From NCBI GenBank assembly GCA_022828125.1, contig JAJEJD010000020.1:62001-126000 (forward strand): a stretch of DNA of 64,000 nucleotides. The letters run 5' to 3'. The notes beneath the pieces were generated by a model, which saw nothing but the letters and a program-made list of their open reading frames with translations, was not told where the DNA came from and made no database searches. The DNA is from a bacterium (GTDB lineage: Bacteria > UBA8248). The stretch's first letter is position 1; each line of letters starts with the position of its first letter. Position numbers and translations under genes: made by a program. Shown in pieces: positions 1 through 64,000 of the stretch.

Positions 1-1816
1 GACGGTCGTCAAGAGCAAATCCATGGCGTCCGAGGAGATCCATCTGAATCAAGCACTGGAGGCGGCGGGAATCACCCCCTATGAAACAGACCTGGGCGAA
101 TGGATACTGCAACTGGCCAACGAGACGCCTAGCCACCTTGTGGCGCCGGCCATCCATAAAACACTAAAGCAAGTGCAAGACCTTTTTCGCGAAAAAGTAG
201 ACCCAAACGCCGGCTCTGACCCCCAAGAGCTCACATCAATCGCGCGGGAGAAACTGAGAACGGAGTTCCTGCGCGCGGGGATGGGAATCAGCGGCGTGAA
301 TTTCGCAGTGGCGGAAACCGGAACGCTCTGCCTCGTCACGAACGAGGGAAACGGACGGCTCGTTACGACTTTACCCAAAGTCCATGTCGCTATTATGGGG
401 TTCGAAAAAGTAGTGCCTACGCTGCGAGAGGCGCTTACACTCCTTTCCGTGCTCCCTCGCAGCGCGACCGGCCAGAAACTCACGAGCTATTTCACTATGC
501 TCACCGGGCCGAGGAGGGCAGATGAGGCCGACGGACCCGATGAGGTTCATCTCGTACTCCTCGACGGGGGGCGTTCGAGACATCTCGGGACGCCGTTTCA
601 GGAGGCGTTTCATTGCATCCGCTGCGGAGCTTGCCAAAACGCCTGCCCGGTTTTCCAGACGGTCGGTGGTCACACGTACGACTCCGTATACGGAGGGCCG
701 ATCGGTTCCATCCTCAGTCCCATGTTCCGTGGCCTTGACGTTTCAGGAGAACTACCTGCGGCATCAAGTCTGTGCGGCGCCTGTATGGATGCCTGCCCCG
801 TATTCGTCGACATTCCCCGCATGTTGCTGGAAATGAGGGAAACAAGAACGGTCAAAAAAAACAATGCTCTGATGGAGAGATTCTCATTTCGCTTGCTCGG
901 TATGGCGATGCGCAAACCTTTTATTTGGGAGACGGGTTTCAAGGTGGGGTCCGTTTTTTCAAGATTCCTGAACGCCAAAGCGGCCACATGGCTGCCAGGC
1001 CCTCTAGGTGCGTGGGCGCAGGGGCGCGAGCTTCCGAAAATTGCGAAAAAAAGTTTCCGCGCGCGCTGGCGGGAGAAAAAACGAAGAGGCGTCGATTCGT
1101 CTACAACACCTCATGACACACCACGAGCCAGCGGTCAGGACGCAGTAATCGAAAAGACCCACCAAGCCCTGGAGTTGGCTCATGGCTTGTCGCACGGCCA
1201 CTTTGAAAGCACCGAAGACCCTCTGCCGGAAATCAGCGTCCCGGACGCCGCCGCCCGCTTCGCGGCAGAGTTCGAAGCGGTAGCGAATCCCGTTCATCGC
1301 CCGTATTCTGTGGATGACGTTCGGGAGTATGTGCTCGATCTGGCAGCTAAATGGAAAGAATACCCCGTCGCTATCAGTGACGGCCTGCCGATCGAAGTAA
1401 CCGATTGGCTTATGGATGAAGGGTTTGACGTGATTCCCCCATCGAGCGAGGGAGATAATCGAGACGCTATCGCCCGTTGCGGCATCGGAATTACGGGCTG
1501 CGACTGGGCGATTGCGGAAACAGGCAGTATTGTTCTGCGGAGCGGGCCCGGCCATCCGCGCCTTCACTCCCTGCTACCGGAAACTCACTTGGCCCTCATT
1601 CCTGAAAAGAACATCCTGCCCCATATTTCCTCGCTGGGACCTGAACTCGAAAGAACTCTCAAGCAAGGAGAAGGAGCCTCGCCCAGTTGCGTCAACATCA
1701 TTACGGGCCCCAGCCGCTCGGCCGACATCGCCCTGACGCTCATCAAAGGCGTGCATGGCCCTCGAGATGTTTTTGCGATTATCGTTCCTGACGCACTCAT
1801 TTCGGGAGACTCGTGA
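1..1816 (+). CDS. LutB/LutC-type lactate-utilisation iron-sulfur protein, 5' end cut by window edge
   Basis: Two LUD domains flank a bacterial ferredoxin-type region. Counting from the internal Met at base 23, the cluster CIRCGACQNACPVF gives Cys 198, 201, 204 and 208, and CGACMDACPVF gives Cys 251, 254 and 258. The N-terminal half is LutB-like; the last 200 residues (GITGCDWAIAETGSI) look LutC-like, so this is a B-C fusion. The frame stays open to base 2 and reads TVVKSKSM before that Met, which matches the interior of LutB proteins, so the true start lies outside the window. In known systems LutABC oxidises L-lactate in the cytoplasm; LutA is not visible here. The fusion and function are by family resemblance. 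Confidence 0.85.
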   Translation, partial: TVVKSKSMASEEIHLNQALEAAGITPYETDLGEWILQLANETPSHLVAPAIHKTLKQVQDLFREKVDPNAGSDPQELTSIAREKLRTEFLRAGMGISGVNFAVAETGTLCLVTNEGNGRLVTTLPKVHVAIMGFEKVVPTLREALTLLSVLPRSATGQKLTSYFTMLTGPRRADEADGPDEVHLVLLDGGRSRHLGTPFQEAFHCIRCGACQNACPVFQTVGGHTYDSVYGGPIGSILSPMFRGLDVSGELPAASSLCGACMDACPVFVDIPRMLLEMRETRTVKKNNALMERFSFRLLGMAMRKPFIWETGFKVGSVFSRFLNAKAATWLPGPLGAWAQGRELPKIAKKSFRARWREKKRRGVDSSTTPHDTPRASGQDAVIEKTHQALELAHGLSHGHFESTEDPLPEISVPDAAARFAAEFEAVANPVHRPYSVDDVREYVLDLAAKWKEYPVAISDGLPIEVTDWLMDEGFDVIPPSSEGDNRDAIARCGIGITGCDWAIAETGSIVLRSGPGHPRLHSLLPETHLALIPEKNILPHISSLGPELERTLKQGEGASPSCVNIITGPSRSADIALTLIKGVHGPRDVFAIIVPDALISGDS

Positions 1817-1864
1817 TGAGTCACCTCCCCGAAGCTAAAATGAAGTATTTTGCACGACTCAATG

Positions 1865-1905
1865 AATAAACCCCTCGAGTGAATAGTCTGCCCGAGGGGT
1901 TTATT
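1865..1905. terminator. bidirectional hairpin terminator between lutB-like gene and glnA
   Basis: A perfect 13-bp stem pairs 1865-1877 (AATAAACCCCTCG) with 1893-1905 around a 15-nt loop. The A/T-rich outer stem gives a U-rich end in both directions. It lies between two convergent genes. Confidence 0.8.
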
Positions 1906-1942
1906 ATTGTTCTCTACTTTTCAGAATCGGTGACGCAAAAAA

Positions 1943-3355
1943 TTAAATGTCATAGTAGAGATGGAATTCATGGGGATGCGGACGCAGTCGAACCGCATCC
2001 ACTTCCTCTACACGCTTGTATTCGATCCAGTTGTCAATGACATCCTTCGTGAATACGTCGCCTTTCAGCAAGAACTCATAGTCCGCCTCGAGCGCGTCCA
2101 GAGCTTCGGGCAGGCTGCCGGGCGTCTGCTGAACGCTGCCCTTTTCCTCGGGACCGAGATCGTAGAGATTCTTGTCGATAGGCTCGGGCGGCATGATTTT
2201 ATTCTGAATGCCGTCCAAACCCGCCATCAGCATTGCGGCGAAGGCCATATAGGGGTTGCATGAAGGGTCAGGGCAGCGGAATTCGACCCTCTTGGCCTTC
2301 TCGCTTGAAGAATACATCGGAATCCGCACGCATGCGCTTCTGTTGCGGCAGCTATAGATCAAGTTGATAGGCGCCTCATAGCCGGGTACCAAGCGGCGGT
2401 AGCTATTCGTCGTCGGGTTCGTGAAAGCCAACAATGCGGGCGCATGCTTCAATAAACCACCGATGTAGTAAAGCGCGTCAGGACTCAAGTCGCCATAGGT
2501 CCCCGCACGATACATGATATTCTTGTCGTCTTTCCAAATGCTCTGGTGGCAGTGCATTCCGGTGCCGTTGTCGAGAAAAACGGGTTTCGGCATAAAGGTC
2601 GCCGTCTTTCCATGCTTTCTCGCCACGTTCTTGACGATGTATTTGTACTTCATCAGCTTATCCGCCGTGGTCACCAGAGTGTCGAATCGAATATCGATTT
2701 CACATTGCCCCGCAGAGGCCACTTCATGGTGGTGTACTTCACACTCGACGCCACATTCGAGCATCGTCAGCATCATCTCTGAGCGAACGTCCTGTAGCGT
2801 GTCGTTGGGCGGCACAGGGAAATAACCTTCTTTGTAGCGGTTTTTGTGACCGAGGTTCGGATCTTCGTTGGCGCCCGTGTTCCAGGCGGCCTCAGATGAA
2901 TCAACTTCGTAGAATGCATGATTTTCCGAACCGGAATAGCGCACGTCGTCGAACACGAAAAATTCGGCTTCGGGGCCGAAATAAGCGACATCCCCGATAC
3001 CTGTAGACTTCATATACTGTTCTGCCTTGATGGCAATGTGACGGGGGTCCCGATCGTAAAGCTCGAGAGTAACAGGATCCTTGATGTCACAGATAAGAAC
3101 CAGGGTCGGAATTTTCAGGAATGGATCCATAAACGCGGTCGTCGGATCCGGAATAAGAAGCATGTCGCTCTGATCGATGCTTTGGAACCCCCGGATGCTC
3201 GAGCCGTCAAAACCGACACCTTCTTCGAAGGTATCTTCCTCAAGAGTATCGATGTGCGCCGAGAAGTGCTGCCACATACCGGGCATGTCTATGAAACGAT
3301 AGTCAACCATTTGGGCGCCGCTTTCCTTAGCCAACTTCAAGACATCTTCAACCAT
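1943..3355 (-). CDS. glnA: glutamine synthetase type I
   Basis: 470 residues, the usual length of GSI-beta. It makes glutamine from glutamate, ammonia and ATP as a cytoplasmic dodecamer. [10 protein letters not shown] near residue 50, [11 protein letters not shown] and the [17 protein letters not shown] segment are classic GSI motifs. NLYDLGPEE places Tyr 398 at the adenylylation site, so GlnE-type control is likely although no glnE is in the window. A GGAGG ribosome site (3364-3368) sits 8 nt before the ATG. It is the last gene of glnB-glnD-glnA, 81 nt after glnD. Confidence 0.97.
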
Positions 3356-3436
3356 CTGTTACACCTCCATACGGAATGCGGTTTTGCGAGAAATTATCGA
3401 CACAAAACCAGGATTTGTTCAGCCCTTCAGGCTTCG

Positions 3437-6178
3437 TTATGACACGATGGCGCCTACTGGACGCCCTTCCTCGAGAATTTCGCTAAGATTTCCGCACAAC
3501 TCCTTCAGTCTGGTCGCATCTTCTATTTTTTGACCGCTGTCGTCCGTGATGTAGAAGGCATCCACCGCACATTGGCCCTCCGTGGTAATTTTGGCCCGCG
3601 AGATAGATATGCCCTCTTGCGCGAAGAATTGAGCAATCTGCGCCAGAAGGCCATGTCTATCCGGCGCAACTACTTCCAGAACCGTTGCATTTTCACTCGC
3701 CGTCTGGTCGAATTCGACCAGTATCGGCAAATCGAATGACATCCGTTTCTTCAAACGCAAATATTTTTTGCTCCGTCCCAAAAATTCAGGCAATCCCAGT
3801 TCGCCCGACAGTAATTCCTCCAGCGATTCCCGAAATTCTTTCCATAGGCCTTCATCGACGACGGCCTTTCCCTCTGCATCTACTACCTCGAATGTATCGA
3901 TCACCAAGCCGTCCTCGCGTGTATATACTTTCGCATCCAGAATGTTGAGCTCATACACTGCAAGCGCGCCGGCGACGAGCGCGAACAAACCGAGTTGATC
4001 CTTGCACAACAGCGTCAAGAGCGTATATCCCCGTCTTCTGCGGTGCGTGATGTCGACCTCGCAAATCGTTTCATCCGAAATACGGGTTCCAAGCTCAATA
4101 TGGCGCAGGATGTCTTGCGGCGAAGTTCCTGTGCGGTATCTATCCGGCATGGACTCCATGTGCCCGGCGATTTCTTCGCGCCCTATCCGGCTCCCTCCAG
4201 CTCTCGCCTCCAAACTCACCTGCTCTACGATGTCTTCCGCGCGCTTTCTCCTGTACAAATCCTCTCCCGTTTCCATCACCCTGAGCACTCGTTTATACAG
4301 TTCGTAGATTAAAGCACTTCTCCACTCATTCCATATACCCGGAGCGACGGCTGATATATCCGCATAGGTTAAGAGATAAAGCATTTGGAGCCTTTCCACC
4401 GTCTCCATTTTATCAGCGAAATTGCTTATCAAGACAGGATCGTCGATATCACGCCTTTCAGCCGTGATGCTCATTTCAATATGGCAAGCCACCAAAAATT
4501 CGATGATGCTTCCCTGGTCCGCCGGCAGGCCCATACGCATTATGATGTCGGGAAGCGCGGATGAACTCTTGTGCACATGCCTCGGCCCTCTCGCCTTTCC
4601 GATATCGTGAAACAAAAGCGCAAGCCTCAAAATGTTGGTGCGCTCCATCTCTCTATGGATATGGGCCACTTGTTGCAAGGACACGTCTTTCGTGTATGTG
4701 AGTTCATCCAATGCCGCCAGGGTCAACAAAGTATGTTCATCCGCCGTATATCGATGGTAGTGATCGTACTGGACGAAACATGTCAGAGGTTCAAACTCGG
4801 GGATATAACGCCCCAACAGACCGAGACCGTGCATTTCGTGCATCGTAGTCGCCACACCGGCCTTGCCGCTCAATATCCGCAAGAAGCTGTCCCTCACATC
4901 CGGCGATGAGCGAAAACTATCGTCGACGGTATCCAGGTGGGCTCGAACAAAGTTTCTTGCGCTCGGGGATAAACGGCACCCGAAGCGATATTGACACTCG
5001 AATATCCTCATCAGGCCCGTAGGATTTTCAAGGATTTCTTCAGGATTGGATTCATCCAGAACGAGCGAATGGTAGTCCTGTAAAGCCAACCCATCTTCGA
5101 GGGGTTGGAGCCGGGGTTTCCTGTTGACCCATCTCCTACTCTTCAGATGGTCTTCCAGGATTTCAAAAAAATCTCGGCAAAAAATATGCAAGTCTCTGGC
5201 ATGCAAGAAGTAATCGCGCATCAAGCATTCACTCGCCAAAGCGCTTTCTTCATCTTCATAACCCAACGCAGGAGCGACCTCGGCTTGCGCCGGAAAATTC
5301 AGCATATCGTTTTTGGCTTTTGCGCGTATGTGGAGTTGGGCTCGGATGCGAAGAAGAAAATCATAAGCCTTCGTCGCCTTTTCGAACTCCGCTTGCGGAA
5401 CCCAGCCCTTGCGCCATATTTCGTCCATTTCTTTCAGGCCAAAAGCCTTGGCCAACCAGCAGACGGCATGGAAATCCCGCAAGCCCCCCGCGCTTTCCTT
5501 CACGTTCGGCTCCAGGACATAAACCGAAGGATCCCATGAGCGATATCGTCTCATTCTCTCTTCAAGGCGATTTCGAAGATGCGAACTTTTCGCGACACGC
5601 TGCAGATAACCATCGAATTTCTTGTTGAATTCCCGAAAAACTTCTTCGCTACCCGCCAAGAATCGATTCTCCAGCATGGCGGTTTCGCTTTGGTAATCTT
5701 CTTTGGCTATTTTCAGACAATTAGAAATGGTTCTGGCGCTATGACCTATCGTAAGACCTGCATCCCACATTAGATACAAGACAGATCGTATCAACTCACT
5801 GATTTGCCCCTCATGTCCCGAAAATAGAAACAACAGATCGATATCCGAGCCAGGAGACAATTCCTCCCGCCCATACCCGCCAATCGCTACCAAAGCGCAT
5901 GAAAACGCCTGCTCGCTTTTGCCGGATTTTCCTTTTTCTCCCTCCAAAGCGTACGCATAGACTTGAGCAATATACGCATCCATGAAATTCGCATAAGCTT
6001 TACACAACTCGTACCCGCCCGCGCCCTCATGCTGCGCATTGCATATATGTTCACCTGCCTCCGCGTACGCCTCCTTGATATAGCGGAGAAAACCGCTTCG
6101 TTCCCACCCGCCAGCGGCAAGAGTAGTTTCTCGGATATCGCTTTGAAGTTTTAGTAAATGATTGAGAGATGGCGTCAT
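3437..6178 (-). CDS. glnD: [protein-PII] uridylyltransferase / uridylyl-removing enzyme
   Basis: 913 residues, full length for GlnD. The nucleotidyltransferase motif GGYGREELSPGSDIDLLFL lies at about residues 100-118 with the Asp pair at 112 and 114. An HD hydrolase domain follows (LLFHDIGKARGPRH, about residue 520), then two C-terminal ACT domains (about 720-800 and 825-900) that sense glutamine. It uridylylates PII when nitrogen is short and deuridylylates it when glutamine is high. It starts 12 nt after the PII gene, which encodes its substrate, so the two are co-translated. The ribosome site before this ATG is weak, in line with coupling. Confidence 0.96.
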   Translation of the reverse strand: MTPSLNHLLKLQSDIRETTLAAGGWERSGFLRYIKEAYAEAGEHICNAQHEGAGGYELCKAYANFMDAYIAQVYAYALEGEKGKSGKSEQAFSCALVAIGGYGREELSPGSDIDLLFLFSGHEGQISELIRSVLYLMWDAGLTIGHSARTISNCLKIAKEDYQSETAMLENRFLAGSEEVFREFNKKFDGYLQRVAKSSHLRNRLEERMRRYRSWDPSVYVLEPNVKESAGGLRDFHAVCWLAKAFGLKEMDEIWRKGWVPQAEFEKATKAYDFLLRIRAQLHIRAKAKNDMLNFPAQAEVAPALGYEDEESALASECLMRDYFLHARDLHIFCRDFFEILEDHLKSRRWVNRKPRLQPLEDGLALQDYHSLVLDESNPEEILENPTGLMRIFECQYRFGCRLSPSARNFVRAHLDTVDDSFRSSPDVRDSFLRILSGKAGVATTMHEMHGLGLLGRYIPEFEPLTCFVQYDHYHRYTADEHTLLTLAALDELTYTKDVSLQQVAHIHREMERTNILRLALLFHDIGKARGPRHVHKSSSALPDIIMRMGLPADQGSIIEFLVACHIEMSITAERRDIDDPVLISNFADKMETVERLQMLYLLTYADISAVAPGIWNEWRSALIYELYKRVLRVMETGEDLYRRKRAEDIVEQVSLEARAGGSRIGREEIAGHMESMPDRYRTGTSPQDILRHIELGTRISDETICEVDITHRRRRGYTLLTLLCKDQLGLFALVAGALAVYELNILDAKVYTREDGLVIDTFEVVDAEGKAVVDEGLWKEFRESLEELLSGELGLPEFLGRSKKYLRLKKRMSFDLPILVEFDQTASENATVLEVVAPDRHGLLAQIAQFFAQEGISISRAKITTEGQCAVDAFYITDDSGQKIEDATRLKELCGNLSEILEEGRPVGAIVS

Positions 6179-6190
6179 CGGAAGATATCG

Positions 6191-6547
<357 letters not shown>

Positions 6548-6581
6548 TCAAGTGAAAGTTCCAATGGGATGGTTTCCATCG

Positions 6582-6609
6582 ACTATAACACGCAATGGTT
6601 GGTCGTCAA
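6582..6609 (-). promoter_or_regulatory. sigma70-type promoter for glnB-glnD-glnA
   Basis: On the minus strand a -35 box TTGACG (6609-6604) and a -10 box TATAGT (6587-6582) are separated by 16 nt, each 5/6 to consensus. Predicted start of transcription is near 6575, giving a leader of about 45 nt before glnB. I found no convincing sigma54 -24/-12 element. Confidence 0.6.
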
Positions 6610-6859
6610 TCAATAAACCCCATGAACAGCAGCTCTCTCCGCATCCATTCAAATGGATTATTTACACGAAATATGTTTCCATGGTGTTACAAGGGAATGA
6701 TGAGTAATTTCAGATTTTTGCGAAATCCTGAAATTTCCTCGAATCGCACCACCAGAAGGTTGCGCGAGACGGCGCTTTTCCATACACTTCGACGTTGGTT
6801 CTTTCGTATTCCCCCTGATTTCAAGGCGTTTTATTCATTTCCGTAGGAGAATTTCAGCA
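6610..6859. other. intergenic region between divergent glnB operon and small Cys-rich gene
   Basis: AT-rich, no coding. It holds a stem-loop at 6706-6735 in which AATTTCAG pairs with CTGAAATT, with a further ATTT/AAAT inner stem. Its place upstream of the 6860 gene suggests a leader structure, but no clear promoter for that gene could be assigned. Confidence 0.4.
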
Positions 6860-7180
6860 ATGGAATGCACGCTTTTAGAAGCGCCGGTAGAATGCCATTT
6901 TGCATCGAAAGGCTACAATGGACAAAACCAATGCTCATACAACGGGAGTTCCTGTTTGCCCGTCGTCGAGGAATGCCTTTCAGGCGATGACGAAAAAGCA
7001 TGCGAACACATCTTGGAGTTTCCAAAAGGAAAGTTCTGCTCTAAATTTCCCAATCCGGAAAATCGTTGGGAACGCGGCAGATGCCCTCTCGCGACGCATA
7101 TCAAAGTAGACTTCGAGGCCCCTCTGGAGAAAAAACTCAACCCCCTGAAAGCCTCGAAACGAGCCGCGCGAGGAAACTGA
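6860..7180 (+). CDS. small eight-cysteine protein of unknown function
   Basis: 106 residues with Cys at 3, 12, 25, 32, 39, 48, 60 and 75 and a C-terminal segment ending W-x3-GRCPLATH. The cysteine number would suit a zinc or iron-sulfur site, but spacing does not match a ferredoxin or a zinc ribbon that I recognise. No signal peptide or membrane segment, so probably cytoplasmic; the last 25 residues are Lys/Arg-rich. An AGGAG ribosome site (6845-6849) precedes the ATG by 10 nt and a strong hairpin follows, so this looks like a real single-gene transcript. Function not assigned. Confidence 0.75.
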   Translation: MECTLLEAPVECHFASKGYNGQNQCSYNGSSCLPVVEECLSGDDEKACEHILEFPKGKFCSKFPNPENRWERGRCPLATHIKVDFEAPLEKKLNPLKASKRAARGN

Positions 7181-7217
7181 AGGGCAAACATATTTATTTA
7201 GGAACTCTCTACGTCAC

Positions 7218-7251
7218 AACAAAGCCGCGTTCTTCAGAACGCGGCTTTGTT
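7218..7251. terminator. bidirectional hairpin terminator
   Basis: Perfect 16-bp stem, 7218-7233 (AACAAAGCCGCGTTCT) with 7236-7251, tiny TC loop at the centre. The U-rich end TTTGTT is part of the stem. It lies between two convergent genes and can serve both. Confidence 0.75.
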
Positions 7252-7263
7252 GGCGAATGATTC

Positions 7264-8982
7264 CTAAGCTACCAGAAGAGCCAAAACCCCTGCAATAATG
7301 AATATCTGATCGGCGGCCACTTCCATGAGTCCGCTATGCCCCAGTATCTTTCGAGAATACCAGTATAGGCATGCACCTGCATACATAACCGGAACGAGCA
7401 TCGCGTAGCCGAACGACGGAGCTACCCACCCGTTTATGCAGGCGCTAACGAGAGCGACGGCCAATGCGGCGCAGATGGCCCCCATAAGCGCTTCGGTCTG
7501 CGCTTTTCCGAAAACGATCGGCAATGTTTTCTTGCCTACAATTCTATCGCCTTGAATGTCTCTCAATTCCATCAAGCCGGTTCGGAAGAAAATCAAACCG
7601 AAAGCGAAGAAAATCGACACCACCCAACCCGTGGAAATCGATTGAGAATTCGCCAGCGCGGGCAAAACCGCCATGCTGAAGGTCCAGCCCAATGCAAGAA
7701 CGAGAATCTTCAAAGCCGGGAGATTCATCACCCGCCCCACGAGTGCGCGAGGTTCGAGCTTCAGGCTGCAAAAGATGGCCCACATCAGACCGGCTATCAG
7801 AATACCCCCGGTCAGGTAGGAGATACTCATCCCGAACGCGATGGATACCAAGGCGGCGACCCATGACAGGGTCAACAGAATGAGTTTGTGTTTTTCATAA
7901 AAAAGAGCTCGATTGGGTTCATTGTATCTATCCGCCTCATAGCTGACACAACGATTTATCGTATGAGCCGCGAAGAGATAAAGGCCTGCCGTCACGGCGA
8001 GTCTCATCGAGAGGGGAAAACCACCCAATTTCGCGATGGCGATGCTGCCCAGCAACGCGGATAAGAAAAGAAGAACATTCGCTCTCGACAACACCTTGAG
8101 AATATCAACAAGCTTATCTGTGATATTTGGATTCGGATCGGGAATCGCCTCGATACGGTTGACGACGCGCCTGATCATCCAATCCGGCGTAGAGGCGCCC
8201 GCCGTTACGGCGATGTTCTTGTATTGCTGCAGGAATTTTTCGTCAATCTCATCTTCGGTTTCAATGAGAATCGAATCTGCGCCTTCCTCCTGCGCCACTT
8301 CCACCAAGCGGTTCGTGTTGCCACTGTTGCGACCTCCGACGACGACCATCAGATCGACATCGGGCGCCAATTTCTTTACCTCTTCCTGACGAACCTCTGT
8401 TGCATCGCAAATCGTATTGAACATTTGGGCTTGGGGATATTTCCGCAAAATCGCTTCTTCCACACCTTGCCACTCGCGCATGTTGATGGTCGTTTGCGCA
8501 ACCACTACGACAGGTCGATCGCCGATGTCCGGGAGCCCGGACACATCTTCCATGCACGTTATCAGATGGCTGCCGGCCTCCGCGTAGCCCTTGTGGCCAT
8601 CCACCTCCGGGTGACCTTCTTCTCCAATAATTACTGTGAATGCACCCATGCGAGAATGCTTTCTGATGACCCCATGCACTTTGGCAACGAGGGGACAGGT
8701 AGCATCTCGAATGCCTGCGCCCGAATTTCTTAAACGATCACGAACCTGCGGCGAGATGCCATGCGCCCGGATGACGACCAGACTCGTACTGCTCGGCGTC
8801 TCCTGGGGATCGGAAACAAGAACGCTTTTCTGCTCCAGCAATTCCACCGTTTGCGGATTGTGAATCAACGGCCCATGTGTGAGAACTTCGCTGGATGCAT
8901 CATTGGCCGTGTCCAAGGCGATATCGAGCGCTCTTTCCACTCCCCAGCAGAAACCAGCAGTCTTAGCCAGCTTGACTCTCAA
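7264..8982 (-). CDS. ispH: IspH-UbiA fusion: HMBPP reductase with C-terminal prenyltransferase-like domain
   Basis: 572 residues if the start is the TTG at 8982, which has an AGGAGGG ribosome site (8989-8995) 6 nt upstream; an ATG at 9006 lies before that site and is less likely. Residues 1-280 are a complete IspH: cluster Cys 12, 96 and 192, Glu 126 in HPEV, and GGRNSGNTNRL. IspH makes IPP and DMAPP in the MEP pathway. Residues 290-572 are a multi-pass UbiA-type domain with DIQGDRIVGKKTLPI as second Asp motif. The first motif reads NRCVSYEAD (343-351), with Ser where the first Asp is usual. The fusion links isoprene supply to a membrane prenyl transfer; its substrate is unknown. Confidence 0.9.
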   Translation of the reverse strand: MRVKLAKTAGFCWGVERALDIALDTANDASSEVLTHGPLIHNPQTVELLEQKSVLVSDPQETPSSTSLVVIRAHGISPQVRDRLRNSGAGIRDATCPLVAKVHGVIRKHSRMGAFTVIIGEEGHPEVDGHKGYAEAGSHLITCMEDVSGLPDIGDRPVVVVAQTTINMREWQGVEEAILRKYPQAQMFNTICDATEVRQEEVKKLAPDVDLMVVVGGRNSGNTNRLVEVAQEEGADSILIETEDEIDEKFLQQYKNIAVTAGASTPDWMIRRVVNRIEAIPDPNPNITDKLVDILKVLSRANVLLFLSALLGSIAIAKLGGFPLSMRLAVTAGLYLFAAHTINRCVSYEADRYNEPNRALFYEKHKLILLTLSWVAALVSIAFGMSISYLTGGILIAGLMWAIFCSLKLEPRALVGRVMNLPALKILVLALGWTFSMAVLPALANSQSISTGWVVSIFFAFGLIFFRTGLMELRDIQGDRIVGKKTLPIVFGKAQTEALMGAICAALAVALVSACINGWVAPSFGYAMLVPVMYAGACLYWYSRKILGHSGLMEVAADQIFIIAGVLALLVA

Positions 8983-9045
8983 TCGTATCCCTCCTGAAAC
9001 TTGCAACGTAAGATACGTTCATACTCCCAAGGCAATCGCATGTAC

Positions 9046-9075
9046 ACTATAGCGCCACTCTCGATTCATATGCAA
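9046..9075 (-). promoter_or_regulatory. possible promoter for the ispH-ubiA fusion
   Basis: Minus strand TTGCAT (9075-9070), 18-nt spacer, TATAGT (9051-9046). The -10 is 5/6 but the -35 only 3/6, so this is a weak call. Leader would be about 57 nt. Confidence 0.3.
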
Positions 9076-9087
9076 TAAAAATACAAT

Positions 9088-9633
9088 TTAACCTTCATGC
9101 GAACAGCGAAGCCGCTCAAAGCGAAATTCGATGATGGGCGGTGCATGTTTCAGGTGAACAAGATCCGAGATTCGGAACCATCCCCCGGAAGCATCCAGAA
9201 CCACTTCGCCGACCGTCCTGGGAAGATCGAATCTCTTAGGGCCACAACTGCCGGGATTGAAATATACGGTCTTGTCAATCATTCGGCAAAGCGGCTGATG
9301 ACTATGCCCGAAAATCACCAAATCCATTGCCTCCTGTTCAATAAGCATCTTGAATTCCTGGGACGGCCCTCCACGGTGCCAGACGATATGCTGAATCATG
9401 ATGCGCCAGCCTGCCATAACGGTTGTCAACCTCATCGGCGCCAAAGTGGGCGCATCCACGTTTCCCGAAACACAGGAGACAGGGGCAATGCTCTCAAGTT
9501 CCGGCAAGATCGAATCAGAACCTACATCGCCAGCATGGAAGATATGATCCGCGTCCTGGCAAAACTCGACCACGTCTTGCGCAAGGCGTCCATGCGTATC
9601 GGACAACACGCATAATCTGACGCTCGAAGTCAT
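9088..9633 (-). CDS. YfcE/MJ0936-type metallophosphoesterase
   Basis: 181 residues, usual length for the family. Metal-binding motifs appear in order: SDTHG (Asp 12, His 14), HAGDVG, SGNVD (in place of GNCD), IFGHSHQP and FNPGSCGPKRF. Such enzymes are manganese-dependent cytoplasmic phosphodiesterases; the natural substrate is usually unknown. It lies upstream of the ispH fusion on the same strand with about 105 nt between, so it may have its own promoter. Confidence 0.88.
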   Translation of the reverse strand: MTSSVRLCVLSDTHGRLAQDVVEFCQDADHIFHAGDVGSDSILPELESIAPVSCVSGNVDAPTLAPMRLTTVMAGWRIMIQHIVWHRGGPSQEFKMLIEQEAMDLVIFGHSHQPLCRMIDKTVYFNPGSCGPKRFDLPRTVGEVVLDASGGWFRISDLVHLKHAPPIIEFRFERLRCSHEG

Positions 9634-9828
9634 TTTCCGTTGCCTCGCGGGGATTCAGTGCGAATCGCAGACTCGCGCGTTCGCCTCCTCAAAAGGAATT
9701 CGAGTGCATTCCTCTCAAGCCGGGCGATCGCAACTTGCGTTTTGCCCCATATTGCCCATGTTCCGGCAAATCTCATTGTTTCCGCCATCCGAGAAAACAA
9801 TCCATACGCGCCAAATTATAAGTAAATG

Positions 9829-10689
9829 CTAACTCTTCGACCTGCCGCCCAGCACGATGCCCATCAGTATGATGGAACATGCGAAGAGCCGGCTGGATGT
9901 AGGAACTTCCTGAAGCAGCCACCATGCCAATCCGGTTGCCACCAACGGTTCTCCCACAACAGCAAGCGCCACTTTTCCCGGGTGAAAATGACCCAACGCA
10001 TAGTTGATAGAGGTATGACCGACCAATGTTGGAACAAGTATCATGGCTAATAACAGAAGCCAGGTATCGTTGGAATATCCACTGAGAGGTTGTTCCAGAA
10101 TGAAAGCGGCACCAATAAGTAAAATCCCGCTGAACCCATAACACCCCGTTACATACGCCGCCACGGGTATTTTCACTCTCAGCTTGCGGCCGCAGAGCAT
10201 ATAAGCGGATGCCATCACGGCCGCAGACAACGCGAGGAAATTCCCCCAGAAGCTATCATCGCGGCCCACAAAGTCAGAATACGCTAAAACTGCACTGCCA
10301 CCGATAGCCAACACCACACCTAGCCAAAAATTCCGCCCTTCCCTCTCTCCCAACAGAACGATTCCACCAATGCCTGCGAATATGGGGTTGGTCGTCGCCA
10401 GCACGACGGAACTAGCGACGGACGTATGTGACAACGACTCTATCCAAAACGCAAAATGAAACGCCAAAAATATACCGGAACTCGCCCAAATTATCTTCTC
10501 CTTGAGCGACAAAACCCCCCATATATATATGGCGTTCTTCGCTGTGAACGGCAGCAGCAACAAAGCGCCTCCGCCCATACGGTATGCCGCTATCGCCAAA
10601 GGTTCGGCGTCCGCCAATCGTATGAGGATAGCGGAACAGCCAAGGGCAATGACCCCAACAAACAAACAGAAATAAACGGGAATTTTCAT
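9829..10689 (-). CDS. EamA-family (DMT) metabolite exporter
   Basis: 286 residues with about ten hydrophobic segments in two EamA repeats; the second begins near residue 145 (FLALSAAVMASAYMLCG). Inner-membrane drug/metabolite transporters of this group usually export amino acids or small metabolites, but sequence does not show the substrate. The conserved end of repeat 1 (SSVVLATTNPIFAGIGGIVLLGE) is present. No clear ribosome site before the ATG. The hydrolase at 10735 follows on the upstream side, same strand, 45 nt away, and could be co-transcribed. Confidence 0.85.
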   Translation of the reverse strand: MKIPVYFCLFVGVIALGCSAILIRLADAEPLAIAAYRMGGGALLLLPFTAKNAIYIWGVLSLKEKIIWASSGIFLAFHFAFWIESLSHTSVASSVVLATTNPIFAGIGGIVLLGEREGRNFWLGVVLAIGGSAVLAYSDFVGRDDSFWGNFLALSAAVMASAYMLCGRKLRVKIPVAAYVTGCYGFSGILLIGAAFILEQPLSGYSNDTWLLLLAMILVPTLVGHTSINYALGHFHPGKVALAVVGEPLVATGLAWWLLQEVPTSSRLFACSIILMGIVLGGRSKS

Positions 10690-10734
10690 GCTTCTAAGAA
10701 CCAGACGCAGTGATTCTCTGAACTTGGAAGATTC

Positions 10735-11517
10735 CTACAAATCTTTCATGAACTGCGAGATTAAATCCCCGACCACACCCGGTTGCTCCAGCATCACCAT
10801 GTGACCAGATTGTGGGATAATGGTTAATTTCGCATTTGGAATCTTCTCAGACATAAATTGCGAATATTTGGGGGGCGTTAAAAGATCGTCTTCTCCACAT
10901 AAAATTAACACGGGTGCAGAGATAGATTCCAATTCAGAAAGGACATCGAACCGATCGCACGCTACAAAATCATGGTGCAGAGTATCCATATTACATCTCA
11001 GCAAACTCCGAGTGCTTTCCCGGATTAGAGATGGGTCCGCTGCCGGGGAAAAAGCATAACTTATAATTTCATCCACAGTTTTTACTAAGTCGCTTTTCAC
11101 GCCTTTTAGGATAGAATCTTTCACTCTGAGTTTTGCGCCCGAGCCAATAAGAATGACACCTCTCAATAGATCGGAATGCGTCATAACACTTTCGAGAACT
11201 ACGGCACCCCCCATTGAGTGACCAGCCAGACAAACCGATTTTAATTTTTTGGTATTTAAGAACTCAAGAACAATGCGGCTGTATTCTTTGATATCCGAGA
11301 TTTGAGCTACACCAGACTCACCATGACCGGGCAGTTCCAGAGCCAAACTGCTCACGCCTTGTCCCGCCAAATTGCGCATTAAGGGAATCCAGCTATCTCG
11401 ATTCCCTCCCGCTCCATGAATGCACACGACTACGCTACGTGAAATCTGGGGTCCTGCCTCGCAATAAGCGATACTGTGATCAGATAAACTCAATGCACCT
11501 GGACGCAACCAAGACAA
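10735..11517 (-). CDS. alpha/beta hydrolase
   Basis: 260 residues. HGAGGNRDSW forms the oxyanion-hole region (residues 34-43), Ser 101 is the nucleophile in GHSMGG, Asp in CGEDDLLTPP and His in QSGHMVMLEQP complete the triad. The fold covers esterases, lactonases and C-C hydrolases such as MhpC or MenH; substrate cannot be told. The gene is visibly AT-richer than its neighbours, which may mean later acquisition. No signal peptide, so cytoplasmic. Confidence 0.85.
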   Translation of the reverse strand: MSWLRPGALSLSDHSIAYCEAGPQISRSVVVCIHGAGGNRDSWIPLMRNLAGQGVSSLALELPGHGESGVAQISDIKEYSRIVLEFLNTKKLKSVCLAGHSMGGAVVLESVMTHSDLLRGVILIGSGAKLRVKDSILKGVKSDLVKTVDEIISYAFSPAADPSLIRESTRSLLRCNMDTLHHDFVACDRFDVLSELESISAPVLILCGEDDLLTPPKYSQFMSEKIPNAKLTIIPQSGHMVMLEQPGVVGDLISQFMKDL

Positions 11518-11560
11518 ATAGAAGATTTCCTAAACTGTCGGCGAGCTAACGAATAGAGAC

Positions 11561-11887
11561 CTAAAGGGCACGATCGATGGCGGCCTTCAAATCGGCTTTG
11601 GATTTTACTCCTACGACTTGCTCTACCATCTCGCCCCCCTTAAACAACATCAATGTTGGGATGCCACGAATTCCGAATTTCGTCGGAACAGATGGATTCT
11701 CATCGATATTCAATTTTCCGACGCGCACTTTCCCCGCGTACTCTTGGGCCAGTGCTTCAACCGTAGGCGCAATCATTTTGCAGGGAGCACACCATTCTGC
11801 CCAAAAATCAACTAATGTGGGCGTATCTGAGTCAATTACATCCGTCTCGAAGTTCTGATCTGTAAACTCGAAAACCCCTTCCGCCAT
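11561..11887 (-). CDS. trxA: thioredoxin
   Basis: 108 residues from the ATG at 11887, chosen because a GGAGG site (11895-11899) lies 7 nt upstream and the protein then begins right at the thioredoxin fold; a longer frame from 11914 adds nine unneeded residues. The active site WCAPC has Cys 33 and 36, and the cis-Pro region GIRGIPTLMLF is typical. General cytoplasmic disulfide reductase. It stands alone between ftsK and the hydrolase. Confidence 0.95.
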   Translation of the reverse strand: MAEGVFEFTDQNFETDVIDSDTPTLVDFWAEWCAPCKMIAPTVEALAQEYAGKVRVGKLNIDENPSVPTKFGIRGIPTLMLFKGGEMVEQVVGVKSKADLKAAIDRAL

Positions 11888-11973
11888 TTCATTTCCTCCG
11901 AGAGCAGAATCCATCAGGCTGGAAAAAACGATAGGTATCTAAATCCATTCAAAAGTCTCAACTACAAATGGAC

Positions 11974-12010
11974 ATGATGCCGTTTCGAGCAACGAAACGT
12001 TGAGCATCAT
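11974..12010. repeat. interrupted inverted repeat between ftsK and trxA
   Basis: ATGATGC-CGTTTCG (11974-11987) pairs with CGAAACG (11993-11999) and GCATCAT (12004-12010) with a 4-nt bulge. It lies downstream of ftsK on its strand and may act as terminator or leader, but no U-tract follows on the minus strand. Confidence 0.4.
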
Positions 12011-12104
12011 TCCTTATTGGTTGAAAGGCGTCAACTCTACTATCCCAACTTCATGTCCGGATTTTTGATAAGGCAATATACAAAAGGAAGCATCTCAATA
12101 AATT

Positions 12105-15086
12105 TCAAGGCGTTTCTACTGGCTCTTCACCTGGGATCTCACTTACTAAGACCTGTCTTCTCTTCACTCCATCCGCCGGGCCGATGATTCCTTCCTGCTC
12201 CATACGCTCAATCATGCGCGCCGCCCTATTATACCCGATCCTCAAATGTCGCTGGATAAGAGAGATGGACGCCTCGCGCGTCCTAGAGACGAGCGCAATC
12301 GCATCGTCATATCTCTCATCAGACTCGTCATCGCTATTCGGTTCATTCTGAGAGGCGTTCTCCTCTTCTACGAACCAATCCTCTCTGAATACCGCTTCCC
12401 CTTGGGATTTCCAGTGCGCAACGAGTTGAGAAATCTCACTATCTGAAACATATGCTCCATGAATGCGAACAGGAGTGCCGGATCCGGGCGGCACGAAAAG
12501 CATATCCCCTTTGCCCAACAGACGCTCCGCCCCATTCGAATCCAGAATGGTTCTCGAGTCCGTCCGGGTAGCGACACGGAGCGCCATCCTGGACGGGAAA
12601 TTCGCTTTGATCAGGCCCGTGAGAACATCCACCGAGGGACGTTGGGTAGCCACCAATAAATGGATTCCGGAAGCACGGGCCATTTGGGCCAGGCGCGTCA
12701 TCGATTCTTCCACCTCACGTGGTGCAACCATCATGAGATCCGCCAATTCGTCAATCACCACCACAATATAAGGAAGGAAATCTAGGGAAGAATCTTCTTC
12801 GACCAGCGGTTGCTTCCATCTTCTATTCGCCTCTCGCTCACCCAATTGCTGCGCCACGGAGGCATTGTAGCTTTGGATGTTTCTCACTCCCGCTTCACTC
12901 ATTATCTTGTAGCGTCGTTCCATCTCCACCAGGACACCCCTCAGCCCTGCCGATGCTTTCTTGGGTTCAGTCACGACAGGAACAAGTTGATGAGGGATGC
13001 CTTCATATATCGACAGTTCCAGCATTTTGGGATCGATCATCAAAAAGCGAACCTCTCTTGGCGTACATCTGGCCAGGAGACTGCAAATCATCATGTTCAG
13101 AGCAACACTTTTTCCTGCCCCGGTCGTACCCGCAATCAAGAGATGTGGAATCTTGGCCAAATCAGTAAACGCCGTTCTTCCTAAAATATCCTTACCCAAG
13201 CCCATCGTGAGCTTATCTTCTACCTGCCGAAATTCCCTTGAGGCGAGCACCTCCTTTGCAAATACGGCATCACGCTTGATGTTGGGAACCTCGATGCCCA
13301 CAACCGATTTCCCAGGTATCGGGGCAACGATGCGAACACTTAATGCGGACAAGGCCCGGGCGAGATCATCCGCGAGGCCGGTAATCTTGGAAACCTTGAT
13401 TCCTGGAGCCGGATCATACTCGAAACTGGTAATGACCGGGCCTGTCTTTACTTCCCTGACTTTTCCGACGACGCCGAATTCTTTCAGCGTCTGTTCAAGA
13501 AGCAAGGACTTTTCACGTATATCAGCTTCGTCCACGATCAATCCACCGGAAGGCGGATCCGCAAAAATGTCTAGCGATGGAAGAGCGTATTCTGTATTCG
13601 GTTCAGAAGTTTTTTGCTCCTTGTGCCGATTTTCCGTCTGCGTATTGGAGCGGACTAGAGAATGGTCATGAATTCGTACAGCATCCGACTCGCCAACAGT
13701 TCCCGCATGTCGAACTTTTATATCCCCTTCTGACTCTCCATTTTTTGTTGAATCTTCAACACGAGTCGAAGTTGAGCCGGGAAGCGTGTCAGATGATCTC
13801 CCGTGTACGAAAACCTCTTCCAACGGTAGAGGCGATGTAGCGCTATTATCATCGAGATTTTTTTTCAGCTTGATTCGCAAACCGCCAGTTACCGATTTTC
13901 TTGAGGTTCTGGCATGTTTTGCGTCATCATCAATATCTACACCCGTCCCTGGCTTATGCCCTTCCGCCGCATTCGAAGGCAAACTATTATGCGCTCCATC
14001 GCCGGTTTGGGGGTGAGCATTATCATTCTGGAGAAGCTTTCCCAACAACGGAGCTGACATTGTTTCATCAGAAAGACTCTTCGGACTTTCAGCGAGTTCG
14101 AGTTCCTCCTCGCCGGCCGCCGGACCACGAAGCGCAGGCAACTCCGGCTCTGGAAATCTCTCTCCTCCAAACAGAGAAGGGCCATTTTGCTCCGATGGTC
14201 GCAAAACACGCCTGCCATTTTTTTGATTGGACAGGTAAGATCTGTTCGGCTCCAAAATCAATTCGTCGGCATCTTTTTTTAAGAGGTTCGGCCGCGGTTC
14301 CCCGCCGTCCAAACCGGCCTGCACGAAATGTCCCGCCCCTGCATCTTCACCACCGGTTATCGTATCGGCATACCCGATATACGACTCTTTCTCATACTGA
14401 GATGATGAAAAACCTACGACTGTAGAAAACAATTTTCGGGTCGCGAATACAGCGCCTCTCGCCACCCCGAGTACTACCCTTTTGAAAACTGTAAAGATGC
14501 GGGAAAAAAACCACCAATGCGCGATGGCTAGTCCTAAAATCATCTTTTTGAATGAAAAACCGGTTATGCCGACAAACGAGGCCAACAACACGGAACCAAG
14601 CAAAACCCAACTGCCCGCACTACCCAGATAAGCGTTCAGCAACATCACGACACCATAGCCGACAATTCCACCGGCCAATGCCGTAGTTCCAAAAAAAGGA
14701 TCGGTTTCGAATGCCTTGAAAAACAATCCCGAGGCACTCAATAGAAAAAACAAGCCAACCACTTCGCGCCATCCCGGCTGCCATGAGCGCAAACCTGCAA
14801 ACGCGGTTACACCCCAAACAAGAAATCCGATGGGCATCAATACCGAGAATGCACCCACCGCCTGGACCATTGCACCTGCGGCATATGCGCCTACGGCTCC
14901 CCCGTAATTTCGAATTCGCCATTTTGGACTGACGTATGAACCCCAAGTAGGATCGCCGGAATTGAAGGTCCAAAGTGAAATCGCCAGAAAAACAGCGAAA
15001 CCAACCAAGAAGAAACCTACGATCTCATTAGTTCTTTGGGAAACCGGGGATGGTCCGGCCTGGATACCCGAGCGACGAGTTGGCAT
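12105..15086 (-). CDS. ftsK: DNA translocase FtsK/SpoIIIE
   Basis: 993 residues from the ATG at 15086 (start of MPTRRSGIQAG), preferred over a frame that extends to 15227 with a tail not typical of FtsK. About four to five N-terminal membrane segments anchor it at the division septum; a long low-complexity acidic linker runs to about residue 500. The motor has Walker A GTTGAGKS near residue 652 and Walker B VVVIDELADLMM. The C-terminal winged-helix gamma domain (SLIQRHLRIGYNRAARMIERM) reads KOPS-type sites. It clears chromosome ends into daughter cells and helps dimer resolution. Confidence 0.95.
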   Translation of the reverse strand: MPTRRSGIQAGPSPVSQRTNEIVGFFLVGFAVFLAISLWTFNSGDPTWGSYVSPKWRIRNYGGAVGAYAAGAMVQAVGAFSVLMPIGFLVWGVTAFAGLRSWQPGWREVVGLFFLLSASGLFFKAFETDPFFGTTALAGGIVGYGVVMLLNAYLGSAGSWVLLGSVLLASFVGITGFSFKKMILGLAIAHWWFFSRIFTVFKRVVLGVARGAVFATRKLFSTVVGFSSSQYEKESYIGYADTITGGEDAGAGHFVQAGLDGGEPRPNLLKKDADELILEPNRSYLSNQKNGRRVLRPSEQNGPSLFGGERFPEPELPALRGPAAGEEELELAESPKSLSDETMSAPLLGKLLQNDNAHPQTGDGAHNSLPSNAAEGHKPGTGVDIDDDAKHARTSRKSVTGGLRIKLKKNLDDNSATSPLPLEEVFVHGRSSDTLPGSTSTRVEDSTKNGESEGDIKVRHAGTVGESDAVRIHDHSLVRSNTQTENRHKEQKTSEPNTEYALPSLDIFADPPSGGLIVDEADIREKSLLLEQTLKEFGVVGKVREVKTGPVITSFEYDPAPGIKVSKITGLADDLARALSALSVRIVAPIPGKSVVGIEVPNIKRDAVFAKEVLASREFRQVEDKLTMGLGKDILGRTAFTDLAKIPHLLIAGTTGAGKSVALNMMICSLLARCTPREVRFLMIDPKMLELSIYEGIPHQLVPVVTEPKKASAGLRGVLVEMERRYKIMSEAGVRNIQSYNASVAQQLGEREANRRWKQPLVEEDSSLDFLPYIVVVIDELADLMMVAPREVEESMTRLAQMARASGIHLLVATQRPSVDVLTGLIKANFPSRMALRVATRTDSRTILDSNGAERLLGKGDMLFVPPGSGTPVRIHGAYVSDSEISQLVAHWKSQGEAVFREDWFVEEENASQNEPNSDDESDERYDDAIALVSRTREASISLIQRHLRIGYNRAARMIERMEQEGIIGPADGVKRRQVLVSEIPGEEPVETP

Positions 15087-15301
15087 ACACTGAATCCTAT
15101 GTTCCCACCCACAAGCAGAATGGGATATGTGTCCTCGGGCAGAGGAATACCTAGAAACGCTATCAAATTCCAACGGGAAATGCAAGAAAAGTTTGAGGTT
15201 AATGAATTCTATCGCAACAATCAGCAATCGAGTCCATTGTCACTCGCATTGTTATGAGCAAGTCTGTTCATTCTCTTCATGAGGAGGAGATATTCAAGAG
15301 G

Positions 15302-18300
15302 CTACTTGACACCGAATAAGCCGCGGAGTCCTTTTTGCAAAGTTTTTTCGAGTTTTTTTCCTAGCTGCTCGAGTTGGTTTCCTCCTCCACCAGATTCTTT
15401 GCTGGAACCTCTCTCAGGCGCTTTTTGACTGTCCTTCGGTGTCGGGATTATTTTTTGCACCCCCTCAATGGCAGTGCCAAGAATACCTGTCACAATATCC
15501 TTCACATTGCCTCCCAAGTTCTGCGCTTTCTGGAACAAGCCCAAAAACAACGGCTCCACGATCGCATCCAGAAAATGAAACTCCGGGTCATCGAAACGCC
15601 CTGTTACCCGAACATTCAGTTTGATGGTATCGTCCGGTCTCTCGAATAGGCGGAATACAGACTCACGGAGCAATTTCACCACGAGGTCGACCAGGGGAAA
15701 CTTCTCGTCGGGTTCCAAACGCAATCCGGTAATCTGCGCGGTCCCCTCCAGATTCAAGCGGCTCTTTCTCAACGAATAAGTGGATTCGAAATCCAGCATA
15801 CCCCTTGTGATCTTGGTGCCTCGCATCAACAAGGCGCTGGGACTCTCTCCCTTGCTGTCACGGATATAAGGAGATATTTTACGTAGATCGAAACGCGAGA
15901 GGTTGAAACTTCCATCTACATCAGGAGGCATCGAGCCAGGGTTCAGGCTCGCTTTCGCCAAGAGCGAGGGTGACTCTCCGAGCGTCCTGAACTCCAGCCG
16001 CGTTTCCCGCAAGCCAGGAGCCATCAGTGTATCCAGATTCGTGATCGAAAGCCTGGCATCCGGGACCCTCAAAACTACCGGCGGTTTGTCCGCTGCGATG
16101 AAATCCTGAAAGTGAAACCCCATCCTGCCAACTTCGAATTTCCCGATTTTAATTGCCGGGATGAGTGGCCCACTACTCTTTCGCCCGGTCTTTCGGCGTT
16201 TCCTGGATGCGGTTTTTATATCTGTCGACACCGTTTGTTCTCGACTTCTCCCTCGCTGGGTTCGTTTCTCCGCTATTTCCGCCATTTTGAACAAGGAGTC
16301 AAAATTGGTTTTCCCCTTTTCTCGACGAACATATCGAACGTTTAGCTTCTCGATCCGTATGCTTGGCGATCGTATCTCTCCCCGCAGGATTGACGAGCGA
16401 TCCATGGATGCGCTCAAATCTCGAAGAACCACGTCGGGTTTCGTATTCGGCTTGCTCAAATCGATTGTCTTCAGTGCCGGAATCCGAATTTTTATCGTAT
16501 CGTCATCCCCTTGCCCCGAAATACTTCCCGCCAACTTCAAATTTGGGTAGGCGACATGCGAAAATGATTGAAGATTCGCGGCAACCGACCATGTAGCGGA
16601 AATCGACCGCGCTTTCTTTCTGTTTCTCGAAATTTCTATCGAGCCTTTAGCGGTGCCGGCCACCGAAAACTCCGATACCGGCGATCCCAGAATACTCCCG
16701 GCAAGCCGGGTCGCCCCCTCAAGGCTTGACAGCGACCATTGAAACCGGCCCGAATCCATACCGTTCATGCTCCAATCGGCGGGCCTCGATATCTGTACAT
16801 GTCCGAATGGCATATTCAGGTCCAGGCTTTGCAGCCTTCCGGACTGATTTTGGAAGTCATAGGAACCCACGGCTTCTACGCGCAACTTACCTGTACGTAC
16901 AGACCTCCAATCGCGGTTCATCAGCGCCAGGATATCCCCTCTCAATCCCTCGCTTGTCAGGCCGAGATTCCAGTTCATCTTTTTTCCGGGAACATATGAA
17001 AACTCTATTTTCCCGCCAACCTCTCCGATCCAATTACGAATAGCGGAAGAAATAGGCAAAAATTCCACCCATGGGGAGATGCGAATCGGATCGAAGGAAG
17101 CAGAACATTTATAGGAAAAACCGAGCCCGTCTTTTCTATCTCTTGTCCCGGTGAGCGTAACTTTCAACTTTTCATTCTTTGGCCGCGCTTTGATGGGTTG
17201 CTCCATCAATTCGCCCAGCAAGACTTCAACGGCACCTAAATCCACGACGTCGAGCGTAAGCGAAAATTCATCCCTGCCTCTTTGGTTCCACAAAGCCCGG
17301 CGATTCAAAAACATCCTCGCAAAGGGAAGCTTCAAATCCAACGTCTGGATTTCTGCAGAACCTTTCGAAGCGAGATAAAAACCGCTCGATTGAAGACCCA
17401 TGGATTCTAAAGAGACTTGGCGAGGCTTCTCCTTTGAAATGATCTTGGCCCTCGCACCGAGTTTCTTTCCCGCAATATCCGCCTTCCACCTGAGGTCGCC
17501 ATTCGGGGTCGAGGATACCTGCAATATACCGCTCACTTTTCCAGTAGCTATCTGCACATTGCCAGGAAAAGGAACCAATTCCACAAGTGGCGCAACCGGC
17601 AAAGAGTCAAAACGCGCGTTCACATCTACTCTCAAGGGCGAGGATGTTATCCGGTTTCGTGACAAGGCAGCCTTAAAACGAATTTTCGTTTCTTCGGAAA
17701 CGTCTTCGATCGATATCAGCCCGAACCGCTCTAGCAAATCAGCCGCAGAAGAGAAATCATGTACGTCAACGAAAAATTCAGCTTCATCATCACCATGCAC
17801 ATTCCATTTCGCGGGTTTTTCGAGTTTCGCAGTAGCGAATGGCAATTCGATTTCCAAGCTCTCGAGTTGCGCGGATTGATTCTTCATGTCGAAGTTTCCT
17901 CTCGACTGAAGAACTGTTCTCCCCAATTCGAGAGTTTTCCATCGTTCTCTCTCGTTTATTCTCACGCTTGCGCCGAAGTCCCGGGCTTCCAAAGCCAAGT
18001 CCCACTGAACCCGCTCGCCGGAGACAAAAATCACGTGCGCCTTTCCGCCAACGTTTCCCTTGATTTTCGAAACGTGCTCGACGGGGGGAATGAATTCAAC
18101 GAATCGGGCCAGGTCAAGCGGATCGAAACGAGATTTCATCTCTACACGGACAAAGTCATCTGATATCTCGCGATTTCGTTTCACCGACATGAGAATCTGC
18201 GCCGTCGAGTTCTCCTTTAACCCTCGAAACGGAATGGCTGTAACTCGTGAAACCCACTCAATCATCTCACGCATATCGCGGATGTTCGCTTCCACATGTA

Positions 18301-19423
18301 CTTCATCTTTTGCCGAAACATTCCATAACGCAGGTTTCGTTAAATTGACTTCCAGAAAATAAGTATCAACGAAGAAAGTTTCGACGCGAGCAGAACCATC
18401 GAGCAGATTAAATCGGCCCTTCGTCTTCAATTTCAATCCAGGCAATGTCAGATTTTGCCATTTTGCTTGGGGATTCAGGTTAAAATCAGCGTGTATGGTC
18501 CGTCCTTGCAAATCAACATCCCAAGCAAGCGGTTTTCCAACGATAAGCTCGAACCTCAAATTCCCTGTAAAAATTCCTTTCCTGAAACGATACCCCAGGA
18601 TTGTCGGCGCCAACACATCCAAGATAGTTGCATCGAACAGGGGCATTTCGAGCGACGCGCGATAACTTGGTCCCTCCATGTCAATATTCACATCGCCTTT
18701 TAACTGCATGAATTGTTGACCGTCAGGTACCCGGCATTTGCCGTCTAAAAAAACATCCAATGGAACGCCCGGTTGTATCTTTTCGACCTCGATGTGGATA
18801 AAAGAACATGATCCGTCGAAAGCCGTCGTGACATCGCTGGCATCGAATCGCAATTCGGTTTTCACGTCATAAAGATCGAGTTCGTGAACGACAAAACTGA
18901 ATCCTGACTCAGGACCTTGCGGGGTGCTCTCCGCTGCTTCGGCCTCTCTAACCAGAGAAAAAGATAGCCCCTTATTTATAACTCGCGACGAAACAGTCTT
19001 CTTTGTCCCTCGATTCAAATTGTCGATGATATCCTGGAAATTAAATCTACCATTTGCATCTCTATACAGATGGCCAGAAGCACCTTTGACGGTGAACTGA
19101 AGAATGCTGATACGCTTGTAAATCAGGGCCGATGGATTCAGCAGTATTTCAACATTATCGAATCGAACAAAAGGCGTCTTGCTCTTAGCCCCGCCTTCTT
19201 CTGTTTGCCCGTCGATGACGATTCCACTCGCCTCGATCTTGAACAATCCCAGTTCCAGCCGGTCGATGGATACTTTACGACCGAGGATTTTTTGTCCTTC
19301 CCTTTCCGCGATTCTGATTATCTCATCTGAGGAAAGAAAAATTTGCACGGCGACGATCGCAACGATTGTCAAAACGAAACTTATACCGGCAATCCAAACC
19401 AACCATTTTAAGAATCGATACAT
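15302..19423 (-). CDS. large AsmA-like envelope protein
   Basis: 1373 residues from the ATG at 19423; a TTG at 19462 would extend it but puts 13 residues ahead of the natural signal anchor (MYRFLKWLVWIAGISFVL). After one membrane segment comes a long periplasmic body of repeating beta-rich units, each with the sequence sense SLESLDLxLPFA..L..PA.WN; at least four such units are visible. The C-terminus resembles the AsmA_2/DUF748 region. AsmA-like proteins are thought to act as bridges that move phospholipid between membranes. It implies a Gram-negative envelope. It lies 215 nt upstream of ftsK on the same strand. Confidence 0.8.
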   Translation of the reverse strand: MYRFLKWLVWIAGISFVLTIVAIVAVQIFLSSDEIIRIAEREGQKILGRKVSIDRLELGLFKIEASGIVIDGQTEEGGAKSKTPFVRFDNVEILLNPSALIYKRISILQFTVKGASGHLYRDANGRFNFQDIIDNLNRGTKKTVSSRVINKGLSFSLVREAEAAESTPQGPESGFSFVVHELDLYDVKTELRFDASDVTTAFDGSCSFIHIEVEKIQPGVPLDVFLDGKCRVPDGQQFMQLKGDVNIDMEGPSYRASLEMPLFDATILDVLAPTILGYRFRKGIFTGNLRFELIVGKPLAWDVDLQGRTIHADFNLNPQAKWQNLTLPGLKLKTKGRFNLLDGSARVETFFVDTYFLEVNLTKPALWNVSAKDEVHVEANIRDMREMIEWVSRVTAIPFRGLKENSTAQILMSVKRNREISDDFVRVEMKSRFDPLDLARFVEFIPPVEHVSKIKGNVGGKAHVIFVSGERVQWDLALEARDFGASVRINERERWKTLELGRTVLQSRGNFDMKNQSAQLESLEIELPFATAKLEKPAKWNVHGDDEAEFFVDVHDFSSAADLLERFGLISIEDVSEETKIRFKAALSRNRITSSPLRVDVNARFDSLPVAPLVELVPFPGNVQIATGKVSGILQVSSTPNGDLRWKADIAGKKLGARAKIISKEKPRQVSLESMGLQSSGFYLASKGSAEIQTLDLKLPFARMFLNRRALWNQRGRDEFSLTLDVVDLGAVEVLLGELMEQPIKARPKNEKLKVTLTGTRDRKDGLGFSYKCSASFDPIRISPWVEFLPISSAIRNWIGEVGGKIEFSYVPGKKMNWNLGLTSEGLRGDILALMNRDWRSVRTGKLRVEAVGSYDFQNQSGRLQSLDLNMPFGHVQISRPADWSMNGMDSGRFQWSLSSLEGATRLAGSILGSPVSEFSVAGTAKGSIEISRNRKKARSISATWSVAANLQSFSHVAYPNLKLAGSISGQGDDDTIKIRIPALKTIDLSKPNTKPDVVLRDLSASMDRSSILRGEIRSPSIRIEKLNVRYVRREKGKTNFDSLFKMAEIAEKRTQRGRSREQTVSTDIKTASRKRRKTGRKSSGPLIPAIKIGKFEVGRMGFHFQDFIAADKPPVVLRVPDARLSITNLDTLMAPGLRETRLEFRTLGESPSLLAKASLNPGSMPPDVDGSFNLSRFDLRKISPYIRDSKGESPSALLMRGTKITRGMLDFESTYSLRKSRLNLEGTAQITGLRLEPDEKFPLVDLVVKLLRESVFRLFERPDDTIKLNVRVTGRFDDPEFHFLDAIVEPLFLGLFQKAQNLGGNVKDIVTGILGTAIEGVQKIIPTPKDSQKAPERGSSKESGGGGNQLEQLGKKLEKTLQKGLRGLFGVK

Positions 19424-19580
19424 AGTGGACCCATTGCGGCAAACAAAAAGGCGGCTCACCAAGCATAAGGTAATTTAGATTTCATACCACTCCCTCATGT
19501 TATATATTAGCAAAATGCAATTTTTCCTGTCTTCTTGATGTTTGAAACTGAATTCCTCTTTTTTGTGATGAATCGCCTAT

Positions 19581-20876
19581 ATGAATAAGAATCCCATCGA
19601 CACGAACACAGATACTCAACGCCCAAAATCGAATCGAGGCCGCGAAGTCTTTTCCTGGTGCATGTACGATTTTGCAAACTCCGCTTTTCCGACGCTAATT
19701 GTTACGGTTGCATACAGCGTCTATTTCAAGACAATCGTAGCGGGGGGCGGTGGGAGAGGAGATTTTCTATGGGGGGTTGCGCTCTCAATGGCCATGATTT
19801 TAAGCGTGTCCATCACCCCGCCTTTGAGCGCGGTCGCCGACAGGCGAAGCACCCGAAAGCGCTTTTTGGTGCTTTTCGCCTATATTTGCGTATTGGCCAC
19901 CGCCCTTTTGGCAAATGTAACCGCCGGCATGATCTTCGCCGGCATGGCGCTTTTCATCATCGCCACCGCTGCATTCGAAAGCTCTCTTATCTTCTACAAC
20001 TCTTTTTTGCCTGATGTCTCTACGCCCGAAACCATCGGGAAGGTTAGCGGATGGGGCTGGGGACTTGGATATCTGGGCGGATTACTTTGTCTTTTTTTGG
20101 TCAAGCCTTTGTTGGCGGGAGGGTTCTCGCAGGAAAATCTTCCCCTGTTCCGTATGAGTTTTGTTGCGGTCGCCGGGTTTTATGGCCTGTTCACGATTCC
20201 TCTAATTTTCTGGCTTCGCGAAACCAAAACAAATTCCACAAAACCAAGCGAAAAAGGCGCTTTCGCCGAATTATGGGAAACACTACGGGACACGAGAAAG
20301 ACTCCCGGCGCACTCAAATTCCTCGTTGCCTTTTTCCTCTATAACGACGGAATTGTCACCGTCATCTCTTTCAGTTCGATCTATGCGGTTTCTACGCTGA
20401 ATTTCAGCATGGGTGAAGTGCTGAGTCTCTTTATAATGGTTCAAGTCTCGGCTGGGGTCGGCGCGTTCGCTCTCGGGTATTTGACTGACGCATGGGGACC
20501 GCGAAAAACGATTCTGCTGACCCTCGTGAATTGGTGTGTGGTCGTCATCGTGGCCTATTTCACTGACTCCAAATATGTATTCTTGGGCATTTCACTATTG
20601 GCGGGGCTTTCACTTGGTTCCAGCCAATCAGCAAGCCGTGCTCTGATGACCAGCTATATTCCTGAAAAAAGAGCTGCGCAATCATTTTCGTTTTACGGTA
20701 TTTGCGGCAAAATGAGTTCTGTTCTCGGCCCACTGGTTTTTGGGGGAGTGTCCGCACTGACTGGTGACCAGAGAACTGCGATATTATCTGTGCTCGCTTT
20801 TTTCCTGGTGGGGGGCGCTTTGCTATGGCTAACACCGGAAACCAGAAAATCGGCTCTGCCTAACCAAAGGACATGA
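19581..20876 (+). CDS. MFS transporter, UMF1/Atg22-like
   Basis: 431 residues, twelve predicted membrane segments. The N-terminal signature FSWCMYDFANSAFPTLIVTVAYSVYF is characteristic of the UMF1 family, whose yeast relative Atg22 exports amino acids from the vacuole; bacterial substrates are not known. It is divergent from the AsmA-like gene with about 157 nt of AT-rich DNA between. The ribosome site is weak. Probably a separate transcription unit from the genes that follow. Confidence 0.85.
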   Translation: MNKNPIDTNTDTQRPKSNRGREVFSWCMYDFANSAFPTLIVTVAYSVYFKTIVAGGGGRGDFLWGVALSMAMILSVSITPPLSAVADRRSTRKRFLVLFAYICVLATALLANVTAGMIFAGMALFIIATAAFESSLIFYNSFLPDVSTPETIGKVSGWGWGLGYLGGLLCLFLVKPLLAGGFSQENLPLFRMSFVAVAGFYGLFTIPLIFWLRETKTNSTKPSEKGAFAELWETLRDTRKTPGALKFLVAFFLYNDGIVTVISFSSIYAVSTLNFSMGEVLSLFIMVQVSAGVGAFALGYLTDAWGPRKTILLTLVNWCVVVIVAYFTDSKYVFLGISLLAGLSLGSSQSASRALMTSYIPEKRAAQSFSFYGICGKMSSVLGPLVFGGVSALTGDQRTAILSVLAFFLVGGALLWLTPETRKSALPNQRT

Positions 20877-20950
20877 TGCGCTCGAACGCTGTTGCCGAAA
20901 ACACAACAAGTTGACTGTTTCGTCTCCTGCGGGCATCTCCTGGAGTTGAC

Positions 20951-21316
20951 TTGGAATTTCGTGAACAGATTTACCAAAGGCTGATGTTTCATCTTGGGGA
21001 AATCGATGTTTCAAGAGAAACAGTCGACGCCTTCACTTCGGACATCGTCCACATTCTCGACCGAATTACGCAAGATAGAATATACGAGGCCAGTTTACGG
21101 CAGATTCTCCAGCGTTTCGCCGATGAATGGGCAGAGCAATCTTCTCGTAGGATTCTGGATTCCAAAAGTGATGAAGCCACGGAAATCGTATATGAAATGA
21201 TTGACCGCCAAGCCAGAAACCGCGCTATCCGCGCGCTCAGGCAAGCTTTGCTCGAAACACTGCAAGGACAGAAAAAACCATTGGACGATCTGGATTTTTT
21301 TGACGAGATCGAGTGA
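20951..21316 (+). CDS. conserved-looking alpha-helical protein of unknown function
   Basis: 121 residues, almost wholly helical and charged, with an acidic end (DDLDFFDEIE). The TTG at 20951 is chosen because GGAG (20942-20945) sits 5 nt before; an ATG at 20984 is the alternative. It is followed by the 21338 gene after 21 nt, so the two are likely one operon. No motif recognised. Confidence 0.6.
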   Translation: MEFREQIYQRLMFHLGEIDVSRETVDAFTSDIVHILDRITQDRIYEASLRQILQRFADEWAEQSSRRILDSKSDEATEIVYEMIDRQARNRAIRALRQALLETLQGQKKPLDDLDFFDEIE

Positions 21317-21337
21317 CTTTCAAGACAGAGGTTTAGG

Positions 21338-21733
21338 ATGCCAGAGAAAAATCTAGCGGAAGAAATCGCAAAACGCAGAGGACGCAGATATCCGGCCCAT
21401 GAATTCATCGCCGAAAAATTTCCCGACTACATGGAAGCGCTATTACATCTCGATGAGATCATTCGCGCGAAAGAGAGAAGATTCGGCGAAGCAATGCATG
21501 AACTCTTTCATATCATAGCACTCGCCGTTGAGGGTTCGAATCCGCATAACCAGCCACACCTCAAACAGCACCTGAAAAAAGGTCTCAAATTGGGCTTGCA
21601 CCCGGAAGAAATTGCAGAAGCACTTATGGTCTGCGTAAACCCGGCAGGCTCCAAAGTGCTTACGTATGGCGTAACCTGTATGCTCGAAGCAATGGATGAA
21701 CTCAAAGACGAAGGCTGGAAATACCCCGATTAA
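21338..21733 (+). CDS. carboxymuconolactone decarboxylase (AhpD-like) family protein
   Basis: 131 residues. The C-terminal half, HLKQHLKKGLKLGLHPEEIAEALMVCVNPAGSKVL, follows the family pattern of a helix pair ending in EEI-E-L. The CxxC pair of AhpD peroxidases is missing, so a redox role is unlikely by that mechanism; members without it include decarboxylase-like and unknown proteins. A short GAGG ribosome site precedes it. Cytoplasmic. Confidence 0.65.
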   Translation: MPEKNLAEEIAKRRGRRYPAHEFIAEKFPDYMEALLHLDEIIRAKERRFGEAMHELFHIIALAVEGSNPHNQPHLKQHLKKGLKLGLHPEEIAEALMVCVNPAGSKVLTYGVTCMLEAMDELKDEGWKYPD

Positions 21734-21757
21734 ACAAAGACTCGCCTAGACTTTGTT
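21733..21757. terminator. weak bidirectional hairpin between convergent genes
   Basis: AACAAAG (21733-21739) pairs with CTTTGTT (21751-21757) around 11 nt, with an extra CT/AG pair inside. It lies at the junction of the 21338 gene and the convergent cupin gene. Confidence 0.5.
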
Positions 21758-21767
21758 CGAGTGGGAC

Positions 21768-22097
21768 TCACGCTTCTGCCCGAATCGCCTCCTCACGCAA
21801 TGGAGAATATATGCCGATGTACGTGATGGGTGTGGGGGCATCCAGTCTGTGCGGCACCCCCTTGGGTATGTGGACCACCTGACCCGCTTTGACATTGCGC
21901 GTTTCACCGGCGACTGTAAACGTAGCTTCGCCCTTCATGAGATATACGAGTTGCTCCACATCATGAGTATGGTCCTGCTCCGTTCCTCCCTCTCTTTCGA
22001 TATACAACATCATGACCTGCTCCCCGACGACGAGCCTGCGCTCCCGGCCCGGCATCTTTTGGGGTTCAATTTCCGCCAGATCGTAGAAATACTGCAT
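21768..22097 (-). CDS. cupin-domain protein
   Basis: 109 residues, one small beta-barrel. The two cupin motifs are visible: the metal-binding H-x-H region in DHTHDVEQLVYLMKGEATF and the second motif in VVHIPKGVPHRLDAP. Single-domain cupins of this size bind a metal and act as isomerases, dioxygenases or ligand sensors; the sequence does not tell which. An AGGAGGAG ribosome site precedes the ATG. It is transcribed away from gltX. Confidence 0.8.
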   Translation of the reverse strand: MQYFYDLAEIEPQKMPGRERRLVVGEQVMMLYIEREGGTEQDHTHDVEQLVYLMKGEATFTVAGETRNVKAGQVVHIPKGVPHRLDAPTPITYIGIYSPLREEAIRAEA

Positions 22098-22266
22098 TCG
22101 TCCGCTCCTCCTGGTTTTCGTTTAGAATTGATTTTCCGATTGTTGACTTTTGGAACTTCAATCGCAAGGCCATCACAAGACCCGCCTTGCAATCACACAC
22201 CCATCATCCCTAGAATCCTCTCCTGTTTTGTCGAACCTCCGCAGCTTACTAAAGGATAAATTCTTG

Positions 22267-23676
22267 ATGAATACCGACATCCGAGTTCGTTTTGCTCCAT
22301 CCAATACGGGCCACCTCCATATCGGCGGCGCGCGCACCGCGTTGTTCAATTGGTTTTTTGCGAAACATCACGAAGGCACAGCCATTTTAAGAGTCGAGGA
22401 TACCGACCGCCAACGCTCTACGGAAGAATTCTACGACGCAATCCTGGAAGCATTCGATTGGCTGGGTCTCGAATGGGATGAAGGCCCATATCGCCAGTCC
22501 CAGCGGATGGATTTATACCAAGAAGCAGCCAATAAACTCCTGTCTTCCGGCAATGCCTATCGGTGTACGTGCACACCAGATGAGGTGAATGAAATGCGTG
22601 AGCGAGCTCGCGCCGAGGGGAAAACACCCAAATACGACGGCACCTGTCGGGATCGATATGACAAAGACCCCGCCGCCCCATTTTGCCTTCGCCTCCGAGT
22701 CCCGGATGAGGGGGAGACGATTTTTAACGATATCCTCTCCGGAAATATCTCGTTCGAAAACTCTCAACTCGATGATATGGTCATCGTCCGAACTGACGGG
22801 ACACCTACATACAACTTTTGCGTAGCTATCGACGACATCGACATGCAGATTAGCCACGTGATACGTGGCAACGACCACCTATCCAATACCCCAAAGCAAG
22901 TTCTCGTCTATCGGGCTCTGAATGAACCCACACCAAAATTCGCACACATATCGATGATACTAGGTCCCGACAAAAAACGACTATCAAAACGTCATGGCGC
23001 AGATTCGGTACTCGAATATAAAGAGCGGGGTTTCCTCCCTGAAGCGCTGATCAACTATCTGGTGCGACTCGGCTGGAGCCATGGAGATCAAGAAATTTTC
23101 ACCAAAGAAGAAATTATCGAGAATTTCTCATTGGAGAATTTGAACAGGTCTGCCGCCATCTTCAATCCGGAAAAATTATTGTGGCTGAATCAGGAATACA
23201 TCAAATCGGCCGATAGTGGTTTTCTCGTCGAATCGCTCGATTCTGGCCTTAAAGACCGGGGCCTGTCACCAGACCAGTTAAATCACAGGACACGCATGGG
23301 CATTGTGGATGAACTCAGAACACGCTCGAGCACCTTGGTAGATATGATAGAAGGCGCTCTTTTTTTCTTCGAAGATGAAGTCGAATGGGACGAGAAGGCA
23401 GCTTCGAAATTCCTGACCCCGCAGAGTTCGAGGTTGATGCTGAAACTGCGGAATGAATTGAGTGAAATCGATACGTTTACATCCAAACACATCAAATCGG
23501 CTTTTCATCGCGTTATGGACGAAGAAGCCGTAAAGCTCGGTAAACTGGCGCAACCCGTGCGCGTCGCTATCACAGGCGGCACTATCAGTCCCGGTATCTT
23601 TGAAACTCTCAGCCTTCTCGGAAGAGACAGGAGTCTGCACCGTCTCGACGCGGCTCTGGGCAGAGTCAATCAGTAA
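22267..23676 (+). CDS. gltX: glutamyl-tRNA synthetase
   Basis: 469 residues from the ATG at 22267, where the family's N-terminus begins (IRVRFAPSNTGHLHIGGART); a frame from 22150 adds 39 unrelated residues. HIGG near residue 18 and KRLSKRHG near residue 240 are the class I HIGH and KMSKS signatures. The C-terminal helical part (about 330-469) is the anticodon-binding domain. It charges tRNA-Glu. If the genome lacks GlnRS it would also charge tRNA-Gln for GatCAB. The next gene is tRNA-Gln. Confidence 0.96.
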   Translation: MNTDIRVRFAPSNTGHLHIGGARTALFNWFFAKHHEGTAILRVEDTDRQRSTEEFYDAILEAFDWLGLEWDEGPYRQSQRMDLYQEAANKLLSSGNAYRCTCTPDEVNEMRERARAEGKTPKYDGTCRDRYDKDPAAPFCLRLRVPDEGETIFNDILSGNISFENSQLDDMVIVRTDGTPTYNFCVAIDDIDMQISHVIRGNDHLSNTPKQVLVYRALNEPTPKFAHISMILGPDKKRLSKRHGADSVLEYKERGFLPEALINYLVRLGWSHGDQEIFTKEEIIENFSLENLNRSAAIFNPEKLLWLNQEYIKSADSGFLVESLDSGLKDRGLSPDQLNHRTRMGIVDELRTRSSTLVDMIEGALFFFEDEVEWDEKAASKFLTPQSSRLMLKLRNELSEIDTFTSKHIKSAFHRVMDEEAVKLGKLAQPVRVAITGGTISPGIFETLSLLGRDRSLHRLDAALGRVNQ

Positions 23677-23737
23677 ATCACACCGATATCGTCCTTGACG
23701 AATAAAGAACGCATACATATAAACATCTAGGTCTTTT

Positions 23738-23811
23738 TGGGGGATCGTCTAGCGGCAGGACACCAGACTCTGGATCTGGGTACGGAGGTTCGAATCCTCC
23801 TCCCCCAGCCA
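23738..23811 (+). tRNA. tRNA-Gln (anticodon CTG)
   Basis: Cloverleaf by eye: acceptor stem TGGGGGA/TCCCCCA, discriminator G, encoded CCA at 23809-23811; anticodon stem CCAGA/TCTGG around loop CTCTGGA, giving CTG; T-arm GGAGG-TTCGAAT-CCTCC. It reads CAG codons. It follows gltX by 61 nt. Confidence 0.95.
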
Positions 23812-23885
23812 CTCAATTCTTACGAGTTATATTCGGCGCACGGAATTTCGTAGTTTTCTTTGATCCTTTATCCAAGGAGATGACA

Positions 23886-24542
23886 ATGACTCTAAGAATC
23901 AATGATGAAGCACCAGATTTTTCCGCTGATACGACCCAAGGATCCATCAATTTTCATGAATGGATTGGCGATGGTTGGGCCATCATATTTTCACACCCGA
24001 AGGACTTTACACCCGTCTGCACTACGGAACTCGGGACGATGGCCGGACTCAAGCCGGAATTCGACAAAAGAAACTGCAAAGTGATCGGCATCAGCGTCGA
24101 CGGGGTTTCCGATCACGAAAAATGGTCGAAAGATATCGAAAGTTCTCAGGGCCATGCCGTGAATTATCCTTTGATCGGCGATCCCGCACTTAATATCGTT
24201 AAAGCCTTTGACATGCTGCCTGCCGACGCAGGCGACACTTCAGATGGCCGGACGGCCGCAGATAATGCGACGGCCCGCTCGGTTTTCGTTATCGGGCCGG
24301 ACAAGAGAATCAAGGCGACGCTCACCTATCCAATGAGCACGGGCCGGAATTTTAGCGAAATCCTGAGACTGCTCGATTCCTGCCAGTTGACGGCCAGCGA
24401 ACAGGTGGCGACCCCGGCGAACTGGCAGCAGGGCGAAGACGTGATTATTTTGCCGGCCGTTTCCGATGAGGATGCGAAGAAGAAATACCCGGAGGGATGG
24501 GAATCGCCGCTTCCTTATATTCGGGTCGTCAAACAACCATAA
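23886..24542 (+). CDS. 1-Cys (Prx6-type) peroxiredoxin
   Basis: 218 residues. The second ATG at 23886 is used because the AAGGAG site (23874-23879) directly touches the first ATG at 23880. The peroxidatic Cys 45 lies in DFTPVCTTEL and Arg of the active site in NATARSVFVIG. The long C-terminal dimer arm (ILPAVSDEDAKKKYPEGWESPLPYIRVV) marks the Prx6 subgroup. It reduces hydrogen peroxide and alkyl hydroperoxides in the cytoplasm. A terminator hairpin follows. Confidence 0.93.
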   Translation: MTLRINDEAPDFSADTTQGSINFHEWIGDGWAIIFSHPKDFTPVCTTELGTMAGLKPEFDKRNCKVIGISVDGVSDHEKWSKDIESSQGHAVNYPLIGDPALNIVKAFDMLPADAGDTSDGRTAADNATARSVFVIGPDKRIKATLTYPMSTGRNFSEILRLLDSCQLTASEQVATPANWQQGEDVIILPAVSDEDAKKKYPEGWESPLPYIRVVKQP

Positions 24543-24620
24543 CTATTTTCACACCCACCGATGCAAGCAAACGATAAAGTGATACGCCGTCGCTGATTTC
24601 TCATTCAGCAAAGCAAAACA

Positions 24621-24657
24621 AAAGAGCCGCGGCCAGGAACATCAGCCGCGGCTCTTT
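24621..24657. terminator. bidirectional hairpin terminator
   Basis: 13-bp stem AAAGAGCCGCGGC (24621-24633) with 24645-24657, 11-nt loop, U/A-rich outer ends. Sits between the convergent peroxiredoxin and binding-protein genes. Confidence 0.8.
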
Positions 24658-24676
24658 ACGTTTTCCAGCGAAAAGG

Positions 24677-25672
24677 CTAGTTTTTCCATCCTTCAGCTTT
24701 CATGGCCTCTTTCACCATGCTCAAATCCATGCCTTCCTTGCGAAGATCCACTGTACGTTTCGCTTTGCGTTTTTCCAGTAGCACCTTACCCATGTAATCG
24801 AACCACTTGTAATCCTGCTCGCTCGGGAGAAGACCAAAAGTCAGATCGTTCACAGAGGCTTTCACTATCTTAAGCTTGATTTTTGAACCCTTCGATTGCA
24901 AGTGGTTCAGGTAAATGCGCGCAAACTTATCGCGATTATCTCTGTGTAATTTCATACCACGAATGAACCCCCTCAAAAACTTCGTATAGACGTCTCTGTT
25001 ATTTTTGAGAGTTTTTCCATTGGCCATGATTATCCACAGGTTGTTTGCATATTTGCAAAATGTTTCCACCGTGCGGGCGTATCCCCTGTCGATGGCGATC
25101 GCAGCTTGCGGGTTGTTCAAAGCTATCATATCCACGGTCCGTGATTTGAGCGCCGCCATACGGGTATCGTTGTTCATGTTCACGGTCGTGAAGTCTTTCA
25201 CACTTAATCCATATTTCGGCAGAATGAAGGTTGTCAGCGTGAAATATGTACCCGTAGCTTTTCCTACCCCAAGTCTTTTGCCCTTCAAATCATGTAAGGT
25301 TTTTACAGGTGAATCGGGAGACGTTAGAATCTTGTTTGCTTTACACCAATAATTTGCATTTGCGATGCCGGGGGCATTCGCTTTCTTCGATATAGCGGAA
25401 TAAAAGGCACGATCAGCAGCGCCACCGACATCCAGGGAATTCGACAAAATCGCCTGGCGCATCAACTTCCCCTGAGCGAATTGTTTAATGGTGTATTTCC
25501 CCTTGCCGATGGTCTCATTGTAGTAGCCCATCTTATGAGCAACGATCGTGACCGCTCCCATAACAGAGCGGTGATGGCCGATTCGGAACGGCGTCGCACT
25601 TGCTGTATATGCAACTGACAACACCGCCGCGATGGTTATTGCAACTACGAAACAAATACTCCTTCCCTTCAT
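24677..25672 (-). CDS. NMT1/SsuA-type ABC transporter substrate-binding protein
   Basis: 331 residues from the ATG at 25672, which has a strong AAGGAGG site (25682-25688); a longer frame from 25714 lacks one. A signal peptide (MKGRSICFVVAITIAAVLSVAYTA) is followed by a periplasmic binding fold of the nitrate/sulfonate/pyrimidine-precursor class (HDLKGKRLGVGKATGTYF). Members bind aromatic, sulfonate or nitrile-like compounds. No permease or ATPase gene is next to it, so it is an orphan. Confidence 0.8.
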   Translation of the reverse strand: MKGRSICFVVAITIAAVLSVAYTASATPFRIGHHRSVMGAVTIVAHKMGYYNETIGKGKYTIKQFAQGKLMRQAILSNSLDVGGAADRAFYSAISKKANAPGIANANYWCKANKILTSPDSPVKTLHDLKGKRLGVGKATGTYFTLTTFILPKYGLSVKDFTTVNMNNDTRMAALKSRTVDMIALNNPQAAIAIDRGYARTVETFCKYANNLWIIMANGKTLKNNRDVYTKFLRGFIRGMKLHRDNRDKFARIYLNHLQSKGSKIKLKIVKASVNDLTFGLLPSEQDYKWFDYMGKVLLEKRKAKRTVDLRKEGMDLSMVKEAMKAEGWKN

Positions 25673-25900
25673 TACTAAATCCTCCTTGAGATTCATTGGC
25701 CCGAAGGCATCCAAGAATGCAAGCCTAAGTTGAGCAACCCGTTATCGGGGAGCTAATTTCAATCTCATTATTCCTATCAATTCAATGTATGGAGAAACCA
25801 TAACATATCTTCATACATAATAGTATCCCTCTACGCTCCAGGTATCCATCTCCCATTTACCGTCCCAAGGAAATTTCCAATTTGTTTCGACTTGCCTTGA

Positions 25901-27112
25901 TCAGGTAGTGGATTCCTGCTCAGGGCTTCGTATTTGCAAGGACAAAGCCAGGACAAAACCAACAAGTAAAACGATTGGAAGCGTCCAAAAAGCATTCAGC
26001 ATTCCGATTCTCTCCCCAAGCAAAGAGAGGGGAATCGCCGTTAATCCGGCAAATATCCAACCACTACCCAGTATCAATGAACTTGCAAACCCTCGGTGTT
26101 CGGGCAAATATTCTTGCGCCAAGGCAACAGATACCCCCATCGGTACAAAAACCCCTGCGCCAATGATTGCGAGAGATATATAAGCCCACTCCAAAGAAGA
26201 TAACTGAAACGCCACCATACCGGCCAAGGCGCATCCAACGCCGATGGTAATCACCTTGGGCTTCCCATACCTGTCACCCATAATACCGCCGAGCATCACA
26301 CCAATGGCTCCAGAGAAAAAAATGACCGTGTTGGCCATGCCGCCGCGCCAAAGCCCTAAACCATTTTCGACAAATATCGCGGGTAAAAATCCCCCCAAAT
26401 TCGCCAAAGTCGTCCCCCTAACGGCAGCGATGCCAAACAGGAGAAGTACAGGTCCTTGGACACGCTTCAGCGACACCAGCAACCCATCCTGCTGACTTGA
26501 GTCTTCGTCTTTCTTCTTTCTCCGGGGCGGAGCCGGCATCCCAAATTTCACACCCACCGTGGCGAGCGCAGCCACAAGGATGAAAACCCACAAATGCTCC
26601 ATTCCCATAGATTCTGCGATAAAAATGGCAATCAACGGACCAATCGCGAAACCCAGCCTTCCCGCCGTAACGAACAAGCTGACAATAAATCCAGCATGCT
26701 CGGAACTCAATCTACCCGCACGCGCGGCCATATCCGGATGGCATAAACCGAAAAGAATTCCCCCCATGATTACTGCGAAAGCCAAGCCATAGACGCTTGT
26801 CACCCATCCAATTGCCGTAAAGGCAACGGAACTGCCGATCAGGCCTACAGAAAGCCAGGGCAACCAGGGCCACCTGTCAATGATTACACCTGTGATGGGT
26901 TGTGTGATGGAACCGCTCACCGCCTGACATGAAATCAAAAAACCGATTGTCGTGATACTTAGCCCCAATTTTTCTTTTAGTAACGGAACCAAAGGCGCAA
27001 AGAAGTTCGCTTGGCTATCAACCACAAAGTGGGCAAAAAAAATGATGCCAGTTCCTGCCCAGGGCAAAGTTCGAAAAGACGGCTTCTCAGTATTTTGAGG
27101 ATTTTGATTCAT
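25901..27112 (-). CDS. MFS transporter, fosmidomycin-resistance-like
   Basis: 403 residues from the ATG at 27112; a frame that goes to 27271 only runs through the preceding gene. Twelve membrane segments. It starts 2 nt after the stop of the LLM oxidoreductase, so translation is probably coupled, and its ribosome site lies inside that gene. It is the last gene of a four-gene operon and probably imports or exports the compound that the operon degrades. Substrate unknown. Confidence 0.85.
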   Translation of the reverse strand: MNQNPQNTEKPSFRTLPWAGTGIIFFAHFVVDSQANFFAPLVPLLKEKLGLSITTIGFLISCQAVSGSITQPITGVIIDRWPWLPWLSVGLIGSSVAFTAIGWVTSVYGLAFAVIMGGILFGLCHPDMAARAGRLSSEHAGFIVSLFVTAGRLGFAIGPLIAIFIAESMGMEHLWVFILVAALATVGVKFGMPAPPRRKKKDEDSSQQDGLLVSLKRVQGPVLLLFGIAAVRGTTLANLGGFLPAIFVENGLGLWRGGMANTVIFFSGAIGVMLGGIMGDRYGKPKVITIGVGCALAGMVAFQLSSLEWAYISLAIIGAGVFVPMGVSVALAQEYLPEHRGFASSLILGSGWIFAGLTAIPLSLLGERIGMLNAFWTLPIVLLVGFVLALSLQIRSPEQESTT

Positions 27113-27114
27113 GT

Positions 27115-28113
27115 CTACCTTGGGGCCAGGGCCTTTAGCGTGCGTTCGACAGCTTCTTGATAACTCTCTCCAGCTAACACAGGGTCTATCATCAAAGCCG
27201 GCATATCCACCCCGGCATCCCGGAATGCGGCCAAGCGCTCCCGGCACCTCTCCGGTGGGCCGACAAGACAAAATTCATCAATGATGGGGTCTGTAATACC
27301 TTCGCACAAAGCCTTTTGATCACCTTGATCAAAGGCCGTTTTTATGCGCTCCGCCTCTTGTTCATAACCGCTTTCCCGTATCGAATTGTTGTATGCGGGA
27401 AGTCCCAGCCAATATGTCAATGTTTGGCGGGCGGCTTCTCTGGCTAAAGTGAGGTCATCACATAAAAAAGTATGTATTCCAAGATCAATTTCTACATCAC
27501 GGGGATTTCTATCTGCTCGTTTCGCGCCTACACCTCTCGCTTCCAAAAATGCACCCATTCTTGATAGCGGAACCATATACGGCAATAATCCATCCGCTAT
27601 TTCTCCGCCAAGCTCTGTCATCTTGGGACCGACAGCCGCTATGTATATTCGGACCGGATAGTTTGAGCGCCTGAATTTCAGCTCCTCTCCCTGGTAAGTC
27701 TGGACAGGAAGAGGATATACAGGCTCCCCCTCCAATACACCTTTCACCTCACTCACATAATTCCGCATATCTTCGAGAGGATTTCCAGGTTCTATCCCCA
27801 TCGCTTTGATCCGGGGCGGGTGCCCGAGACCGAGACCCAAGATATAGCGGCCGCCGGAGATTTCGCTGATCGCCACCGCACCTTGGGCCGCCATGGACGC
27901 ATGGCGCAAATATATGATGGCGACCGAACTTCCGATCTCGATCCTGGACGTGTATGTCGCCATCAACTGATTGATGGCCAGGGTGTCCGTCAAGGATTCT
28001 GTCGTATAAACACGAGCATATCCTAATTCCTCACCAAGCCTGGAAACCTCTCCTAACCCCTTGAAAGAAATGTCCGCAAAAGTGAGAAGCCAAAATCCGA
28101 GGCGATGCGTCAT
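27115..28113 (-). CDS. LLM-class (F420/FMN-dependent) oxidoreductase
   Basis: 332 residues with the bacterial-luciferase-like barrel: LGEELGYARVYTTESLTDTLA near residue 30, RIEIGSSVAIIYLRHASMAAQGAVAISEISGGRYILGLGLG near 60-100, and the LVGPPERCRERLAAFRDAGVDMP end. Whether it uses F420 or FMN cannot be read from sequence; F420 is more usual for this 330-residue form. It is third in the operon, 36 nt after the SDR gene. Confidence 0.88.
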   Translation of the reverse strand: MTHRLGFWLLTFADISFKGLGEVSRLGEELGYARVYTTESLTDTLAINQLMATYTSRIEIGSSVAIIYLRHASMAAQGAVAISEISGGRYILGLGLGHPPRIKAMGIEPGNPLEDMRNYVSEVKGVLEGEPVYPLPVQTYQGEELKFRRSNYPVRIYIAAVGPKMTELGGEIADGLLPYMVPLSRMGAFLEARGVGAKRADRNPRDVEIDLGIHTFLCDDLTLAREAARQTLTYWLGLPAYNNSIRESGYEQEAERIKTAFDQGDQKALCEGITDPIIDEFCLVGPPERCRERLAAFRDAGVDMPALMIDPVLAGESYQEAVERTLKALAPR

Positions 28114-28149
28114 ATTAAACCCTTCCGTAAACCGTGTCCTTGGGCATAC

Positions 28150-28905
28150 TCATTGGCATAATCTACCCCCATCAATCAATATGACTGCCCCGTTCATATA
28201 TGATGCTTCATCAGAAGCCATGAAAACAGCGCAATCGGCGATTTCTTCCGGAGCAGCAAATCGCCCCAACGGTATATTACTCATTAGTTTCTCTCGTCTA
28301 TCTGCTTGCGTTTCCACGCGGTGCTTCGTGCCCTCGCTCAGAGTTGTCCCCGGAGCTATCGCATTCACCCGAATCCCTTTGGGCCCGAGTTCTGCTGCAT
28401 GAGCCTTCGTCATCAGGTGCATGGCGCCTTTCGTGGCGCAATAGAGGGAATTATCGGGTACTCCCGCCTCCCCGGATGTCGAGCCAATGTTGATGATCTG
28501 ACCATCTGTCCTGGGAATCATGTGCTTGGCTGCCAATCCACTCAGAATGAACGAGGCCATCGCATTCACTTGAAAGAGAGCAACTACTTCTTCATGCGTG
28601 ACTTCTTCCACGGGCTTGTTGCAGCGGATTCCGGCGCAGTTCACCAAAATATCGAGCCTTCCTAAACGCCTTAGCGCGCGACTCATCAATGGAGCCGCAT
28701 TCGAGAGGTTCGATAAGTCAACCCCCTCGCCGGCCGCCGTTATTCCTTGGGCCTGACAATACGCAAGGGTCGAATCCAAAGCTGTCTGGTTTCTGCCACC
28801 CGCCAAATATAGTGAACATCCCTCTTCGGCGAAACGCCTTGAGATGGCGGAGCCGATTCCCACGGATGCTCCGGTGATCAAGGCCGTCTTTCCTTTTAGT
28901 CGCAT
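28150..28905 (-). CDS. short-chain dehydrogenase/reductase
   Basis: 251 residues. The cofactor motif TGASVGIG lies at residues 11-18; the NCAG-type motif, and the catalytic Ser and YxxxK (YCATK) follow in order, with INIGSTSGEAG before it. NAD(P)-dependent alcohol/ketone oxidoreductase of FabG type; substrate unknown. It starts 14 nt after the CMD-like gene. Confidence 0.92.
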   Translation of the reverse strand: MRLKGKTALITGASVGIGSAISRRFAEEGCSLYLAGGRNQTALDSTLAYCQAQGITAAGEGVDLSNLSNAAPLMSRALRRLGRLDILVNCAGIRCNKPVEEVTHEEVVALFQVNAMASFILSGLAAKHMIPRTDGQIINIGSTSGEAGVPDNSLYCATKGAMHLMTKAHAAELGPKGIRVNAIAPGTTLSEGTKHRVETQADRREKLMSNIPLGRFAAPEEIADCAVFMASDEASYMNGAVILIDGGRLCQ

Positions 28906-28919
28906 TTTGAGTGATCCCT

Positions 28920-29468
28920 TTACTTTAACGGAGGCTCTACACCTTCCGGCACTTGCAGTTCAAATGCGTTGAGCGTCATCGAAACAGTCGTATAGTGTCC
29001 AATAAGACCGATCAACTCCACCAAACCGCGTTCTCCGAAATGCTTGAGTGCATTCTGGTAAATGTCATCACTCACGAAGTGATTTTCGTGCAATGCGACA
29101 CAAAAATCATAGATCGCTGCCTCATCGGCGGACATTTCAGCGGGCCGCCTGTTTTCCTGAACCGCCTTGATAATCTCGGGAGACAACCCCCCTTTTATAG
29201 CCAAGGGCTCATGGGCGTACCATTCGTATTGCGAACTCCAGAACCGGGCGGTGATCAAGATCGCAAACTCGCTCAATCTGGGTTCGAAGAGGGTGTCATA
29301 GCGTAGGTAACGCCCCGTTTCTTCGAGCTTTTCAAGATAAGCCGGGCTTTTCAGCCACGCCAGAAACGGGCCACGCACTCCTCCTCTGGGGCCGGAGGCG
29401 ATTTTCTCATGAAGTATTCTTTGCGCATCCGTCATCTGCTCGAACGGCGTTTCAATCAAACGAGTCAT
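28920..29468 (-). CDS. carboxymuconolactone decarboxylase family protein
   Basis: 182 residues, cytoplasmic. RFWSSQYEWYAHEPLAIKGGLSPEIIKAVQENRRP is the family core, with the usual E-x3-H arrangement and no CxxC. The first gene of a minus-strand operon CMD-SDR-LLM-MFS, with an AGGAG ribosome site. It likely acts in a ring-opening or peroxide-linked step, but this is inference from context only. Confidence 0.8.
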   Translation of the reverse strand: MTRLIETPFEQMTDAQRILHEKIASGPRGGVRGPFLAWLKSPAYLEKLEETGRYLRYDTLFEPRLSEFAILITARFWSSQYEWYAHEPLAIKGGLSPEIIKAVQENRRPAEMSADEAAIYDFCVALHENHFVSDDIYQNALKHFGERGLVELIGLIGHYTTVSMTLNAFELQVPEGVEPPLK

Positions 29469-29685
29469 CGGTGTTCATTCTCCTATCGTCTTCAGGTGTG
29501 CACGAGCGACGACATCACTGCTACATAAGAAGTTCACAGGTTGCAAGGCGATGCTTAGTTTGATAAGCAATTATTAAGGCTGCGGCAGGCGCGGCCAAAT
29601 TGTGTTTTCTGGAAATGTACTTGGAGTGAAAGGCCCCCACCCGTTTCACCTCTACCCATTTCCAAAATATGCAGGAGATCAGCAA

Positions 29686-29901
29686 GTGCCAGAAGGAACA
29701 GTGAAGTGGTTCAATGACGCGAAGGGCTATGGATTCATTTCGCAGACGGATGGTGACGATGTTTTCGTCCACTTCTCCGCCATCCAGGGAGAGGGCTTCA
29801 AAACCCTGGAGGAAGGACAAAACGTGAACTTCGAAATTGTCCAAGGCCCGAAAGGGCTTCAGGCAGCCAACGTCACAAAGGGGGGTGACTCCGAAGAATA
29901 A
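29686..29901 (+). CDS. cspA: cold-shock-domain protein
   Basis: 71 residues from the GTG at 29686, which has AGGAG (29673-29677) 8 nt before. The RNP motifs GYGFIS and DVFVHFSAI are intact. It binds single-stranded RNA/DNA as an RNA chaperone. A frame from 29602 adds 28 residues without family match. The symbol is family-level only. A strong terminator follows. Confidence 0.93.
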
Positions 29902-29921
29902 CCCTCTCAAAGAGAAAACCC

Positions 29922-29956
29922 AAAACGACGGCTCACCCGGGCCGTCGTTTTTTTTT
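29922..29956 (+). terminator. strong intrinsic terminator of the cold-shock gene
   Basis: Stem AAAACGACGGC (29922-29932) with GCCGTCGTTTT (29941-29951), 8-nt loop, a run of nine T from 29948 to 29956. Confidence 0.92.
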
Positions 29957-30058
29957 GTCTGCTGATATGACTCTCCCCCGCTTGCGGGAAGGTTGAGCCT
30001 CCATGATATAACCCCATCGGGGGACATCCAATCGATCGACAACATAGAAAGGCAATTC

Positions 30059-31162
30059 ATGCGTGATGTCATTATCATCGGTGGCGGCATCATGGGTCTC
30101 CTGACGGCGAGAGAACTCCGCAAAACGGGCAGGAGCGTCACCATCATCGAAAAGGGTCGGCCCGGGGCGGGCGCCACGTGGGCTTCGGCCGGCATCATTT
30201 CCGCCCATGGGACGAGCGGCTCCGCCGATATCGCCGGCCCCCCGGGTCTCAAGCTCCGGACCGCCTCCTATGAAGAATGGCCCCTTCTCGCAGAAATAAT
30301 CGCCGAAGAAAGCGGAACGGACATCGAATACCGCCTCACCGGCGTATTGCTGATAGCCCTGGATGAGGCGGAAGCGCAATCCATACAGGAAAAAGCCCGT
30401 GCGCGCGAGTGGGGCGAGGCGGAGTGGATGCCGCCCGGCGTTTTGAGGGGCGAAGAACCTTGCCTCTCAGATGAATTGGCGGGCGCGCTCCTGGTCACAG
30501 GCGGAAACCTCGAAGTCAGAAAACTCGGGCCCGCGCTCGAGCTCGCCTGCAGGCGGGCGGGGGTGGAGATCATCACCGGCTGCGCGGCCGAGGAAATCCT
30601 GAGCGAGGGCGGTAAAGTCACCGGAGTCCGCACGGATGCGGGCGTCCACGAGGCGCCCGCCGTCTTCATCTGCGCAGGTATCGGCAGCCGCAGCGTGCCG
30701 GGCGCCGTCCCCCGGGCGCCCATCACCCCCCAGCGCGGGCAGATGCTCGCCATGGATGCCAGAGCACTGGGGCTCAAGCGCGTGGTGCTGACCGTGAACG
30801 ACCCCTACCTCGTGCCCCGCGCCGACGGCCGCGTTCTGCTGGGCGCGACGAGAGAGTTCGCCGGCGAGGACCCGAGGCTCACCGTGGGCGGCATGGCCTG
30901 GCTGCTGAGCGAGGGCATCCGGGTCGCGCCCGGAATCGCCACCTGCGCCATCGAGGAGACCTGGTGCGGCTTCCGGCCCACCTCCTCGGACTACCTGCCC
31001 CTCATCGGCCGGGGGGCGCTCGAAGGGCTCTACTTCTGCACCGGGCACGGGCCTTCGGGGGTCGGACCTGCGCCTGCGAGCGTGAGGCTGGCGACGGCGC
31101 TCTATCTGGGAGACGCCCCGCCGATCGATCCGGCGCCGTATGACCCGATGCGCTTCGCGTAG
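30059..31162 (+). CDS. FAD-dependent glycine/D-amino-acid oxidase (ThiO/DadA type)
   Basis: 367 residues from the ATG at 30059, where the dinucleotide-binding fold starts (VIIIGGGIMGLLTARELRKTGRSVTIIEKG). The substrate-side region VRTDAG...VFICAGIGSRSV and the C-terminal FAD motif STGHG-type (FCTGHGPSGVGPAPASVRL) are present. Likely oxidises glycine, sarcosine or a D-amino acid. ThiO would make the thiamine precursor dehydroglycine, but no thi genes are near. The first gene with the high-GC codon use of the right part. Confidence 0.85.
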   Translation: MRDVIIIGGGIMGLLTARELRKTGRSVTIIEKGRPGAGATWASAGIISAHGTSGSADIAGPPGLKLRTASYEEWPLLAEIIAEESGTDIEYRLTGVLLIALDEAEAQSIQEKARAREWGEAEWMPPGVLRGEEPCLSDELAGALLVTGGNLEVRKLGPALELACRRAGVEIITGCAAEEILSEGGKVTGVRTDAGVHEAPAVFICAGIGSRSVPGAVPRAPITPQRGQMLAMDARALGLKRVVLTVNDPYLVPRADGRVLLGATREFAGEDPRLTVGGMAWLLSEGIRVAPGIATCAIEETWCGFRPTSSDYLPLIGRGALEGLYFCTGHGPSGVGPAPASVRLATALYLGDAPPIDPAPYDPMRFA

Positions 31163-31658
31163 CAAATGCGGGGAAATGCGGGGCCCGAAAAAGTTTTTTA
31201 ATTCGATAAATTTCGATAAAACGTTAAAGTATTACATCAATATATCCCGGCAAATCGATATATTAAAATTACATATATCGTCGGTTCCATTTCCGAACAT
31301 TTCCGGAAATTTATCGATATTTACGGTATTTTTCAGAAATTCGAAATCCGCGCGCTCGCTCGCGCCGTACGAGTATTTCACCGCTCCGCCGTGATGGCGG
31401 ACGCGCGGGCGGCGCGAAGGGTTTGAGCGCTTCGAGCGGGTCGCCGCGCTCATTCGCAGCGGGGGATTCTCCCGGGTCGCCCGGATGAAAGCATCGCCTG
31501 AGACTGCCTTCGCCATCGCCTCTTCCTCATGTAGACCGCGCGGATTCGACCGCCCGGGCCGACCGGCCGCCCTCTCCCCCGTGGAGAGAGCGGGCCGCTT
31601 CGCCAATCTAGCGAAACCCCCGCCGCGCGCCGCAGCGCCAAATGCGGGGAAATGCGGG
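31163..31658. repeat. segment between 20-bp direct repeats with an AT-rich core
   Basis: CAAATGCGGGGAAATGCGGG occurs at 31163-31182 and again at 31639-31658. Between them are an AT-rich stretch (about 31190-31350) with a CGATATA/TATATCG inverted repeat, and then GC-rich DNA. The first copy begins right after the stop codon of the oxidase. No gene is supported inside. Confidence 0.55.
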
Positions 31659-31677
31659 CAAACTCGACCGAGGCGGG

Positions 31678-31888
31678 CTTGTTGAAAAAGCCTTCTCCGC
31701 CTCATCCTGAGTAGCGGCGGAGCCGCGTATCGAAGGTCAATCGCGCCCAATGCGGAAGCGATTGCGCCGCCCGGCGCGAGGCGTTCGACTCTCCTCGCCC
31801 TTCGATACGCCGCTTTCGGCGGCTACTCAGGGTGAGGAAAGAGGCATTGGCGATTTGCGGGGAGCGCAGCCGGGTCTTTTTCAACAAG
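31678..31888. repeat. MITE-like palindromic element, copy 1
   Basis: 211 bp with 13-bp terminal inverted repeats CTTGTTGAAAAAG and CTTTTTCAACAAG. The inside holds large mirrored arms (CTCATCCTGAGTAGCGGCGG and its near-complement CGGCTACTCAGGGTGAGG). Copy 2 is at 40531-40765. No transposase. Confidence 0.75.
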
Positions 31889-31891
31889 TCT

Positions 31892-31919
31892 GTAGGGACA
31901 GGTCGCGACCTGTCCCTAC
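31892..31919. repeat. 28-bp GTAGGG palindrome, copy a
   Basis: Perfect palindrome of half-site GTAGGGACAGGTCG, 3 nt beyond the MITE-like copy 1 and beyond the 3' end of the sugar dehydrogenase gene. Confidence 0.85.
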
Positions 31920-31979
31920 CATGTTCATGCTTCAGGTCTTGCCGGTAAGGCAGTGGGATCCTCGAAGCTATGGATTCCC

Positions 31980-33143
31980 CTACCTCACAGGCCTGATCCT
32001 GTAGACCGCTTCGCGTTCTTCCGAGAGAAACCACAGCGTCCCGTCGGGCGCTTCCTGGACATCGCGGACGCGGCCTGTCTCGGGAAACGCCAGCCGCTCG
32101 ACCTCTTTGAGGCCGCCTTTCGGATCGAGGCGGGAGATATAATCGAATTTGAGAGAGCTGACGAAAAAATGCCCGCGCCAGTCCGGCCACAGCTTTCCCG
32201 AGTAGATGGCCATCCCGCAGGGCGCGATGGAGGGGTCCCAGTAGAAATCGGGCTGCTCCATGCCCTCTTTCGCGGCGCCAACGCCGATCTTCCCGCCCCA
32301 GTAGTGCCGCCCGTAGGCGATGACGGGCCATCCGTAGTTCGCGCCCTTCCTGACCCGGTTTATCTCGTCCCCGCCACGCGCGCCGTGCTCGACGGCCCAG
32401 AGCGCGCCCGCCGCGTCGAGCGCGGCCCCCTGGGGGTTCCTGTGGCCCCACGACCATATCTCGGGCCGCGCACCCGCCCGCCCGGCGAACGGATTGTCCG
32501 GGGGGATACTCCCGTCGCGCCGGATGCGGATTATCTTGCCGTGGTGGAGCGAGAGGTCCTGCGCCGTTTCGGGGATTCCCCTCTCGCCCAAAGTGAGAAA
32601 GAGATTGCCGTCGGGCGCCTCGATGACCCGCGAGCCGAAATGCCGGCCTCCGGAGGAAGGCGACACCATCTCGAAGATGACGCGCAGGTTCTCGAGCCTT
32701 CGGTTGTCGGCTGAAAGGGCGGCTACGGCCAGCGCCGTGCCTCCCCCGCCTCGGCGGGGTTTCGAATAGGTGAGGAAAATCTCGCGCGTTTCGGGGAAAT
32801 CCCGCGCGGCGGCGACGTCCATCAGTCCGCCCTGCCCCCACGCGTAGACTTGCGGAACGCCCGAAATTTTAATTCTGCGGCGCGCGGAGTCAAAATGAAA
32901 AAGTGAGCCGCCGCGCTCGGTGACAAGAAACGCCCCGCCCGGCAGGAACGCAATCCCCCAGGGGGTATCGAGATTTCCCGCCACCTTTTCGGTAGAAACC
33001 GGGCCGCTCAGTGTCTGCCGCACCGCCGCGAATCCTGGCGTCGTGGTGAGCGCAAGGAGCAGTAAAACGAGGACACAGGACAAGACCGCCGTGCGCCTAC
33101 CGGCCCTTGGGTAAGGTAAAGTATTCATCCATAAAATTTTCAT
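31980..33143 (-). CDS. PQQ-dependent sugar dehydrogenase, exported
   Basis: 387 residues from the ATG at 33143, which has a GGGAGG ribosome site; a longer frame to 33257 runs through a palindromic repeat and is rejected. Twin basic N-terminus and hydrophobic segment (RRTAVLSCVLVLLLLALTTTPGFA) make a signal peptide. The beta-propeller body has TPWGIAFLPGGAFLVTERGG near residue 60, SSGGRHFGSRVIEAPDGNLFLTLGE and WSWGHRNPQGAALDAAGALWAVEHG, the PQQ-binding His region of aldose (soluble-type) dehydrogenases. Acts in the periplasm. No PQQ synthesis genes in view. Confidence 0.9.
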   Translation of the reverse strand: MKILWMNTLPYPRAGRRTAVLSCVLVLLLLALTTTPGFAAVRQTLSGPVSTEKVAGNLDTPWGIAFLPGGAFLVTERGGSLFHFDSARRRIKISGVPQVYAWGQGGLMDVAAARDFPETREIFLTYSKPRRGGGGTALAVAALSADNRRLENLRVIFEMVSPSSGGRHFGSRVIEAPDGNLFLTLGERGIPETAQDLSLHHGKIIRIRRDGSIPPDNPFAGRAGARPEIWSWGHRNPQGAALDAAGALWAVEHGARGGDEINRVRKGANYGWPVIAYGRHYWGGKIGVGAAKEGMEQPDFYWDPSIAPCGMAIYSGKLWPDWRGHFFVSSLKFDYISRLDPKGGLKEVERLAFPETGRVRDVQEAPDGTLWFLSEEREAVYRIRPVR

Positions 33144-33198
33144 GATCTCCCTCCCGGCGGCTTCGGTCTTTATATCGTGAGAGGCCGGGCGAGTGCCA

Positions 33199-33226
33199 GC
33201 AGGGACAGGTCGCGACCTGTCCCTGC
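33199..33226. repeat. 28-bp palindrome, copy b
   Basis: Same family with ends GC: GCAGGGACAGGTCG mirrored. It lies in the leader region upstream of the sugar dehydrogenase. Confidence 0.8.
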
Positions 33227-33282
33227 AGAAAACATGACTTTTCCCTTCGTTCGTCATTCCGATTTTAGAGGCTGTTGCAGGT

Positions 33283-33298
33283 GCCGCATATATGCGGC
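33283..33298. repeat. 16-bp perfect palindrome
   Basis: GCCGCATATATGCGGC, in the repeat-filled spacer 33144-33586. Self-complementary; role not clear. Confidence 0.6.
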
Positions 33299-33330
33299 CC
33301 TTTGTCCGAATGGGGGGGCTCTCTCGGCTT

Positions 33331-33452
33331 GAAAACCACCCCCCCCTACCCCCCCTTGTCAGGGGGGTAAAAAAGCAACACCCGCCGCCGGTAGAGGGGC
33401 TTTTGGTTTTCTTGCCCCCCTGTTAAGGGGGGGTAGGGGGGGTTGCCTTTAT
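33331..33452. repeat. C-rich inverted repeat, copy A
   Basis: Begins GAAAACC, then CCCCCCTACCCCCCCTTGT, an A-rich centre with AAAAAAGC, then AAGGGGGGGTAGGGGG and TTGCCTTTA. The two arms pair. Copy B is at 38563-38688. Confidence 0.75.
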
Positions 33453-33586
33453 CCCCTGACAAAGGGGGCTTTTCCAACAACCCCTCTTCGGCCGGGTTTG
33501 ACCCACCGGTGCGGATTGCGGGCGGGCATCGATCGATTACAATGCAGGGAGTTGTGACGCTAGAATATCTGCGAGGATCAGGATAC

Positions 33587-34321
33587 ATGCCCGAACACCG
33601 AACCGAGCGAGCGCACCCAGAAGACGACGCACGCCTGGGCCGGCCGGGGATGCCGGCGGGACTGCTCGCCGCGCTGGTCGTCGCTGTCCTGGCATTCGCC
33701 GGCGTCGGCGCGCGCTACTGCGCTCGCGGGGATTTCGACGTCATTCATGCCGTTTTGAGCCTGTTCTTTTCGATCAACCTGCTGATCTGCTATTTCGAGG
33801 CGTGCCTGTTCTTGAGACGCGACTACATCGAGGCGCGCACCGAATACTGGCGCGAGCGTCGGGGCGAGACGGGCGTAACACCGGCCGTCCAATTCCTCCT
33901 CACGAAAGTTCCGCTTGCGAAGACGCTGTCGCCGACGGTGTGGGCGGACATCTGGGCGACGTACGCACAGTTCGACGGCTCCTACGCGGACCGGCGCACT
34001 TACGGTTTCAACGTGGATATCGCGAACGGCTTTGCAACGCCGCTCCCCACGCTGATCCTCTACGCCGCCTATACGTTCGAGATCATGCCCGCCCTCGTCG
34101 CGGGCATTATCGGCGTGATGCTGTTCTGGCAATTGACGTACATGACGTCGGTCTACCTGGTCAGCTTCTTCGTAGCTAACCGGCAAGCCCGGATCAGCCG
34201 GGGCGATCTGTATGTCTACATTCTTGCGATGAATGCCCCCTGGATACTATGCCCGCTGCTGGGACTGTACGTCTCGGTCCGCCTGATTCTGGACGGGGAC
34301 TACAGCGTTTTAGGTTATTGA
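33587..34321 (+). CDS. multi-pass membrane protein of unknown function
   Basis: 244 residues from the ATG at 33587; earlier in-frame starts at 33443 and 33542 fall in or near the C-rich repeat and are less likely. About five hydrophobic segments (for example LLAALVVAVLAFAGVGA, AVLSLFFSINLLICYF and YIITPTLILYAAY-like parts), with a soluble loop containing RRDYIEARTEYWRERRGETG. No family recognised. It precedes the BrnT remnant. Confidence 0.6.
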   Translation: MPEHRTERAHPEDDARLGRPGMPAGLLAALVVAVLAFAGVGARYCARGDFDVIHAVLSLFFSINLLICYFEACLFLRRDYIEARTEYWRERRGETGVTPAVQFLLTKVPLAKTLSPTVWADIWATYAQFDGSYADRRTYGFNVDIANGFATPLPTLILYAAYTFEIMPALVAGIIGVMLFWQLTYMTSVYLVSFFVANRQARISRGDLYVYILAMNAPWILCPLLGLYVSVRLILDGDYSVLGY

Positions 34322-34384
34322 CGGTGGGTTTTCGGGGGCTACGCTTGCGGGCAGCTCCTACTGCGTGAACAAAATTGGTTTCCC

Positions 34385-34412
34385 GTAGGGACAGGTCGCG
34401 ACCTGTCCCTGC
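34385..34412. repeat. 28-bp palindrome, copy c
   Basis: GTAGGGACAGGTCG mirrored, with one end changed to GC. It stands just before the brnA promoter. Confidence 0.8.
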
Positions 34413-34436
34413 AGATTCATGCCGAAATTCGCTTGC

Positions 34437-34465
34437 TTGACACGATACATTTATGTAGCTACATT
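34437..34465 (+). promoter_or_regulatory. brn promoter with palindromic operator
   Basis: TTGACA (34437-34442), 17-nt spacer, TACATT (34460-34465). The perfect 12-bp palindrome ATGTAGCTACAT (34453-34464) covers the -10 box, which is where a BrnA repressor would block its own promoter. Confidence 0.65.
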
Positions 34466-34491
34466 ACAGAAGTTACAAAGAGGCCGGGTCG

Positions 34492-34616
34492 TTGCGCTGG
34501 GAATGGGATAACGACAAGAATCACGCGAACAGACATCGAGACGGGCCGCATCATCAGCGCCAGGAAGGCCACGGCGAGAGAGAGGAGAGCCTATGAGCAG
34601 GGGAGCTTCTAAAGAA
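34492..34616 (+). pseudogene. brnT: shrunken, frameshifted BrnT toxin remnant
   Basis: From the TTG at 34492 the frame reads LRWEWDNDKNHANRHRDG, the N-terminus of BrnT (consensus W-D-x-x-K-N). From about 34541, in the next frame, it reads GRIISARKATARERRAYEQGSF, the BrnT C-terminus, with a stop at 34616. The centre of the roughly 90-residue toxin is missing (about 150 bp) and the joint is out of frame. The first frame ends in a TGA inside brnA's start region. The RNase is therefore most likely dead. Confidence 0.75.
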
Positions 34617-34883
34617 CTCACCGGGGAGCAGAAGGCGGAAATCGAGGCGCTCGCCGCCCTATCCGAAGAAGAGATAGATACGAGCGACATCCCCGAGATT
34701 CTGGATTGGTCGGACGCCAGGTGCGGTTTGCTCTATCGGCCTGTGAAACAGCAGATTACGCTCAGGCTCGACGCCGACGTGGTGGCGTGGTTCCGGGCGA
34801 ACGCCCCCAACGGACGGGGATACCAGACCGAGATGAACCGCGTACTCCGCGAACACGCCACGGGGGCCTCGAAGCGGACGTAA
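34593..34883 (+). CDS. brnA: BrnA-type antitoxin
   Basis: 96 residues. SDIPEILDWSDARCGLLYRPVKQQITLRLDADVVAWFRANAP is the BrnA signature, ending in a ribbon-helix-helix DNA-binding part (TEMNRVLREH). It normally binds BrnT and represses the operon. It overlaps the tail of the toxin remnant, keeping the ancestral toxin-antitoxin order. The gene itself looks intact. An AGAGGAGAG ribosome site lies before the ATG. Confidence 0.88.
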   Translation: MSRGASKELTGEQKAEIEALAALSEEEIDTSDIPEILDWSDARCGLLYRPVKQQITLRLDADVVAWFRANAPNGRGYQTEMNRVLREHATGASKRT

Positions 34884-34981
34884 CCGGGGTGCCGCCGGGG
34901 CTTTCGCCTTTGCCCGTCATGGCGGCTTTCATTTCGACAAATGCGGCAGGTTTTGCGAACAACCCTGGGGGCAATGCTTCC

Positions 34982-35007
34982 GTAGGGGCGGACCCATGTG
35001 TCCGCCC
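34982..35007. repeat. palindrome variant, copy g (forward)
   Basis: GTAGGGGCGGAC then CCATGT then GTCCGCCC; stem GGGCGGAC (34986-34993) with 35000-35007. It forms the left bracket of the AbiJ-like cassette. Confidence 0.75.
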
Positions 35008-35117
35008 GCAATTCGTGCCCTCCCTTATTCAATACAAGGCTATGTCTCGAAGATGGGCGGCCATTATGCGATAATGCACCCGCGCGCCCGTATTTGCCGA
35101 CGGAGGAACATGCAAGC

Positions 35118-36092
35118 ATGGATTCACGAGGTCAAGACCCAACCGAAGCACCCCCCGAGCCGCGAAATCTCACTTTCTCTCAAGCCCAAGGCCATGAGGA
35201 GATTCCCGGACCGCTGAATCTCGGAGAACTGCCGCAAGAGACGAGAACACAGATTTGGAATGTTTTTTATGAAAGTCTCGACCAGTTTGTTAGGCGTGAT
35301 TTCGCAGGATACCCTTATATTATCACCCCTTGGCAAGACATGATGAGCGCGGTGCATCGTGACTACTTCTGTTTCCCATTGCATGAATGGAGTGCACATC
35401 AAGAAAAAGCTGCATCTCAATTCTGCCAGATTCGTTTAGACGAGAGAGCAAGACATGGGGAAGGCCAGTATTTAGGCCAAATTGCTTCTAAAATCCACGA
35501 TCACATCGAAACGCAACCATTCAATAAAGTGTTCGACCTCATTCAATTCGTAATGCGCCATCCCGAATGTCCTACTGAATTCGTCGACAGTATGAAGGAA
35601 ACATTTGCATCTTCCAGGTTAGCGTACATCATAGATGACAGCCCGCTACCGACCATCCTTCCAGCCACTACGCAGGAAGAAAAAGATGCCCTCCTCGAAT
35701 CGTTGCAAACACTTCGAGGGGCCGGTTTGAATGGCGGCGCGGAGCATCTGCGAAAAGCTTCCGAATCCATCAACCAAGGTGATTGGGCGGATAGCATCCG
35801 GGAGAGCATTCATGCCGTGGAATCCGTGGCGCGGATAATTGATCCGAACGCCTCCCGAACTCTTAAGCCAGCACTCTTGTCTATCGAGAAACATGGAGAG
35901 CTTCACCCCGCGCTCAAAGACGCCTTTATCAAACTTTACGGATACGCTTCTGATGAACAAGGGATTCGCCATGCGTTGTTAAATGGCGATGGACCCGACG
36001 TAGGTATGGATGAAGCGATCTTCATGCTCGGCGCGTGCGCATCCTTCGCCAGTTATCTATGGCGCAAGCATCAGGCGAATGAGAACGCGTGA
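35118..36092 (+). CDS. AbiJ-NTD4/HEPN-like abortive-infection candidate
   Basis: 324 residues from the ATG at 35118, with GGAGG (35102-35106) 11 nt before. The N-terminal part LPQETRTQIWNVFYESLDQF fits the AbiJ N-terminal domain 4. The C-terminal 120 residues (DWADSIRESIHAVESVA, HPALKDAFIKLYGYASDEQGIRHALL, EAIFMLGACASFASYL) fit the associated HEPN-type end. In phage defence, HEPN domains often cut RNA; this is not proven here. The gene is AT-richer than neighbours, lies next to toxin-antitoxin debris, and is bracketed by repeats, all consistent with transfer. Confidence 0.75.
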   Translation: MDSRGQDPTEAPPEPRNLTFSQAQGHEEIPGPLNLGELPQETRTQIWNVFYESLDQFVRRDFAGYPYIITPWQDMMSAVHRDYFCFPLHEWSAHQEKAASQFCQIRLDERARHGEGQYLGQIASKIHDHIETQPFNKVFDLIQFVMRHPECPTEFVDSMKETFASSRLAYIIDDSPLPTILPATTQEEKDALLESLQTLRGAGLNGGAEHLRKASESINQGDWADSIRESIHAVESVARIIDPNASRTLKPALLSIEKHGELHPALKDAFIKLYGYASDEQGIRHALLNGDGPDVGMDEAIFMLGACASFASYLWRKHQANENA

Positions 36093-36204
36093 GGGGATAG
36101 TCACCCCACCAAAATTACCGAAACGAAGAAGTGAATCACTCGCCCATTGAGGAATAGATTCGAGGGCTGTGAATGGAGGATTTACCTTCTCAAATTGTTT
36201 ATAT

Positions 36205-36798
36205 CTATCGTTTTTTTAATTCCGATGCTACTTGCTTAAGATGCCCTTCAATCTTCGTCAACGCATCTGCCACTTCTTGCTCGGGCGGTTTACCAAGTGT
36301 AGAAAATCCTTCGAATTGCGACACATCTAATTGACATCTTTCACAGTGACGTTTGCCGCTCATGTCATCGTATTCAACAACTACTTCAAAGGGTTTTAGC
36401 CTTGGTTCCTTATAGAGATCTATACTACTACCAAATGACACGCGAATGCTTTCGCCTTGGGGAAGAAAACTCATTACTTCCCGATCAGTTGAATTCCGAA
36501 GAGCCACATGGTGAGTTTCGAAATCTTCTTCGTCCGCTATGAACTTGAAGCTCACATTCCGGGCGGGACCTCGACCAACATTAGCTATAACGAAATTGAA
36601 GTAAGTCCAATACAGTGGGTGGATAACGAGGTATGCGACGACCTTTGGCTCCGTTTCTGCTTTGCGGAGTAATTTATTTTCGCTGGCAAGTGTCTTAGTT
36701 GCTACTGCTGTAACCAACGCAGACAAGGCGATGAAAAGGGTTGCTATAACGGTAAGTGCTGGTTGATTCTCAGTGAGAAAGTCTAATATCTCATTCAT
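36205..36798 (-). CDS. single-span membrane protein of unknown function
   Basis: 197 residues. One N-terminal membrane helix (ALTVIATLFIALSALVTAVATKTLA), a short linker, then a soluble domain rich in beta strands with the CERC pair near residue 150 (HCERCQLDVS) and a helical tail. No family name assigned. It faces the AbiJ-like gene (convergent, 112 nt apart), and shares its AT-richness. An AAAGGAAAT ribosome site is present. Possibly a partner of the AbiJ-like protein, by location only. Confidence 0.65.
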   Translation of the reverse strand: MNEILDFLTENQPALTVIATLFIALSALVTAVATKTLASENKLLRKAETEPKVVAYLVIHPLYWTYFNFVIANVGRGPARNVSFKFIADEEDFETHHVALRNSTDREVMSFLPQGESIRVSFGSSIDLYKEPRLKPFEVVVEYDDMSGKRHCERCQLDVSQFEGFSTLGKPPEQEVADALTKIEGHLKQVASELKKR

Positions 36799-36882
36799 TT
36801 TTTATTTCCTTTTATTATCGATTCCCCAGCTCATCTCCACTATTTTTCTCGACATCTCATCCACGAAACAGTCATAAAAACA

Positions 36883-36908
36883 GGGCGGACACACGGGTCC
36901 GCCCCTAC
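36883..36908. repeat. palindrome variant, copy h (reverse)
   Basis: GGGCGGAC (36883-36890) pairs with GTCCGCCC (36897-36904), then CTAC. Same family as copy g in opposite orientation; right bracket of the AbiJ-like cassette. Confidence 0.75.
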
Positions 36909-36972
36909 GGTTCTTCAACCAATAACGGCTACACAAAATTCAATTGTTCTTCCGAGACTGCCAGTATGAATT

Positions 36973-37281
36973 CTACGCCGTGGCCTCTTCCCTGAGCGGC
37001 TTCGTATACGCGATGGCCGCCACGTCGAAGTATTCGAGACTCGCGTTGTTCGCCCGGCGGAAGCTGCGCTGCTTTTCAGAGTTGAACCAGGCGTCGGCGG
37101 TGGCCTTGTCCTCGAAGTGGTAGACCGACGCCATGCGGCCCGTCTCCTCGTTCATGCCCCAGGTCTTGTCGATGAGGCCGGGCACCTCGTTCTCGAAAAA
37201 GGCGGCGGCCTGCTCCTTGTCCGCGCGAACCTCGGCGAGCGTGGGCGCAACGGCGGGATAGTGTAGAATGACCATCATCAT
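36973..37281 (-). CDS. YdhR-like dimeric alpha/beta-barrel protein
   Basis: 102 residues of ferredoxin-like fold. ADKEQAAAFFENEVPGLIDKTWGMNEETGRMASVYHFEDKATADAWFNS resembles the YdhR/antibiotic-biosynthesis-monooxygenase group, which can act on aromatic compounds without cofactor. A GAGGAGG ribosome site precedes three ATG codons, so the exact first Met is ambiguous by two residues. Function remains open. Confidence 0.7.
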   Translation of the reverse strand: MMMVILHYPAVAPTLAEVRADKEQAAAFFENEVPGLIDKTWGMNEETGRMASVYHFEDKATADAWFNSEKQRSFRRANNASLEYFDVAAIAYTKPLREEATA

Positions 37282-37453
37282 GGTGGCGTCCTCCTCAGGA
37301 TGTCCGAAAACCGGAACGGGTTATCTCTTGCGTTTATTTTGCGTGAGATGATAGCCCAGGGTGGCGAATCCGCCAAACGCAGGCGGAGCCGGCGCGCGGG
37401 AGCCGGAAGTCCCGGCAAGCGGGGAAACCTCAAGCGAGAAGGAGCATGAAGCA

Positions 37454-38401
37454 ATGAGCGAGGCGGCGTATCGGGAGATATATGAGCGGGCGCGGGTGAA
37501 CATCGAAAAATCGGGCGGTGGCAACCCATACGACATTCTGGGGCCTGATCTCCCCGGCACGCAGACCGCGCTTGCCGGATTCACGCGCTTCGGCCTCAAA
37601 ATGCGCCTGATGCTCACCGATTCCGCCGACACCGGGTTCGATTTTCTCGGCAAGAAGCTCAAAAGCCCCATCATGACGGGTTCGATGAGCGCGAACACGC
37701 TGGCCGCCCACTGGGCGGACGGGTTTTTGCAGGTCGCCAGGGGCGCCGAGCGCTTCGGGACGCAGTACTGGATAGGCGACTGTTCGGATGACGTCTGGCG
37801 CGAAGCCGCCGCCGCATATCCCTCCGCGATCCGCATCGTGAAGCCCTGGCGCGACAAACAGCGCACGCTCACCTCCCTCAAACTCGCCGAAGACACCGGC
37901 GCCTTCGCCGTCGGCATGGATTTCGAATCCGGCTTTTACAACCCCGAATGCGAACCCCAGCGGGCGGAAGCTCTGGAAAGCTACATAAAGGCGACGAATC
38001 TTCCCTTCGTCTTCAAGGCGGTGGGCTCGGCCGATACGGCGCGCATCGCGCGCGACGCGGGCGCCGCTTCCATCATCGTCACCACGCACGGGGGCGCGCA
38101 CGGGCCCTCCTGGGCGCATCCCATGGAAATCCTGCCCGAAGTCGTGGACGCCGTGGGGGACGACGTTCTGATCCTGGCGGAAAGCGGCGTCCGTAGAGGC
38201 GACGACGTTTTGAAGCTGCTCGCGCGGGGCGCGAAAGGGGTCACCTCGGGACGTGCGCTCGTGCTCGGCCTGTTCGCGAACGGCCCCGCCGGCGTGGCGG
38301 AGATGCTCGAACTCATGCAGGCGGAACTTGAGAAGTCGATGGTCCTCGCGGGCTGTAAGGATCTGGCCTCGATTTCGGGGGATATCCTGATTGAGAGGTG
38401 A
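37454..38401 (+). CDS. FMN-dependent alpha-hydroxyacid oxidase/dehydrogenase family protein
   Basis: 315 residues from the ATG at 37454 (AAGGAG at 37439-37444). The barrel has the family signature around THGGAHGPSWAHPMEILPEVVDAVGDDVLILAESGVRRGDDVLKLLARGAKGVTSGRALVLGL. The His is there, but canonical HGGR (Arg that holds the substrate carboxylate) is HGGA here, so the substrate may not be a simple 2-hydroxy acid. The long N-terminal extension is rejected as no family match. Confidence 0.8.
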   Translation: MSEAAYREIYERARVNIEKSGGGNPYDILGPDLPGTQTALAGFTRFGLKMRLMLTDSADTGFDFLGKKLKSPIMTGSMSANTLAAHWADGFLQVARGAERFGTQYWIGDCSDDVWREAAAAYPSAIRIVKPWRDKQRTLTSLKLAEDTGAFAVGMDFESGFYNPECEPQRAEALESYIKATNLPFVFKAVGSADTARIARDAGAASIIVTTHGGAHGPSWAHPMEILPEVVDAVGDDVLILAESGVRRGDDVLKLLARGAKGVTSGRALVLGLFANGPAGVAEMLELMQAELEKSMVLAGCKDLASISGDILIER

Positions 38402-38562
38402 CGCAAGAAAGATTCGGAACCCGTAGGGACGGTTCCCCGATCCTAGTGTGTCGCATCAAGATTCATTCCCCCCCTTGAGGGGGCTGTTGAATAAGTCCTC
38501 GTCGGGGGATATTGCCTTTAGAGGGAAGGACGCTTTCGCGCGAACCCCCGACCTCCCTAGTC

Positions 38563-38688
38563 GAAAACCAACCCCCCCTACCCCCCCTTGTCAGGGGGGT
38601 ATAAAAAAGCGATGCGCCCCCGCCGGGCTAAGAGGGTTTTGCCTTTTCTTGCCCCCCTGACAAGGGGGGGTAGGGGGGGTTGCCTTTA
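38563..38688. repeat. C-rich inverted repeat, copy B
   Basis: GAAAACC..CCCCCCTACCCCCCCTTGT on one arm and ACAAGGGGGGGTAGGGGG on the other with an A/T-rich centre; nearly identical to the copy at 33331. The rest of 38402-38768 has no gene; 38424-38440 is a partial GTAGGGACGG half-site. Confidence 0.75.
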
Positions 38689-38727
38689 TGGGATTTCCCT
38701 TTCAAGGGAGTTGTCATTACCACAAAA

Positions 38728-38747
38728 GGACAGGTCGCGACCTGTCC
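38728..38747. repeat. palindrome, copy d (core)
   Basis: GGACAGGTCGCGACCTGTCC, perfect 20-bp core of the GTAGGG palindrome. It sits just past the 3' end of the LLM oxidoreductase gene. Confidence 0.8.
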
Positions 38748-38768
38748 CTACAAAACCCTTACACTCCC

Positions 38769-39860
38769 TCACACCGCCTCGGGCAAGAGCGACAACAGAT
38801 ACTTCCCGAAATTGCGCGCTTCTTCATCATGCGGCCAGCCGGAGAGGATGAACGTGGTCGCGCCCAGGTCGATGTATTCGCGCATGGCGTCGGCCACAAC
38901 CCCGGGGCTTCCCACGAGCATGGTGCCCGCCCCCTGGCGCACGAGGTTGATGCCCGAGAACAGCGCGGGCCCGTGCCAGAGTTTTCCCTCCGCCGTCATG
39001 GCGTTCATGCGCTGCTGGGAGACGGATTCCACCTGCCCGGCCACCTCGCCGGTGACCGAGGAACTCTCCCCGTAGGACGCCGTGCCCGCGATGATGGACT
39101 CGGCCTCTTCCTTGGCCTGCGCGTCGTCCTCGCGCACCAGGATGTGAAAGCGCACGCCGAGCTTTAAGTCGCGGCCATGCTCCTCGCGCGCCATTTTTTT
39201 CACCTCCTCGTATTCCTCGGCTATCTGCCAGGGGGGTTCGCCCCACTTGAGGAATACGTCGGCGTGCTTGGCGATAACCTTCTTCGCTGCGGGCGAGCTT
39301 CCCCCGAAATAAAGCGGTGGCCCTCCCGGCCGCGCGGGGCCGGGGAATACGAAGCCGTCCTCCACCTGGTAGTGCGCGCCCTCGTAGTTCACCCTCCCCT
39401 CCCCGTCCGCCCAGAACGCGCGCACGATATCCAGAAACTCGTCCGCCCGCTCGTAGCGTCCGTCATGATCCGCCCAGTCGCCGTAGCGGCGCGCGTCCAC
39501 CGAGGAGCCGCCGGGCACGACGTTCACCGTCAGCCTCCCGCCGGAGATGAAATCGAGCGTGTTCGCCTGCTGCACGGCGAAGGTCGGCGTGGTGAGGCCG
39601 GGCCGTATGGCGACGCAGAACTTGATACTCCGCGTTTCGCGCGCGATCGCGGAGGCCAGGAGCCACCCGTCCGAACACGAGGTGTTGCACGGAATCAGCA
39701 TGTTCGTTAAACCGCTCGCCTCCGCCGTCTGCGCCACGTGGACGAGATAGTCGAGCTCGGGCGGTATCTCCACCTCGCCCGTGCCGAGCCTGGTGGCGTC
39801 GCCGCGCTTGTTCGAGGGCAGATACCAGGCGTATTCGATGGGTTTCTTGCCGTTTTCCAT
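38769..39860 (-). CDS. SsuD-like LLM flavin-dependent monooxygenase
   Basis: 363 residues, cytoplasmic TIM barrel. SSVDARRYGDWADHDGRYERADEFLDIVRAFW and GPALFSGINLVRQGAGTMLVGSPGVVADAMREYIDLGATTFILSGWPHDEEARNFG are close in kind to alkanesulfonate monooxygenase SsuD. It uses FMNH2 from a separate reductase. It may release sulfite from sulfonates, or oxidise another substrate; no ssu transport genes are beside it. Ribosome site weak (AGGACTAAT). Confidence 0.85.
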   Translation of the reverse strand: MENGKKPIEYAWYLPSNKRGDATRLGTGEVEIPPELDYLVHVAQTAEASGLTNMLIPCNTSCSDGWLLASAIARETRSIKFCVAIRPGLTTPTFAVQQANTLDFISGGRLTVNVVPGGSSVDARRYGDWADHDGRYERADEFLDIVRAFWADGEGRVNYEGAHYQVEDGFVFPGPARPGGPPLYFGGSSPAAKKVIAKHADVFLKWGEPPWQIAEEYEEVKKMAREEHGRDLKLGVRFHILVREDDAQAKEEAESIIAGTASYGESSSVTGEVAGQVESVSQQRMNAMTAEGKLWHGPALFSGINLVRQGAGTMLVGSPGVVADAMREYIDLGATTFILSGWPHDEEARNFGKYLLSLLPEAV

Positions 39861-39876
39861 AGATATTAGTCCTATA

Positions 39877-40398
39877 TTACTCTTGGGGCTTTAGCCTCAC
39901 GGCGGTTCCGCTCGCCACGAGGAAAAGCATACTTTTCATCTTGCCGCTAAACTCGCTGTAATCCAGATCAACCCCTATCACCGCATCCGCGCCCACAATT
40001 AAAGCCTCGCGTCTTAATTCCGTAAGAACTGTTCTCCGCGCATCACGCAGCACATTTTGAGTTGCTCCACTTCTTCCGCCAAAAATATCGGTTACGCCAG
40101 CAAAAAAATCACGGAAAATGTTCATGCCAAACACACACTCCGCAGTGAGAATTTCGAGCTCACATTCTATCTCTTGATTAGCGATAAAATATCCCGTCGT
40201 TAGTGTGATATTCGCAGCGCATTGAGCGATTAAGTGATTTGGCACTTTACTCCAATCACCAGTTTTTTGAGCTTCTTCCAATCTTGGGTTCCAATCCGCC
40301 TCTTCCTCTGGCATTAATGTCTCGCCACAGTGTGGGCAAGTCGCCATGGTGTCATATGTTTCTTTCCCACAGTCTCTACACCTCACAATTTCAGGCAC
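39877..40398 (-). CDS. zinc ribbon fused to a YbjQ (UPF0145)-like domain
   Basis: 173 residues from a GTG at 40398 with GAGGAG ahead. Residues 1-26 hold two Cys pairs (CRDCG and CPHCG), a zinc ribbon. The rest matches Ybj[70 protein letters not shown]. YbjQ proteins are pentameric with unknown function, suspected of metal binding. The ribbon fusion adds a probable nucleic-acid or protein docking part. No membrane segment. Confidence 0.75.
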
Positions 40399-40511
40399 TG
40401 CTATTCTCCTCTCGATTTCTCAACTCGCTTTGCCGTTCGGCCCGCAAGTTTGCGAAAAAAAACGCCCCGCCCGCAAGGGGGCGAGACGTTTTTATAATGC
40501 ACTCTACGCGC

Positions 40512-40771
40512 CAAGCCGCTGGACAGGGGCCTGTTGAAAAACCCCTCTCCGCCTCATCCTGAGTAGCGGCGGAGCCGCGTATCGAAGGTCAAACGTGATT
40601 GATGAATGAGCGTTTGCTCTCGTCCCGGCGCGAGGCGTTCGACTCCCCGCGCCCTTCGATACAAACACTCCTTTCTCAGTCCCGTTTGACCTTCGGCGGC
40701 TACTCAGGGTGAGGAAAGAGGGGTTGGCGGGTTCTGAGGGACTCATCCGGGGCTTTTTCAACAAGCCGCTG
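40512..40771. repeat. MITE-like palindromic element, copy 2, with flanking 10-bp direct repeats
   Basis: Element ends CTGTTGAAAAA (40531) and CTTTTTCAACAAG (40753-40765), with the same internal arms as copy 1. A 10-bp direct repeat CAAGCCGCTG lies at 40512-40521 and 40762-40771, so a target duplication is possible, though its right copy overlaps the element's end. Confidence 0.7.
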
Positions 40772-40779
40772 ATGGCCGT

Positions 40780-42693
40780 TCAGCCGATAACCCCGCCGTC
40801 GTCGTGGGTGACGGCGATAACCGCCGAGCGGGGCGTGGTGTCGCCGCCGTCCGGGAAATGGCTGTCGCCTCCCCATTCGCCGGGATGCTGGATCCCCACG
40901 AACATGGTCCTGCCGTCCGCGCTCCACTCGAGGCCCGTGACCTCGCATTGCCTGGGACCCACCATGAAGCGGCGGATCTCGCCCGTCACGGGGTCGCCGA
41001 CGAGCATCTGGTTGTTGCCCTGCCCCGCGAAGCCCTTGGCATTCTTGTAGTTGCCGTCGGTCTGGATCCAAAGCATCCCGTTCCTGTCGAACGCGAGGCC
41101 GTCGGGAGAGTTGAACATGTTGTCCGGCGTCACGTTCGCGGAGCCCGCGTTCGCGCCCTTGTGGACGGCGGGGTTGCCCGCGACGACGTAGAGGTCCCAT
41201 GAAAAGGCGTTCGAGAGGTGATCGCCCCCATCCGGCGCCCAGCGGACGATCTGCCCGTAGCGGTTCTTCGCCCGGGGGTTCGGGCCGCCCACGGGGGTGG
41301 GGTCGCCGCCCTTGTTCGGCTTCACGCCCCGGTTCTTGTTGTTGGTGAGGCAGCAGTAGACTTCCGCCTTCTTCGGGTTCGCCGCCACCCACTCGGCCCG
41401 GTCCATCGTGGTGGCCTTGACGGCCGAGGCCGCGACCCGCGTGTGGACGCAGACTTCCGCCTGCGAGGCCAGACCCGTGGATTCGGGCGTGAGCTCAAGC
41501 CACTCGCCCTTCCCGTCCTCTCTGAATTTCGCCGCGTAGAGTTTGCCCGTCCCCAGGAGGTTCGAGTTGTCGCCCCCCTCGGCGTAGCGGCCCTCGCTCA
41601 CGAACCTGTAGATGAACTCGCCGCGCTCATCATCTCCCATGTAGACGACCACCTGGCCGTTCGCGGCGAGGACGACTTCCGCGTTCTCGTGCTTGAAACG
41701 TCCCAGCGCGGTGTGCTTTTTCGGCGTGGATTTCGGATCGAGCGGATCGATCTCGACGATGTAGCCCGCGCGGTTGGGTTCGTTGGGGTGCTTCGCGATG
41801 TCGAAGCGCTCATCCGTCATCTCCCAGCGGTATCCCCAATTCTTGGGGCCCACGCCGTAGCGCCTGAACTCGGGAGAAACCTTCACCTCGGGGTCACTCG
41901 ATGAGAAATAGCCGTGAAAATTCTCCTCGCACGTGAGATACGTGCCCCACGGCGTCGCGCCGTTGCCGCAGTTGTTCCAGGTGCCGAGGCTGCGGACGCC
42001 TTCTGGGTCGGCCGCCGTCTTCATGAGGGCGTGCCCCCGGGCGGGTCCGGTGATCTCCATCGGCGTGTCGGGGGTGATCTTGCGGTTATAGGAGGAATCC
42101 TTGACGATCGACCACTTACCGTTCTTCTGGTCGATCTCCACCACGGACACCCCGTGCGCCGCCTTGTTCTTTCGCACGTCGTCGGCGGTCCCGGGCTTTC
42201 CACCGCCCTTCCCACCGTGAATGATGCCGATGTTCGTGTACTCGTTGTTGACGGCGAGGACGTTCCTGCCGCCGGCGTGAAAGAGCGCCATGCCGTCGTT
42301 GTTGTCGCCGAAGGCGAGTTCCTGGCTCGCGCCCGTGCCGCGCGTCGCGTGGTCGAACTCGGGTCCCTTCGCCCACATGGGGTCGCCCCACTTTGCGACG
42401 ACGTGCCAGCTGTAGCCCTTCGGCACGGTGACCGTGTCTCGCGTATTGGCAGATACGGCCTCGAAGCCGAAGCGATCCGTACCCGCGAAAGCCGAGAGGG
42501 GGTCGACGCCGCCCGCGCTCATGACGAACGCCGCCGCGGCGAAAGCCGCCCCGCGGCCCAGGAAGCCCCGACGGGACATCATCTTCTCCACCAGCTTCTC
42601 GAAATCCGTCTCCCCATGACGCGGATGGTGAATCTCGTCGAACTCATCGGACGATATCTCATCATGTGCGTCGCCCGTTACATCCTCAAACAT
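40780..42693 (-). CDS. phoX: PhoX-type alkaline phosphatase (DUF839), Tat-exported
   Basis: 637 residues from the ATG at 42693 (GGGGGAGAGG ahead). SRRGFLG at residues 40-46 followed by a hydrophobic stretch is a twin-arginine signal, so a folded, metal-loaded enzyme is sent to the periplasm. The beta-propeller body has ATRGTGASQELAFGDNNDGMALF, TYLTCEENFHGYF and SPDGLAFDRNGMLWIQTDG, typical of PhoX, a Ca/Fe phosphatase. It starts far from any pho gene. The MITE-like copy 2 ends 15 nt past its stop. Confidence 0.9.
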   Translation of the reverse strand: MFEDVTGDAHDEISSDEFDEIHHPRHGETDFEKLVEKMMSRRGFLGRGAAFAAAAFVMSAGGVDPLSAFAGTDRFGFEAVSANTRDTVTVPKGYSWHVVAKWGDPMWAKGPEFDHATRGTGASQELAFGDNNDGMALFHAGGRNVLAVNNEYTNIGIIHGGKGGGKPGTADDVRKNKAAHGVSVVEIDQKNGKWSIVKDSSYNRKITPDTPMEITGPARGHALMKTAADPEGVRSLGTWNNCGNGATPWGTYLTCEENFHGYFSSSDPEVKVSPEFRRYGVGPKNWGYRWEMTDERFDIAKHPNEPNRAGYIVEIDPLDPKSTPKKHTALGRFKHENAEVVLAANGQVVVYMGDDERGEFIYRFVSEGRYAEGGDNSNLLGTGKLYAAKFREDGKGEWLELTPESTGLASQAEVCVHTRVAASAVKATTMDRAEWVAANPKKAEVYCCLTNNKNRGVKPNKGGDPTPVGGPNPRAKNRYGQIVRWAPDGGDHLSNAFSWDLYVVAGNPAVHKGANAGSANVTPDNMFNSPDGLAFDRNGMLWIQTDGNYKNAKGFAGQGNNQMLVGDPVTGEIRRFMVGPRQCEVTGLEWSADGRTMFVGIQHPGEWGGDSHFPDGGDTTPRSAVIAVTHDDGGVIG

Positions 42694-43029
42694 TTCCTCT
42701 CCCCCACAATATGAGATTCCAGGATAACGCATGAACACGTGAATGACGCGCCCTCTGCATGCGATATCGTCATCAGGGCGGATTATAACGGCCCGCCGTC
42801 GCGCGCGCGTTACAAAATCGCAAAAAATTCATGAAAAAAAGGAGGCGGCCGGCGGCGCAACTCCGTTGCGTAAAATGGCGAGAAAACATCGCTCCTTCCT
42901 TACTGAGAGGAAGAAGCGATCGATTGTATGTGGAACAACCAATTCGCCAGCCACAGGCTTCAGAGGCGGCGGTGAGCCGATTACTTCAAGGCGCAAAGGT
43001 TCCCGGAAGTGAAACCGTCGTCTCCTCGG
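42694..43029. other. intergenic region without supported gene
   Basis: Contains two hairpins, CGCAAC/GTTGCG (42856-42870) and an imperfect TCGCTCCTTCC/GGAAGAAGCGA (42889-42919). A 45-codon frame from about 42875 shows no family match and no ribosome site. Promoters for phoX may lie here but were not assigned. Confidence 0.4.
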
Positions 43030-44052
43030 CTATCCGATGACCTCGTCCGTGATGGGCGCCTCGCCGTAAACTTCGGGGTTGAAGACGTCATACGGCCGCT
43101 TGCCTGCGATGAAGCGCTCGATATTCATCACCGTACGCAAGGCCATCTCCTCGCGCGTCTCGCGGCCCGCGCTGCCCATGTGCGGGGTCAGCACGACGTT
43201 CGGCAGCTCCTTGAGCCCCGCTATCGGCCCCGGATTGGGCTCGGGAACCTCGGTCTGATAGACGTCCAGGCCGGCGCCCCGAATCCGCTTTTCCCGCAGG
43301 GCCTTCTCCAGGGCCGCCTCGTCCAATATGAGGCCGCGCGAAGTGTTGATCAGGATGGCGCTCGGCTTCATGAGAGAGATGAGCTCTTCCGTGATGAGAC
43401 CCACGGTGTCTTTGGTGAGCGCCGGGGTCAACGCGACGAAATCCGCTTCTCTGAACAAATCGTCCAGGGTGCGGAATTCGGCGCACCCGAGAGCAAATTC
43501 CTCCGCCGGGCTCAGGGGGGTGCGCTTGTTGTAGATGATGCGCATATCGCAAGCGGCGGCCTTGCGCGCCACCAGTTGACCGATTCGGCCCATCCCGACG
43601 ATCCCGAGCGTCTTGCCGAACAGGCGCGTTCCCAGGAAAGCCATCGACTGATTCTGCCGCCAGCGGTCTTCTCTGAGGAACGTATCCGCCTCCGGCAATC
43701 GCCACGCCGTCGCCATCAAGAGAGCGAACGTGAATTCCGCCGTTGTCTTCTGGGTCATGCTTTTTTGCCCCGAGACCGGAACGTTGCGGCGCGTGGCCGC
43801 GGCGAAATCGATGAACCTCGCCGACCCGTGCATGACGGAGACGAACTCCAACTCCTTCGCCGCCTCGAACACTTGTTCGTCGAAGGGGATCTCCCCGATG
43901 CCGAACAGGATGTGTTTGTCGCGCACCGCTTCCAGCAGCTCGGCTTCCGGGATCATGCGGTCGACGTGCGGATACGTGGTCACCTCGCCCAGCGTATCGA
44001 GCTTGGCGGCGGCGACTTCGGGAATCGGCTGAGGCACGAAAATTCTTTTCAT
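43030..44052 (-). CDS. D-2-hydroxyacid dehydrogenase
   Basis: 340 residues from the ATG at 44052 (GGAAAGGGAA ahead); an open frame to 44277 adds non-family residues. NAD-binding motif GIVGMGRIGQLVA, catalytic Arg in NTSRGLILDE, Glu-His region in LTPHMGSAGRETREEMA. NAD-dependent reduction of 2-oxo acids such as glyoxylate, hydroxypyruvate or phosphoglycerate-like acids; substrate not determined. Cytoplasmic. Upstream 44053-44309 is non-coding. Confidence 0.92.
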   Translation of the reverse strand: MKRIFVPQPIPEVAAAKLDTLGEVTTYPHVDRMIPEAELLEAVRDKHILFGIGEIPFDEQVFEAAKELEFVSVMHGSARFIDFAAATRRNVPVSGQKSMTQKTTAEFTFALLMATAWRLPEADTFLREDRWRQNQSMAFLGTRLFGKTLGIVGMGRIGQLVARKAAACDMRIIYNKRTPLSPAEEFALGCAEFRTLDDLFREADFVALTPALTKDTVGLITEELISLMKPSAILINTSRGLILDEAALEKALREKRIRGAGLDVYQTEVPEPNPGPIAGLKELPNVVLTPHMGSAGRETREEMALRTVMNIERFIAGKRPYDVFNPEVYGEAPITDEVIG

Positions 44053-44309
44053 GATTTCCCTTTCCGTTATTTGGAGCCGAAAAATCAAATACAGGGAGCG
44101 GACAAGCCACACCTGCGGGCGCGGTTCCGGCGCCCCGACTTCTCGACACCTTCCCACACCTTCCCATATCGGACGCATCATCACCATACACCGAATCACA
44201 ACGGCAGGGGCTTTTGAGCGACCCCTCCCCGCTCGGAAGTGACCTTTCACCGGGGCGGCGGCGCTGAAGAGCATCACGCGGCCCCGAACTCAAACCTCCC
44301 CGGGACGAC

Positions 44310-45347
44310 TCAGGCCGATTCGAGCGCCGCCTCGACCTTTTTCGCGACATCGGCCGGAACCCACTTCTTCCAGACCTTGTTCGTCTTCAGGAAATGGAGC
44401 GCGGTGACTTTGGCGTCGCCGCCGGCTTCTTTCTCCAGATAGGAGAGCACCTCCGAGACGACTTTAGAGGGAAGCGAGTATTTCTCGAGGAAGGCGACGA
44501 TCTCCGGATGCCTGGCCGCGAACTTCGTCGTGACCGTCTTGGGCAGTTCCATCGTCCGGTAGGCGACGGCTTTCTTCGGATTCCCCATGGCCTCCACCCC
44601 GCCCTTCTTGAGCGCGTTCACGTGCTTCATCATCGCGTCCCAGTCGGCCTCGTTCCACTCGGGTTCTTCGAGCTGGACCAGGTCGAGCTGGCCGAGCAGC
44701 GGCGTCGGCGCCCAGTAATAGGCGAGCACCGGCTTTTTCTTGAGATACGCGCCCTTGATGGCCGCCGCGAGCGCGCCGCCGGAACCCGGCCTGAAATTCG
44801 TAAAATGTTTTTCCAGCCCGTAGGCGCGCAGCTTCACCGTGTTGATGACCTCACACGCCCAGCCGGGGATGCAGTTCACGAACCGGCCCCTGGAGGGTTC
44901 TTCCGGGTCCTTGAAGAGGTGCTTGTACTTCGCCAGGTCGTAGACCGATTTCAAGCCCGGGTTCGCCTTCTGGACGAAGCGCGGGATGAACCAGCCCTGT
45001 ATGCTGTCGGGCGTGTTCACGCTCAGCTTCCTGACTTTGCCGTTTTTCTCGGCGAGGTCGTACTGATCCTTCGTACTGTCGTACCAGAGTTCCATGATCA
45101 GGTCGTTCTTGCCCTCGTAGTGGGCCGCCATGGTCGGCAGCGTGCCGCCGTAGATGAGCCGCACCCGGCAGCCGTAGCCGTGCTTCAGGATGAAGGCGGC
45201 CACCTGACCGTGAAAGTTGGCGCTGTCCCAGTTCAAGTCACCGATGCGGACCCTGCAGGCGGCTTCGGCCCTGCCAGTGAGGGAGGTGAGCGTCGCCGCC
45301 CCTAAGATGGCGGTGAAAACGAATATAATCAAAATCTTGTGATTCAT
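44310..45347 (-). CDS. glycine-betaine/choline-type ABC substrate-binding protein (OpuAC family)
   Basis: 345 residues with a signal peptide of about 30 residues (MNHKILIIFVFTAILGAATLTSLTGRAEA). The binding fold carries GDLNWDSANFHGQVAAFILKHGYGC, the OpuAC pattern, with several aromatic residues (WYDSTKDQY, WAPTP) that could form the cation-binding box. Periplasmic. GGAGACAGG ribosome site. No opuAA/AB partners next to it, so an orphan binding protein. Confidence 0.85.
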   Translation of the reverse strand: MNHKILIIFVFTAILGAATLTSLTGRAEAACRVRIGDLNWDSANFHGQVAAFILKHGYGCRVRLIYGGTLPTMAAHYEGKNDLIMELWYDSTKDQYDLAEKNGKVRKLSVNTPDSIQGWFIPRFVQKANPGLKSVYDLAKYKHLFKDPEEPSRGRFVNCIPGWACEVINTVKLRAYGLEKHFTNFRPGSGGALAAAIKGAYLKKKPVLAYYWAPTPLLGQLDLVQLEEPEWNEADWDAMMKHVNALKKGGVEAMGNPKKAVAYRTMELPKTVTTKFAARHPEIVAFLEKYSLPSKVVSEVLSYLEKEAGGDAKVTALHFLKTNKVWKKWVPADVAKKVEAALESA

Positions 45348-45749
45348 GACCTGTCTCCAAGGTTTAAGTATTCAGTACGGGACGATGCGGGGTTTTAACC
45401 ATGAAAATATAGAACGCCGGCCCCGTAAGTCAAACCGGCGTGAGAAACGAGGGGGTGGCCCTCTCGCATATGTCGAGGTCGTCCACACCCGCTGGGATGA
45501 CGGTGAACAATCTTGAACAGCGAGAAAAATACGCCTTCAGAGGGATACTCATCCGTAGGGGCGGTTCGCGAACCGCCCCTACATCCTCTCAGGGATAACG
45601 AATGGCAATTAGAGCACTCGATCTAGAAAATCGGTTTTCACCGAAAACCTCGGCTACGCTTCCCAACGAAGCGCGCAGGCTGTAGATTGGGTTTCGCCGA
45701 AAATTGTCGCGCATAACGCCACGAGAACGCCTCAAACCCCGGGAACCGG
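45348..45749. other. intergenic region with hairpin and palindrome
   Basis: ACGCCGG (45414-45420) pairs with CCGGCGT (45435-45441), upstream of the betaine-binding gene on its strand. The GTAGGGG palindrome f follows. No gene is supported. Confidence 0.5.
45555..45582. repeat. 28-bp palindrome, copy f
   Basis: Perfect palindrome of half-site GTAGGGGCGGTTCG, a sequence variant of the family. Confidence 0.85.
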
Positions 45750-46634
45750 ATGAACCCCCAGCTCATCGCCGCATCCTACGCCATGTCCACCGCCGTGGTC
45801 TTCGCCACCTTCAGCGTGTGCATCAGGAAGGGCGGCGAGCACGCCAACGCCCTCACGGGCGTCTTCATCGGCCTGTTCACCTCGCTGCCCGTCATGCTCG
45901 CCGTCACCTGGTATTACTGGGAACCCGAGTGGTGGAACCTCCCGGCGTTTTTCTTCTTCTCGCTGGCGGGCCTCACCGGGCCGGCCATGTCGCGCGTATT
46001 TCTTTACCTGAGCATCTCCTACCTCGGCGTCGCGCGCGCGATGCCGTTCGTCTCGCTGACGCCCCTTTTCTCCACCTCGCTCGCCATCGCCTTCCTGGGC
46101 GAGCGGCCCGGCGCGCTCATCCTCTCGGGCACGCTCTTCATCGTCCTGGGCAGCGCCGCGCTCAGCTACAAGAAGACAGACGACACCTCCTGGCAGCGAA
46201 AGCACCTCCTGCTCGCGTTCTTGAGCGCCGTTACCGCCGCGTTCTCGTTCCTGTTCCGAAAACTCGCCTTCGCCCACGTCGAGGCCCCCGTCATGGGCGC
46301 GACCCTCACCACGCTGGCGGGGTTTCTCTTCCTCGTCACCTTCATCCCCCTGTTTCCAAAAGACCAGAAACCGAACCAGTTCGACCGCCCCAAGGCCTGG
46401 TATATCTTCGGGCTGTGCGGACTGTTGAACGCTTTGGGGTTTTTCCTGCACTTCACGGCACTCAACATCGGCGACCTCTCCGTCGTCTCCCCGCTGACCT
46501 CGACGGCGCCCGTCTTCAGCCTGATCATGAGCTACTTCCTGCTCAGGAGCGTGGAGCGCATCACGCCCGCCATCCTCGTCGGCACGGCGTGCATGGTGGT
46601 CGGCGCGGCCCTTATCGGCTGGCGCATCCGCTGA
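45750..46634 (+). CDS. EamA-family (DMT) transporter
   Basis: 294 residues, about ten hydrophobic segments, two EamA repeats (first ends near MPFVSLTPLFSTSLAIAFLGERPG, second near SVVSPLTSTAPVFSLIMSYFLL). Inner-membrane exporter of small metabolites, substrate unknown. It is the second EamA protein in this window, distant from the one at 9829. Ribosome site is poor (CGGGAACCGG). Confidence 0.85.
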   Translation: MNPQLIAASYAMSTAVVFATFSVCIRKGGEHANALTGVFIGLFTSLPVMLAVTWYYWEPEWWNLPAFFFFSLAGLTGPAMSRVFLYLSISYLGVARAMPFVSLTPLFSTSLAIAFLGERPGALILSGTLFIVLGSAALSYKKTDDTSWQRKHLLLAFLSAVTAAFSFLFRKLAFAHVEAPVMGATLTTLAGFLFLVTFIPLFPKDQKPNQFDRPKAWYIFGLCGLLNALGFFLHFTALNIGDLSVVSPLTSTAPVFSLIMSYFLLRSVERITPAILVGTACMVVGAALIGWRIR

Positions 46635-46655
46635 GAAACAAGATATCGGAGAAGC

Positions 46656-46681
46656 GTAGGGACAGGCCTCCGTGCCTGTCC
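46656..46681. repeat. palindrome variant, copy i
   Basis: GTAGGGACAGGC (46656-46667) with GCCTGTCC (46674-46681). Confidence 0.75.
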
Positions 46682-46697
46682 GGTGTTCGCTTTTGAT

Positions 46698-46855
46698 CGT
46701 CATTCCGGCAATCAATGCCGACCGAGGAGGGAGGGATTGCCCGGAATCCAGGGACTTTGTTTTTGAATTTGTGTTTTCGCTCTATCATTTTTCATCGTTG
46801 TCCTGCGATTTGAAATCCTCATCTGTTCTGGATTCCGGCATGCGCCGGAATGACG
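46698..46855. repeat. CGTCATTCCGGC inverted repeat
   Basis: Outer arms CGTCATTCCGGC (46698-46709) and GCCGGAATGACG (46844-46855), inner arms CCGGAATCCAG (46741-46751) and CTGGATTCCGG (46828-46838). A widely seen bacterial intergenic repeat type. Confidence 0.8.
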
Positions 46856-46897
46856 GCAATCTGCCGTATCCGGATCGTAAGGACAGGCACGGGGTCA

Positions 46898-46924
46898 GGG
46901 CGACCACAGGGGGTCGCCCCTACG
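46898..46924. repeat. palindrome variant, copy j (reverse)
   Basis: GGGCGACC (46898-46905) with GGTCGCCC (46912-46919), then CTAC. Confidence 0.7.
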
Positions 46925-46950
46925 GGCATCTTGTGTATTGAAATGAAACT

Positions 46951-46978
46951 GTAGGGACAGGTCGCGACCTGTCCCTAC
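46951..46978. repeat. 28-bp palindrome, copy e
   Basis: Perfect palindrome of half-site GTAGGGACAGGTCG, identical to copy a. It lies in the repeat-filled spacer 46635-47196. Confidence 0.88.
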
Positions 46979-47196
46979 GGAGAGCAAGTGGGTTTGCGGG
47001 GGAGAACCCGCGTATCGGCCTTTATTTCTCTCTGCGTCAGCCCGCCGAAAAAACATCCCGCAAGCGAGAAAATTTCCGCTAAAATGACTCTTGCGCGCCG
47101 TGGGGGAGAAAGTGTACGCGCACAGCCCGTCTTTCGTCCCCCCTGCCTTGCGCGAGAGAGGCGCGGGAGCGAAATTGAAGGGAGGAGGGTCGGCCG

Positions 47197-48429
47197 ATGA
47201 TGATGTTCCGGTTCTCGCTGTACGGCTTCCTCAAGAACCAGACCTATTTCGAGCCCTTCCTCATCCTCGCGTTTCTGGAAAAAGACCTTTCCTTCTTCCA
47301 GATAGGGATTCTCATCGGCTTCCGCGAGGTGTGCATCAACATCTTCGAGATCCCCAGCGGCGCGGTGGCCGACATATACGGCAGAAGGCGCTCGATGATC
47401 TTCTCGTTCCTGGCCTACATCGCCTCGTTCTTCGTCTTCGCCTGGTCGACCTCTTTCGCTGCGCTCTTCCTCGCCATGTTCGCCTTCGCCCTGGGCGATT
47501 CGTTCCGCACGGGCACGCACAAGGCGATGATCTTCGAGTGGCTCAGGATTCAGGGCCGAGAAGAAGAGCGCACCCGCGTCTACGGGTTCACGCGCTCGTG
47601 GTCGAAGATGGGCTCGGCCGTCTCGGTCGTGGTCGCGAGCGCGTTCATCTTCACCGGCGCGCGCTACAGCGACATCTTCCTGCTCGCCGTCATCCCCTAC
47701 GCGCTGAACGTCGTGAACTTCATGGGATACCCCACCGAACTCGAAGGCGCGCGGGCGCCGGGCACGAAGATCCCCGGCGTATGGAGCCATCTCAAGAATT
47801 CCATGCGCACGGCCTTCACCGACAGGCCGCTGCGCGGCATCCTTGTGGAAGCGATGAGCTACGAGGGCACCTACAAAGTCGCCAAGGACTACATCCAGCC
47901 CGTTATCAAGCAGGCCGCCTTGGGGCTGGCCCTCCTCGCCACCTGGCAGCAGCACCAGCGTGTGGCGATTCTGGTGGGGGCGGCCTACTTCGTCTTGCAC
48001 CTTCTCTCGAGCTTCGCCTCGCGCGGGGGGCACCGCCTCGTCGCCTCGGTGGGGTCAGAGGAAGCCGCCGCGAAATCGCTCTGGGGCGCCACCGCCCTCG
48101 TCTACGCGGCCCTCGCCTGGGGACTCTGGACGGGCTGGGAGTTCATCGTCATCGCGGGCTTCGTCGTTCTGGCCGTGCTGCAGAACTTCTGGCGGCCCGT
48201 GCTCATCAGCCGCATCGACGCCCACAGCACGCCCGAGGCGGGCGCGACGATACTTTCGGTGGAGTCGCAGGGCAAATCGTTCCTCGCGATGGGCCTCGCC
48301 CCCCTCATCGGCTTCTGCGTGGACGCCTTCGGTCTCGTGGGGATGAGCGTCGTCGCGTTGGTGGTCACCGCGCCCTTCGCCCTCACGAGCCTCGGCGGCA
48401 CGCGAGAACGGGCGGTTCACCAGCCCTAG
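47197..48429 (+). CDS. MFS transporter
   Basis: 410 residues with about twelve hydrophobic segments. The loop-2 region GAVADIYGRRRSMIFSF is the MFS D-x-x-GRR signature, and the central loop is charged. Family details are not clear; substrate unknown. A GGAGGAGGG ribosome site fits the ATG at 47197; further ATG codons follow at 47200 and 47203. Confidence 0.83.
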   Translation: MMMFRFSLYGFLKNQTYFEPFLILAFLEKDLSFFQIGILIGFREVCINIFEIPSGAVADIYGRRRSMIFSFLAYIASFFVFAWSTSFAALFLAMFAFALGDSFRTGTHKAMIFEWLRIQGREEERTRVYGFTRSWSKMGSAVSVVVASAFIFTGARYSDIFLLAVIPYALNVVNFMGYPTELEGARAPGTKIPGVWSHLKNSMRTAFTDRPLRGILVEAMSYEGTYKVAKDYIQPVIKQAALGLALLATWQQHQRVAILVGAAYFVLHLLSSFASRGGHRLVASVGSEEAAAKSLWGATALVYAALAWGLWTGWEFIVIAGFVVLAVLQNFWRPVLISRIDAHSTPEAGATILSVESQGKSFLAMGLAPLIGFCVDAFGLVGMSVVALVVTAPFALTSLGGTRERAVHQP

Positions 48430-48597
48430 GTTCCATGCTCCCCGGATAAACCGATCCGATCGAATGCTTGGATCCACCCGGAATGAAATGATAGAGTCGA
48501 CACACCCGGCTTTCGAAGTGTTCGACTCAAAGCCACTGTTCGCGGACGGAAGCACACGAAAAACGGGCGGCCTCCCGCCGTCCGCCAGGAGCGCGAC

Positions 48598-49779
48598 GTG
48601 AGCGACGACGGCAATCGAGATGATTTGGCCTTCACCCTGGGAATCGAGGAGGAATTCTTTCTCGTCGACCCCGAATCGCGCGATCTCATCGCCGACCCCG
48701 CACCGGAGATATTCGAGGCCTGCGAAGCCCGAATCAGCCCCCACAAGGTCACGCGGGAGGCGCTGCGCCCCCAGCTCGAGACGAACACGCGGGTGTGCGC
48801 GTCGGTGGCCGAGGCGCGCGAGGCGCTGCGCGAGACCCGGCGGGTCGTCATCGAGGCGGCGGAGGCGCACGGGGCAGCGGTGCTCGCCGCCTCCACACAT
48901 CCTTTCGCGCAGTGGCGGGAGTTGACGGTTACGCCCAAGGAGCGATACCGGCGCTTCGAGGTGACTTTCCAGGAGACCCTGCGCCGCCTGGTCATCGGCG
49001 GAATGCACATCCACGCGGGCTTCGGCGACCCCGAATCGCGCATCCGGGTCATGACGGCCGTGCGCCGCTATCTGCCCGCGCTCCACGCGCTCTCCACCTC
49101 CTCGCCCTTCAACAGCGGGCACGACACGGGCTACAAGTCCTACCGCCTGAACCTCATCGGCGGACTCCCGCGCACCAGCCTGCCCGGCCCGCTGCGCTCC
49201 CGGGCGGAGTACGAGGAAATCATCGCCGAGTACCGGCGAATGAACTTCATCGAGAACGGCACCGAAATCTGGTGGGACATCCGCCCCGCCCACGCCTTCC
49301 CGACGGTGGAGCTCCGCATCTGCGACATCTGCCCCAGGATCGAGGACGCCGTCTGCATCGCGGCGCTCTACGCCTCCCTCCTGCGCAGGCTCATGCGCCT
49401 GGACGAAGAGGGCGCGCTGCCGCCCGAGCCGCTCACCGAGATCATCGCGGAGAACCGCTGGGTCGCCCAACGCTACGGAACGCTCGCCTTCTTCGGCGAT
49501 ACGACGCACGAGAACGCGCGGGTGGACATCGACGACTTCATGCGCGAACTCGTCGAGACGCTCGCGCCCGACGCCCGCGCCCTGGGCTGCGAGGCCGAAA
49601 CCCGCCACGCGCTCACCATCATCCGCGAGGGCAGCGCCGCGGACCGCCAAGTCGACCTCTACCGCCTGCGCCGCCTCGAAGGCGACACGGACGAGGAGGC
49701 GCTCCGCCGCGTGGTGGACCTGGTGCTCGCCGAAACCAAGGAGGGGCTGTGGGAAGCCTTCGGTGAAACCTTCGGTTGA
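48598..49779 (+). CDS. GCS2-family carboxylate-amine ligase (YbdK-like)
   Basis: 393 residues from a GTG at 48598 with AGGAG (48587-48591). The start FTLGIEEEFFLVDPESRDL and MHIHAGFGDPESRIRV, YRLNLIGGLPRT and ENGTEIWWDIRPAHAFPTVELRICD are the family's conserved blocks. YbdK-type enzymes have weak glutamate-cysteine ligase activity; real substrates may be others. It is followed by the ADP-ribosylglycohydrolase gene after 83 nt, probably one operon. Confidence 0.9.
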   Translation: MSDDGNRDDLAFTLGIEEEFFLVDPESRDLIADPAPEIFEACEARISPHKVTREALRPQLETNTRVCASVAEAREALRETRRVVIEAAEAHGAAVLAASTHPFAQWRELTVTPKERYRRFEVTFQETLRRLVIGGMHIHAGFGDPESRIRVMTAVRRYLPALHALSTSSPFNSGHDTGYKSYRLNLIGGLPRTSLPGPLRSRAEYEEIIAEYRRMNFIENGTEIWWDIRPAHAFPTVELRICDICPRIEDAVCIAALYASLLRRLMRLDEEGALPPEPLTEIIAENRWVAQRYGTLAFFGDTTHENARVDIDDFMRELVETLAPDARALGCEAETRHALTIIREGSAADRQVDLYRLRRLEGDTDEEALRRVVDLVLAETKEGLWEAFGETFG

Positions 49780-49862
49780 GAAACTCGCGCCTGGCGCGGG
49801 CGGTGATGTTGAAAGCGCCGGGCCGAACCCCGGCGAGGAGGCACGAAAAGGAGAAACCACGC

Positions 49863-50666
49863 ATGATGGGAGCGATTGCGGGCGACGTCGTCGGCAGCGT
49901 TTATGAGTTCAAAAACATCAAAACGAAGGACTTCCAGCTTCTCGGCCCACGAAACGCCTTCACAGATGACACAATCATGACTGTCGCCGTCGCCGACGCC
50001 CTGCTCACGGGCGAGGAGATCGCAAAGAAGATGAGGGAATGGGGGCGCATGTATCCACATCCCACGGGAGGATACGGACGCAATTTCGCAAGGTGGCTTC
50101 ACGAAGAGGATTCGAAACCATACGGAAGTTACGGAAACGGCGCGGCCATGCGCGTTTCATCTGCCGCGTGGCTCGCGGACAGCGAAGCGGAGTGCGTCGC
50201 TCTCGCTAAGGCGAGTGCCATGCCAACCCATAACCACCCTGAAGGAATCAAGGGCGCGGAAGCGACCGCTTGGACCATTTGGAGAGCGCGTATGGGGGCG
50301 TCACCGGAAACCTTGCGGAAAGAAATCGCCTGCCGCTTTGGGTACGACCTCTCGCGCACGTGTGAGGAAATCCGACCGAACTACCGCTTCGATGAGAGTT
50401 GCCAAGGAACCTGCCCCCAGGCCTTTACCGCTGTGCTCGAGGCCAAGAGCTTCGAGGACGCGCTTCGCCTCGCGGTTTCTCTAGGCGGTGATGCGGATAC
50501 GCTCACAGCCATTGCGGGAAGCATCGCCGAGGCCCGCTTCGGGATACCAAAAAATTTGGGGCGGAAAATTCTCGGATATCTCGACCAGCCCTTACAACGA
50601 GTAGTCGCGCGCTTCTACGGCAGGCTGAAAGAGAAAGAGATTTCTTGTAAATGGCGAAACGCCTGA
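49863..50666 (+). CDS. ADP-ribosylglycohydrolase family protein
   Basis: 267 residues from the ATG at 49863 (AAAGGAGA ahead). Metal-binding motifs are in place: FTDDTIMTVAVADALL and SLGGDADTLTAIAGSIAEA. GAIAGDVVGSVYE is the usual N-terminal start. Removes ADP-ribose from proteins, nucleic acids or small molecules with Mg. No partner ADP-ribosyltransferase such as DraT is near. Cytoplasmic. Confidence 0.9.
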   Translation: MMGAIAGDVVGSVYEFKNIKTKDFQLLGPRNAFTDDTIMTVAVADALLTGEEIAKKMREWGRMYPHPTGGYGRNFARWLHEEDSKPYGSYGNGAAMRVSSAAWLADSEAECVALAKASAMPTHNHPEGIKGAEATAWTIWRARMGASPETLRKEIACRFGYDLSRTCEEIRPNYRFDESCQGTCPQAFTAVLEAKSFEDALRLAVSLGGDADTLTAIAGSIAEARFGIPKNLGRKILGYLDQPLQRVVARFYGRLKEKEISCKWRNA

Positions 50667-50782
50667 CTCTGTCCGAACCCTGTTTCGCATTGACCGCTCA
50701 AGTCAAAACAAACTAGACTGCTTCCATCCACCAGACATGGCGGGCCAGTGGCCCGGCTCCCCCCGCAAGATGGGAAAGAAAC

Positions 50783-51277
50783 GTGCGAAACATCGAACGA
50801 AATCTCTCCTGGATCCTCCTGCTCTCGCTCACGCTGATGCTCACCGCGCAAGTCATCGCGCGCTACATCTTCTTCACCTCGATCAGCTGGATCGAGGAGT
50901 TCTCGCGCATCGTCTTCATCTGGTTCATCTACCTGACGATCAGCTGGATCATCCTCCAGGGCCGCCACATCCGCGTGAACGCCATCGAGATGCTCACGCC
51001 CGCCTCCTGGGCGCGCCCGATAGTCTTTTTCTCCGACTGCCTGTGGATGACCTTCAACGTCCTGATGACGTATTACGGCTATCTTTTCGTGAAAAGCGAA
51101 ATTGACGTCTGGTCGGAGACCGACATCCTGCAGATCCCCGAAGCCGCCGTTCACGCGATCATCCCCATCGGCTTCGGGCTGATGACCATACGCCTCGCCC
51201 AGTATATGTACCGCGTCTACGTGATAGGCGGACCTGAAGTGGTCTATGAGGTCGAAAAGCAGGAGGAAGAGCGATGA
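50783..51277 (+). CDS. dctQ: TRAP transporter small membrane subunit
   Basis: 164 residues from a GTG at 50783 (GGGAAAG ahead), four hydrophobic segments, with the family motif WIEEFSRIVFIWFIYLTISW. Inner membrane. Its stop overlaps the start of dctM by 4 nt (ATGA), so the two are coupled. Binds to DctM in sodium-driven uptake. Substrate set by the DctP protein below. Confidence 0.9.
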   Translation: MRNIERNLSWILLLSLTLMLTAQVIARYIFFTSISWIEEFSRIVFIWFIYLTISWIILQGRHIRVNAIEMLTPASWARPIVFFSDCLWMTFNVLMTYYGYLFVKSEIDVWSETDILQIPEAAVHAIIPIGFGLMTIRLAQYMYRVYVIGGPEVVYEVEKQEEER

Positions 51278-52560
51278 ACATGCCCCTCCTGCTGCTCGGC
51301 TCCCTGGCCGTGTTCCTCTTCATCCGCGTGCCGGTGGGCGTCTCCCTGGGGCTGGCCTCCATCCTCGTCTACTACGCCACCGGGGAGCGCTTCGAGAGTC
51401 TGGCGCTCTCCTACTACGACGGGCTGGACAAGTTCCCCTTCATCGCCGTGCCCATGTTCCTGCTCGCGGGCGCGCTCATGGAAAAAGGCGGCATCAGCAG
51501 GCGCCTCATCTCGGTGGCGGATTGCTTCGTGGGCAACGTGCGAGGCGGCCTCGCCCACGTCACCATACTCGCGTGCATGCTTTTCTCGGCGATTTCGGGC
51601 TCGGGCCCCGCCACGACGGCCGCCGTCGGCGGTCTCATGATCCCCACCATGCTCAGGCGCCAGTACGACAAGAACTACTCGGGCGCGGTCTCCGCCTGCG
51701 GGGGGACACTCGGTATCCTCATACCGCCGAGCATCACCTTGATCGTCTACGGCGTCAGCGCCGATCAGTCCGTCACGCGCCTGTTCATCGCGGGCTTTCT
51801 GCCGGGCATCCTGCTCGGCTGCATGCTCATGTGCTGCGCCACCATCTTGTCGCGTTTCATGACGGTGGAATCAGACTCCGAACCCTTCTCCGTCGCGCGC
51901 ACGCTCGGCACCATCTGGGAATCGCGCTGGGCGCTGCTCGCGCCGGTCGTCATCATCGGCGGCATCTACGGCGGCTTCGTCACGCCGACGGAGAGCGCCG
52001 TCATCGCCGTGCTCTACGGCTGGGTGATCGGCATGTTCGTCTACCGGGAGCTCGACTGGCGAAGAACGCGCGAGTGCCTGGAAATCGCGGCCCTCGTCAC
52101 CGGAACCATCGCCATCATCTGGGGGGCGTCGCTCGCGTTCGGCGAACTCATCACCATCCACCAGATTCCCCAGTTGGTGACGGCCTTCATCCAGCGCGTG
52201 ACGACTTCGCCGTTCATGATCCTCATGCTCATCAGCCTGTTCCTCACCTTCGTGGGGATGTGGCTCAATACGATGGCGCAGGTCATCATCCTCACGCCGA
52301 TGTTCCTGCCCGTCATCATGGCGGTGGGCATCGACCCCATCCACTTCGGCATCGTGTTCGTGGTGAACTGCGAGATCGGTTACCTCACGCCGCCTCTGGG
52401 CACGAGCCTCTTCGTGGCGATGGGCATCGCGGACACGACGCTGGGCGCCATCGCCAAGGCGGTGCTGCCGTTCATCGCGACGATGTTCCTGTGCGTCATC
52501 ATTCTCTCGCTCTTCCCCAGCATCTCCCTCGTCCTGCCGAACCTGGTCCTCGGCAGATGA
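51274..52560 (+). CDS. dctM: TRAP transporter large membrane subunit
   Basis: 428 residues, about 12 hydrophobic segments. Typical parts: VPMFLLAGALMEKGGISRRLI, SAISGSGPATTAAVGGLMIPTM, CGGTLGILIPPSITLIVYG and EIGYLTPPLGTSLFVAMGIAD. It is the ion-coupled channel of the TRAP system. Middle gene of the dctQ-dctM-dctP operon. Confidence 0.95.
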   Translation: MNMPLLLLGSLAVFLFIRVPVGVSLGLASILVYYATGERFESLALSYYDGLDKFPFIAVPMFLLAGALMEKGGISRRLISVADCFVGNVRGGLAHVTILACMLFSAISGSGPATTAAVGGLMIPTMLRRQYDKNYSGAVSACGGTLGILIPPSITLIVYGVSADQSVTRLFIAGFLPGILLGCMLMCCATILSRFMTVESDSEPFSVARTLGTIWESRWALLAPVVIIGGIYGGFVTPTESAVIAVLYGWVIGMFVYRELDWRRTRECLEIAALVTGTIAIIWGASLAFGELITIHQIPQLVTAFIQRVTTSPFMILMLISLFLTFVGMWLNTMAQVIILTPMFLPVIMAVGIDPIHFGIVFVVNCEIGYLTPPLGTSLFVAMGIADTTLGAIAKAVLPFIATMFLCVIILSLFPSISLVLPNLVLGR

Positions 52561-52586
52561 GGGAACGAACTAAAAGGAGGCAAGAC

Positions 52587-53600
52587 ATGCGACATCTGAA
52601 ACAATGCTTCACGGCGATGGTGGTCATCATCCTCGCCGCCGCGCTCCTCGGCTTCGCAGCGCCCAAGGCCGAAGCAGCCAAGTACGTGATGAAGTTCGCC
52701 CACAACAACCCGCCCAAGCCGCAGCTCCTCTACCAGGCCATCGCGCTGACCATGCAGAAGAACCTGCAGGTCTATTCCAAGGGGGACCTCGACATCCAGA
52801 TATTCCCCTCCTCGCAGCTCGGAAAGGACCGCGTCGCCGCGAAAAAGGTGCAACTCGGCTCGGTGCACATGCAGGTCGTTGCGTCGAACAACATCACGGC
52901 CTTCGACAGGCGGCTCGACATCTTCACCCTGCCTTTCATGTTCGGCAGCTTCAAGGGCGCCGTGAAGGTATTCAACAGCGACATCGGCCAGAACATCGGG
53001 GAGAATTTCCGCAAGAAATCCGGCATCCGCGTACTGGGCTTCGTCGCCACGGGCTTCCGGAACATGATGAACAGCAAACACCCCATCATGAAACCCGCCG
53101 ACCTGGGCGACCTGCGCATGCGGATCGCGAAAAACCCCATCATGGTGCAGACGTATAAAGCGCTTGGCGGCAGCACCATCGGCATGGCGCCGACGGAGCT
53201 GTTCAGTGCGCTCAGCACCAAGACGGTGGACGGCCACGACGGCGGCTCTAGCTGGGCGTGGGCGCAGAAGCTCTACGAGGTGCAGAAATACCTCTCCATC
53301 ACCCGGCACCAGCTCGTGGCGGGCGCGCTCATCATGAACGACAAGTACTACGCCAAGCTGCCCAAGCACCTGCAGAAGGCCGTCCAGATGGCCGCGCGCG
53401 ACACCATCGCCTGGGCGAACACCTACGCGGAGGAGAACGAGCAGGACATCATGAAAGGATTCGCCGCGAAGGGACTCACGATCGCCTCGCCCGATCTCAA
53501 GCCCTTCCGCGCGGCAGTGAAGCCCGTGCACAAGATGTTCGCCGACAAGGTGGGCGGCATCGACCTGATAAACCGCATCCTGAAGATGCAGGAAGGCTAG
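52587..53600 (+). CDS. dctP: TRAP transporter substrate-binding protein
   Basis: 337 residues from the ATG at 52587 (AAAAGGAGG at 52572-52580). Signal peptide MRHLKQCFTAMVVIILAAALLGFAAP. The binding-fold Arg region PADLGDLRMRIAKNPIMVQTYKALGGSTIGMAPTELFSAL fits DctP, which usually binds the carboxylate of sialic acid, C4-dicarboxylate, ectoine or similar acids. A strong terminator comes right after. Confidence 0.92.
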   Translation: MRHLKQCFTAMVVIILAAALLGFAAPKAEAAKYVMKFAHNNPPKPQLLYQAIALTMQKNLQVYSKGDLDIQIFPSSQLGKDRVAAKKVQLGSVHMQVVASNNITAFDRRLDIFTLPFMFGSFKGAVKVFNSDIGQNIGENFRKKSGIRVLGFVATGFRNMMNSKHPIMKPADLGDLRMRIAKNPIMVQTYKALGGSTIGMAPTELFSALSTKTVDGHDGGSSWAWAQKLYEVQKYLSITRHQLVAGALIMNDKYYAKLPKHLQKAVQMAARDTIAWANTYAEENEQDIMKGFAAKGLTIASPDLKPFRAAVKPVHKMFADKVGGIDLINRILKMQEG

Positions 53601-53609
53601 TCATTCTGG

Positions 53610-53648
53610 CGGCGCGCGGCGGCTTCCGGGTCGCCGCGCGCCGTTTTT
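53610..53648 (+). terminator. strong terminator of dctQMP
   Basis: 12-bp GC stem CGGCGCGCGGCG (53610-53621) with 53632-53643, 10-nt loop, TTTTT at 53644-53648. Confidence 0.93.
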
Positions 53649-53666
53649 CAAGAAAAGGACAAGGAA

Positions 53667-54422
53667 ATGAGCGGCTTCGAGGGACAAAGCGCCATCGTCA
53701 CGGGCGCGGCGACGGGCATCGGCGAATCCACGGCGAGAATTCTGGCCCAAAGAGGGGCTGTGGTCACCGTTATGGATTTCGACTCTGACGGCGCCGAAGC
53801 GGTCACCAACTCCATCAACGAAAGCGGAGGTGCTGCTCACTGCGCAGTCGTTGATCTCACCGACTGGGAGGCGACGAACGCCGCCGTGAACGAGGTTCAC
53901 AACCGGGCAGGCAGTATTGACGTTCTCGTGCACAGTGCGGGTGGTTTTCCACAATACGTGAGCCTGCTGGATTGCCCCGTAGAGGCCTGGGACGGCGTGG
54001 TGAACTCGAACCTGAAATCGATGTTCTATCTCCTGAAAGCCGCGGCTCCCCTCATGGTGGCGGCGAACTACGGGCGCTTCGTCACGCTCTCGAGCATGGC
54101 GGCGCGCAGCGGCGTGAACCCCAATCCCCCGCATTACACCGCCGCAAAAGCGGGCGTGCTCGGCCTCACCCGGCAGGCGGCGCGCGAACTCGGCCCGCAC
54201 GGCGTCACCGTGAACGCCGTCGCGCCCGCCAACGTGCAAACGCCGAGAGGACTCAAAATCAGAACGCCCGAGCGCATCGCCCACATCGAGAAATCATCGC
54301 CCGTGGGCAGACTCTCGGAATCCCACGAGATCGCCGAGGCCGTCATATTCCTCTGCAGCAAGGAGGCCGGCTACATCACCGGCGTCACGCTCGACGTGAA
54401 CGGCGGCGCGACGATGGTTTGA
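53667..54422 (+). CDS. short-chain dehydrogenase/reductase
   Basis: 251 residues. VTGAATGIG for the cofactor, Ser in TLSSMAARSG and YTAAK for the active site, then GPHGVTVNAVAPANVQT. FabG-like alcohol/ketone NAD(P) oxidoreductase. It begins 18 nt after the TRAP terminator with its own AAGGA site, so it may be expressed apart from the transporter. Substrate unknown. Confidence 0.93.
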   Translation: MSGFEGQSAIVTGAATGIGESTARILAQRGAVVTVMDFDSDGAEAVTNSINESGGAAHCAVVDLTDWEATNAAVNEVHNRAGSIDVLVHSAGGFPQYVSLLDCPVEAWDGVVNSNLKSMFYLLKAAAPLMVAANYGRFVTLSSMAARSGVNPNPPHYTAAKAGVLGLTRQAARELGPHGVTVNAVAPANVQTPRGLKIRTPERIAHIEKSSPVGRLSESHEIAEAVIFLCSKEAGYITGVTLDVNGGATMV

Positions 54423-54501
54423 GGGCGCCTGCGCTCTCAAGCCGCCCATGCGGGGCTTTGGTTCGAACCGGCGGATACCCCGGCTTCCCCCCTCCCAAAA
54501 A

Positions 54502-54531
54502 AATCTCCCCCGGTTATAACCAGGGGAGATT
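54502..54531 (-). terminator. terminator of the coiled-coil protein gene
   Basis: AATCTCCCC (54502-54510) with GGGGAGATT (54523-54531); the inner GGTTATAACC (54512-54521) extends it. On the minus strand an 8-nt U-run follows (54503-54497). It lies downstream of the 54565 gene. Confidence 0.88.
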
Positions 54532-54564
54532 GAGTAACCATGATTCACGAAAACGCATCCAGAC

Positions 54565-55005
54565 TTATCTAGCGCGATACTCCTCCAGCACTTCTCTCAT
54601 AATGGTCCGAATCTGCTGCGACGTGACAATTTTAATCTTCACATTATCCAAGTCGCCCTTGAGAGTGCCCACCTCATCTATGAGACGATTCAAGTCATCT
54701 CTGGTCGCCAACCTTTTCAGGTCTTCATGCATTTGAGCCTTGAAGGCGTTCAGATCCACGTGGAGTTGCTTCAGTCTTTCACTCAGATCCACCTTTACTA
54801 CGGTGATTTGTTTCTGGAGTTGCCCGTCCACTCCGTCGAGTCTTTTCACTTCCGCGTCCACTTTCGCAATCACCGGCTTGACTTCGGCCTGGGCGATATA
54901 GAGCAAACCTCCTCCCAGTATGGCGAATATCGCCGCCGGAGTCCCTAGCCAGTGCATCCACCAATGAAGCGTTTTTGTTTTCGCCGCTGCTTTTTCCTTT
55001 TCCAT
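54565..55005 (-). CDS. membrane-anchored coiled-coil protein of unknown function
   Basis: 146 residues. One N-terminal membrane helix (TPAAIFAILGGGLLYIAQAE), then a helical heptad-rich domain to the end, rich in D, K and L. It could sit in the inner membrane with a helical domain on either side. AT-richer than its neighbours. A clear terminator follows. No family recognised. Confidence 0.7.
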   Translation of the reverse strand: MEKEKAAAKTKTLHWWMHWLGTPAAIFAILGGGLLYIAQAEVKPVIAKVDAEVKRLDGVDGQLQKQITVVKVDLSERLKQLHVDLNAFKAQMHEDLKRLATRDDLNRLIDEVGTLKGDLDNVKIKIVTSQQIRTIMREVLEEYRAR

Positions 55006-55160
55006 ATCGAGTCCTCTGCTCTATCTGTATCGTCGTTTCGTACTCATGCTTCCCTCTTATGAGCAAATATACAGCGAAATAACGTGAGGTTCAATTACTC
55101 CCTTTTTCCACGGCTGCCGATTTCGGGGGAGAACGCCCCGCCCGCTCTAAGCAGTGCTTG

Positions 55161-56072
55161 TCAGTCGTTTCTGTATGTCTGTCCGAGGGCTTGTTTCACG
55201 AGGGGCACGACTTGGGAGAATCGCTCGGCGACAAGGACACCGGCCTCTTTCAGGAGTTTTTTCTTGCCCGAGGGCGCACCACGGCCCCTGGTGATGAGCG
55301 CGCCGGTGTGGCTCACGCTTGCGGGCGTGGGCGAGGTTTCCCAGAATTCACCGGGAATCATCGCCACTACGGGCTTCGTGAACCCGCCGGACGCGATGAA
55401 GCGCGCCGCTTCTTCTTCCCTGTCCGTGCCGGGTTCGCCGAACATGATGACGACGCGGGTCTCGGGGTCTTGCTCGAACAGGGCGAGCATCTCGACGAAG
55501 GCGGAGCCGATGAGCAAGTCGCCGCCCAAAGCCACGTAGGTGCTCTGGCCGATGCCCGCCTGCGTAAGGAACAAGCATATCTCCGCCCCCATGCCGCCGC
55601 TTCTGCTCACCACGCCCACGGGGCCGGGGCGGAACATGAGGTCGGGCACCTCGCCGCCCGTGCCACCCAGCTTCGCCTTCCCCGGACTCACCATCCCCTG
55701 GCTGTTGGGGCCGATGACGAAGGTCCCCCTCTCCGCCGCGCGCGTCAGAAGCGCGCAGGCGTCGTGGTGCGGCACGCCCTCCGCAAGAATGTGCACGGTG
55801 TGAATTCCCGCCTCGATGGCCTCCAGGGCCGCATCCCGCACGAAGCGCGCGGGAACGAAGAGCACGGAGAGGTCCACCTCGTGCTCGCGAAGAGCGTCGG
55901 CCACGGCGCCGTAGACCGGCACGCCGCCGACCGACTCGCCCCCTTTTCCGGGAGACACGCCCGCCACCACGCGGGTGCCGTAGTCCGTCATGGTGGGCAA
56001 AAGACGCCTCGCCTCGGCTCCGGTGGCGCCCTGTACGAGCACGCGGGTATCCGAATCCAGCAGAATGCTCAT
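55161..56072 (-). CDS. succinyl-CoA-synthetase-alpha-like CoA ligase subunit
   Basis: 303 residues. CoA-binding N-terminus VQGATGAEARRLL...VSPGKGGESVGGVPVYGAVADAL, GPNSQGMVSPGKAKLG, GVVSRSGG and the phosphohistidine His 255 in SVSHTGALI are the SucD blocks. Acid-thiol ligase subunit. It overlaps the beta-like gene by 4 nt (ATGA). The phosphohistidine block differs from standard GHAGAI, which suggests a substrate other than succinate, but not proven. Confidence 0.85.
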   Translation of the reverse strand: MSILLDSDTRVLVQGATGAEARRLLPTMTDYGTRVVAGVSPGKGGESVGGVPVYGAVADALREHEVDLSVLFVPARFVRDAALEAIEAGIHTVHILAEGVPHHDACALLTRAAERGTFVIGPNSQGMVSPGKAKLGGTGGEVPDLMFRPGPVGVVSRSGGMGAEICLFLTQAGIGQSTYVALGGDLLIGSAFVEMLALFEQDPETRVVIMFGEPGTDREEEAARFIASGGFTKPVVAMIPGEFWETSPTPASVSHTGALITRGRGAPSGKKKLLKEAGVLVAERFSQVVPLVKQALGQTYRND

Positions 56073-57295
56073 CTCTCATCCCGCCCGTAAGCACGCGCTA
56101 CGATTCGCCGTGCCAGGTCTTCTATCGACGCCTCATCCTCATGCCATTCCACACCCGGCACCTCGGCGATGAGCCTTCTGGCTTCCTCCACCCCCGGACC
56201 GGCGTAGCGGATGATGACGGGAAACTTTTCGAAATCGAGCTCCGCTTCCTTGAGCGCGCGAACCACGCCCGCGACTTTAATATCCACCCGCGTGAAATTG
56301 CTCACGTTCCCCGCCAGGAGCAGTCCCTTGATGCCCGGCTTCGAGAGCACCGCCTTCACCGCGCGGCGCATTTTCTCCTCATAGCGCCCAGGCGTGATGT
56401 CGAACGTGGTGGCTGGTTTTCCACCCTCGTCCAGAAGCGCCTCCAGGCTGGACAGGCCGTAACCTCCGCCGGTGACCATGAAGCCGATGTCGCCGTCCAT
56501 TTCGCTGAAGCGAATCGCGCCCACATGAGGGTCGATGGCGTCTATCTCGCGCATGCGCATCTCGAGTTCGGTGAAAGGCCGCCAGCCGTTCCCGCCCTCG
56601 ACGCCCAGTTTGGCTTCAAGGTCCGGCTGGCGGAAGAGGGCCTGCGCGTCGAGCTGCACCACACCCGCGGCCGCCACCACCCGGCCGTCGGCCAGTTCCG
56701 CCAGGGGGTTCACCTCTATCATCTCGCAGTCATGGGCGCAGAAGACGCCATACATCGCGCACACGGCGCGGGCGACCTGCTCCGCCAGATCGCCTGTGAG
56801 ACCCGCGCGCTCCACCAGTGCAAGCGCGTCTTCCGCCTGAAGCCCTTCGAGGATATTGACAGGCCACCCAATAAGCTTGTCGGGATGATGCTCACTCAAC
56901 TCCTCGATATCCACGCCGCCCTCGGCGCTGAAAAGGATGAGCGGGCATTTTCTCGGCGCATCGAAGGAGATGGAGCAGAAAATCTCGCGCTCAATGTCGA
57001 GCGCTTCCATGACGATGAGTTTCTTGACGGGAAAGCGCCGCACTTCCATGCCGAGAATCGCGTCCGCATGCGCGCGGGCCTCATCCGCAGAGACGGCGAA
57101 CTTCACCGCGCCCGCCTTCCCGCGCTTGCCGACCGGTACGAGCGCCTTGATGACGACGCGCCCGCCCAGGTGTTCGGCGGCGCGGGCGGATTCGCCCGAG
57201 TCCGCGCAGACCTCGAAGCGGGGAACGGGGAGGCCGCCTTCGCCCAGCAGCGTCAGGGAGTCGTTTTCCAGAAGGCGGGACAAGAGGGGCTCCAC
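56069..57295 (-). CDS. succinyl-CoA-synthetase-beta-like (ATP-grasp) subunit
   Basis: 408 residues, GTG start at 57295 without a strong ribosome site. ATP-grasp parts: VVIKALVPVGKRGKAGAVKFA, GGVDIEELSEHHPDKLIGWP, MIEVNPLAELADGRVVAA and GGYGLSSLEALLDEGGKPATTFD. It is paired with the alpha-like gene (4-nt overlap). By family it makes a CoA thioester from an acid, ATP and CoA. A TAXI-TRAP uptake system is transcribed divergently from it. Confidence 0.87.
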   Translation of the reverse strand: MEPLLSRLLENDSLTLLGEGGLPVPRFEVCADSGESARAAEHLGGRVVIKALVPVGKRGKAGAVKFAVSADEARAHADAILGMEVRRFPVKKLIVMEALDIEREIFCSISFDAPRKCPLILFSAEGGVDIEELSEHHPDKLIGWPVNILEGLQAEDALALVERAGLTGDLAEQVARAVCAMYGVFCAHDCEMIEVNPLAELADGRVVAAAGVVQLDAQALFRQPDLEAKLGVEGGNGWRPFTELEMRMREIDAIDPHVGAIRFSEMDGDIGFMVTGGGYGLSSLEALLDEGGKPATTFDITPGRYEEKMRRAVKAVLSKPGIKGLLLAGNVSNFTRVDIKVAGVVRALKEAELDFEKFPVIIRYAGPGVEEARRLIAEVPGVEWHEDEASIEDLARRIVARAYGRDER

Positions 57296-57491
57296 TCAAA
57301 ATGCGTTCGGCGCGTTATCGCGAGAAATCCTGCCAGATGCGCACTAGCTAGCACTTGGGCCTTCGGGCGTCAAGATTTGCGGGAAAAACGCGCGGATTCG
57401 CCCGAGCGCCGCTTGCGAAAGTATGTTGATGAGATAGAATTAACTCATAAGCAATAACTTGTTTCTCTGTCATTTCAACGGAGGGAATTCT

Positions 57492-58490
57492 ATGCGTACC
57501 CACAAGAGATTGATCGCAACAACTGCCGTTTTCGCTGTAGCCGCCTTCGCCGCCTCTCTGGCGAGCGCAGCCACCACCAACATCACCATCGTCGGCGCGG
57601 GCAAGGGCGCGGGCGCGTTCCGCATGGCGGCGGGCCTCGCCGAGGCGGTGAACAAGACGAGCAAGACCGTCAACGTCACCAACCGAGAATCGAAAGGCTT
57701 CGTCGCTAACACCCGCCTCGTCGCCAGCGGCCGCTCGGAGATCGGGATGACGAACGGGATCTTCGTCGACTTCATCCAGCGCAAGCAGAAACCCTTCCAC
57801 AAGGGCAAGGCGATGATGACCATCCGGGGGATCGGCCCGGTATCGACCTCCTGGTTCCAGGTGACGACCTTCCACAAGACCGGCATCAAGTCCTACCACG
57901 ATCTCGCCGGCAAGCGGGTGAACATGGGTCCGAGGGGCAGCTCCACGCTGTTCATGATGAAGTTCATCACCGACAACCTCGGCATCACCGACAAGATCCG
58001 CAAGGACTACATGGGCTGGGCCCAGGCCGCCACCAACATGATCGACGGCAAGCTCGACGCCTTCGGCATCCCGAACCCGGTGCCCTCGCCCTCGATTCTA
58101 CGCGCCTCGCGCAGCGGCCCGCTCCGCATCCTGAGCATCCCCGACGAGGTGCGTGACAAGTTCGTCGCCCTGAGTTCGGGCTACTACAAGGACAACAAGG
58201 ACGCCAGCCCCTACCAGGGGATGAAGGGCAAGAAGTTCAAGACGGTCGCCTACACCATCTTCGCCGTGGCGAACGAGAAAGTGCCCAACGACGTCATCCA
58301 CGAGGTGACGCGGCGGGTGTACGACAAGGCGAACCGCGACTTCCTGATCAACGTCTTCAAGGGCTGGAAGATCGGGCTGGATTTCGCCGCCAAGTCGGAT
58401 GAGTTCATCAAGCAGATGGGCAACTTCAACATGAAGCTCCACCCCGGCGCCGCGCGCTACTGGAAGGCGAAGGGTTACAACACCAACTAG
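57492..58490 (+). CDS. TAXI-family TRAP substrate-binding protein
   Basis: 332 residues from the ATG at 57492 (GGAGGG at 57480-57485); a longer frame from 57459 is rejected. Signal peptide MRTHKRLIATTAVFAVAAFAASLASA. The TAXI pattern: ITIVGAGKGAGAFRMAAGLAEAVNK, LAGKRVNMGPRGSSTLFMMKF, and VPNDVIHEVTRRVYDKANRDF. Periplasmic; TAXI proteins often bind glutamate, 2-oxoglutarate or related acids. First gene of a two-gene operon with the fused permease. Confidence 0.9.
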   Translation: MRTHKRLIATTAVFAVAAFAASLASAATTNITIVGAGKGAGAFRMAAGLAEAVNKTSKTVNVTNRESKGFVANTRLVASGRSEIGMTNGIFVDFIQRKQKPFHKGKAMMTIRGIGPVSTSWFQVTTFHKTGIKSYHDLAGKRVNMGPRGSSTLFMMKFITDNLGITDKIRKDYMGWAQAATNMIDGKLDAFGIPNPVPSPSILRASRSGPLRILSIPDEVRDKFVALSSGYYKDNKDASPYQGMKGKKFKTVAYTIFAVANEKVPNDVIHEVTRRVYDKANRDFLINVFKGWKIGLDFAAKSDEFIKQMGNFNMKLHPGAARYWKAKGYNTN

Positions 58491-58503
58491 ACGATTCCCG
58501 GCT

Positions 58504-58532
58504 CCCCCGGAGGGCGAGGCGCCTTCCGGGGG
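58504..58532 (+). promoter_or_regulatory. intra-operon hairpin between TAXI binding-protein and permease genes
   Basis: CCCCCGGA (58504-58511) pairs with TCCGGGGG (58525-58532), with the short GGCG/CGCC inner pairing. No U-tract. Likely stabilises or attenuates so that binding protein exceeds permease. Confidence 0.55.
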
Positions 58533-58577
58533 TCCGGTGAAGTGATTGTCATCGGCCTCGGGTGAGAAAGGGCGGCG

Positions 58578-61184
58578 ATGAGGAAGGTTTTCGATTCTCT
58601 CTGGGAGTGGATGCGGTTCATCTTCGCCCCGGAGTCGGCCACCCGCAGGGATATCGAACCGGGCTTTCAGAAAAACAACCTGCCGGTCTGTATATTTCTC
58701 TCCTTGCTACTTCTCGCCTACATCATTTTCTTCGCCGGAAGAACATACAACCTCTACCTCCCCTACGAGATCGCCTGGGACTGGCAGGAGATCGAATTCC
58801 CGGCTCTCGATGCCTGGCTCTACGCCCTGATCTGGCTCTACGTCTCGGGCCTGTGCATCTTGCCGAGGATGACGATACTGCTCTCCTCGTTCGTGTTCGC
58901 GGCTTATTTTCTCTACGGCGCGGCGAACAAGGCGCCCGTGGATTTAGGCCTCGGCTTCGGCGAAGTCATCGTCTACGCCCTCTCCCCGCTCCTCACGGAG
59001 GGGCTGGAGAAATCCCTCTCGGCAATTTGGGAGACGCTCTATTTCCCGGGGCTGGCCATCTATGCGTTCCATTTCTATCTTCCCTTCTACGTGATCTTCA
59101 CCGCTATCCTGACGTTCGTCTTCTATCCCGCGCGGGCGGGCGCACCGATGAGACGGCCTTCCGCCGTGGACCTCATCCTCTGCGCGGGCGTGGTCGTCTT
59201 CACGGTGGAATACATCATGAACTTCGCCGACCGGGGAGACCGTGCGGGACTCGTCCTCTGGACGGACGTGGCCATGGGCACGATCGCCGTCATCGTCTCG
59301 ATAGAGATGTGCCGCCGGGTGCTGGGCTGGGTGCTACCGCTGCTGGGTCTGTTTTTCTTCTATTACGCCATGTACGGCAATTATTTCCCCGGACGGCTCC
59401 TGCACAAGGGGTTCTCCTACAACGAGGTGGTGAACTTCATCTACGGGACCTCGGGCATCTTCGGCGTCATCGCGAACGTCTATGCGAGCTACGTGTTCCT
59501 GTTCATCCTCTTCGGTGTCTTTCTGGAGAAGACGAAGGTCGGCGACGTGTTCATCGACCTCTCCTACGCCCTGGTGGGCCGCCTGCGCGGCGGAGCCGCC
59601 AAGGCGTCGGTCGTATCGAGCGGCATGGTGGGCTCGGTTGTGGGGAGTGGTGCTGCGAACATCGTCATCACGGGCACCTTTACGATACCGCTCATGAAGC
59701 GCGCGGGCTACAAGGCCCACTACGCGGGGGCGGTCGAGGCGGTCTCTTCTATCGGCGGCCACCTGCTGCCGCCCATCATGGGTTCGGCGGCGTTCCTCGT
59801 GGCGGCGTTCACCGAGACGGATTACGGCTGGATAGCGCTCATATCGCTCGTTCCCGCGCTGATGTACTACTTCTCGGTCTACATGTCGGTGCACTTCCGC
59901 TCGGGGCTGGATGGCATCCATGGTCTCTCGAAAGAAGAACTTCCCGAACTGCTGCCGCTGCTCAAAAAAGAGGGTTATCTGCTGCTGCCGGTGGTGCTGC
60001 TCATCTTCCGGCTCATCATCGGGCGCTCGCCGTTTGATGCAGCGCTCTGGTCCATCGTCCTGGCGATGGTTCTGGGATTTTTCCGTGAGGACACCCGCCT
60101 GCTGGCCCTACCTCCTGTGCTTGCGCGGCTCGTAGGCCGGCCCGGATGGAGCACCCGCAACGACAGGTTCGAATTCGATGCCGCGAAACACCATAAGAAA
60201 CTCATGGAATCGGGCAAGAGCCTGGAGGTTGCCGATGCGGAAGCGGCCGCTTACCTGGAAGCCGCAAAGGAGGCCCCTTCCGGAAACCCGCTGATGGAGA
60301 ACTGGCCCCTGCTCGCCGGGCTGGGGCTGCTCATCGTTTTGCCGATGGCGGGGCACACCCTGCCCGAGGCGATCTTCTGGTCGGCGCTCGGATCGGTGGT
60401 ATTCTCCTCTCCGCGCGTCCTGGACGGACTCGAGAAAGGAGCCGTCAACTCACTCATCATCGGCGTGACGGCGGGCGTGATGGGAATCGTGCTCGCAGGC
60501 GTGTCGATGCCCGGCCTCGGCATCAAATTCTCCTCCATCATCCTGGGCTATGCCGCCATCATCGACAACACCTTCGGAATCACGGGAACGACGCTGCCGG
60601 TGGCGATTCTGCTCTGCGCCATCGCCAGCTACATCATGGGGATGGGCATGACGATCACGGCGAGCTACGTGCTGCTCTCGATTCTCGCCGTTCCCGCGCT
60701 GGTGGAACTCGGCGTGCCCCTCCTCAGCGCGCACCTGATGATCCTCTGGTTGAGCCAGGACGCCTCGCTCACGCCTCCCTTCGCGCTGGGCGCGTTCATA
60801 GCGGCGGGCGTGGCGCGCGCGGATCCGATGCGCACCGGATTCGCCTCGCTCAAACTCGGAAAGGCGCTCTACATCGTTCCCTTCCTGATGGCCTACACTC
60901 CGATCAACATCACGCCGGGCGCCGCATGGTTCGATATCATCATCGTCTGGGTAACCGGCTTCATGGGCTTTTTCTGTACCTCGGCGTCGCTCGAGGGTTA
61001 CATGCGCAGAAAACTCGAAATCTGGGAGCGCGTCGTCTTCGCCGTGGCGGGCGGTCTGCTGTTCTTCTACGTGCCGTGGATGAAGATAACGGGCACCGTC
61101 ATCATGGCCGTCATGATCGCCATCCAGTTCATGAGCGCGAAGGATGAAGGCGCAACCTCACCAAGTCCTGCAGCTTCCTCGTAA
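58578..61184 (+). CDS. fused TRAP permease (DctQM-type) for the TAXI system
   Basis: 868 residues, about 16 to 18 hydrophobic segments, 4TM (DctQ-like) part first, then 12TM (DctM-like) part. Conserved pieces: SGMVGSVVGSGAANIVITGTFTIPLMKRAGYKAHYAGAVEAVSSIGGHLLPPIMGSAAFLVA, and GITGTTLPVAILLCAIASYIMGMGMTITASYV. Sodium- or proton-driven uptake together with the TAXI protein. An AAAGGGCGG ribosome site is present. Confidence 0.92.
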   Translation: MRKVFDSLWEWMRFIFAPESATRRDIEPGFQKNNLPVCIFLSLLLLAYIIFFAGRTYNLYLPYEIAWDWQEIEFPALDAWLYALIWLYVSGLCILPRMTILLSSFVFAAYFLYGAANKAPVDLGLGFGEVIVYALSPLLTEGLEKSLSAIWETLYFPGLAIYAFHFYLPFYVIFTAILTFVFYPARAGAPMRRPSAVDLILCAGVVVFTVEYIMNFADRGDRAGLVLWTDVAMGTIAVIVSIEMCRRVLGWVLPLLGLFFFYYAMYGNYFPGRLLHKGFSYNEVVNFIYGTSGIFGVIANVYASYVFLFILFGVFLEKTKVGDVFIDLSYALVGRLRGGAAKASVVSSGMVGSVVGSGAANIVITGTFTIPLMKRAGYKAHYAGAVEAVSSIGGHLLPPIMGSAAFLVAAFTETDYGWIALISLVPALMYYFSVYMSVHFRSGLDGIHGLSKEELPELLPLLKKEGYLLLPVVLLIFRLIIGRSPFDAALWSIVLAMVLGFFREDTRLLALPPVLARLVGRPGWSTRNDRFEFDAAKHHKKLMESGKSLEVADAEAAAYLEAAKEAPSGNPLMENWPLLAGLGLLIVLPMAGHTLPEAIFWSALGSVVFSSPRVLDGLEKGAVNSLIIGVTAGVMGIVLAGVSMPGLGIKFSSIILGYAAIIDNTFGITGTTLPVAILLCAIASYIMGMGMTITASYVLLSILAVPALVELGVPLLSAHLMILWLSQDASLTPPFALGAFIAAGVARADPMRTGFASLKLGKALYIVPFLMAYTPINITPGAAWFDIIIVWVTGFMGFFCTSASLEGYMRRKLEIWERVVFAVAGGLLFFYVPWMKITGTVIMAVMIAIQFMSAKDEGATSPSPAASS

Positions 61185-61236
61185 CACAGAGTTCTTCAAG
61201 CTCGCATAACAACCGGAGATATTTGTCGCAGGCGCA

Positions 61237-62175
61237 TTATTCCGGCAATGAACGCGCGAGACACGCCTTGAGCGCGCCGCCGCAGTAGGAACGGGCAAAA
61301 TCCTCCCCGTGCGCTGCGCTCAGACGCTCGGCGAAGCCCCCTATACCCCATATCCCGCGGAATTCATCGAACAGGCGCGTGCCGTCGGGAGCGGGCCGGT
61401 TGATGCCCGCGAAGTCGCTGCCGAGGGCCACCTGATGGGCGGCGATTTCGGCCAGGAACTCGATTTCCTCCAGATGGCGCTCGAACGTCTCGTAGAACCC
61501 CGGGTGCGGCGCCAGGCCGATGAGCGCGCCCGTCTCGAGAAGCCTCCTGGCCATATCGCGCGGCAGCCCGCGCTCTCCGAAGACGGGCAGCAGCGGCTCG
61601 TCCAGATGCCCGTGGGAGTAGTGCATCTCCTGCCCCGTGACGAGTGCGAGATCGATCATGTCCGATTTCGTGCGGTGATTCGCGTGCGCGCAATCCACCA
61701 GAAAACCCATCCGCCAAGCCTGCATCAATAAAGCGCGTCCCAGGTCGGTCAGGCCGCGCGCGGGGTCTCCCATCGCCCCGCCGCCCAGGGCATTATCGTC
61801 GTTATACATGGGGCCGACGCTGCGCACGCCTTCGATCCATAACCATTCCAGGTGTTTCAGGTCGTCTTCGGTTTCGATGAAGTACACGCCTTCCGCGTGA
61901 ATCAATTGCCTTCCCACGCCTTCCAGGTCCGTTCGTGTGAGGACTACGCTCAAGCCCTCCGCCGCTCGAATCCGCTCCATATCTCGCTTCACGAGCTCGA
62001 ATTGCGCATTCTGCGGCGCGCCTTCCAGACGCTCGAGAGCCGAGAACACCCCACCCAGCTTCGCCGCCGTCGCGATATCTATCTGCTCCGCCAGATAGAC
62101 GCGCTCCTCGGGCAAATCGACCATCCAGCGCAGGTCGGTGTGAAAATCCCAAACGTCCTTGAACTCTATCGGCAT
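61237..62175 (-). CDS. M19-type (renal dipeptidase-like) zinc dipeptidase
   Basis: 312 residues without a signal peptide. Zinc ligands are visible in order: DFHTD (His 12, Asp 14), the Glu of WIEGVRSVGPMYNDDN, His of DCAHAN, His of HYSHGHLDE and Asp of GSDFAGIN. Hydrolyses dipeptides or D-amino-acid amides. Convergent with the TRAP operon. A GGAGAAAA ribosome site is present. Confidence 0.86.
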   Translation of the reverse strand: MPIEFKDVWDFHTDLRWMVDLPEERVYLAEQIDIATAAKLGGVFSALERLEGAPQNAQFELVKRDMERIRAAEGLSVVLTRTDLEGVGRQLIHAEGVYFIETEDDLKHLEWLWIEGVRSVGPMYNDDNALGGGAMGDPARGLTDLGRALLMQAWRMGFLVDCAHANHRTKSDMIDLALVTGQEMHYSHGHLDEPLLPVFGERGLPRDMARRLLETGALIGLAPHPGFYETFERHLEEIEFLAEIAAHQVALGSDFAGINRPAPDGTRLFDEFRGIWGIGGFAERLSAAHGEDFARSYCGGALKACLARSLPE

Positions 62176-62314
62176 CCGAGTTTTCTCCAGGTATCAGCGT
62201 CAGATAATTCTCTCGACGAAAGCGCCATCATAACACGCGGCAACAGGGGTTCGCCTTTGCGCTCCACCGCAAGCTCGCTTAGGCTGTCGGCTCTGTTTTC
62301 AAGGAGGACGTTCC

Positions 62315-63100
62315 ATGCCGATGAAACCGCTTATTCTCGTCGAGCGCGACGGCCCGCTCGCCACGCTCACGCTCAACCGCCCCGAGAAGCGAAACGCCAT
62401 GAACACGGGGATGACCCGCGAGGCGAAATCGGCGATTGCCGATCTTGCAGGGGCGGATGATTTGCGCGTCCTCATCATCGAGGGCGCAGGCAGCGTCTTC
62501 TCCGCCGGGGCCGACGTGGTCGAGATGGGTGCGCTCACCGAAGACAACGCGCGCGACTTCATCTCGAATCTCCACTCCCTCATCCGCAGCGTTCGTGAAT
62601 TCCCGCATCCCGTGGTCTGCAAGTGCCGGGGCTACGTTCTAGGCGGCGCTCTGGAATTGATGCTCGGCTGTGACCTCCGGGTCGCGGCGGAAGATACGAA
62701 GTTCGGCATGCCCGAGGTGCGGGTCGGGGTGCCATCCGTCATCGAGGCGGCGCTGTTCGCGCCATTCTGCGGCCTGGGCGCAGCGCAGGACCTTCTGCTC
62801 ACGGGCCGGACGTTCGACGCGCATGAGGCGCATCGACTGGGGATCGTCCAGCGGATATGCCCGCCGGCTGATTTGGACGAAACGACGCACGAAACCGTCA
62901 TGGCTCTTTTTGAGGCCGCCCCCGGCGCGCTCAGCGCCCAAAAGGCGCTCCTGAGACGGTGGATAAAGGCCTATCTCGATGCCGCGGTTCCTCCTTCCAT
63001 CGACGCTTTCGAGGCTTCCTTTCGAACCGGCGAACCCCAGGAAGGCATGACCGCGGCGCACGAGAAGCGGCCCCCCGCCTGGGCGCCCGGAGAGAAATAA
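62315..63100 (+). CDS. enoyl-CoA hydratase/isomerase (crotonase) family protein
   Basis: 261 residues. Oxyanion-hole block IEGAGSVFSAGADVVEMG and the catalytic block GGALELMLGCDLRVAAEDTKFGMPEVRVGVPSVIEAAL with the Glu in GMPEV. C-terminal helices carry SAQKALLRRW. Beta-oxidation or a specialised CoA-ester step. AGGAGG ribosome site. Next to TfoX-like gene. Confidence 0.92.
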   Translation: MPMKPLILVERDGPLATLTLNRPEKRNAMNTGMTREAKSAIADLAGADDLRVLIIEGAGSVFSAGADVVEMGALTEDNARDFISNLHSLIRSVREFPHPVVCKCRGYVLGGALELMLGCDLRVAAEDTKFGMPEVRVGVPSVIEAALFAPFCGLGAAQDLLLTGRTFDAHEAHRLGIVQRICPPADLDETTHETVMALFEAAPGALSAQKALLRRWIKAYLDAAVPPSIDAFEASFRTGEPQEGMTAAHEKRPPAWAPGEK

Positions 63101-63189
63101 TAAAAGCGCATCTCTCCATTTCCGGTGGCGTTCGCCGATTCGGTGTGGCATCTTCACTCATCCCGCCGGAATGAGACAGGAGAGCACCG

Positions 63190-63519
63190 ATGACGGAAGA
63201 TGAAATTTTAATCGAACGCATCCGACCGATTCTCAGGCGTCGTAAGGGGTTTTCCGAAAAGCGCATGTTCGGCGGCGTGTGCTTCATGATCAACGGCAAC
63301 ATGTGCGCCGGAACGTGGAAGGGTTCGCTCATCGTTCGGCTCGCCAGAGAGAACCACGAGGCGACGCTCAAAGAACCCCACACGAAACCCGCCGACATGG
63401 CGGGCCGGGTGATGAAGGGCTGGGCGCTGGTCGAACCGGCGGGGATTTCAACCGAAGACGATTTGAAAGCCTGGGTGCGCCGGGCGGCGAAGTTCGCAGC
63501 TTCGCTTCCGCCCAAGTGA
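63190..63519 (+). CDS. TfoX N-terminal-domain protein
   Basis: 109 residues, only the N-terminal TfoX domain: KRMFGGVCFMINGNMCAGTWKGSLIVRLAREN, then KPADMAGRVMKGWALVEPAG. Single-domain TfoX proteins are common and their role is not known; the competence link of Sxy/TfoX cannot be assumed. AGGAGAG ribosome site. Confidence 0.87.
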   Translation: MTEDEILIERIRPILRRRKGFSEKRMFGGVCFMINGNMCAGTWKGSLIVRLARENHEATLKEPHTKPADMAGRVMKGWALVEPAGISTEDDLKAWVRRAAKFAASLPPK

Positions 63520-63566
63520 GCACCCGCTTCTGATATTACCTGGATACACTCTTATAAGGGATGAGA

Positions 63567-64000
63567 ATGAAAGCGATAACCGTTCAGGGAGACGCCGGAA
63601 TCGAAGGACTGGTCTACGGCGAGGTTCCCACGCCCGAGCCGGGAGAGGGCGAAGTGCGGGTGAAACTCCTGGCCTCAGGGATCAACCACATCGATGTCTA
63701 CCAGTGCACACCCGCCATGGTACGGCATGAAAAGCCCCACACCATGGGCGCGGACGGCGCGGGCGTTGTCGACAAGACGGGGCCGGGCGCGGGCTTGAAG
63801 CCGGGTGCTGAGGTGGTCGTAGACCCCAACCTGGGCGACCCCACCCAGCCCGGCTACGGCCTGGTGGGCGCGCAAAGTGCGGGCACGCACGCGGAATTCA
63901 TCGTCCTGCCGGAGAAGAATTTCTTTCCCAAGCCCGAGAACTTGACGTTCGAAGAGGCGGCGGCGCTTCCCCTGGCTCTCACCACAGCCTACCGACAGCT
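63567..64000 (+). CDS. quinone-oxidoreductase-like MDR dehydrogenase, 3' end cut by window edge
   Basis: Starts MKAITVQGDAGIEGLVYGEVP (ATG 63567, AAGGG ahead at 63556-63560; two residues earlier an ATG at 63561 is possible). First 145 residues show the GroES-like part: GEGEVRVKLLASGINHIDVYQ, GADGAGVVDKTGPGAG, and the AAALPLALTTAYRQL helix. No catalytic-zinc Cys is seen, so it is the zinc-free type. Rest is outside the window. Confidence 0.85.
   Translation, partial: MKAITVQGDAGIEGLVYGEVPTPEPGEGEVRVKLLASGINHIDVYQCTPAMVRHEKPHTMGADGAGVVDKTGPGAGLKPGAEVVVDPNLGDPTQPGYGLVGAQSAGTHAEFIVLPEKNFFPKPENLTFEEAAALPLALTTAYRQ

Follow-up and report, generated by a model that had tools for sequence, protein, structure and literature searches.

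IspH is the HMBPP reductase that catalyses the last step of the MEP pathway, the conversion of HMBPP to IPP and DMAPP; it is essential in organisms that obtain all their isoprenoids through this pathway, and is an antibacterial target. Fusions of IspH to a UbiA-type domain are already published and are not new: Rao et al. (2015) described 47 of them, mainly from Desulfobacterales (sulfate reducers), and assigned the UbiA part to PT_UbiA_5, a domain of unknown function with two DXXXD repeats (PMC4746011). A local supply of IPP and DMAPP was proposed for these proteins, and expression of the full-length protein failed (PMC4746011). IspH in a second kind of fusion, IspH-RPS1, was shown to be active (PMC4746011). 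In animals, UBIAD1 senses GGPP while bound to HMG-CoA reductase (HMGCR) (PMC9314443).

The window (the whole stretch of DNA that was analysed, 64,000 nucleotides) carries a fusion gene of the IspH-UbiA type (Table 1). As originally predicted, a single open reading frame joins the two parts in one polypeptide, with both Pfam domains above their cut-offs: LYTB (PF02401) scored 300.7 bits (cut-off 24.5; residues 11-286 of P0001) and UbiA (PF01040) 57.0 bits (cut-off 34.2; residues 314-551). Counted from its first TTG, the minus-strand frame spans 7264-9006. The TTG at 8982, preceded by GGAGG, is the likely start codon, since genus-mates have in-frame stops directly upstream of 8982 and the protein is kept from LRVKL onward. 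The IspH half also matches NCBIfam TIGR00216 (ispH_lytB, 297.8 bits, cut-off 187.85). The prediction that it keeps all cluster cysteines and Glu126 was confirmed: Cys12, Cys96 and Cys192 are present, as are the substrate-site residues His41, His74, His124, Glu126, Thr165, Ser220, Asn222 and Ser264, and these active-site residues are identical across 68 aligned fusions (Cys12 in 67, with one gap). The fusion gene is the single PF02401 match in the whole 3.9-Mb, 97%-complete genome. Given the complete active-site set, the low dN/dS within the genus (0.025) and the absence of a second copy, the IspH half is very likely an active enzyme.

Table 1. Positions of the fusion gene, its domains and key residues in the window, and of unfused UbiA-like genes at other loci
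Feature	Position	Strand	Basis or remark
ispH-ubiA fusion gene	7264..8982	-	572 aa, TTG start, sole IspH of the genome
IspH domain, residues 1-278	8149..8982	-	Pfam LYTB, active-site residues, dN/dS 0.025
Linker and pre-TM1 helix, residues 279-302	8077..8148	-	AlphaFold2 helix 287-300
UbiA-fold membrane domain, residues 287-572	7267..8124	-	Pfam, AlphaFold2, Foldseek
Altered Asp motif 1, N343-R-C-V-S347-Y-E-A-D351	7930..7956	-	Gap-free alignments
Cys405 replacing the UbiA tyrosine (AfUbiA Y139)	7768..7770	-	Alignment to controls
Intact Asp motif 2, D475-I-Q-G-D479	7546..7560	-	D479 invariant in 68/68 and 73/73
Unfused UbiA-like gene	L230:6384-7244	+	Directly behind frdC-frdA-frdB
Unfused UbiA-like gene	L231:5545-6405	-	Directly behind frdC-frdA-frdB
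Unfused UbiA-like gene	L236:4177-5094	-	Directly behind frdC-frdA-frdB

Two further UbiA genes, separate from the fusion, were found in the genome, namely a heme O synthase gene, ctaB (TIGR01473, 272 bits), and an MqnP-like gene (TIGR01475, 276.7 bits), both with an acidic motif 1. Because these genes already cover both jobs, a role of the fusion's UbiA half in menaquinone or heme O synthesis is unlikely. The gene neighbourhood revealed no shared operon partner among 46 flanking genes at 20 fusion loci and the window, where only scattered methyltransferases recur; the phosphoesterase upstream of the fusion in the window recurs once, apparently in the same family (L229). Convergent with the fusion gene is a gene for a small, Cys-containing DUF6811 protein (6860-7177, plus strand, 84.6 bits), and a nitrogen-regulation cluster of glnA, glnD and a P-II gene lies just downstream of the fusion (1943-6529, minus strand).

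The same domain order is present in all seven genomes of the genus (7/7), in most of the family and in many other phyla, several of which are represented by 1-3 genomes only. The sample comprised 74 distinct fusion ORFs, of which 73 UbiA halves were scored for motifs and 68 fusions were aligned, and it extends the range of the fusion well beyond the Desulfobacterales sulfate reducers. Named relatives are labelled Nitrospinota, Nitrospinae or Candidatus Tectomicrobia bacteria. Spacing between positions 278 and 302 is 23-25 residues in 58 of the 68 aligned fusions and 20-25 in 67. An assembly artefact, a chimera or a lost stop codon, the last of which had been named as a way in which the original prediction could fail, was rejected and is vanishingly improbable, since independent genomes from many phyla contain the same fusion, and its linker hardly varies in length. 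No viral copies of the fusion were found in a search for them. One contig labelled Gammaproteobacteria (L049), with the end of a fusion at the contig edge (86% identity), is probably mis-binned.

Fused IspH domains group together in a 95-row tree (support 95/97), with one unfused, long-branch row (L199, G040) placed inside. Most simply, this would reflect one origin of the fusion and one loss, possibly of the UbiA half in L199, the placement of so long a row being unsure. Two other genera of the window's family (G009, row L192; G010, row L193) have an unfused IspH outside the fused clade; this IspH comes from a different lineage, which would suit a replacement of the fusion.

The UbiA half consists of nine long hydrophobic helices. 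Its AlphaFold2 model, built from the 68-row alignment, has a mean pLDDT of 90.3 and a pTM of 0.84. Foldseek matched the model to the UbiA structures 4od4 (TMt 0.68), 4tq4 (TMt 0.61-0.64), 4tq3 and 6m31, and to the IspH structure 3dnf. A sequence search of the PDB with the UbiA half gave weak matches only, the best being chlorophyll synthase (E 0.03).

Studies of AfUbiA and Escherichia coli MenA indicate which residues a canonical enzyme of this fold depends on. In AfUbiA, N68 and D72 are ligands of the first Mg2+. The substitutions N68A, D72A, R22A and K146A abolish GPP binding, whereas D198A and D202A are milder, with binding 45- and 21-fold weaker, respectively (PMC4106721). E. coli MenA needs the equivalents of N68, D72, D198, D202 and Y139 (PMC4106721). 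The window protein has the equivalents of N68, D76, D198 and D202, and lacks those of D72 and Y139; Arg300, Arg412 and Lys425 are candidates for the equivalents of R22 and K146, in loops that align uncertainly to the control proteins. The original prediction of Ser347 in place of the first Asp held up. In its longer context, N343-R-C-V-S347-Y-E-A-D351-R-Y-N-E-P, motif 1 aligns gap-free with chlorophyll synthase NDFYDRDIDAINEP, where the subsequent NEP anchors the alignment, and with NRFADRDID of the genome's own MqnP-like protein. Neither comparison shifted the aspartates so as to complete the motif; a misalignment hiding the first Asp was rejected on this basis, and Ser347 is a real replacement. 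The NDxxDxxxD motif is thus incomplete, with Asn343 and the second Asp (Asp351) retained, while the DxxGD of motif 2 is intact, as was also predicted. At the Y139 position, which the original prediction did not mention, Tyr occurs in 57/57 controls and 53/73 fusions, and Cys (Cys405) in the window's genus. Since two residues needed in MenA are replaced by Ser347 and Cys405, canonical prenyl transfer may well be altered or lost.

Most of the fusion clade shares the loss of motif 1, and on these alignments Ser347 is not peculiar to this genome. The two motif-1 acids were both found in nine of the 73 fusion halves, compared with 54 of the 57 UbiA proteins that served as controls and came from related genomes and from genomes with a fusion, and two of the three control exceptions (L136 and L138) are themselves relatives of the fusion domain. 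Position 347 is Asp or Glu in 44/73 fusion halves, and position 351 is Asp in 23/73. Members of the window's family always have Ser or Gly at 347, in the setting NRCx[S/G][Y/F]xADR[Y/F]NEPNR. Motif 2 survives far more widely: position 475 is Asp or Glu in 69/73, and Asp479 is the only UbiA-half residue invariant across the clade. Many controls, above all those of the CtaB type, misalign at the motif-2 columns, making control counts for motif 2 unusable and leaving those for motif 1 unaffected. Residues conserved across the fusion clade are N302, K425, W433, R467, D475, D479 and D558; among these, the conservation of N302, K425, R467 and D558 does not extend to the controls, to which the loops around 425 and the final helix are poorly aligned. 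The trait of two DXXXD repeats therefore fails for most of the fusions sampled here, although it may hold for the sequences of Rao et al. themselves. The closest outside rows of the UbiA tree (L083 and L085) retain motif 1, which makes loss inside the clade the simpler reading, with this outgroup on a long branch and the fork weakly supported (97/52). At least part of the clade may consist of working transferases, as nine keep the full motif 1 and 25/73 jointly keep the equivalents of N68, D/E72 and Y139.

Among seven members of the genus, the UbiA half has a mean dN/dS of 0.11, which shows purifying selection, and evolves faster than the IspH half (0.11 versus 0.025). Variable sites number 2 of 26 in residues 339-364 and 3 of 26 in residues 467-492, against 84 of 234 in the rest of the UbiA half; the two motif blocks are the least variable (5/52 versus 84/234, Fisher p = 1e-4). 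Pseudogene decay was rejected on account of the dN/dS and the constraint on the motif blocks, and the pattern would fit a pocket retained for a role that either differs from the usual one or is a modification of it. The earlier suggestion that the UbiA half uses another substrate or has lost activity is strengthened and widened by the clade-wide loss of motif 1 and by Cys405, whereas simple decay is disfavoured by purifying selection. An inert membrane anchor, meaning a decayed enzyme that does nothing beyond keeping IspH at the membrane, would agree with the missing motif 1 and tyrosine, with a single invariant residue in the UbiA half and with its faster evolution, but the old active-site loops are the most constrained part of the half (5/52 versus 84/234 variable sites), and D475 and D479 persist, which an anchor alone would not need. 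We regard this explanation as very doubtful.

Our preferred reading, tentative and with somewhat less than an even chance of being right, is that the UbiA half is a UbiA-derived domain that docks IspH at the membrane and binds a ligand, with canonical prenyl transfer altered or lost. An active IspH would be held at the cytoplasmic membrane face by its C-terminal UbiA-fold domain. Close to motif 2 this domain would still bind a ligand, for which a prenyl diphosphate or some other isoprenoid of the membrane is the likeliest candidate, but in the window's genus it would no longer perform canonical two-metal prenyl transfer. By analogy with UBIAD1, the docked domain might also tune IspH to isoprenoid supply.

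An enzyme with changed chemistry would, however, also show constrained motif loops. The UbiA half could still catalyse prenyl transfer to some acceptor, through a metal site rebuilt from E349/D351 and motif 2, and be fed locally by IspH, as in the proposal of Rao et al.; we consider this possible, if on the unlikely side. It is in keeping with a motif 2 that is intact in 69/73 fusions, with the constrained loops and clade-specific polar residues, and with the full motif 1 of nine fusions. The products of IspH are C5 units, and another synthase would have to act before long-chain transfer. Moreover, E349 is replaced by Arg in a fusion of the same family (L014), and both Ser347 and Cys405 stand where E. 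coli MenA needs Asp and Tyr (PMC4106721). The local channelling of IPP and DMAPP, also raised in the original prediction, appears weakened for the window's genus by the loss of residues needed in AfUbiA and E. coli MenA.

A different kind of ligand is suggested by unfused relatives. The UbiA-like proteins L136 and L138, found with a profile of the UbiA half, together with L236, have motif 2 in common and no motif 1. They are nested within the fused clade of the UbiA tree, in which branches are long and many forks are left open. In one family, such genes lie directly behind frdC-frdA-frdB in all three genomes with a readable context (3/3), and a fourth copy ends at a contig edge. These loci were recognised by Pfam Sdh_cyt and Fer2_3/Fer4_8 in all three and by FAD_binding_2/Succ_DH_flav_C in L230; the frdA genes of L231 and L236 were named by the likeness of the protein start to that of L230. 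The UbiA half may accordingly bind menaquinone or menaquinol and connect an Fe-S enzyme with the quinone pool, so as to supply IspH with electrons or sense redox state, with a counterpart beside fumarate reductase in that other family. UbiA enzymes such as MenA and MqnP act on quinone precursors, and the frd linkage of relatives inside the fusion clade points the same way. Menaquinol (about -74 mV), however, donates electrons only weakly to a [4Fe-4S] reductase, frdC is already the quinone-linked membrane subunit at the frd loci, and the nesting depends on the uncertain tree described above; a quinone-binding role seems quite unlikely. One guess is that the IspH and fumarate reductase contexts share a quinone or isoprenoid ligand. 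More speculatively, and in our view unlikely though well short of far-fetched, the fusion clade and its relatives could represent a repurposed bacterial UbiA family that binds a membrane isoprenoid, either a prenyl diphosphate or a quinone, performs no canonical transfer and couples this ligand to Fe-S reductases. Across many phyla its partner would then be IspH, and in a single family fumarate reductase, and it would form a bacterial counterpart, in logic, to UBIAD1 sensing for HMG-CoA reductase.

A widespread lineage in which IspH is joined to a membrane domain prompts the question of whether bacteria regulate or localise their precursor supply at the membrane. The failure of the two-DXXXD prenyltransferase expectation for most of the sampled clade alters the priority of experiments, and the frdCAB-linked relatives offer a second context in which to search for a ligand.

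Compared with the fusions of Rao et al., the window protein has the same domain order, the three cluster cysteines and a UbiA-fold C-terminal domain, and its host genome likewise carries separate UbiA/MenA-type genes. It differs in its Nitrospinota/Tectomicrobia-type host, in a motif 1 without the first Asp and in Cys for Y139; two DXXXD repeats, a trait that does not delimit the clade, are not found in it, given Ser347. With UbiA, MenA, MqnP, CtaB, ChlG and the archaeal DGGGP synthase, the UbiA half shares the fold, the nine helices, the DxxxD of motif 2, the motif-1 Asn and Trp433, whereas its NDxxDxxxD is incomplete, its catalytic Tyr is Cys, and N302, K425, R467 and D558 are additionally conserved. 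IspH-RPS1 fusions, known from Clostridia and other anaerobes (PMC4746011), similarly place IspH N-terminal to an unrelated partner, but that partner is the soluble ribosomal protein S1, with no homology to the UbiA half. The pair of UBIAD1 and HMG-CoA reductase resembles the fusion, by analogy only, in that a UbiA-fold protein is physically coupled to a reductase of an isoprenoid pathway; UBIAD1, however, is unfused and eukaryotic, acts with another reductase and is also a working enzyme.
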